Shown: piece by piece, positions 1-34,130 of the stretch
How the letters are laid out: each line of letters opens with the position of its first letter
How positions within the stretch are numbered: position 1 is the stretch's first letter
NCBI GenBank assembly: GCA_903837305.1
Contig: CAILUB010000179.1
Coordinates: 1 to 34,130 of the forward strand
Length of the DNA stretch: 34,130 bases
Reading direction: 5' to 3'
Origin: an uncultured Cytophagaceae bacterium
Lineage (GTDB): Bacteria > Bacteroidota > Bacteroidia > Cytophagales > Spirosomataceae
Notes under the pieces: model-generated
Database searches by the model: none
Told to the model about the DNA's origin: nothing
Seen by the model: the letters and a program-made list of their open reading frames with translations, nothing else
Made by a program: the position numbers and the translations under genes

Positions 1-376
1 GAATAAATCATATATACATAAATTATTTTTTTCAGCAGCTTGCTTTAACGTGATTGTTGCCCTTCCATCCCTTTTGTTTGTTGGACTCGCTTCTCAAATC
101 CTTTCTCTCGACCTGAATTCATCTGCTGCAACATTGTTTTATCAAATTACAATGCTTATCGTCGCTCTTTTTGGATGGGTTTATTTCAAGATAGCAGGTG
201 ATCCAGTTCAATACCGGCCATTTATCCTACTCGGGATATTAGCAAAATCAATTTTTGTGGTTGTGATTATGTGGCACTGGATCACAGGAAGTATTTCATG
301 GCCCTTGGCTGCATTAGTTTCTGTAGATTTGGTTTATGCAGTCTTATTCTTTCTTGTTTATCGACGAACAATGTAA
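1..376 (+). CDS. Small hydrophobic membrane protein, 5' end probably outside the window
   Basis: ORF 50..376 with several hydrophobic segments (e.g. MIVALPSLLFVGLASQIL, LIVALFGWVYF). The frame stays open upstream to the window edge (NKSYIHKLFFSAACFN...), so the GTG at 50 may not be the true start. Confidence 0.5.
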   Translation, partial: NKSYIHKLFFSAACFNVIVALPSLLFVGLASQILSLDLNSSAATLFYQITMLIVALFGWVYFKIAGDPVQYRPFILLGILAKSIFVVVIMWHWITGSISWPLAALVSVDLVYAVLFFLVYRRTM

Positions 377-509
377 AAGATTGTCTTATACGTCAACAAA
401 AATACCTTGCCTGATTCATTAATTAGAAGTCTATCAATCAGTAGTTTTCTGAGCTTTTTTAGTTTATTTAATTAATCCCTGAAACACATTAACTACCCAT
501 CTAGTGCAA

Positions 510-539
510 ACCCGTATTTAAAACTACCCATTAGGATAG
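510..539 (+). promoter_or_regulatory. Putative operator upstream of the carboxylase operon: ACCCGTATTTAAAACTACCCATTAGGATAG
   Basis: 26/30 positions identical to 10900..10929 upstream of the second transcription unit. A further AACTACCCAT copy lies at 491-500, 31 bp upstream of the copy at 522-531. Confidence 0.55.
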
Positions 540-585
540 TTTTGGGCGGGTGTCTCTTCATTACCATTTCAATAGGGTACGCGAT

Positions 586-607
586 AGCCGTTAAAAGACG
601 GTTTTTT
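586..607 (+). promoter_or_regulatory. Leader hairpin plus U-tract (possible attenuator) abutting the apcA Shine-Dalgarno
   Basis: AGCCGTTAAAAGACGGTTTTTT: CCGT/ACGG core stem extendable with G-U pairs, AAAA loop, then six T directly before AGGA. Confidence 0.35.
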
Positions 608-617
608 AGGAAATGGG

Positions 618-2594
618 TTGAATGTGAAAACAATAGTCGAAAAAAGCCAAAAAGATTTTAAGGTTAAAAAATTAATCAATATTGATAATGGTGGAACCTT
701 AACCGATCTTTGCATTATTGATGGTGAAAAGATTTATCGTACAAAAACAATAACAACCCCACATGACTTATCTCAGTGTATTTTTGATGGCCTAAAAAAA
801 GCTTCTGCATTGATTTATGGAGAAGTAGACTTACAGTCTCTTCTATTGTCGACAGAGGCAATTCGATACTCAACCACACAAGGAACGAATGCCCTAGTTG
901 AGCGTAAAGGTCCGAGGATTGGGCTCGTTCTTGGCGGCGGTCTAAGCGCTAAATCATTACAGGGGGATAAGTCAGCCAAGGATCTATTTCAAGCAATCGT
1001 AGGGAGTAGATACGTTGAGTTGGATAATGCTATTCCCTCAGAAGGCATCGCTAGTGAAGCCATTAAAGCGGTTAACGCCCTTGCGGCAGCTGGAGCAAAT
1101 CGAATTGTCATATCCTTTTCTGGCAGCAATAGGGTTGCAAGTGAAGCTAACGTTAAACGTCATTTGTTGCACGCTTTTCCGCCCCATCTTTTAGGGGCAT
1201 TACCATTGTTGTATGCGAGTGAGATAGCTGAAGATACTAATGATTTACGCCGAACCTGGACAGCAGTTTGCAATTCTTTCTTACATCCCGCAATGGAGAA
1301 GTTCTTGTATAACGCTGAGCACAAATTACGTGAAGAGCATACGCAAAGCCCTTTACTAATTTTTAGGAATGATGGAAACGCCGGAAGGGTGGCGCGAACT
1401 ATCGCTCTAAAAACATATAGCTCTGGACCGCGTGGCGGTATGGAGGGAGCTAAAGCACTAGCCAGGCATTATCAATTTAAAAAATTACTTTCAATGGATG
1501 TTGGCGGCACTACCACTGATATTGGAATCATTGAAAACGACGTCATTCGCTCAACTCTTCGGGGTCGCGTAGAAAATGTTGAAACCTCCTTTCCTTTATG
1601 TGATGTTGTTAGTGCTGGTGTGGGTGGTAGTTCAATCATTAAGGTAGTCGATGGTCAAATTAAAGTAGGTCCGGAAAGTGTGGGTAGTACTCCAGGGCCC
1701 GCCTGTTTTGGGTTGGGCGGAAAATTAGCAACTATTACTGATGCTTTTTTGCTAATGGGATTGTTAGATCCAAGCTCATTTTTTGGCGGTGATCTAAAGC
1801 TGGATATCGATCGTGCTAAAACTGCAATAACTGAAGCTATTGCAGTTCCTTTGGGAGTAAATTTAGAGAGCGCAATCCATGAGATGGAGAAGGCATGGGT
1901 TCATAAAATTGCCGAAAGTATTACTCGGTATACCGATGTCAAGGAAGACATGACATTGGCCGCATTTGGGGGCGGCGGACCTCTTGCAGCTTGTAAAGTG
2001 GCAGAGGCTATTAACATCAAAGAAATAACCATACCAAGTTTAGCTGCAGTCTTTTCTGCATTTGGAATTGGTTTCTCTGATATCGGGCATACTTTTTTGC
2101 AAAAATTGGAAGATTTTGACCAAAGCAGCATTAATTTAGCTAGAGTAAAAATAAAAGAAATTGCTTCAAGAGGAATGTTTTCTGAAGGTACCACTATTGA
2201 GAATTGCAAATTAGAGGAATGGATAGAAATTTGTACAAACGATGTGATTAAAAGTTATGCCCTTGGCAGCTCTGATATTCCTAAAAAGCTAACCGCAGGA
2301 GAAACTGCAACTTTATATCTCAAATCAACTAAGGCTGTTCCACACCCAGCTCTGAAAGGTTCCTTTAAGGAAAAATCAGCCTCGGCACTATCAACCTCCA
2401 CTAGAAAAGTTTTGATTGATGGCTCTCATCAGGACCTTCCTCTTTATTTGGTTGAGAAGCAAGTTGGAGCTGTTAAAGCGATGGGACCTGCAATTTTAGA
2501 AGAGTCCTTTTTCACATGTCGTGTAGATAAGGGTTGGAGTTTTTTCATCAATAACTCTGGTGATATTTTACTGACCAAAGTTGGAGAAAATTAA
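618..2594 (+). CDS. apcA: HyuA-family ketone carboxylase subunit, acetophenone carboxylase alpha (ApcA)-like
   Basis: 658 aa; hydantoinase/oxoprolinase nucleotide motifs (NIDNGGTLTD; SMDVGGTTTDIGII), STTQGTNALVERKGPRIGL, AAFGGGGPLAA. First gene of a set in apcABCDE order. TTG start at 618 or GTG at 624. Confidence 0.75.
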   Translation: MNVKTIVEKSQKDFKVKKLINIDNGGTLTDLCIIDGEKIYRTKTITTPHDLSQCIFDGLKKASALIYGEVDLQSLLLSTEAIRYSTTQGTNALVERKGPRIGLVLGGGLSAKSLQGDKSAKDLFQAIVGSRYVELDNAIPSEGIASEAIKAVNALAAAGANRIVISFSGSNRVASEANVKRHLLHAFPPHLLGALPLLYASEIAEDTNDLRRTWTAVCNSFLHPAMEKFLYNAEHKLREEHTQSPLLIFRNDGNAGRVARTIALKTYSSGPRGGMEGAKALARHYQFKKLLSMDVGGTTTDIGIIENDVIRSTLRGRVENVETSFPLCDVVSAGVGGSSIIKVVDGQIKVGPESVGSTPGPACFGLGGKLATITDAFLLMGLLDPSSFFGGDLKLDIDRAKTAITEAIAVPLGVNLESAIHEMEKAWVHKIAESITRYTDVKEDMTLAAFGGGGPLAACKVAEAINIKEITIPSLAAVFSAFGIGFSDIGHTFLQKLEDFDQSSINLARVKIKEIASRGMFSEGTTIENCKLEEWIEICTNDVIKSYALGSSDIPKKLTAGETATLYLKSTKAVPHPALKGSFKEKSASALSTSTRKVLIDGSHQDLPLYLVEKQVGAVKAMGPAILEESFFTCRVDKGWSFFINNSGDILLTKVGEN

Positions 2595-2595
2595 A

Positions 2596-3066
2596 ATGAA
2601 TGTGCTAATTACAGAATATTTACGTATCAACTTAGATACTGAAAAATGGGAGTGTCGCTGTTGTGGCAATGTTCATGGTAGTGCGCGAGATAACTATAAG
2701 CGTGGACTTTTAGTTTACGATCGTGATCCATCTGAAATACATAAGCCTTTGTTAGATATCAAGAAGTACGATAGAACTTATGCGCCTGATCCCACATGGT
2801 GCCGAATTCTTGAATATTACTGCCCAAGTTGCGGAGTAATGGTTGAGGCTGAATATCTTCCACCGGGTCATCCACCGGTCCGTGATATAGAGCTTGATAT
2901 TGATTCATTGAAATTGCAGTGGAAAGATAGGGAAGAGGTCAAGGAGTTGGTTTCAGCCCCTGATTTAGCACTTCAAAAAGTCAAGCTCCAGCGAGAAATT
3001 CATTCGAAAATTCATAACCATAGTCATGATGGTGAGCACGACCACAAAAATGGGAAAACATTATGA
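2596..3066 (+). CDS. apcB: Small zinc-binding subunit of acetone/acetophenone carboxylase (ApcB-like)
   Basis: ~156 aa; CRCCG and CPSCG Cys pairs; DPTWCRILEYYCPSCGVMVEAEYLPPGHPPVRDIELDI; His-rich C-terminus. ATG at 2596 preferred over the ORF-track start at 2581. Overlaps apcC by ATGA. Confidence 0.75.
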   Translation: MNVLITEYLRINLDTEKWECRCCGNVHGSARDNYKRGLLVYDRDPSEIHKPLLDIKKYDRTYAPDPTWCRILEYYCPSCGVMVEAEYLPPGHPPVRDIELDIDSLKLQWKDREEVKELVSAPDLALQKVKLQREIHSKIHNHSHDGEHDHKNGKTL

Positions 3067-5195
3067 AAAGGGTTTCAGTTGACATTGGTGGAACATTTAC
3101 CGATACTTTTGTAGCATGGGGCGACCAATATGTTGAAGGTAAATCACTTACTACACATCAAAATTTATCTTTAGGTTTTAATGATTCTCTGATTGATGCT
3201 TGCCAGCAATTGGGAATCGACGCGCATACTCTTTTGTCAGAAGTGGATTCAGTGCGTTATGCAACAACTTTAGGTACAAATGCGCTCATCGAGCATAAGG
3301 GACCTAGAGTAGGTTTGCTTGTCACCACCGGATTCAAACATACGATCCCATTGTCTCGAGCTCGCGGATACGGGGAGGGATTATCTGAGTCGGAGCAGAT
3401 GGATATACCAAATGCTCGTCGCCCAGACCCAATCGTTCCTATTCCAATGATTCGTGAAGTGCGTGAACGTACTGATTATCTTGGAGATATATTCTGGAAG
3501 CTGGATGAGGATGATGTCCGCTTAAGAATTCGAGAGTTGGTAGATATTGGGGCTGAGGCAATCGTTGTGATGTTCGTTAATAGTGTTGTAAATCCAAAGA
3601 ATGAGCTAAGAGTAAGGGAGATATTTTTAGAAGACTACCCGGCTCACCTTCTTGGCGCTATTCCAATGTTGTTATCACATCAAGTCGCGGGAAGAAAAGG
3701 CGAGTACGCACGAGCTACCTCGACTATTATTGATGCATTTTTACATCAAACCATGTATCACGGATTGGGGACTCTAGAGTTAAATCTACGTGCACAAGGT
3801 TATAGCAAACCAATGCAGGTGAACCATAATTCGGGCGGTATGGCACAGTTAAATTCTACTGACGCATTACAAACCGTACACTCAGGGCCAGTATCAGGTA
3901 TTGCTGCTAGCGAAAGCTTGGCTTATCAGGCAAATTTAGGCAATGTTGTTGCTACTGATATGGGTGGCACTAGCTTTGATATTGGAATTGTTGTTCAAGG
4001 TGGATTGAAGTATTACGACTTCAATCCAGTGATTGATCGTTGGTTGGTAAGTATTCCAATGGTTCATTTGGTATCGTTAGGCGCTGGTGGTGGATCCATT
4101 GCTCGATATGAACAAATGTATAAGACGTTGGAGATCGGACCACAATCTGCTGGATCTGACCCAGGACCAGCTTGTTATGACCGTGGTGGCATGAGGCCAA
4201 CTGTAACGGACGCAGATTTGTTGCTTGGTTATTTGGATGCAAAAAACTATGCAGACGGTCGTATTCCATTAAATCCTAGGCGATCGCGTCAAGCTGTTCA
4301 AGAGCACCTATGTGAAAACTTAGGTTTGGACGTCATTGAGTCAGCAAAACTGATTAAGCGTCAGGTTGACATCAATATGGCAAATGGAATTTCTACAGAA
4401 TTACGTACGCGTGGTTACGAGCCTAAAGATTTTACGATCTTAGCTTATGGTGGAAATGGGCCATTACATGCCTGTGGTATTGCTAACGCATTAGGAATTA
4501 GTAAGATTCTTGCGCCACCTTTTTCATCTACTTTTTCAGCATGTGGTGCTGGTAGCGTAAGTCAAATGCACATTCATGAAATGAGTACATGGGCAATACT
4601 ATTTAATTCGAATACAAAACAATTCTTTTCTGATTTTGATAACTTTAATAACAATGTAGAAACCTTAGAGCGTCGTGGAAAAGATGATTTATTGCGCCAA
4701 GGTATGGATCCTGCAGCAATAAAATTTAGGCTTGAGCTAGATATGCGCTATGGTAATCAGCGAGTTCAGACTGCAGTTATTAGCGATCTTTCACGGCTTA
4801 AAACTTTAAAAGATGTTCTTTCTCTTATGGATCAATTTCATAAGAGATATGGAGAGCGCTTTGGCGAGGGTAGCCAGTCGCCTGAAACCGGTGTCAGAAT
4901 TAATACCATACGCGTCTGCTCTTATGTAGAGCAACCAGCCGTTCAATTTACAAATTTACAGCCCAACGAGGTTCCGTTATCTGCGCCAGAACCAATCTCT
5001 CACAGAGAATGTCATTTCGTAGGCCATCCAGGACCCATCAATACTCCTGTTTATGGTGAAGATGCCAAGAAGGCCGGGGTAATGATTCACGGTCCTGCAA
5101 TTATTACGACTCGAGCAACAACTTATTTAGTAGAACCAGAATGGGTATATCACGCAGTAGCACAAGGTGCCGTCTGGTTTATGCGTGCCCATTAA
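3063..5195 (+). CDS. apcC: HyuA-family ketone carboxylase subunit, acetophenone carboxylase gamma (ApcC)-like
   Basis: 710 aa; VDIGGTFTDTFV, ATTLGTNALIEHKGPRVGLL, NSGGMAQL, VATDMGGTSFDIG, GAGGGSIAR, AYGGNGPLHACGIA. Confidence 0.8.
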   Translation: MKRVSVDIGGTFTDTFVAWGDQYVEGKSLTTHQNLSLGFNDSLIDACQQLGIDAHTLLSEVDSVRYATTLGTNALIEHKGPRVGLLVTTGFKHTIPLSRARGYGEGLSESEQMDIPNARRPDPIVPIPMIREVRERTDYLGDIFWKLDEDDVRLRIRELVDIGAEAIVVMFVNSVVNPKNELRVREIFLEDYPAHLLGAIPMLLSHQVAGRKGEYARATSTIIDAFLHQTMYHGLGTLELNLRAQGYSKPMQVNHNSGGMAQLNSTDALQTVHSGPVSGIAASESLAYQANLGNVVATDMGGTSFDIGIVVQGGLKYYDFNPVIDRWLVSIPMVHLVSLGAGGGSIARYEQMYKTLEIGPQSAGSDPGPACYDRGGMRPTVTDADLLLGYLDAKNYADGRIPLNPRRSRQAVQEHLCENLGLDVIESAKLIKRQVDINMANGISTELRTRGYEPKDFTILAYGGNGPLHACGIANALGISKILAPPFSSTFSACGAGSVSQMHIHEMSTWAILFNSNTKQFFSDFDNFNNNVETLERRGKDDLLRQGMDPAAIKFRLELDMRYGNQRVQTAVISDLSRLKTLKDVLSLMDQFHKRYGERFGEGSQSPETGVRINTIRVCSYVEQPAVQFTNLQPNEVPLSAPEPISHRECHFVGHPGPINTPVYGEDAKKAGVMIHGPAIITTRATTYLVEPEWVYHAVAQGAVWFMRAH

Positions 5196-5218
5196 CCTTG
5201 AAAGATTAGGAAAATTAT

Positions 5219-7474
5219 ATGCATGAAGTAATGAGTAAAGAAGACCAAGGTTTAATGGATAAGTTTTTAGCGGATAACACGCTATTTCTTGGTCCTGATC
5301 CAGAAATTATGCGTAATCATCAGTTGACGCCTAGATCTGCAATGGAAGAAGAGATTCTTCAAAAAGGTATAGATCCTCACCAAGTTCATCATATTCGTGG
5401 CCTATTAAATTCAGCACTAGGTGAATCGTTCACCATGGTTAATCAGATGGGCGCAGCCCCAGGTGCTAAGTGGGGGGATTTGGTAACTGGCATTTATACA
5501 GCTCAAGGCGATTTATCAATGATTGCGCCAAATGGAATTATTGCATTTGCGGCGTGCTGCTTTTATCCAATTCGCTTCATCATGAAAAATTGGGTGAATG
5601 ATCCTACGGTAGGCGTTAAAGAGGGTGATGGCTTCATTCACAATGATGCTCGATATGGCGGTATTCACAATACAGACCAGTCAATGATGATTCCTTTATT
5701 TTACAAAGGTGAATTAATTTGTTGGTTAAGTACAACTATTCATGAGGGCGAAAATGGCGCTTGTGAACCTGGCGGATTGCCAGCTTCAGCTGAAAGTAAA
5801 TATGATGAAGGCATTAAAATGTCTCCATTTAAGGTGGTGGAAAATTTCGAATTAAAACGTGACTTAGTTACCTTTCTTCAAAATTCAGTAAGAGATCCTC
5901 GTCTGCAGTTGGAGGATATGAAAGTGAAGCTGCATGCTGTTTTGCGTTTGAGGGAGCGGGTCCTTGCCATTCTAGATCAATTTGGTAGAGATGCCTTAGT
6001 CGGAACATTACGCCATCACCTTGAAGCGGTAGAAATTGAAATGCGTCGCCGAATTAGTGAAATGCCTGATGGTACAACTCGTGTTGTGCAGTTTATGGAT
6101 TCATCGCTACGAGAAAGCGCTCTTCAAAAGATTTCCTGCGCAATTACTGTCAAAGGCGATCGAATGATCATGGATTTCCGTGGATCTGCCCCTCAGTTCT
6201 TAAACAGATCAGTTAATGCAAATATTGCCTCATTTAAAGCTGCTCTGTGTACAGGACTTTTGCAAAATATTTGGCCTGATTTACCACATACTATGGCTGT
6301 ACTGTCACCCATTGAAATTATTACTGACAGAAACTCTATTTTAGACGCCGAAGGTGAAATGCCTCAAGCGATGAGTTTGATGCCTTTATTTAAGGGATGT
6401 GTAGTTTGGACTATTCCAATGAATAAGTTTAATTACAGTTTACCCAAAAGATATTCAGCTGTAATTGCATCACAATATGATCAGGCAGCTACATTTATTT
6501 ATGGTGGGCTAACACAGCACGGAGATATAACAGGAAACTTTTGCGCGGATATTAATGGTAATGGTCAGGGCGCAAGGAGTGATGCTGATGGTGAGCATTC
6601 GATTTCTCCAGTATTTGGATTCATGTGTGACACTGGTGAGCATGAGATTAGTGAGGAAGATACTCCAATTATTCGTCTCGGAGCACAGCGTCTTGCAAAG
6701 GATCGGATTGGCTGGGGTAAATATCGCGCCGGCATGGGATATGAGCAGATTGCTACTGCGCGTGGGTCTGGACTTTGGGGTTTCATGACTGGTTGTGAGG
6801 GATCTAAATTTCCTTCAGCACAAGGTCTTTTTGGAGGCTATTCGTGCCCAGCCTATCAATTGTTAAAAATTAAAGATATCAATATTTTTAAAGAATTAGA
6901 AAAGAACCCAAATGTGGTTGAAGTATTTGACATTGTTAAGTTAATGAACGAGCAACCAATCCCAAATGCAACTTACTCTAGTAATGATATGGGTATGACA
7001 TTTGAATTGTGTAACGAAGGTGAAATTTACATGATTTGCCAAGGTTCTGGTGGCGGATATGGCGACGTTCTCGAGCGGGATCCTAAGCTAGTCATGAAAG
7101 ACTTGTCTGAAGACCTTATGTCGCATGAAAATGCGAAAGATATTTATAAGGTTGTTTACGATGAGACGAGTTTAGTTGTAGATGAGCTTGCAACCTTGAA
7201 TCTGAGAGCGAGCTACCGGAAAGAGCGTATTGCGCGTGGCAAGCCTTTTGATCAATTCTGCGCTGAATGGGTTGAGCCTGAGCCACCTGTTAACTTGCCA
7301 TATTTTGGAAGTTGGGGCGATCCAAAGGTGATCTATGGAACTCATATTGGGCAGCGCATTGTCATGGATGGTGACAAGTTGCAAGGGATGTTCATGCTCA
7401 ATCCGAAGGATGTCAAGATTTCACAATTACAGGCAAAAATTAAAGAACTTGAGAAATCTGCCAAATCTAATTAA
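5219..7474 (+). CDS. apcD: HyuB-family ketone carboxylase subunit, acetophenone carboxylase delta (ApcD)-like
   Basis: 751 aa; hydantoinase B motifs (GDLVTGIYTAQGDLSMIAPNG, NDARYGGIHNTDQSMMIPLF, FRGSAPQFLNRSVNANIASFKAAL, GSGGGYGDVLERDP). Confidence 0.8.
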   Translation: MHEVMSKEDQGLMDKFLADNTLFLGPDPEIMRNHQLTPRSAMEEEILQKGIDPHQVHHIRGLLNSALGESFTMVNQMGAAPGAKWGDLVTGIYTAQGDLSMIAPNGIIAFAACCFYPIRFIMKNWVNDPTVGVKEGDGFIHNDARYGGIHNTDQSMMIPLFYKGELICWLSTTIHEGENGACEPGGLPASAESKYDEGIKMSPFKVVENFELKRDLVTFLQNSVRDPRLQLEDMKVKLHAVLRLRERVLAILDQFGRDALVGTLRHHLEAVEIEMRRRISEMPDGTTRVVQFMDSSLRESALQKISCAITVKGDRMIMDFRGSAPQFLNRSVNANIASFKAALCTGLLQNIWPDLPHTMAVLSPIEIITDRNSILDAEGEMPQAMSLMPLFKGCVVWTIPMNKFNYSLPKRYSAVIASQYDQAATFIYGGLTQHGDITGNFCADINGNGQGARSDADGEHSISPVFGFMCDTGEHEISEEDTPIIRLGAQRLAKDRIGWGKYRAGMGYEQIATARGSGLWGFMTGCEGSKFPSAQGLFGGYSCPAYQLLKIKDINIFKELEKNPNVVEVFDIVKLMNEQPIPNATYSSNDMGMTFELCNEGEIYMICQGSGGGYGDVLERDPKLVMKDLSEDLMSHENAKDIYKVVYDETSLVVDELATLNLRASYRKERIARGKPFDQFCAEWVEPEPPVNLPYFGSWGDPKVIYGTHIGQRIVMDGDKLQGMFMLNPKDVKISQLQAKIKELEKSAKSN

Positions 7475-7490
7475 TGCGAAAGTTAAGACC

Positions 7491-7632
7491 ATGGATTATC
7501 GAAAAGCTTTCTTCCTAGATGGAAAAGGTGATATTGGCGCTAAAAAAGTAGATACTTTATCTCAGGCCGGAGCATCAGTTTTGGCAACCGATATAGATGC
7601 CACTGTAGCGGAATCATTGGTAAAGAACATTT
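7491..7632 (+). pseudogene. N-terminal fragment of a short-chain dehydrogenase (remnant)
   Basis: MDYRKAFFLDGKGDIGAKKVDTLSQAGASVLATDIDATVAESLVKNI* aligns by eye with an SDR Rossmann start (TGxxxGIGxxxAxxLAxxGAxVxxxDID) with a damaged first Gly; truncated by a stop. The downstream codons AIGGEH still look SDR-like. Confidence 0.6.
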
Positions 7633-7650
7633 AGGCCATAGGTGGTGAAC

Positions 7651-8499
7651 ATGGCGCATGTTAACTTAGATGCAGCAGATGGCAGAAGGCTTCTGTGGAT
7701 TAACTACCTTGATTATGCAGGTAAATTACTTGCAGGCGGCAATATTCAATGGTTAGATATCGCTGAATGTCTTAACTGGTATCGCAAGGCTCAGGGGCTT
7801 CTAAAGTCTGATATTTTAAATATTGACATAAGTTACATTTGCACACAATTCATTGAATCCGATGCTGCCTTGCTTAACTTAATGCGAGGTAAGGACAAGT
7901 CTATTGCTCCTTTAAAGGAATTGCTTTCCTATCCCCCGCTGCGTGCTCATATTTCAGAATTGGTTATGGCGGCTAGGGCCACATTTCCAGATTTAATGTT
8001 AGCGCTTGTATGTCCAGCACCTGGAGAATGGGTTAAAACCACTTATTTAAAAGCTTTCCCTGAATCTTCTCAATTAGATATTGGTGAGGATGAGGTTGAT
8101 TATGGGGCGCTCTATACTGCGGATTTTTTACGTATTTTTTCAGGGGCAAATGTTGATTTACTATTGCTTGAGGATGGCAAATTGACAAAAGAGCATGCAG
8201 AAGAATTTATGCCTTGCTACCAAACTATTATGAATTTGGCTAATCAATATCGATGGCGCTTTGGAATCCAATTTTCAGAAATTGTCGACCGTGCCGAACT
8301 ACCTTTAGTTGATTTTATAGTGTCCAAAATAAGTCTTGATGGCCCAATTCATGCGTTAGAGTTGGATCAGAAATTTTGGGATAATCCATGTGGGGCAGAG
8401 CATTACAAAAGCCATTTTCTTTATGTTTCCATTCCCATCTCATGTGAGCCAGAAATTGTCCTCGATAGTTTGAACATGCTACGTAATAGTGCATCATAA
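7651..8499 (+). CDS. apcE: Acetophenone carboxylase epsilon (ApcE)-like subunit
   Basis: ~283 aa directly after apcD, the expected position and size of the fifth subunit. Segment WINYLDYAGKLLAGGNIQWLDIAECLNWYRKAQGLLKSD. ATG 7651 preceded by AGGTGG; the track start is GTG 7642. Confidence 0.6.
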   Translation: MAHVNLDAADGRRLLWINYLDYAGKLLAGGNIQWLDIAECLNWYRKAQGLLKSDILNIDISYICTQFIESDAALLNLMRGKDKSIAPLKELLSYPPLRAHISELVMAARATFPDLMLALVCPAPGEWVKTTYLKAFPESSQLDIGEDEVDYGALYTADFLRIFSGANVDLLLLEDGKLTKEHAEEFMPCYQTIMNLANQYRWRFGIQFSEIVDRAELPLVDFIVSKISLDGPIHALELDQKFWDNPCGAEHYKSHFLYVSIPISCEPEIVLDSLNMLRNSAS

Positions 8500-8725
8500 T
8501 AAAAAGGTTGCCTCAGTACTTTTCGAATTTAATTGCTTTGTAAATTTTACTAAGATTCATCTATTGGACAAATTTAGATTTTATAAGTTTCACTAAATAT
8601 AATCACTTATAAAAAACTTCTCATTCGGATGGCATTAGCCACTCAATCAGTTCGAAATATTTATTTAATTTATCCATATAAATTTTTATGAATATTTTCA
8701 GATATATCGTTGCATAAAGGTAAAA

Positions 8726-9550
8726 ATGAATAAACTATTAAAGAACAAAACCATCTTTATCTCTGGTGCTAGTAGAGGAATTGGGAGATCAATTGCCTTA
8801 AGGGCGGCTATGGATGGAGCTAATATAGTCATAGCTGCAAAGACAGCAGAGCCACATCCTGCATTACCAGGTACGGTTTATACGGTCGCTAAAGAAGTCG
8901 AGGCAATGGGTGGAAAAGCTTTGCCAATCATAGTAGATGTCCGCAATGAGCAGAGCATTGAAGATGCAGTGAATAAAACAATAGAGGAATTTGGTGGTTT
9001 AGATATTCTTATTAATAACGCCAGCGCAATTAGTCTGACTAAAACTGAAAATACCCCAAGTAAAAGGTTTGATTTAATGTTTGATATCAATGTAAGGGGG
9101 AGTTATTTATGCTCAAAAGTCTGCATTCCGCATTTAAAAAAATCTCAAAACCCACACATTCTCTCACTTTCACCGCCTTTAAATTTGCAGGCCAAGTGGT
9201 TTGCTGAGCATACGCCCTACACCATGTCTAAATTCGCAATGAGTATGTTGATAATGGGCTTAGCAGAGGAGTTAAAGGATGCCGGAATTTCGGCAAATGC
9301 TTTATGGCCCAAAACTATCATCGCTACATCAGCGTTAAAGATTGCCAAACCTGGTTTCGATGAATTGGCGCGGACGCCAGAAATAATGTCTGACGCAGCT
9401 TATGAAATTATTACCTCACCAAGAGGTAATATAACTGGTCGATTTTACTTAGATGAAGAGATTTTACGAGAAAGAGGTGTGAGTGACTTTAGCGCCTACT
9501 TAGTCACGCCAGGAATTGAGCCAATGATTGATTTATTTGTAGAGCCTTAA
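8726..9550 (+). CDS. HSDL2-like short-chain dehydrogenase/reductase
   Basis: 274 aa; ISGASRGIGRSIA, NNASA, LSLSPPLNLQAKWFAEHTPYTMSKFAMSM (intact YxxxK, HSDL2-type SPPLNL context). Confidence 0.8.
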   Translation: MNKLLKNKTIFISGASRGIGRSIALRAAMDGANIVIAAKTAEPHPALPGTVYTVAKEVEAMGGKALPIIVDVRNEQSIEDAVNKTIEEFGGLDILINNASAISLTKTENTPSKRFDLMFDINVRGSYLCSKVCIPHLKKSQNPHILSLSPPLNLQAKWFAEHTPYTMSKFAMSMLIMGLAEELKDAGISANALWPKTIIATSALKIAKPGFDELARTPEIMSDAAYEIITSPRGNITGRFYLDEEILRERGVSDFSAYLVTPGIEPMIDLFVEP

Positions 9551-9570
9551 GATCTTATTGGGCCAAGGAC

Positions 9571-10755
9571 TCAAACTTTTTCATAAATCGTCACTACGCA
9601 TGCGCCACCCAACCCAAGATTATGCTGTAGCGCCAATCTTGCTCCTGGTACTTGACGTTGTTCTGCCGTACCCCTTAACTGTTGAATTAATTCCGTACAT
9701 TGTGCTAGACCAGTCGCACCTAACGGATGTCCTTTGGATAGCAGTCCTCCAGACGGGTTGGTGACAAATTTACCGCCATAGGTGTTATCGCCATCTTCAA
9801 TAAATTTCTCAGCCCCGCCTTTGGGACAGAGACCCAATGCCTCATATGAGATCAGCTCATTCTGCGCGAAGCAGTCATGTAACTCGATGACATCGATATC
9901 CTCTGGAGAAACACCAGCCTTGTTATAAGCCTCCTGAACGGCAGTTTCCGTCATATTAAATCCGACAACTTCACGCATATCCTTTCCCTCTAGCGCAATG
10001 GGCTTATCGGTAGACATTGTTTGTGATTTAATTCGAACAATTGGAGTAATGTTATGGCGTTTTAAGAATGCCTCGGAGCAGAGGATTGCGGCAGCTGCTC
10101 CGCAAGTTGGAGGACAGGCCATAAGTTTAGTTAAAACACCCGGCCAAATCGCATGTGATTCCATGACTTCTTCGACTGTAAAAGCTTTTTTTAAAAGGGC
10201 TATAGGATTATTGGACCCATGACGACTTGCTTTTGCTCTTACCTTAGCGAACGTTTCTAACTTAGTACCGAATTCATGCATGTGTGCCAAGCCAGCGCCA
10301 CCAAAGTAGCGGATGGTGAGCGGTAAATTATCTTGATTAACAAGTTTCTGTGTCACCTCATCAAATAGATCAAAAGGGGTAGGCCGGTCATTAAATTGAA
10401 GTCCCAATGCTCCTGGAACCATTTCTTCAAATCCAAACGCTAAAGCACAGTCGGTCAGGTCGCCTTCAATCGCCTGTCGGGCCAAAAAAAGTGCAGTGGA
10501 ACCTGTTGCACAATTATTGTTAACGTTAATAATAGGTATCCCAGTCATTCCAACGTTGTAAAGGGCTCTCTGTCCCGCAGTGGAATCAGCATAAACGTAA
10601 CCAGCATAGGCCTGTCCTATATCTTTAAATTCAATTGAAGCATCAGCGATAGCAGTTTTTATTGCAAGGCTAGCCATATCAGGGTAGTGAGCACTGGTAC
10701 CAGGTTTTAAAAATGGAGTAATGCCAACCCCAATTACATATACATTGTTACTCAT
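9571..10755 (-). CDS. SCPx/lipid-transfer-type thiolase
   Basis: 394 aa; NNNCATGSTALFLA (active Cys), IELHDCFAQNELISYEALGL, SGGLLSKGHPLGATGLAQ: the non-decarboxylating SCP2-thiolase pattern. Confidence 0.85.
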   Translation of the reverse strand: MSNNVYVIGVGITPFLKPGTSAHYPDMASLAIKTAIADASIEFKDIGQAYAGYVYADSTAGQRALYNVGMTGIPIINVNNNCATGSTALFLARQAIEGDLTDCALAFGFEEMVPGALGLQFNDRPTPFDLFDEVTQKLVNQDNLPLTIRYFGGAGLAHMHEFGTKLETFAKVRAKASRHGSNNPIALLKKAFTVEEVMESHAIWPGVLTKLMACPPTCGAAAAILCSEAFLKRHNITPIVRIKSQTMSTDKPIALEGKDMREVVGFNMTETAVQEAYNKAGVSPEDIDVIELHDCFAQNELISYEALGLCPKGGAEKFIEDGDNTYGGKFVTNPSGGLLSKGHPLGATGLAQCTELIQQLRGTAEQRQVPGARLALQHNLGLGGACVVTIYEKV

Positions 10756-10898
10756 GTTTATAACCCTTCAATATTGAGCTCATCATAGTCTATTGTTATC
10801 AAATACTTATTGAATTATGTTCTTAAATTTATACCAATAAATTAGTTTAAGCATATATTGTTTTGCTAAAAAAATACGATAAAAAAATAATTGGTAAT

Positions 10899-10950
10899 TA
10901 CCCGTAAATAAAACTACCCGTTTGGATAGGGGGGTAGTATTTTCTGGGTA
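10899..10950. promoter_or_regulatory. Putative divergent operator with four TACCC/GGGTA half-sites, containing the shared 30-bp motif (10900..10929)
   Basis: TACCC at 10899 and 10915, GGGTA at 10932 and 10946. TATAAAAT at 10949-10956 is a possible -10 on the + strand. Lies between the divergent thiolase and SDR pseudogene. Confidence 0.5.
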
Positions 10951-10995
10951 TAAAATTAATTAATTGCATTTATTCGCACCTTTTGTAAAAAAATT

Positions 10996-11772
10996 TTGAT
11001 GTTCAATTTGAGTGGACGGGTTGCATTCGTTACTGATGAAGTTAGTGAGATTGATTTGAATACCAATAATCTACTTGCTAAATCCGAAACAAAGGTAGTT
11101 TTTAAAGATATTAATCGGGGGAAAGGGGATCGCCCTTCAAGAGATCACAAATCTTTGATGTTTTTTCCTGAATTTATTCATTAAGATGTTACTGATGAAA
11201 AACGATTGGATGACGTCGTTGACTATATTGAATCTCGATTTGGAGGACTTGATCTCCTTGTTAAGGATGCAGGAATATTTTTAATTGGTTCTGTAGAGGT
11301 CATAACCTTAAAGAATTGGTAAAAGAGAATCGATTTAAATTTAAATAGCGTCTTTATGAGCACCAAGGCCGGCATCAAAGCAATGAAGAAATTTGGAGAA
11401 AGTATCATTAATGTTTGCTCAATTAAGGATATCGTAGATAAATTATTAATACCTTCCTGCAAGGCAAGCAAGGGCGGAGTAAGAATATTCAAAAAATTAG
11501 CAGCATGGCATTGCGCCGATCAAAACTATCCTGTTCGTATCAATTCTATTCATCCTGATTTTGTTATTAATTCTATGGTATCTGGCGCAATGACGATAGT
11601 GAGATCAAGCGAAGCAGAAGTCTTTGGAGCAAATGTAATGAACAGAATTTCTATTAAACGTTTTGTAACAGCAGATGAAATAGTATGTCCAATTTTATTT
11701 CTTGCATCAGAAGCATCAAGTTACATGACTGGATCTGAGTTGGTTGTTGATGGCGGAATGAAGGTAAGATAA
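10996..11772 (+). pseudogene. Decayed short-chain dehydrogenase gene
   Basis: Continuous frame with in-frame TAA at 11182-11184 and 11320-11322. SDR landmarks remain but are eroded (FVTDEVSEID; DVTDEKRLDDVVDYIESRFGGLDLLVKDAGIF; PSCKASKGGV in place of a Y-x-x-S-K motif; C-terminal FLASEASSYMTGSELVVDGGM intact). Confidence 0.85.
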
Positions 11773-11814
11773 ATAATCTTTAAAAATTGCAAACTTTAAT
11801 AAATAGATAAAAAT

Positions 11815-12933
11815 ATGAGCAAACAGAAAGTAGTTGTATATGGAGCATCGGGCTATACAGGTAGATTGGTCTGTGAGTATTTGCGTGAATTAAACATCCC
11901 ATTTATTGCTGCCGGACGTAATGCTAAGCGAATTCAAGAAGTGATGAATTGCATACCTGGCATTGAAACAGCAAATTATAGAGTTGTAGAGGTTAAACAC
12001 GAAGTAGATGCCTTGGCCAAGCTGTTTGATCAAGCGGAGGTTGTCTGCAATATGGTTGGCCCGTTTATTAAGCTTGGCCAACAAGTTGTAGAAGCTTGTT
12101 TAAAGGCGAATTGTCACTATCTAGATACTACCGGTGAGCAGGACTGGCTCTTATATGCTCAATCTGAATGGGGTGATAAGTTTGCAAAACAAAAGTTGCT
12201 ACTATCACCTGGTATTGCTCATATGTACACAACTGGGGAGATCGCTGCAAATATTTGCCTTGAAACTCCAGGTGTTGATACTTTGGATATCTTAACTCTG
12301 TGGAAAGGACTTCCAACAATTTCTTCAACTCAAACAATTTTCACAATATTGAAGGCTAACTGGTACTACTTGGAGGAGAATAAGTTGGTAGAGTGGAAGC
12401 CAGGGCAATCTTATGAGGTCAATGTACCAGGCCAACATGAACAAACTCTTGTTTTGCCGTGGGGCGGCACAAGTCATCCCGTTTGGTTTGAAAAAGATCC
12501 CCGCGTTGCAACTTGTAAGGTTTTGGGAGGGGTATTTTCTCGAGAAGTCATGCAGGGCGTAATAGAAGCCCAAAAAATGATTGAAGATAAGATTAAAACT
12601 CTACCCTTGAGTGAGCAAGAGAACGCATTGTCTGCTATTGCTAGCTCAGTCCAAGGATCTATGCCTCCAAGGGAGAATCCTAGAATTAATAAGTCTGTAG
12701 ATTCGGTATACGCATCTGGGCCCTTGACACGAGTTCATTGCGTCATTTACGGAAATTGCAACTATAAGCAAACTGGATTACTTCAGGCTTATGCAGCACG
12801 ATCCTTGCTTATGGAAAAACCAAAACGTATTGGGCTCGCATCTGCTTGTCAAGCATTTGGACATAGAAATTTATTGGGTATTTTAAGAAATTTTGGATTA
12901 GTGATGAATCCAGTCGTGACGATACAAAATTGA
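11815..12933 (+). CDS. Saccharopine dehydrogenase-like NAD(P)-binding protein (trans-acting enoyl reductase-like)
   Basis: 372 aa; VVYGASGYTGRLVCEYL, AGRNAKRI, VVCNMVGPFIKLGQQVVEACLKANCHYLDTTGEQDW. Confidence 0.75.
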   Translation: MSKQKVVVYGASGYTGRLVCEYLRELNIPFIAAGRNAKRIQEVMNCIPGIETANYRVVEVKHEVDALAKLFDQAEVVCNMVGPFIKLGQQVVEACLKANCHYLDTTGEQDWLLYAQSEWGDKFAKQKLLLSPGIAHMYTTGEIAANICLETPGVDTLDILTLWKGLPTISSTQTIFTILKANWYYLEENKLVEWKPGQSYEVNVPGQHEQTLVLPWGGTSHPVWFEKDPRVATCKVLGGVFSREVMQGVIEAQKMIEDKIKTLPLSEQENALSAIASSVQGSMPPRENPRINKSVDSVYASGPLTRVHCVIYGNCNYKQTGLLQAYAARSLLMEKPKRIGLASACQAFGHRNLLGILRNFGLVMNPVVTIQN

Positions 12934-12959
12934 TGCAGTTTGCAAAGGGGTAATTCATA

Positions 12960-14492
12960 ATGCGGTTGACAGATTATTTAGACAAGGGCGCAATGCTAGG
13001 TGAAGAGCGGCCCTGCTTGACCATGCTTGACAAGACATTAAGTTATCTGCAAACGCAAAAGTTAAGCTATAAAATTGCCCGTGTTCTTCAGCTCCTAGGA
13101 GTTAAGCCAGGTTCCAAAGTGGCAATATTGTCAGCAAATGAGCCCACGGCTTTCGCCTGTGTTTTTGGTATTTCAAGAGCTGGTGCCGTTTGGTGTCCCA
13201 TCAACCCACGTAGTGAAGCCAATGAAAATAGTTTTGTTTTAAATGCTTTTGATTGTGAGTGCTTAATTTTTCAATCTTCCTTTGAAGTGCTCGTTGAAAA
13301 AATGCTCCCAGATTTACCAAATATGAAGACGTTAATTTGTCTAGATAAGAAATTATCTATAGCAACATCGTTATCTGAGTATATGAATACAGTTAGCGAT
13401 GAGCCAATCTTGATTAAACCTATTGATGATTTAGCGATGATCGCCGGAACTGGTGGGACTACAGGTCAACCTAAAGGTGTTATGTTGACTGGCAGAAATA
13501 TTGAAACAATGTCTGCTCTTACTTTAGTGGGGTTTCCATATGAAGGTCGTCCTGCATATTTAGCAATGACGCCATTAACTCATGCCGCAGGCGTTTTATG
13601 CTTTCCAATTATGTTACTCGGTGGGCGAATTGTAATGACAAGTAAGGCAGATTTGGGAGAGTATTTGCAACTAATTGAACAGTTCAAAATTACTCATTCT
13701 TTTTTGCCGCCCACTTTGATCTATATGTTGTTGCAGAGCCCATATTTATCTAAAACAGATACATCTAGTCTGCAATGTCTTTGGTATGGGGCTGCTCCAA
13801 TTTCGCCAGCCAGATTGGAGGAGGCAATCTTACGTTTGGGGCCAATTATGGGCCAATTTTTTGGTCAAACTGAGGCGCCAATGATGATTTCAATGATGTC
13901 ACCAAAAGATCACTTTAATGAGGATGGCAGCATCGCTAGGCATCGATTATCCTCTGCCGGAAAACCAAGCCCACTAGTTCAGGTGGCTGCTATGGATAAT
14001 GATGGTAAGTTGCTCGATATCGGCGAAAAAGGCGAAATCGTAGTTCGAGGTTCATTGGTGATGCCTGGATATTACAAAAATGAAAAGGCTACTGCAGAGT
14101 CCTCCATATTTGGATGGCATCACACTGGAGATATAGGATATATAGATAAAGAAGGTTATCTCTATATAGTGGATAGGGCAAAAGATATGATTATCACGGG
14201 TGGATTTAATGTCTACTCTGTAGAGGTGGAGCAGGCCTTAATGCAGCATCCCGGGGTACTTGATTGTGCAGTCGTTGGTATGCCAGACGAGAAGTGGGGG
14301 GAGAGAGTTGTTGCTGTACTGCAATTAAATCCAGATTGTAAAGATCATCCCGATAGCTTTAAGCAATTTGTCAAGGAGCTTATTGGCAGCGTTAAGGCTC
14401 CAAAGCAAATTGAGGTATGGTCTGATTTGCCTAAATCTAAAGTTGGAAAAGTTTTGAAAAAAGAAATTCGAGCAACTTTAATGGCAAATTAA
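12960..14492 (+). CDS. AMP-forming acyl-CoA ligase, candidate beta-keto acid:CoA ligase
   Basis: 510 aa; AGTGGTTGQPKGVMLT, YGAAPISPARL, GQTEAPMM, HHTGDIGYIDKEGYLYIVDRAKDMIITGGFNVYSVEVE, PKSKVGKVLKKEIR. Confidence 0.85.
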   Translation: MRLTDYLDKGAMLGEERPCLTMLDKTLSYLQTQKLSYKIARVLQLLGVKPGSKVAILSANEPTAFACVFGISRAGAVWCPINPRSEANENSFVLNAFDCECLIFQSSFEVLVEKMLPDLPNMKTLICLDKKLSIATSLSEYMNTVSDEPILIKPIDDLAMIAGTGGTTGQPKGVMLTGRNIETMSALTLVGFPYEGRPAYLAMTPLTHAAGVLCFPIMLLGGRIVMTSKADLGEYLQLIEQFKITHSFLPPTLIYMLLQSPYLSKTDTSSLQCLWYGAAPISPARLEEAILRLGPIMGQFFGQTEAPMMISMMSPKDHFNEDGSIARHRLSSAGKPSPLVQVAAMDNDGKLLDIGEKGEIVVRGSLVMPGYYKNEKATAESSIFGWHHTGDIGYIDKEGYLYIVDRAKDMIITGGFNVYSVEVEQALMQHPGVLDCAVVGMPDEKWGERVVAVLQLNPDCKDHPDSFKQFVKELIGSVKAPKQIEVWSDLPKSKVGKVLKKEIRATLMAN

Positions 14493-14556
14493 TTGACCCG
14501 ATAGTAGTTTAATTACTAATGTATTCTAGTGAAATAAATATAATAATAAGGCTAAT

Positions 14557-17289
14557 TTGATGAAGCTGGAATTAGGAAATACCGATGAAATTCTGTCGCA
14601 TAAATTATTTCCACCAGTAAGTTATGGAGGGGCAATTTTAAGAAAAAGACTGTTAGATGACGTTATTAACCGCCCTGAAGGTACTAGGGGGGTTATTTTC
14701 CAGGCTCCCGCTGGATTCGGTAAGACCACAAGTCTTCAGCAAGCCATGGAAGCTTTTAAGAATAGAGGATGGAACTCGGGTTGGTTATCGTGTGACGAAG
14801 GTGATAATGACCCCCAGAGATTTCAGCTTCACGTACAAGCCTTACTTTCACCCAACAATATTTTCAGCGGCTCAGAAAATACCAACGACACTTCATTGAT
14901 AAGGCTTGCAGAGTCTATTTTGCATGGTTTTTTAAATACTAAAACACCTACTATTTTATTATTTGATGAGTTTCAAGCTATTCATAACGAGTCAGTAAAA
15001 AACTTCTTTAAATTTATTTTGCCAAGATTACCGAAGCATGTTTTAATTTTCATAGGTACGCGAACTGAACCAGATATTGGGCTCTCCACTCTTTTAGCGC
15101 ACCAGGTGGTGATATTGTTTCAATCAGACTATCTCAAGTTTTCGGATGAGGAAGTTCAGGATTTCTTTTTACGTTCAAATAATTTAGAAATGAGCAAAGA
15201 AGAGGTTGAGGCAATTAATTCCCATGCTCAGGGTTGGCCTGCAGCACTTCAACTATTTCGCTTAGCATTAAAAAATCCTGATGTACGGTCATCGCTTTCC
15301 AAGTTAGATTTAAATACTCCTAGAACCTTAACAGAGTATTTAGCTGACAATATTCTCAGCGGCCAACCAAAAAATATACAAGAATTTCTCATTAAAACTT
15401 CAATCCTTAGAAAGATGTCTGGCGACTTATGTGACTTTGTCACTGGAATAGAAAATTCTCAAAAAATATTGGATCTTTTGGAAAAGGGCGGGCTGTTTAT
15501 TTCATCAATTGGTTGCGATAACTATTGGTTTAAGTACCACAGCTTGTTTTCATCATTCTTAAAAAGCATCTTAGAGGAATCTTATGCAATTCAGATTCCT
15601 AAAATTCATAATCAAGCGGCAAAATGGTTTTTTGAACAGAATATGCATGAAGATGCGCTTCATCATGCTTTGGCAGCGGGAGAGCATGCATTCGCAGCAG
15701 AGATCTTGAATGATTGGGGCTCAGATTTAGTTATTAATATAAATTTAGTTACCATGGAGCGCTGGTATGATCGCATTCCATTTGAGCAAATTCAAACTCG
15801 AATGGACTTAGCAATAAAGTCTGCCTATGCTCTTCTTTTTTTACGACGTCGCGATAAATTAATCCAGTTAGTTGATTTATTGAAAACAACAAGACAACAA
15901 ATTCCTCTTGAATGCAATCAACCAATTCGGCAAAATTTATTTCTAGCAATGGCCAAACTATTTGACGATGATTTGCCTGCATCTATGGTCATTTTGGAGG
16001 AATCAAAAATCCTAGAATTACCGTTACCGCAAGGTTTTGCAGCGTTTGAACTAGCAGCAGCGGCTAATTTATACGCATTCGGAAAGCTATTAAAGGGAGA
16101 TTTTGAGGGTGTTCGAATATCACTTTTATTAGCAAAGAATTGTGCAAGTCAAATTAGATCATCCTTTAGTAATGGGTATACCTTGGCTGTTGAGTGTATT
16201 TCTCTAATTATTCAAGGCAGGCTAAAGGAGGTAACTGGTATTTTCGGCTCGTCAGAAGCTATCTTTAGGAATCAAAAATTTAATAATATAGAAATCAAAA
16301 CTCCAGCAGCGTTAGCAGTATGTCAAATTTGGACTTTATATGAATCAAATCAAATTGGTGCGGCTTGTAGTATATGGTCCCGCTATGAGGAGGAGATCAC
16401 AAGTGCTTTGGTTCCTGACTTCATGGCTATTGGACATATATTTGCCTCTCGTGCATATTTTTTGAGAGGGGAGTTAGGTAAGGCAAATGCTATTTTAGAT
16501 TCACTTGAGCGCATAAGTCATTCAAGCCAGTGGGGACGAATCGTTAATTTGGTTAATTTAGAGCGAATTAGGATTTCATTTTTAAGCAATCCCTCACTCG
16601 CAAATCATCAAATTATGCTGTCGCGAATTAAGAAAAGGCATTGCGTGGATGAGTATTTTCCTTTATCCGAATTCATATGTAGCGAGATTTACATTTCAAT
16701 TAAATTGTTAATTCAATCCCGCGATTTTATTTCCGCAAAGAAGATTATTACAAGCGAGATTTCAAATTTTCAAGGTAGAACTTATCTCATCATTAAATTG
16801 CAGATATTAAATTCTCTATTAGAGAATGCTAAGCTGAATCATCGAGAAGCGAAAAGAATTTTAAGTCAGGCTCTTCGTATGGCTCATACGGGGGGCTATG
16901 TGCGCTCCTTTCTTGATGAAGGCCCTGAAATTATCAGCTTAATAGCTGAAATATATGACTCTGCAAAGGTAGCCACCTCTGAGGATAATTCTATAAATAT
17001 TGAATACAATAATTTTTTAAGGAGATTGCTGGTTGATGCAGGGGCCGACGTAAATGAGTCCAGCTTTAGTCAGCCTTCTGTAGAAAAACTTGATCTCCAC
17101 TTCTCCAATCGCCAACTAGAAATTGTTAAATTATTAGTAGATGGAAAATCAAATAAAGAAATCGCAGCATGTATGTTTATTTCAGAAAATACTGTTAAGT
17201 TTCACTTGAAAAACATATTTAGTGAGCTGAACATAAGCAATAGATCACAAGCCATTAAAGTCGCTAAAGAGCAGAATCTGATTAATTAA
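14557..17289 (+). CDS. MalT/LAL-type (ATP-dependent) LuxR-family transcriptional activator
   Basis: 910 aa; Walker A APAGFGKTTS, ILLFDEFQ Walker B, C-terminal LuxR HTH (LSNRQLEIVKLLVDGKSNKEIAACMFISENTVKFHLKNIFSELNISNRSQAI; reading LHFSNRQLEIV at its start). Confidence 0.85.
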   Translation: MMKLELGNTDEILSHKLFPPVSYGGAILRKRLLDDVINRPEGTRGVIFQAPAGFGKTTSLQQAMEAFKNRGWNSGWLSCDEGDNDPQRFQLHVQALLSPNNIFSGSENTNDTSLIRLAESILHGFLNTKTPTILLFDEFQAIHNESVKNFFKFILPRLPKHVLIFIGTRTEPDIGLSTLLAHQVVILFQSDYLKFSDEEVQDFFLRSNNLEMSKEEVEAINSHAQGWPAALQLFRLALKNPDVRSSLSKLDLNTPRTLTEYLADNILSGQPKNIQEFLIKTSILRKMSGDLCDFVTGIENSQKILDLLEKGGLFISSIGCDNYWFKYHSLFSSFLKSILEESYAIQIPKIHNQAAKWFFEQNMHEDALHHALAAGEHAFAAEILNDWGSDLVININLVTMERWYDRIPFEQIQTRMDLAIKSAYALLFLRRRDKLIQLVDLLKTTRQQIPLECNQPIRQNLFLAMAKLFDDDLPASMVILEESKILELPLPQGFAAFELAAAANLYAFGKLLKGDFEGVRISLLLAKNCASQIRSSFSNGYTLAVECISLIIQGRLKEVTGIFGSSEAIFRNQKFNNIEIKTPAALAVCQIWTLYESNQIGAACSIWSRYEEEITSALVPDFMAIGHIFASRAYFLRGELGKANAILDSLERISHSSQWGRIVNLVNLERIRISFLSNPSLANHQIMLSRIKKRHCVDEYFPLSEFICSEIYISIKLLIQSRDFISAKKIITSEISNFQGRTYLIIKLQILNSLLENAKLNHREAKRILSQALRMAHTGGYVRSFLDEGPEIISLIAEIYDSAKVATSEDNSINIEYNNFLRRLLVDAGADVNESSFSQPSVEKLDLHFSNRQLEIVKLLVDGKSNKEIAACMFISENTVKFHLKNIFSELNISNRSQAIKVAKEQNLIN

Positions 17290-17298
17290 ATTGTTCCG

Positions 17299-17871
17299 TT
17301 AGATTTTTTTAGGTTTATAAAAACTTGGATAATAAGTCAGAACAGCTGATCCACTCTCGTCCCATGCTTTACAGGTTCCGATAAAGTGAGGGCGTTGTAA
17401 ATTCAAACTTTCGTTGAAATGCATTGCGCTTGGTATGGTCTGATATGCAGCAGTAGCTATTCCTTGTAATAACTCCCTTAAATGAGTGCAGCCATCACTT
17501 CCGCCAATGTGCTCATTTACTTTATTTCTCCAGCCCTTCCCAATTTGAATTCCAATGAGAGATCTCATGGGTGGGATTGCCTCTTTGCAGTCCATTAATG
17601 GATGTTTAATCATCGTTGTCGCTATATCAATGATAAATAAATCATTATTCAAAGTTAGTCGAATCCACATATCATGAATAAAATCGCCCGCCTGCCAAGT
17701 CCTCTCTTGCACCTTTAAGATGTTGGGCTTTGAATCTTGAAGATGGCCATCAATATCCCATAATCCGTCTGTTCTTTCATATCCAGAGAATGTAATTGAA
17801 CGCGTATGGGAATGTTTTCTACTCGTTGGCAACGGCAGATTTGAGTTCGATTCTAGTGTTGAGCTAATCAT
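17299..17871 (-). CDS. DUF2889 family protein
   Basis: 190 aa; HTRSITFSGYERTDGLWDIDGHLQDSK, AGDFIHDMWIRLTL, IGIQIGKGWRNKVNEHIGGSDGCTHLRELL. Start overlaps the upstream ligase stop by 4 nt. Confidence 0.7.
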   Translation of the reverse strand: MISSTLESNSNLPLPTSRKHSHTRSITFSGYERTDGLWDIDGHLQDSKPNILKVQERTWQAGDFIHDMWIRLTLNNDLFIIDIATTMIKHPLMDCKEAIPPMRSLIGIQIGKGWRNKVNEHIGGSDGCTHLRELLQGIATAAYQTIPSAMHFNESLNLQRPHFIGTCKAWDESGSAVLTYYPSFYKPKKI

Positions 17872-19535
17872 GAATGGTTACTTTTAAATTGATAGCCATT
17901 AAATAGCTCCCTTATTTTCATCTTATATAACTTTCCAGTTGCAGTTAATGGCATTTGGTCAATGAACACAACATCATCTGGAATGCTCCACTTTGGCATT
18001 TTTCCATCAAAAAAACTTAAAATTTCTTTTTTTAGTAGATCATCTTTTTTCGTGACTGATAATTTTTTGACTACAATTAATAGTGGACGTTCGCCCCATT
18101 TTGGATGTGGGATTGATATGCAGGCGCAGATAGAGATGTCAGGGAATGCGCTAGCAATGCTTTCGATTTCTATGGAAGAAATCCATTCACCACCAGACTT
18201 GATAACATCTTTACTTCTATCAGTTATTTGCATATTTCCATCTTGATCAATGGTAGCAACATCGCCCGTTGGAAACCATCCTTTATCCAGAGGCGACAGA
18301 TCGGATCGGTAGTAATTACTAATCACCCAGTGACCTTTAACCAAAAGGTCGCCGTAGGATTTCCCATCTCGAGGTAATGTTTCTCCATTAGCGTCAATAA
18401 TTTTCATTTCAATCCCATAGATTGATCGACCTTGCTTTTGCAGGATTAATTTTTTCTGGGCTTCGGATTTTTTAAGGTCTGATGCTTTTAAACTAGCCGC
18501 CGTACCTAGTGGAGATAGCTCAGTCATGCCCCAAGCATGTGTAATTTTCACCCCTAACGCATTAAAGTCATTCATCATCGCAGGTGGGCACACCGACCCT
18601 CCAACAATGGCTTTATTAAAGGTCGTGAATTTCAATTTTTGAGAACGAATATATTCTAATAACCCCAGCCAAACAGTAGGCACTCCTGCTGACATCGTTA
18701 CACCTTCAGACTCGAGGAGTTCATATAAGGAGGCCCCATCCAATTTTTCGCCTGGAAATACTATTTTGGCCCCTGTGATTGGGCAGCTATAAGGAATCCC
18801 CCATGCATTTACATGAAACATTGGTACAACCGGCATGACTGTATCTACTGAAGCGATGTTTAAAGAGTCTGGAAGAGCAGAGGCATAAGTATGCAAGAGC
18901 GTGGAACGATGACTATAAAGAACGCCCTTTGGTTTTCCAGTGGTGCCTGATGTGTAACATAGCGCAGACGCGGTATTTTCATCAAAATTTGGCCATTCAA
19001 AGTTACCATTTTCTTCATCAAGAAGATTTTCATAGCACAGTATTTTAGGTGAATTGCTTTCAGGTAATTTATCGGCATCAATCATGCATATCCAGTGTTT
19101 AACGCTTGGGCACTCATTATAAATTTTACGAACTATTGACAAGAATGTGATGTCAAAAAAGATAGCCCGATCTTGGGCATGGTTAATAATGTATGAAATT
19201 TGTTCTTCAAATAATCTAGGGTTGATGGTGTGGCAAACCAAACCACTGCCAGAAATTCCGTAATACAACTCTAAATGGCGATATCCATTCCAGGCAATGG
19301 TTCCGACACGTTCACCTGGTTTAAGACCTAGTTTTGAAATTGCTTGAGCAACTTTTCTTGCCCTTAACTCACAGTCAGCATACGTATAGCGATGGATATC
19401 TCCCTCGGTGCGCCTTGAAACAATCTCAGTATTGCCGTGCTGATTTTTAGCATGCACTAAGATACTTGAAATCATTAATGGCTGATACATCATCTGACCC
19501 ATTAACGGATTTTGTGAATCAATATTTGATGTCAT
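17868..19535 (-). CDS. Fatty-acid (medium/long-chain)--CoA ligase, AMP-forming
   Basis: 555 aa; ALCYTSGTTGKPKGVLYSHRS, HAWGMTELSPLGT, WFPTGDVATIDQDGNMQITDRSKDVIKSGGEWISSIEIE, PLTATGKLYKMKIRE. Confidence 0.85.
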   Translation of the reverse strand: MTSNIDSQNPLMGQMMYQPLMISSILVHAKNQHGNTEIVSRRTEGDIHRYTYADCELRARKVAQAISKLGLKPGERVGTIAWNGYRHLELYYGISGSGLVCHTINPRLFEEQISYIINHAQDRAIFFDITFLSIVRKIYNECPSVKHWICMIDADKLPESNSPKILCYENLLDEENGNFEWPNFDENTASALCYTSGTTGKPKGVLYSHRSTLLHTYASALPDSLNIASVDTVMPVVPMFHVNAWGIPYSCPITGAKIVFPGEKLDGASLYELLESEGVTMSAGVPTVWLGLLEYIRSQKLKFTTFNKAIVGGSVCPPAMMNDFNALGVKITHAWGMTELSPLGTAASLKASDLKKSEAQKKLILQKQGRSIYGIEMKIIDANGETLPRDGKSYGDLLVKGHWVISNYYRSDLSPLDKGWFPTGDVATIDQDGNMQITDRSKDVIKSGGEWISSIEIESIASAFPDISICACISIPHPKWGERPLLIVVKKLSVTKKDDLLKKEILSFFDGKMPKWSIPDDVVFIDQMPLTATGKLYKMKIRELFNGYQFKSNHS

Positions 19536-19573
19536 GATTTTTAATCCTTGCTGTAGGCGAGGTTTTCACCTTG

Positions 19574-21358
19574 CTAAAACTGTTTAATTTCCAATCCTAT
19601 ACAGGAGCTACCACCTTCAATTATGGTTTGAGCTAAACCTGCTACTTGAGTTAATAAGTGCTCTGCATAAAACTGGCTAGTTACTATTTTTGCAGAGTAG
19701 AAATCCGGATCTTCTTTCATTTTATTTTCTGCCACAAGAAAGGCTAATGCCATTTGCCATCCACAGGTTAATAATCCAGCTAGACGTAAATAGGTAACAC
19801 TTCCCGCATAGACTTCTTTTGTATCTTTTTTATAGTTATCTACGATATATTCAACGACATTTTCAAAAGCGAGTCGCGCACATATTAAGTTTTGATGGAT
19901 TGAGCTAGCGGCAGCGTTATCACTTTTTGCTAATTCATTTTCTGTTTCCTCTATTTTTCTCGCTAATTCTTTTGCAACTTTTCCATTATCACGCACCGTT
20001 TTTCGACCAATCAAGTCGTTAGCCTGAATCGCAGTAGTGCCTTCATAAATCGTTAAGATGCGAACATCACGGTAATATTGCGCCGCGCCAGTTTCCTCAA
20101 TAAAGCCCATACCACCATGCACCTGTAAGCCTAAGCTTGCTACCTCAATCGACATCTCAGTTGAGAAGCCTTTAATGATGGGCACTAAAAATTCGTAAAG
20201 AGCTCTGTAATTTTCTTTAGATTCAGAATCGGGGTGATGGTGAGATAAATCTGATGATAAGGCGGCAACATAAGCAATTGCTCTTGCACCTTCTATATAA
20301 GCTCGCATAGTCATCAACATCCGCTTTACGTCGGGCTGATGAATAATCGCTACTGGTCCATCTGAACCGTCGAGATCACGGCTTTGCACTCTTTCTTTTG
20401 CATAGCGTACCGCCTTTTGATAAGACCTATCTGCCACAGCAATGCCCTGTATACCAACAGCAAAACGTGCGGCATTCATCATGACAAACATATATTCAAG
20501 ACCACGGTTTTCTTTTCCAACCAAATAAGCAGTTGCGCCACCATGATCGCCAAACTGTAATACGGCTGTTGGACTAGCTTTAATACCAAGCTTATGTTCT
20601 AAAGAGACGCAATCAATATCATTGCGTTCCCCCAAAAATCCATCCTCGTTCACAATAAACTTAGGGGCTACAAAAAGGGATATTCCCTTGATGCCTTCTG
20701 GGGCATCAGGTAGACGAGCAAGCACCAAATGAATGATATTCTGCGCCATATCATGATCACCATAAGTGATGTAGATCTTCGTGCCAAAAATTTTGTATGA
20801 ACCGTCTCCTTGTGGAATCGCTCGAGTACGCACCATGGAAAGATCGGAACCTGCTTGAGGTTCGGTCAAATTCATCGTGCCAGTCCACTCACCTGAAATC
20901 ATCTTTGGAACATAAAGCGCTTGTAATTCTGGGCTTGCAGCAGTTAGTAAAGCCTCAATGGCGCCATCCGTTAAAAGTGGGCATAAGGCAAAAGAGAGGT
21001 TGGCTGCGTTCACCATTTCCAAACAGGCCGTAGAAATGAGTTTTGGTAAGCCTTGACCGCCAAATTCAACTGGGTGAATCACACCTTGCCATCCTGCGTC
21101 GGTATAACTTTTGAATGCTTCTTTAAATCCCGGTGAGGTAATAACTTCGCCATCCTTGAGTGCGCTGGGTTTCTGGTCGCCCGTCCAGTTCAAAGGGGCC
21201 AGTTCGTTTTCACAAAATTTAGCCGATTCTGTTAAAACCGCAGTAGCAGTTTCGTAGCCATAATCCTCTAGGCCTGAAATTTTAGTTAATTGATTGATAT
21301 TAGCTAACTCATTCATCACAAATAACATGTCTTTGACTGGGGCTATATATGGCATCAC
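19574..21358 (-). CDS. Acyl-CoA dehydrogenase (~600-aa type with C-terminal extension)
   Basis: 594 aa; GTMNLTEPQAGSDLSMVRTRA, FGTKIYITYGDHDMAQN, QVHGGMGFIEETGAAQYYRDVRILTIYEGTTAIQANDLIGRK. Confidence 0.85.
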   Translation of the reverse strand: MMPYIAPVKDMLFVMNELANINQLTKISGLEDYGYETATAVLTESAKFCENELAPLNWTGDQKPSALKDGEVITSPGFKEAFKSYTDAGWQGVIHPVEFGGQGLPKLISTACLEMVNAANLSFALCPLLTDGAIEALLTAASPELQALYVPKMISGEWTGTMNLTEPQAGSDLSMVRTRAIPQGDGSYKIFGTKIYITYGDHDMAQNIIHLVLARLPDAPEGIKGISLFVAPKFIVNEDGFLGERNDIDCVSLEHKLGIKASPTAVLQFGDHGGATAYLVGKENRGLEYMFVMMNAARFAVGIQGIAVADRSYQKAVRYAKERVQSRDLDGSDGPVAIIHQPDVKRMLMTMRAYIEGARAIAYVAALSSDLSHHHPDSESKENYRALYEFLVPIIKGFSTEMSIEVASLGLQVHGGMGFIEETGAAQYYRDVRILTIYEGTTAIQANDLIGRKTVRDNGKVAKELARKIEETENELAKSDNAAASSIHQNLICARLAFENVVEYIVDNYKKDTKEVYAGSVTYLRLAGLLTCGWQMALAFLVAENKMKEDPDFYSAKIVTSQFYAEHLLTQVAGLAQTIIEGGSSCIGLEIKQF

Positions 21359-21415
21359 TACTCCTAGTAATTTATTTCTTTGATTCTAAACAATGAATCG
21401 GGTATACCCTTAATT

Positions 21416-21435
21416 AAAAGTACGACCGTATTTTT
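21416..21435. promoter_or_regulatory. Palindrome AAAAGTACGACCGTATTTTT, candidate TetR-family operator
   Basis: 8/10 complementary pairs, in the divergent intergenic region between the acyl-CoA dehydrogenase and TetR gene. A degenerate related copy AAAAGCACGATCAATTT is at 21467-21483. Confidence 0.4.
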
Positions 21436-21549
21436 TATTCATGTAGTATACATAGAGTTTAAATTTAAAAGCACGATCAATTTATAAATTTTTACTAATG
21501 ATTGCCATTCACAATAAGCATGCAGAAATAGTTAAGAGGGCATATCTAT

Positions 21550-22206
21550 ATGAAGATAAGTAAGTTAAAACTGATTTCTAAAGATTACGAGATGGAAGAT
21601 TTTAAGATAGATCAACTACAGACTAAGGGCGAACATACTAAGGCGCTTATTCTCGATTCAGCTTTATATTTAGCGGGGCGTGATGGATTTGAAGGTCTCA
21701 CTATTGGCTTGATTGCAGATCGAATGCAGATGAGTAAAAGTGGTGTGTATGCCCATTTTGACTCCAAAGAAAATTTACAGCTGGAAGTTATCAACGAATA
21801 TCACAGAAGGTTTAAAGAGTCTATATTTGATCCAGCTATGACAATGCCTAGGGGCATGCCACGATTAAAAATGCTTCTTGATCTGTGGATTAAAATCACC
21901 ATTTCTGAAATCAATACGGGTTGTATTTACATTTCAGGCGCAATGGAATTGGATGATAGGCCTGGCCCGGTTAGGGACGAATTAGCAAAAATAGTACAAG
22001 ACTGGAGAAATGCCATTATCAAAGCAATAAAAATGGCTGTCACAGAGGGTCACCTTAAAAAGGATGTCAATCCCCGCGAACTACTTTTTGCATTTTACGG
22101 GGCAATCTTATGTCTTCAACATGATGCTCGATTTTTAAGAGATAAAGAGAGTATTCAAACAGCTAAAAAATATATTAAAAAGATCATTGCAGCTCATTGT
22201 CCATAA
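21550..22206 (+). CDS. TetR/AcrR-family regulator of the beta-oxidation cluster
   Basis: 218 aa; KALILDSALYLAGRDGFEGLTIGLIADRMQMSKSGVYAHFDSKENLQLEVI HTH. Confidence 0.85.
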   Translation: MKISKLKLISKDYEMEDFKIDQLQTKGEHTKALILDSALYLAGRDGFEGLTIGLIADRMQMSKSGVYAHFDSKENLQLEVINEYHRRFKESIFDPAMTMPRGMPRLKMLLDLWIKITISEINTGCIYISGAMELDDRPGPVRDELAKIVQDWRNAIIKAIKMAVTEGHLKKDVNPRELLFAFYGAILCLQHDARFLRDKESIQTAKKYIKKIIAAHCP

Positions 22207-22248
22207 GAAATGAAGCGTTAAATATAGAAGTAATAAAAGGAATGCTAA

Positions 22249-24681
22249 ATGAATTTGATTGTCAAAAAAGTTGCCGTTTTAGGATCGGGTGTGATGGGCT
22301 CCCAAATTGCTGCGCACTGCATAAATTCTAATATTCCTGTTATTTTATTTGATTTAGCTTCTCAAACAATAGATGAAAAGCAAATTAATAAAAGTGCTAT
22401 TGCCAAGAAAGGCATCGAAAGTTTAAATAAGTTAAAGCCGTCTCCTCTAATGTTTTCTGATAATTCGAGATTGATCCAATCGGCAAATTACGATGAACAT
22501 CTTGGATTATTAAGTGAGTGTGATTTGGTGATTGAAGCCATTGCTGAAAAGTTAGAGTGGAAGTACGATTTATATAAACTAATAGCTCCATACATAAGTC
22601 AAAATGCTATTTTTGCAAGCAACACCTCAGGCATTTCAATTGAAAAACTCTGCGAGGGCATTCCAGAGGGATTGAAAGAGCGGTTCTGTGGTATTCATTT
22701 CTTTAACCCACCTCGATATATGCATTTATTGGAGTTAATTCCCTCCAAAAAAACTGCTGAAGTAATCCTAGATTCATTAGAAACATTTGCTACCTCTGTT
22801 TGGGGAAAAGGTGTTGTTAGAGCAAGGGATACCCCTAACTTTATTGCGAATCGAGTTGGTGTGTTTTCAATACTAAGTACGATAGCAACTGCCGAAAAGC
22901 TAAATTTGAGTTTCGATTTGGTTGACGCTTTAACCGGTGATAAACTCGGACGACCAAAGTCTGCCACATTCAGAACTTGCGATGTCGTTGGTATTGATAC
23001 ATTGTCCAATGTAATTAAAACGATGCAGAGCACTCTTCGAGACGATCCATTTTTCAAGTCTTATCAACTACCTGTTGTACTTGAAAAATTAGTGGAAATT
23101 GGACATCTAGGACAAAAGACTGGATCCGGTTTCTATAAGCGTGTTGGCAAAGAAAATCTAGTTTTTAATCTGCAAACCAGTGCATATGATTCTGCTGCGA
23201 ATCAGATTAGTACTGAGGTATTAGAAATCCTTAAGAAACCAAGCAATCAGCAAATTGCCCTGTTTAGATCTTGTAAAGACCCGCAAGGTTACTTTATATG
23301 GGAAATATATCGAAATCTATTTCACTTTATTGCTGTCCATTTAGAGTCTATTGCAAACTCTGCTGCTGAAGTGGATTTTGCTATGCGCTGGGGTTACGGT
23401 TGGAATCTTGGGCCATTTGAAACTTGGCAAAGTGCAGGTTGGGAGAAAATTGCACTCTGGGTCCAGGAGGATATTGATAATGGCAAAACCCTCTCAAGAG
23501 AAAAACTTCCAGATTGGGTATTTAGTAAAAAGGTAATTACAGCAGGGGGTGTTCATAGTAATAAAGGCTCTTGGTCACCACTTTCGGGTGATTTTATTTT
23601 ACGTAGCTCTTTACCTGTTTATAAAAAACAAATTTTCAAAGCGCAATTGCTAGGTGATGGTACGGTTGATTCCAACAGTTCAGGCACTACGATATTAGAA
23701 GCGCCTTGTGGAAGACTCTGGCTTGATAAGCGCTTTGAAAAAGTACTTATCTTGTCATTTAAGTCAAAGGCAAACACGATTAGCGTGGAAGTAATGGATC
23801 TAATTGCTAAGGCTGTACAGCTCGCAGAAAAAAATTATGATGCGCTCGTTATTTGGCAGCCGACTTCCCTTCAAATTGGTGGAACGGTATTGTTCAGTGC
23901 TGGTGCAGATCTATCAGAAGCTGTAGGGCTTTATAAAGATCAGGGACTTGAAGGTATTGAGCGGTATGTTAAGGAATTTCAAGAAACAGTATCCTCAGTA
24001 AAATACTCAAATGTGCCAGTCATATCAGCGGTCGCTGGGCTTGCTCTAGGAGGGGGCTGTGAGTTAATTATGCATTCCGCCAGAAGAGTAGTTGCAGCTG
24101 AAAGCTATCTCGGTTTAGTTGAGTCCGGTGTTGGTTTATTACCTGCTGGGGGAGGTTTAAAAGAATTGGCAATCGGCTGCTCAAAGGGGGTCATGGAGGC
24201 AAGAAATTCTATTTTTCTAGACTACGTTAAGCCAAGATTTCTAAATGTATCGCAAGCTAAGGTTTCAAGTTCGGCTCAAGAGGCAATAAAGATGGGCTAT
24301 CTTCAGGAGTCTGACGTTATTGTCCCCAATATTCATGAGCTCTTATATCAATCATTATTGCAGGCGCAGACTATGTCACAGTCAGGATATAGAGCTCCAA
24401 TGAAGTATGACTTTAAAGTTGGAGGCAGATCTCTTAAGGCAACTTTGAAAGGGATCTTGATCAATATGAGAGATGGCGGGTTTATTTCTGAGCATGATTT
24501 CTTTATTGGGGATCAGATTGCTCATGTTATTTCTGGAGGTGATGTAGATGATGGCGCGCTTGTTTCAGAGGAGTGGCTATTTAAACTGGAAAGACAGGCA
24601 TTCATAAAGTTATTTACTGCGCCCAAAACACAGGAACGCATAGCGCATATGTTAACAACGCACAAACCATTGCGTAATTAG
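22249..24681 (+). CDS. 3-hydroxyacyl-CoA dehydrogenase / enoyl-CoA hydratase fusion (FadN-type domain order)
   Basis: 810 aa; N-terminal VAVLGSGVMGSQIAAHC, HFFNPPRYMHLLELI; C-terminal crotonase segment ALVIWQPTSLQIGGTVLFSAGADLSE, AGLALGGGCEL. Confidence 0.85.
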   Translation: MNLIVKKVAVLGSGVMGSQIAAHCINSNIPVILFDLASQTIDEKQINKSAIAKKGIESLNKLKPSPLMFSDNSRLIQSANYDEHLGLLSECDLVIEAIAEKLEWKYDLYKLIAPYISQNAIFASNTSGISIEKLCEGIPEGLKERFCGIHFFNPPRYMHLLELIPSKKTAEVILDSLETFATSVWGKGVVRARDTPNFIANRVGVFSILSTIATAEKLNLSFDLVDALTGDKLGRPKSATFRTCDVVGIDTLSNVIKTMQSTLRDDPFFKSYQLPVVLEKLVEIGHLGQKTGSGFYKRVGKENLVFNLQTSAYDSAANQISTEVLEILKKPSNQQIALFRSCKDPQGYFIWEIYRNLFHFIAVHLESIANSAAEVDFAMRWGYGWNLGPFETWQSAGWEKIALWVQEDIDNGKTLSREKLPDWVFSKKVITAGGVHSNKGSWSPLSGDFILRSSLPVYKKQIFKAQLLGDGTVDSNSSGTTILEAPCGRLWLDKRFEKVLILSFKSKANTISVEVMDLIAKAVQLAEKNYDALVIWQPTSLQIGGTVLFSAGADLSEAVGLYKDQGLEGIERYVKEFQETVSSVKYSNVPVISAVAGLALGGGCELIMHSARRVVAAESYLGLVESGVGLLPAGGGLKELAIGCSKGVMEARNSIFLDYVKPRFLNVSQAKVSSSAQEAIKMGYLQESDVIVPNIHELLYQSLLQAQTMSQSGYRAPMKYDFKVGGRSLKATLKGILINMRDGGFISEHDFFIGDQIAHVISGGDVDDGALVSEEWLFKLERQAFIKLFTAPKTQERIAHMLTTHKPLRN

Positions 24682-24695
24682 TCTCATAAGGAAAT

Positions 24696-25892
24696 ATGAA
24701 AAAAATACAAGATGCATATGTGGTTTCTGCGACCCGCTCTCCAGTGGGGAAGGCGTTTAAAGGTAATCTTAGAAATGTGAGGCCTGATGATTTATTGGCA
24801 GTGATGCTAATTAGCGCTTTAAAACAAGTCCCACTACTAAACCCATCATTAATACAGGATATTATTGTCGGCTGTGCTATGCCAGAGGGCGCGCAGGGTC
24901 TAAATGTTTCACGCATCAGTCTTTTATTGGCTGGTATACCTAACTCTGTTGGTGGAATTACCGTAAATCGATTTTGTGCTTCTGGCTTAAGTGCGATTGC
25001 AATAGCTGCGGACCGTATTCGACTGGGAGAGGCAGATGTCATGATTGGTGGTGGCGTTGAATCTATGAGTTTTATTCCAATGATGGGAAATGTTCAATCT
25101 CTTTCGCCGGGAATATTTGCAAGAGATGAGAATCTGGGTATTGCCTATGGAATGGGACTTACAGCCGAGACGGTCGCTAGACAATGGAAAGTATCACGCG
25201 ATCAGCAAGATGAATTTGCATTAAATTCACACCGAAAGGCGATTGCTGCACAAATTGCAGGCGAGTTTGACCAAGAAATAACACCCATTGAGTATGAAAT
25301 GCGTACTCCGAATCTAGAGACCGGTGAGGTAGAAATTAAGAGTGGGGTTCTTTTAAAGGATGAGGGTGCTCGCCCTGATATTTCATTGGAGGCACTTACA
25401 AAATTAAGGCCGGTTTTTGCAAGCGGAGGGAGCGTTACTGCCGGTAATAGCTCACAAATGTCCGATGGATCTGGCGTAGTTATTCTTGCCAGCGAGAAAG
25501 CAATTAAGGCATTTGACCTAACTCCTTTAGCGCGTTTTGTAAGTTTTGCAGTTAGAGGTGTTCTTCCTGAAGTTATGGGAATTGGTCCAGTAGAGGCTAT
25601 TCCCGCCGCTCTAGACCTTGCTAATCTCCATCAAGAACAGATTGATTGGATTGAATTAAACGAAGCTTTTGCTGCTCAAGCCCTAGCTGTTATGGATAAT
25701 TTGAAGCTAGATCCAGCTAAAGTTAACCCATTGGGCAGTGCGATTGCTTTAGGGCATCCTTTGGGGGCTACAGGAGCAATTCGAACGGCTACTCTGTTAC
25801 ATGGTCTTCGTCGAAAGAAATTTAAATACGGAATGGTCAGTATGTGCATTGGAACCGGTATGGGTGCAGCAGCAATTTTTGAAAGAGTTTAA
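24696..25892 (+). CDS. fadA: Acetyl-CoA acyltransferase (thiolase, FadA-like)
   Basis: 398 aa; VNRFCASGLSAIAIAADRI, NEAFAAQALAV, GSAIALGHPLGATGAIR, CIGTGMGAAAIFE. Confidence 0.85.
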   Translation: MKKIQDAYVVSATRSPVGKAFKGNLRNVRPDDLLAVMLISALKQVPLLNPSLIQDIIVGCAMPEGAQGLNVSRISLLLAGIPNSVGGITVNRFCASGLSAIAIAADRIRLGEADVMIGGGVESMSFIPMMGNVQSLSPGIFARDENLGIAYGMGLTAETVARQWKVSRDQQDEFALNSHRKAIAAQIAGEFDQEITPIEYEMRTPNLETGEVEIKSGVLLKDEGARPDISLEALTKLRPVFASGGSVTAGNSSQMSDGSGVVILASEKAIKAFDLTPLARFVSFAVRGVLPEVMGIGPVEAIPAALDLANLHQEQIDWIELNEAFAAQALAVMDNLKLDPAKVNPLGSAIALGHPLGATGAIRTATLLHGLRRKKFKYGMVSMCIGTGMGAAAIFERV

Positions 25893-25896
25893 TAAA

Positions 25897-26661
25897 ATGA
25901 TTAAATGCGAAGAAAAAGATGGGATTTTAAAAATTGAGTTTTCTCGGCCAGAAAAGAGAAATGCATTTACGGTAAAGATGTACCGCGATCTTAAAGATAC
26001 TCTTATAGCTGGCGATCTTAATTCTGAAGTTAAGGTAATTTTATTGCACGGAGCTGGTGATACCTTTTCTGCGGGAAATGATTTACAAGACTTTTTAAGC
26101 TCTCCCATTTTGAGTGAAGATGCTCCCGCTTTGCAGCTGTTAAGAACGATTGCTTCGCTTAAAAAACCATTAATTGCAGCGGTAAATGGTTCTGCGGTAG
26201 GTATTGGCGCCACTATGTTGTTTCATTGTGATTTAGTGTATGCACAAAAAGAGGCGAAATTTATATTTCCATTTGTATCCCTAGGCCTAGTGCCTGAAGC
26301 AGCTGTGAGTTTGTTGATGCCACGCTTGATTGGCCATCAAAGGTCATCAGAAATTTTATTTTTTGGTGAAGCTTTATCAGCAGAGCAAGCCTATCAATCT
26401 GGTTTTGTAAATAAAGTAATCTCAGATCAATCCTCGCTTGATTATGCTCTGCAACAGGCTTTACGATTGACGGCACTCTCACAGGATGCGCTTGTTAAAA
26501 CAAAAAGCCTTCTAAAGGGCAATCAGATTCAAGCGGATGTTATCAGTCAAATTAATTCCGAGGGCAGGGTATTGATAGAGAGATTAAAAAGCACATCCTT
26601 CAAAGAGGCACTTTCAGCATTTATTGAAAAACGAAAGCCTGATTATCAGGGACTGGATTAA
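25897..26661 (+). CDS. Enoyl-CoA hydratase/isomerase family protein
   Basis: Crotonase motifs FSRPEKRNAFTVKMYRDL, FSAGNDLQDF, AAVNGSAVGIGATMLFHCDLVYA. ATG 25897 chosen because the track start (25801) lies inside the thiolase. Confidence 0.8.
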   Translation: MIKCEEKDGILKIEFSRPEKRNAFTVKMYRDLKDTLIAGDLNSEVKVILLHGAGDTFSAGNDLQDFLSSPILSEDAPALQLLRTIASLKKPLIAAVNGSAVGIGATMLFHCDLVYAQKEAKFIFPFVSLGLVPEAAVSLLMPRLIGHQRSSEILFFGEALSAEQAYQSGFVNKVISDQSSLDYALQQALRLTALSQDALVKTKSLLKGNQIQADVISQINSEGRVLIERLKSTSFKEALSAFIEKRKPDYQGLD

Positions 26662-26723
26662 TCAGAAGGTATGATAAAAGTTTTTATGAGGCAACTTGGC
26701 CTCGATTTTATTAAAAGAGATTT

Positions 26724-27143
26724 ATGAGCCTTAGTAAAAAGCCGTCTAAAAATAACTATCAATTTACTATTGCTCAGTTAGCGGACGAGTTTGACGTTAC
26801 TCATCGAACAATTCGGTTTTATGAAGATCAAAATTTGCTGTCCCCTGAGCGAATTGGAAAGAACTCCCAGATAAGAATGTATTCAAGCGCAGATCGAACT
26901 CGTCTTAGGTTGATTTTACGGGGCAAGCGATTAGGATTTTCTTTGGCGGAAATTAAGGAAATTTTAGATATTAATTTATACAATAAGCCAGATGGGAGCA
27001 TCCTTCAGCTAAAAAGATTCATTAAAACACTCGCAAAACATCGTAGCGCACTCGAGCAACAAATGGAGGACTTGAAAGATCAAGTTGGTGAGATTGCTGC
27101 TTATGAATTGCAATGCAAAAAGATCCTCTCTGGGAAAAGCTGA
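26724..27143 (+). CDS. liuR: MerR-family regulator LiuR-like
   Basis: 139 aa; FTIAQLADEFDVTHRTIRFYEDQNLLSPERIGKNSQIRMYSSADRTRLRLILRGKRLGFSLAEIKEIL; located immediately upstream of liuABCDE. Confidence 0.8.
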   Translation: MSLSKKPSKNNYQFTIAQLADEFDVTHRTIRFYEDQNLLSPERIGKNSQIRMYSSADRTRLRLILRGKRLGFSLAEIKEILDINLYNKPDGSILQLKRFIKTLAKHRSALEQQMEDLKDQVGEIAAYELQCKKILSGKS

Positions 27144-27168
27144 CCCATTCAAACCCTCTTTACACCAT

Positions 27169-27190
27169 AAGATAGTTAGATTCTATCTTT
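27169..27190 (+). terminator. Weak AT-rich hairpin with T-rich tail after liuR
   Basis: AAGATAG-TTAGATT-CTATCTT then T-rich sequence; 7-bp stem, low GC. Confidence 0.3.
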
Positions 27191-27191
27191 T

Positions 27192-27227
27192 AATTTACTT
27201 GACGTTAACGTTAACGTAAAGTAAATT
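27192..27227. promoter_or_regulatory. Long palindrome, candidate LiuR operator / liuA promoter region
   Basis: AATTTACTTGACGTTAACGTTAACGTAAAGTAAATT: 17 of 18 complementary pairs, perfect 16-bp core ACGTTAACGTTAACGT at 27202-27217. TTGACG (27199-27204) and TAAATT (27222-27227) are spaced 17 bp. Confidence 0.65.
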
Positions 27228-27333
27228 TACTTATATTGCCCTTTTAAAACAAAAAATTAGCATATTTACAGACAGTCTGAAGGTTAATTCAGAGGGGCAT
27301 TGTTCATAATAAAGTTCGTGGATAAGGGGTTTT

Positions 27334-28515
27334 ATGAAAAATATTCCTGGAGTGCATTTTTATTTAGGTGAGGACATTGATGCCTTACGCGATACCATTT
27401 GCACCTATGCCCAGTCTGAAATTGCACCACAAGCAGAGCTTATTGATAGGAAAGATCAATTCCCAATGGAGCAATGGAGGAAAATGGGTGATCTTGGGGC
27501 CCTGGGAGTCACAGTTTCAGAAGAATATGGCGGTGCGAATATGGGCTATTTAGCTCACATGGTCGCGATGGAGGAAATATCGCGAGCCTCTGCTTCAGTT
27601 GGTCTTTCTTATGGTGCGCATTCAAATTTATGTGTCAATCAAATTCACCGAAACGGTACTTTGGCACAGAAGAAAAAATATTTACCAAAATTAGTATCCG
27701 GTGATTACATTGGCGCCTTAGCTATGAGTGAATCTAATTCTGGCTCTGATGTAGTGAGTATGAAACTACAGGCGGCTGAAAAAGATGGCAATTACATTTT
27801 GAATGGTACAAAGATGTGGATTACCAATGGACCAGATTGTGATGTATTGGTGGTTTATGCGAAAACTGAACCTCAACTAGGTTCAAAAGGTATTACTGCC
27901 TTCATCGTTGAAAAAGATATGCCAGGGTTTTCTGTAGCTCAGAAGTTAGACAAACTAGGGATGCGCGGATCACACACGGGCGAGCTAGTGTTCGATAATG
28001 TCAAGGTGCCGGCTGAAAATATATTGGGAAAACTCAATGGTGGTACGAAGATTCTAATGAGTGGATTGGACTATGAACGAGCAGTCTTAGCAGCAGGCCC
28101 GCTAGGAATTATGCAAGCCTGCATGGATGTGGTAGTGCCTTACATTCATGATCGTAAACAGTTTGGGCAATCTATTGGAGAATTTCAGCTAATCCAGGGA
28201 AAAGTGGCAGATATGTACACCACGCTTCAGGCATGTCGAGCATATTGTTATGCGGTTGGAAGGCACTTGGATGCATTGGGTTCGGAGCATGTGCGTCAGG
28301 TCCGAAAAGATGCAGCTGGAGTGATCCTTTATACGGCCGAAAAGGCTACTTGGATGGCGGGTGAAGCCATTCAAATTTTCGGAGGTAATGGTTATGTCAA
28401 TGATTATCCCGTTGGTCGCTTATGGCGTGATGCCAAGTTATATGAAATTGGTGCTGGAACCTCTGAAATTCGCAGAATGCTCATTGGCAGTGAATTATTT
28501 ACCGAAACTATTTAA
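27334..28515 (+). CDS. liuA: Isovaleryl-CoA dehydrogenase
   Basis: 393 aa; [71 protein letters not shown]; first gene of canonical liu order. Confidence 0.9.
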
Positions 28516-28532
28516 TGAAGAGATGCTGAGAT

Positions 28533-30155
28533 ATGCCTAAGCTTGAATCTAAACTAAATATCCGAAATTCTGAATTTATTGCTAATAAGCAATTAATGCA
28601 GTCTGTTGTGGATGATTTAGTGCTTAAGATCAGACAGATTGAATTAGGTGGTGGTGAAAGCGCCAGAAAAAAACATATTGATCGATCTAAATTACTGCCT
28701 AGAGATAGAGTGCAGTTATTAATCGATCCGGGAACTCCTTTCTTAGAATTTTCTCAGCTAGCTGCTTATGGCATGTACCCTGAAAAATTGGGGTCTGATG
28801 CAGCACCTAGTGCTGGACTCATAACTGGTATTGGTTCGATTGCTGGGCAAGAATGCGTAATTATTTGCAATGACGCTACTGTTAAAGGGGGAACTTATTT
28901 CCCAATGACTGTAAAGAAGCATTTACGCGCCCAAGAGATAGCAGATCAAAATAATTTACCCTGTATCTACTTAGTAGATTCAGGCGGCGCCAATCTTCCA
29001 AATCAAGATGAGGTGTTTGCTGATAGAGATCATTTTGGTCGCATTTTTTTTAACCAGGCGAATATGTCAGCAAAAGGCATTCCGCAAATTGCCGTTGTTA
29101 TGGGCTCATGCACCGCTGGTGGCGCCTATGTTCCTGCGATGAGTGATGAGAGCATCATCGTAAAAGATCAAGGAACTATTTTTTTGGCTGGCCCACCGTT
29201 GGTTAAGGCGGCTACTGGAGAAATTGTTAGCGCTGAAGAATTAGGTGGTGCTGATGTGCATACTAGGCTATCGGGAGTTGCTGATCATTATGCACAAAAT
29301 GATGCCCATGCACTGAGTATTGCCCGCAATATAGTGAGTAATCTAAACCGTAAGAAACCGGAGCCTTTAAAGCGACGAGATGCAACACAACCACTGTATA
29401 GCGCAGATGAGTTATATGGTGTGATTCCCGTGGATACTCGTAAGCCATATGATGTTAGAGAGGTAATAGCTCGTGTTGTAGATGGATCTGAGTTTGATGA
29501 ATTTAAGGCGAGATTTGGTATTACTCTGGTAACCGGATTTGCTCATATTGACGGATATCCAGTTGGAATTATCGCTAATAATGGAATCTTGTTTTCGGAA
29601 AGCGCGCTAAAAGGGGCTCACTTTATTGAGTTGTGCTGCCAAAGAAAAATTCCTTTGATATTTTTGCAAAATATTACGGGTTTTATGGTTGGTCGTAAAT
29701 ATGAGAATGAAGGCATTGCTAGAAATGGCGCCAAGATGGTAACAGCAGTTGCTACAGCTCAAGTCCCAAAATTTACAGTGATTATTGGCGGATCGTTTGG
29801 CGCTGGTAATTATGGAATGTGTGGAAGAGCATATAGCCCAAGAATGTTATGGATGTGGCCAAATGCAAGAATTTCTGTAATGGGTGGCGAACAGGCTGCC
29901 AGTCTATTAGCTACGGTGCGTCGCGACGGAATAGAAGCAAGGGGTGGGCAATGGAGTTCTGAAGAGGAGGCTGCATTTAAAGCTCCACTGAGACAACAGT
30001 TCGAAACTCAAGGCCATCCTTATTATGCTAGCGCTAGGCTTTGGGATGATGGCATCATTGATCCAAAAGACACTAGAAAAGTTTTAAGTTTAGCAATCTC
30101 AGCTAGCTTAAATGCCCCCATTCCCGAAACGAAGTTCGGTTTATTTAGAATGTAA
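28533..30155 (+). CDS. liuB: Methylcrotonyl-CoA carboxylase carboxyltransferase (beta) subunit
   Basis: 540 aa; [86 protein letters not shown]. Confidence 0.92.
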
Positions 30156-30174
30156 ATGGGTATAAGGCTTAAAA

Positions 30175-30954
30175 ATGAATCCATCATCAAAATACACCTC
30201 ACTTATTTTAGATATCAATAAGTCAATTGCTACAGTAACTTTAAATCGGCCAACATTACGAAATTCTTTTAATGAGGCTCTCATTGCAGAGTTGACTGAG
30301 ATTTTTGAAGACCTAACTAATGGTAATGAGGTCAGAGTTATTATTTTGGCAGCTAGTGGCGTCAGCTTTTGTGCCGGTGCAGATCTAACTTGGATGAAGT
30401 CTATGGCTTCCTATAGTCATGAAGAGAACTTGGCCGATGCTCGCCGGTTAGCTCAAATGCTTCATCGAATATATTGCTGTCCAATCCCAGTTATCGCACG
30501 TGTTCAAGGTGATGCATATGGAGGTGGCATAGGGCTTGCAGCGGTATGCGATATTGTTGTCGCAAGTGATAATGCCCACTTTTGTTTATCTGAAGCACGA
30601 TTAGGTTTATTGCCAGCAACCATTAGCCCTTATGTGATTAGAGCGCTAGGGGAGCAGGCATCTCGCCGCTACTTTATTACTTCAGAAAGGTTCTCGGCTG
30701 CTGAGGCTCATCGCTTAGGATTTGTACACGTACTCTGTCAACCCGATGACTTGGATCAGCAGGTAGAAAAAATTTTTCTCGCCATACTCCAGAATGGTAC
30801 TCAAGCGGTGACAAAGTGCAAAAAACTGGTTCAGGACTTTTCTAGTCAGGTAATTGATGCGAATTTGATTGAAGATACAGTAAAGCGAATTGCTGATATT
30901 CGCGGAACTGATGAGGCGCAAGTTCGCATGAGATTATTTCTGGAGAAAAAATAA
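30175..30954 (+). CDS. liuC: Methylglutaconyl-CoA hydratase (crotonase family)
   Basis: 259 aa; VTLNRPTLRNSFNEALIAEL, FCAGADLTWMKSM, GDAYGGGIGLAAVCDIVVAS; between liuB and liuD. Confidence 0.87.
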   Translation: MNPSSKYTSLILDINKSIATVTLNRPTLRNSFNEALIAELTEIFEDLTNGNEVRVIILAASGVSFCAGADLTWMKSMASYSHEENLADARRLAQMLHRIYCCPIPVIARVQGDAYGGGIGLAAVCDIVVASDNAHFCLSEARLGLLPATISPYVIRALGEQASRRYFITSERFSAAEAHRLGFVHVLCQPDDLDQQVEKIFLAILQNGTQAVTKCKKLVQDFSSQVIDANLIEDTVKRIADIRGTDEAQVRMRLFLEKK

Positions 30955-32970
30955 TTGTTTACTAAAATTCTCATCGCTAATCGAGGTGAAATTGCCTGCC
31001 GAATTGCAAAAACCTGCCGAAAATTAGGGGTTAAAACGGTTGCCGTTTATTCGGATGCCGATAAAGATGCGCTGCATGTTCAAGTATGTGATGAGGCCGT
31101 CTACATTGGCGGCTCATCACCCAAGGAAAGCTATCTTCTAGGCAGCATAATTATTAAACAGGCTTTGGCTTATGGTGCTCAGGCGATCCATCCTGGTTAT
31201 GGCTTTCTCTCTGAGAATGCAGATTTTGCTCGTGATTGCGCTATCGCTGGCCTTGTATTTATCGGGCCACCCGAGGCAGCAATCAGGGCAATGGGTTCTA
31301 AATCAGCTGCGAAGTCACTTATGGAGCAGGCTGGGGTTCCTTTAGTGCCAGGCTATCACGGCGAATTGCAGGATTGCGCTTTCTTACGTAAGCAGGCCGA
31401 TCAGATTGGGTATCCAGTTCTACTAAAGGCTTCGGCTGGCGGTGGCGGTAAAGGAATGCGAATCATTGAGGATGGTAATTCCTTTGAGCAAGCATTAGCT
31501 TCGTGTAAGCGTGAGGCGATGAGTAGTTTTGGGGACGATAAGGTATTGGTAGAGAGGTACTTGAGTCGACCTAGACATATTGAAGTTCAAGTATTTGCCG
31601 ATAAGCAGGGTAATTGCGTTTATCTTTTTGATCGCGATTGCTCCGTCCAAAGGCGCCATCAAAAAGTTCTAGAGGAGGCGCCGTCACCTTGCATGAGTGA
31701 TGAGCTAAAGGCTCAAATGGGTCAAGCAGCTGTTAATGCTGCAAAAGCAGTCAATTACGAAGGTGCTGGAACGGTAGAGTTTATTGCTGAAGCCGATGAT
31801 GAGGGTCAGGCTGGTCATTTTTATTTTATGGAAATGAATACTCGTCTTCAAGTTGAGCATCCAGTAACCGAAATGATTACAGGGCAAGATTTGGTGGAAT
31901 GGCAACTCAGGGTTGCTAACTCAGAACCGCTTCCACTATTGCAGAATCAACTCAAAGAGTGCGGACATGCTCTTGAGGCACGTATTTATGCTGAAAATCC
32001 TGAGAATCAGTTTCTTCCCTCCACTGGTAAATTATTGACTATGTTGATGCCTAAAGAAGAGTTGGGAGTGGTGAGGGTGGATGCTGGTGTTCGGGAAGGT
32101 GACGTTATCAGCCCTTTCTATGACCCCATGATTGCTAAATTAATTGTATGGGGCGAGGATCGACCAACAGCATTATCTAGAATGGAAGTGGCGTTAGCTC
32201 AAGTCAATATTGTAGGCCTGTCGACCAATGTAGCCTTTTTATCCCGCTTAGTTAAAAATGATTCTTTTGTTAAACCCAATTTAGATACTGGATTAATACT
32301 CCGGCATGAAAATGAGTTGCTACAAAAGGACTTAAAGGTTGATTTTGAAAGCTTGGCCTTTTTGGTTGCGGGACAATTGTCAGCGGAGCTGTATCAATCT
32401 AGAGCGTATAACTCTGAAGTCCAATCACCGTGGCAAAAATTAGATGGATGGCGGATGAATGGATTCATCGAAAGAGGCTTTACGTGGATGTTAGACGATT
32501 CACATCAAGCTCATGTAGTGCGGCTAAATTATTCCCAAAATACACTCTTATACGATGGTGAGATGCGGCACTTTACCCATTGCGAAGATGATGGTGTACT
32601 GCGAATCGAATTAAACGGAAAGCAATTGAATGCACGCGTGATTTCAGAGTCTAGTCATCCAAATACCCTTCATTTATTTCGCGATGGCAGATATCAAAAA
32701 TGGCACTACCAAAATCCTCTAGCAATGACTCATGTTGATGAGAGTGCTATTGGAAAATTGACTGCACCAATGCCTGGTAAAGTTGTAGCCATTCGGGTTG
32801 AGGTGGGACATCAAGTTATTGTGGGAGACGAACTCATAGTTGTTGAATCAATGAAAATGGAACACACCATTACTGCACCTGTAGATGGGATCATCGCTGA
32901 AATTCATTATGCCGAGGGGGATCAGGTGGGTGAAGGCGATCAATTAATTACTTTTGCAAGCCCTACTTAA
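30955..32970 (+). CDS. liuD: Methylcrotonyl-CoA carboxylase biotin-containing (alpha) subunit
   Basis: 671 aa; ILIANRGEIACRI, KASAGGGGKGMRII, MEMNTRLQVEHPVTEMITGQDLVEWQL, biotinyl motif VVESMKMEHT. TTG start directly after the liuC TAA. Confidence 0.92.
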   Translation: MFTKILIANRGEIACRIAKTCRKLGVKTVAVYSDADKDALHVQVCDEAVYIGGSSPKESYLLGSIIIKQALAYGAQAIHPGYGFLSENADFARDCAIAGLVFIGPPEAAIRAMGSKSAAKSLMEQAGVPLVPGYHGELQDCAFLRKQADQIGYPVLLKASAGGGGKGMRIIEDGNSFEQALASCKREAMSSFGDDKVLVERYLSRPRHIEVQVFADKQGNCVYLFDRDCSVQRRHQKVLEEAPSPCMSDELKAQMGQAAVNAAKAVNYEGAGTVEFIAEADDEGQAGHFYFMEMNTRLQVEHPVTEMITGQDLVEWQLRVANSEPLPLLQNQLKECGHALEARIYAENPENQFLPSTGKLLTMLMPKEELGVVRVDAGVREGDVISPFYDPMIAKLIVWGEDRPTALSRMEVALAQVNIVGLSTNVAFLSRLVKNDSFVKPNLDTGLILRHENELLQKDLKVDFESLAFLVAGQLSAELYQSRAYNSEVQSPWQKLDGWRMNGFIERGFTWMLDDSHQAHVVRLNYSQNTLLYDGEMRHFTHCEDDGVLRIELNGKQLNARVISESSHPNTLHLFRDGRYQKWHYQNPLAMTHVDESAIGKLTAPMPGKVVAIRVEVGHQVIVGDELIVVESMKMEHTITAPVDGIIAEIHYAEGDQVGEGDQLITFASPT

Positions 32971-32985
32971 TTAGAATAGCTCATT

Positions 32986-33918
32986 ATGATTAGTTCTCCA
33001 TACTTACCTAAAAAAGTAAAGATAGTCGAGGTAGGGCCTCGCGATGGTTTGCAGAATGAGAAAACATTCGTAGCAAATGAGGTAAAGATTTCCCTGATTA
33101 ACCAATTATCATCAGCTGGATTTTCCAATATTGAGGCAGCTGCTTTTGTATCGCCAAAATGGATTCCGCAAATGGCGAGTAGTGAAATTGTGATGGCTGG
33201 TATTGATCGGATGCCAGGCACAATTTATTCAGTATTAGTTCCCAATCTTCAAGGATTTGAAAAGGCACTAGCTTCTCGCGCCAATGAGATTGTCATTTTT
33301 GGAGCTGCATCGGAGACTTTTTCTCAAAAGAACATTAATTGTAGTATCGCAGAATCTATTGAACGTTTTGCACCTGTTACAAAAGCAGCTTTGGATCATA
33401 ATATTCGAGTACGTGGAAGTATTTCTTGCGCCATGGGCTGTCCTTTTGAGGGCAATATTGATCCTGCGAAAGTAGGGGAGGTGGTCCGACTGATGGCAGA
33501 CCTAGGATGCGCGGAAATTGATATCGCCGACACGATCGGCATTGGAACTCCAAACAAAATTAAAGCAGTTTTCGAGCATATTGGCCAGATATTGCCAATG
33601 AGTACCTATTCTGGACACTTTCATGATACTTATGGCCAGTCTCTGGCAAATATCTATGCGGCCATGGAAATGGGTGTGAGTACCTTTCATTCATCAGTAG
33701 CTGGCTTGGGTGGTTGCCCTTATGCACAAGGGGCAACTGGTAATGTTGCAACTGAAGATGTTCTTTATCTACTTGCTGGGCTTGGGATTGAAACGGGTAT
33801 AGATTTTGAATTGGTAGTGCGAAGTGGTAACTATATCTCTAATGTTCTCAATCGACCAAATGGATCAAAAGCTGGTCGTGCTTTTTTAGCAAAGGTAGCT
33901 TTGAGTGCTGGAGATTGA
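32986..33918 (+). CDS. liuE: Hydroxymethylglutaryl-CoA lyase
   Basis: 310 aa; VKIVEVGPRDGLQNEK, SCAMGCPFEG, HFHDTYGQSLANIYAAMEMGVSTFHSSVAGLGGCPYAQGATGNVATEDVLYLL. Confidence 0.92.
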   Translation: MISSPYLPKKVKIVEVGPRDGLQNEKTFVANEVKISLINQLSSAGFSNIEAAAFVSPKWIPQMASSEIVMAGIDRMPGTIYSVLVPNLQGFEKALASRANEIVIFGAASETFSQKNINCSIAESIERFAPVTKAALDHNIRVRGSISCAMGCPFEGNIDPAKVGEVVRLMADLGCAEIDIADTIGIGTPNKIKAVFEHIGQILPMSTYSGHFHDTYGQSLANIYAAMEMGVSTFHSSVAGLGGCPYAQGATGNVATEDVLYLLAGLGIETGIDFELVVRSGNYISNVLNRPNGSKAGRAFLAKVALSAGD

Positions 33919-34120
33919 CTTATCTAACACCAATCCCTAAAATAAATTTAAAAGCATAATGTTTAAAGCTAATGAATGAAGTCTGTAGCGGTAGAACATA
34001 CAATTGCGTCATGCATGTCACTTCGAGCACTTATTAAAGACCTCTTTCCAAAGGCATAGATTCTTAAATCTATAGGATAGCAAGTTTTCAGAGGCTAGTA
34101 TTTATAATAAATCCACGTCC

Positions 34121-34130
34121 TGGTGGGTCC
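34121..34130 (-). tRNA. Possible 3' end of a minus-strand tRNA truncated by the window edge
   Basis: The last 10 nt, TGGTGGGTCC, reverse-complement to GGACCCACCA, the form of an acceptor strand + discriminator A + CCA. Only 10 nt visible. Confidence 0.3.

Follow-up and report, generated by a model that had tools for sequence, protein, structure and literature searches.

A Palindromic Repeat as Candidate Operator of a LAL-Type Regulator in an Acetophenone Carboxylase-Like Gene Cluster

Gene Content of the Window

The window, i.e., the whole stretch of 34,130 nucleotides that was analysed, carries a five-gene operon related to ketone carboxylase genes and a second unit followed by the gene of a LAL (MalT-type) regulator. 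The main genes are the following, operators 1 and 2 being the two putative binding sites described below.

618 to 8499, + strand: apc-like operon encoding ApcA-, ApcB-, ApcC- and ApcD-like proteins and a fifth subunit of 285 aa
9571 to 10755, - strand: thiolase/lipid-transfer protein gene, divergent from operator 2
10999 to 11772, + strand: SDR pseudogene, interrupted by two in-frame stops and placed first after operator 2
11815 to 14492, + strand: genes of a 372-aa dehydrogenase-like protein and a 510-aa AMP-binding CoA ligase (unit 2)
14557 to 17289, + strand: gene of the 910-aa LAL (MalT-type) regulator, candidate binder of both operators
17182 to 17211, + strand: codons of the HTH recognition helix SENTVKFHLK (position counted from the protein alignment)

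The ApcA, ApcB, ApcC and ApcD models are the best matches to genes 1 to 4 of the operon, in this order, and a fifth gene of similar size comes next; a subunit set matching ApcA-E is found in one operon. The scores lie below the curated equivalog cut-offs for ApcA (326 bits for a cut-off of 1250), ApcB (133 for 250), ApcC (522 for 1500) and ApcD (298 for 1500), and the best solved relative of these subunits is 5l9w. Judged by these matches, they belong to the acetophenone carboxylase group, as relatives rather than curated equivalogs.

The 910-aa protein has the layout of the LAL family, namely about 900 aa, a MalT-like N-terminal ATPase, a TPR region and a C-terminal GerE HTH. Pfam domains are found at residues 849-903 (GerE) and 635-798 (TPR_MalT), with an NTPase match at 30-83, and residues 13-415 match the MalT structure 8bob (E 3e-47). 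With 322 bits for a cut-off of 537, the protein falls below the NCBIfam MalT equivalog.

Origin of the Contig

The tetranucleotide profile of the window correlates at 0.85 with a metagenome-assembled genome (MAG) of Polynucleobacter meluiroseus (G913) and at 0.60 with its own bin (G000), whose other contigs encode SusC/TonB-type proteins (judged by eye) and look like Bacteroidota. On the evidence of its sequence, the contig is misbinned, i.e., betaproteobacterial, near Polynucleobacter, inside a Bacteroidota bin. Orthologues were not found in the genome of bin G000 or in its genus, family, order or class; since the bin is Bacteroidota and the contig foreign to it, these searches are uninformative about conservation. 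The genome searches were therefore re-centred on the P. meluiroseus MAG to find relatives.

Positions 1-658 of the window are 97.7% identical to a contig of this MAG, L006, one related match found, beside six others, by an exact-pattern scan of genome contigs. Positions 131-1269 of L006 align to window positions 1-658 and 33651-34128, so that position 658 is joined straight to 33651 and the 33-kb cluster is missing. The promoter that bears the motif described below is thereby left as an orphan in L006. At this junction, the left flank and the motif meet the end of an hmgL-like gene, and identity falls from 97.7% to 87%. This arrangement is either a 33-kb deletion or an assembly join.

A Palindromic Element Present Twice in Non-Coding DNA

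The initial annotation had reported a 30-bp motif at positions 510-539 and 10900-10929, in non-coding DNA, too similar for chance. All of this was found to be right: the copies are identical at 26 of 30 positions, neither overlaps a coding region, the two point the same way, and no such pair is expected by chance (none in 100 dinucleotide shuffles). When the main intergenic stretches are compared, no other 30-bp match comes near this one, the next unrelated pair reaching 22/30, and a scan of the 34-kb window with the joint 30-bp pattern (up to 3 mismatches) retrieves these two positions only. Outside the 30 bp, identity between the copies falls to 21/60 upstream and 15/60 downstream. Since it ends at the edges of the motif, a short element rather than a duplicated promoter region is conserved.

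The 30-bp element holds a 16-bp inverted repeat, CTACCC-N4-GGATAG, which the initial annotation had not described. The sequence CTACCCNNNNGGGTAG occurs in the window, with up to 2 mismatches, only at 524-539 and 10914-10929. Operators 1 and 2 lie about 80 bp and 70 bp, respectively, before the next start codon of the + strand, which for operator 2 is that of the SDR pseudogene. The features around the two sites are listed below.

491 to 504, + strand: possible extra weak site AACTACCCATCTAG, 5' of operator 1
510 to 523, + strand: upstream arm of repeat 1, ACCCGTATTTAAAA, conserved within the genome
524 to 539, + strand: putative operator 1 core, inverted repeat CTACCC-ATTA-GGATAG, 5' of the apc-like operon, with an equivalent at apc1 in seven related loci
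562 to 567, + strand: -10-like hexamer TACCAT, 22 nt after operator 1, at the offset of TACACT/TAGACT/TAAACT in relatives
10900 to 10913, + strand: upstream arm of repeat 2, ACCCGTAAATAAAA
10914 to 10929, + strand: putative operator 2 core, inverted repeat CTACCC-GTTT-GGATAG, 5' of the SDR/ligase/LAL unit
10951 to 10956, + strand: -10-like hexamer TAAAAT, 21 nt after operator 2

The third AACTACCC, at 491, is suggestive but shows no conservation in the related loci. A BLAST search of plasmids with the promoter DNA returned chance matches only.

Conservation of the Palindrome in Related Loci

The first useful relative is plasmid pBB1 of Cupriavidus necator N-1 (L049), which has a similar arrangement and where identity to the proteins of the window is 84% for the ApcD-like protein and 32% for the LAL. 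The SDR counterpart in pBB1 (L049 11029-11805), related to the pseudogene of the window, is intact. The carboxylase was found in none of the 120 Polynucleobacter genomes searched. It is carried by six of 300 Burkholderiaceae genomes, with ApcD-like proteins 83-85% identical; two more of these genomes have more distant relatives, 50% identical in one (G1299) and 28% in the other. In all six genomes and in pBB1, apc1-5 are followed by a LAL gene of the same strand, whose product is 31-33% identical to that of the window.

The palindrome CTACCC-N4-GGGTGG lies 5' of apc1 in all seven related loci. A second copy is found in six of them, 0.9-2.3 kb farther upstream, and is a perfect CTACCC-N4-GGGTAG in five. 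In five loci this second copy precedes a porin gene (Pfam assigns the G1272 protein to PF13609, and those of G1279, G1275, G1259 and G1158 resemble it by eye), an SDR gene usually coming next; in pBB1 it directly precedes the SDR gene. The seven loci thus hold 13 sites, with no others at up to 2 mismatches in the 28-40 kb covered per locus, and Markov-shuffled sequence yields about 0 sites at up to 1 mismatch. In the seven apc1 promoters, which come from loci related to one another and hence are not independent samples, the arms of the palindrome are 100% identical and the other flanking stretches 31-44%.

Loss of the motif from orthologous islands, or its occurrence at many unrelated loci, had been named in the initial annotation as evidence that would speak against shared control. 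Neither was seen: every orthologous cluster found with this LAL has the palindrome, and the single perfect palindrome in the whole 1.5-Mb pBB1 is the copy in the apc cluster.

The apc1 promoters of the relatives share a second conserved element, CGGGSAATCCAT, which is about 85% identical among them and precedes the palindrome by about 20 bp; the window has a different upstream sequence at this position. This element (GATnCGGGSAATCCAT) is seen 5' of the L049 sites 2978 and 3922 and has equivalents in the six other related loci. It may be another contact of the regulator.

The LAL Protein as Candidate Regulator

The proposal that one regulator controls both units, the LAL encoded at 14557 being the natural candidate, is supported by the co-occurrence of site and LAL gene among the sequences compared. 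Indeed, apc-type operons that lack this LAL, i.e., those of R. jostii RHA1, Neorhizobium, R. qingshengii, Rhodococcus sp. BH4 and G1299, have no palindrome at up to 1 mismatch. Furthermore, the recognition helix SENTVKFHLK is common to all eight linked LALs (window and seven loci) and absent from 15 other LALs, which come from G1299, Cupriavidus, Burkholderia, Pseudomonas, Bradyrhizobium, Phytobacter and Bacteroidota and include the second LAL of pBB1. The palindrome was not found, at up to 1 mismatch, in the 14 other loci holding these LALs. Fisher values computed for this association are given no weight, since they come out too strong for loci that share ancestry and had the second LAL of pBB1 entered as a locus of its own. 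The second pBB1 LAL (L049 29231-31927), with the helix SETTVKTHLR, is encoded about 14 kb downstream, beside fatty-acid-type genes. Two points count against assigning the sites to the LAL: the LAL of the window is only 31-33% identical overall to those of the relatives, and the sites of the window carry GGATAG, not GGGTAG, together with a different upstream element.

Palindromic binding sites close to the regulator's own gene are known for many TetR and MerR proteins. As a TetR gene (21550) and a MerR-type gene (26724) both lie within the window, the palindrome could be the shared operator of one of these proteins, or of a regulator encoded elsewhere, the LAL being a mere neighbour. This appears unlikely: neither gene could be matched in the seven related loci, all of which have the LAL, the only regulator of the window with a counterpart there, and the palindrome tracks the recognition helix of the LAL.

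Promoter Architecture and Proposed Mechanism

Each of the 15 sites, the two of the window among them, is followed at a distance of 21-23 nt by a TAnnnT hexamer, which reads TACACT, TAGACT or TAAACT in the relatives. Taking this hexamer as the -10 box would put the centre of the palindrome at about -41.5 to -43.5, the position of a class II activator. Operator 1 was found to lack a consensus sigma-70 -35/-10 pair, which fits an activator-dependent promoter. The layout is that of class II LuxR-type promoters, namely an inverted repeat at a fixed distance from a -10-like box and overlapping the presumed -35, the transcription start being deduced from the hexamer.

Taken together, these features point with good confidence to the palindrome as the operator of a pathway-specific LAL activator at two promoters, that of the apc-like operon and that of the SDR/CoA-ligase/LAL unit. 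The 910-aa LAL, once activated, would bind the 6-4-6 repeat as a dimer of its C-terminal LuxR-type HTH. By analogy with MalT, activation could involve ATP and an inducer. Ketones and CoA intermediates come into question as inducers, a ketone or the CoA ester derived from it being the probable one. The bound LAL would recruit RNA polymerase, in a class II manner, to the promoter of the carboxylase operon and would also switch on the SDR/CoA-ligase/LAL unit, hence a positive feedback onto its own gene. Such positive autoregulation is likely because a promoter bearing the site lies upstream of the LAL gene and reads in its direction; this promoter is that of unit 2 in the window and that of the apc unit in the relatives. 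Binding, activation as opposed to repression, ligand and autoregulation are all things that we infer from sequence, and activation as the direction of control is assumed from the position of the site.

With somewhat less confidence, though still on the favourable side, the linked LALs could form a distinct subfamily, marked by the helix SENTVKFHLK, whose operator is a strict palindrome accompanied by a second conserved upstream element, and which would exert a ketone-responsive control over the uptake porin, the carboxylase, the CoA ligase and itself.

The LAL could also bind the site and repress, or the site could serve the divergent thiolase gene as well, so that control would differ from the class II model. 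Repressors too bind over the -35, which the site is presumed to overlap, site 2 sits between divergent genes, and the Streptomyces LAL SCO6993 is a repressor (PMC9628970). However, the lack of a consensus -35 at operator 1 and the fixed 21-23 nt to the -10-like box suit an activator, and PAS-LuxR sites of equal layout are found at the -35 of regulated promoters (PMC9774167). Repression or service to the thiolase gene is rather improbable, and activation by the LAL is preferred.

It is very doubtful that the palindromes act at the RNA level, as transcription terminators or other stem-loops: read on the minus strand, site 2 runs into TTTTATTT and has a terminator-like score, but site 1 has not, no T runs follow the related sites, the arms are fixed in sequence and not just paired, and the -10-like box at a fixed distance points to a promoter element. 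Chance similarity, or recent copying of one promoter onto the other, can practically be dismissed: this genome has two copies only and their similarity is limited to 30 bp, but none is expected by chance, the flanks are unrelated, and the paired arrangement recurs in other genomes, so that the cross-genome footprint contradicts it.

Comparison with Known Systems

The LAL had first been favoured on the grounds that MalT-like proteins bind G-rich asymmetric boxes. This rationale does not stand, as two-fold symmetry marks the conserved element, a 6-4-6 palindrome. The MalT box is a short asymmetric GGA[TG]GA (PMC9628970). Such units are not what is found here, the element being a symmetric CTACCC-N4-GGGTAG; the LAL of the window resembles MalT in its N-terminal region, whereas the operators differ.

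Another regulator to be considered is AlkS, the MalT/LAL-type activator of the alkane operon of Pseudomonas putida. AlkS binds an inverted repeat upstream of the -35 of PalkB, a promoter that it activates (PMC12740625). The two systems, compared by description and not by sequence, have in common a catabolic LAL-type activator and an inverted repeat near the -35, but belong to different pathways.

PAS-LuxR regulators of the PimM type bind CTVGGGAWWTCCCBAG in the -35 region (PMC9774167). Their operators, like those proposed here, are 16-bp 6-4-6 palindromes with CT...AG ends, located in the -35 region and read by a LuxR-type HTH. However, the order of the arms is GGG/CCC instead of CCC/GGG, and the protein is a PAS sensor of Streptomyces and not a LAL. 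Footprinting showed SCO6993 to bind palindromic sequences, with a consensus that could not be predicted (PMC9628970). It is comparable in that a LAL acts on a palindromic sequence, binding by the LAL of the window being predicted, but it is a repressor without a definable consensus, whereas the consensus is strict here.

Concerning the pathway, induction of the apcABCDE-bal operon of Aromatoleum aromaticum was assigned to a predicted two-component system, adiRS (PMC4729919). This operon also associates a five-subunit ketone carboxylase with a CoA ligase. The two differ in that the candidate regulator here is a LAL, and in that the subunits of the window are far below the ApcA-D cut-offs.

As far as these comparisons go, the candidate LAL-operator pair is new and the kind of gene control, a LuxR-type HTH operator layout, is familiar. 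Acetone or acetophenone carboxylase operons tied to such regulation were not found in the literature searched, which covered few subscription journals. If the proposed control is true, this operator would be the first to be defined for an ATP-dependent ketone carboxylase under LAL control, and the LAL family, where consensus sites can be hard to define, would gain an unusually clean candidate regulator-operator pair. The pair would supply a candidate promoter responsive to ketones and a way to approach the inducer and the true substrate of apc-like carboxylases. It lends itself to direct tests in a named strain, Cupriavidus necator N-1.

Elsewhere, a LAL gene from Bacteroidota (contig L076) is flanked, in a similar context, by two perfect palindromes, CTCCCC-N4-GGGGAG (5407 and 11561). 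These are possibly the own operator pair of that LAL, or a repeat.
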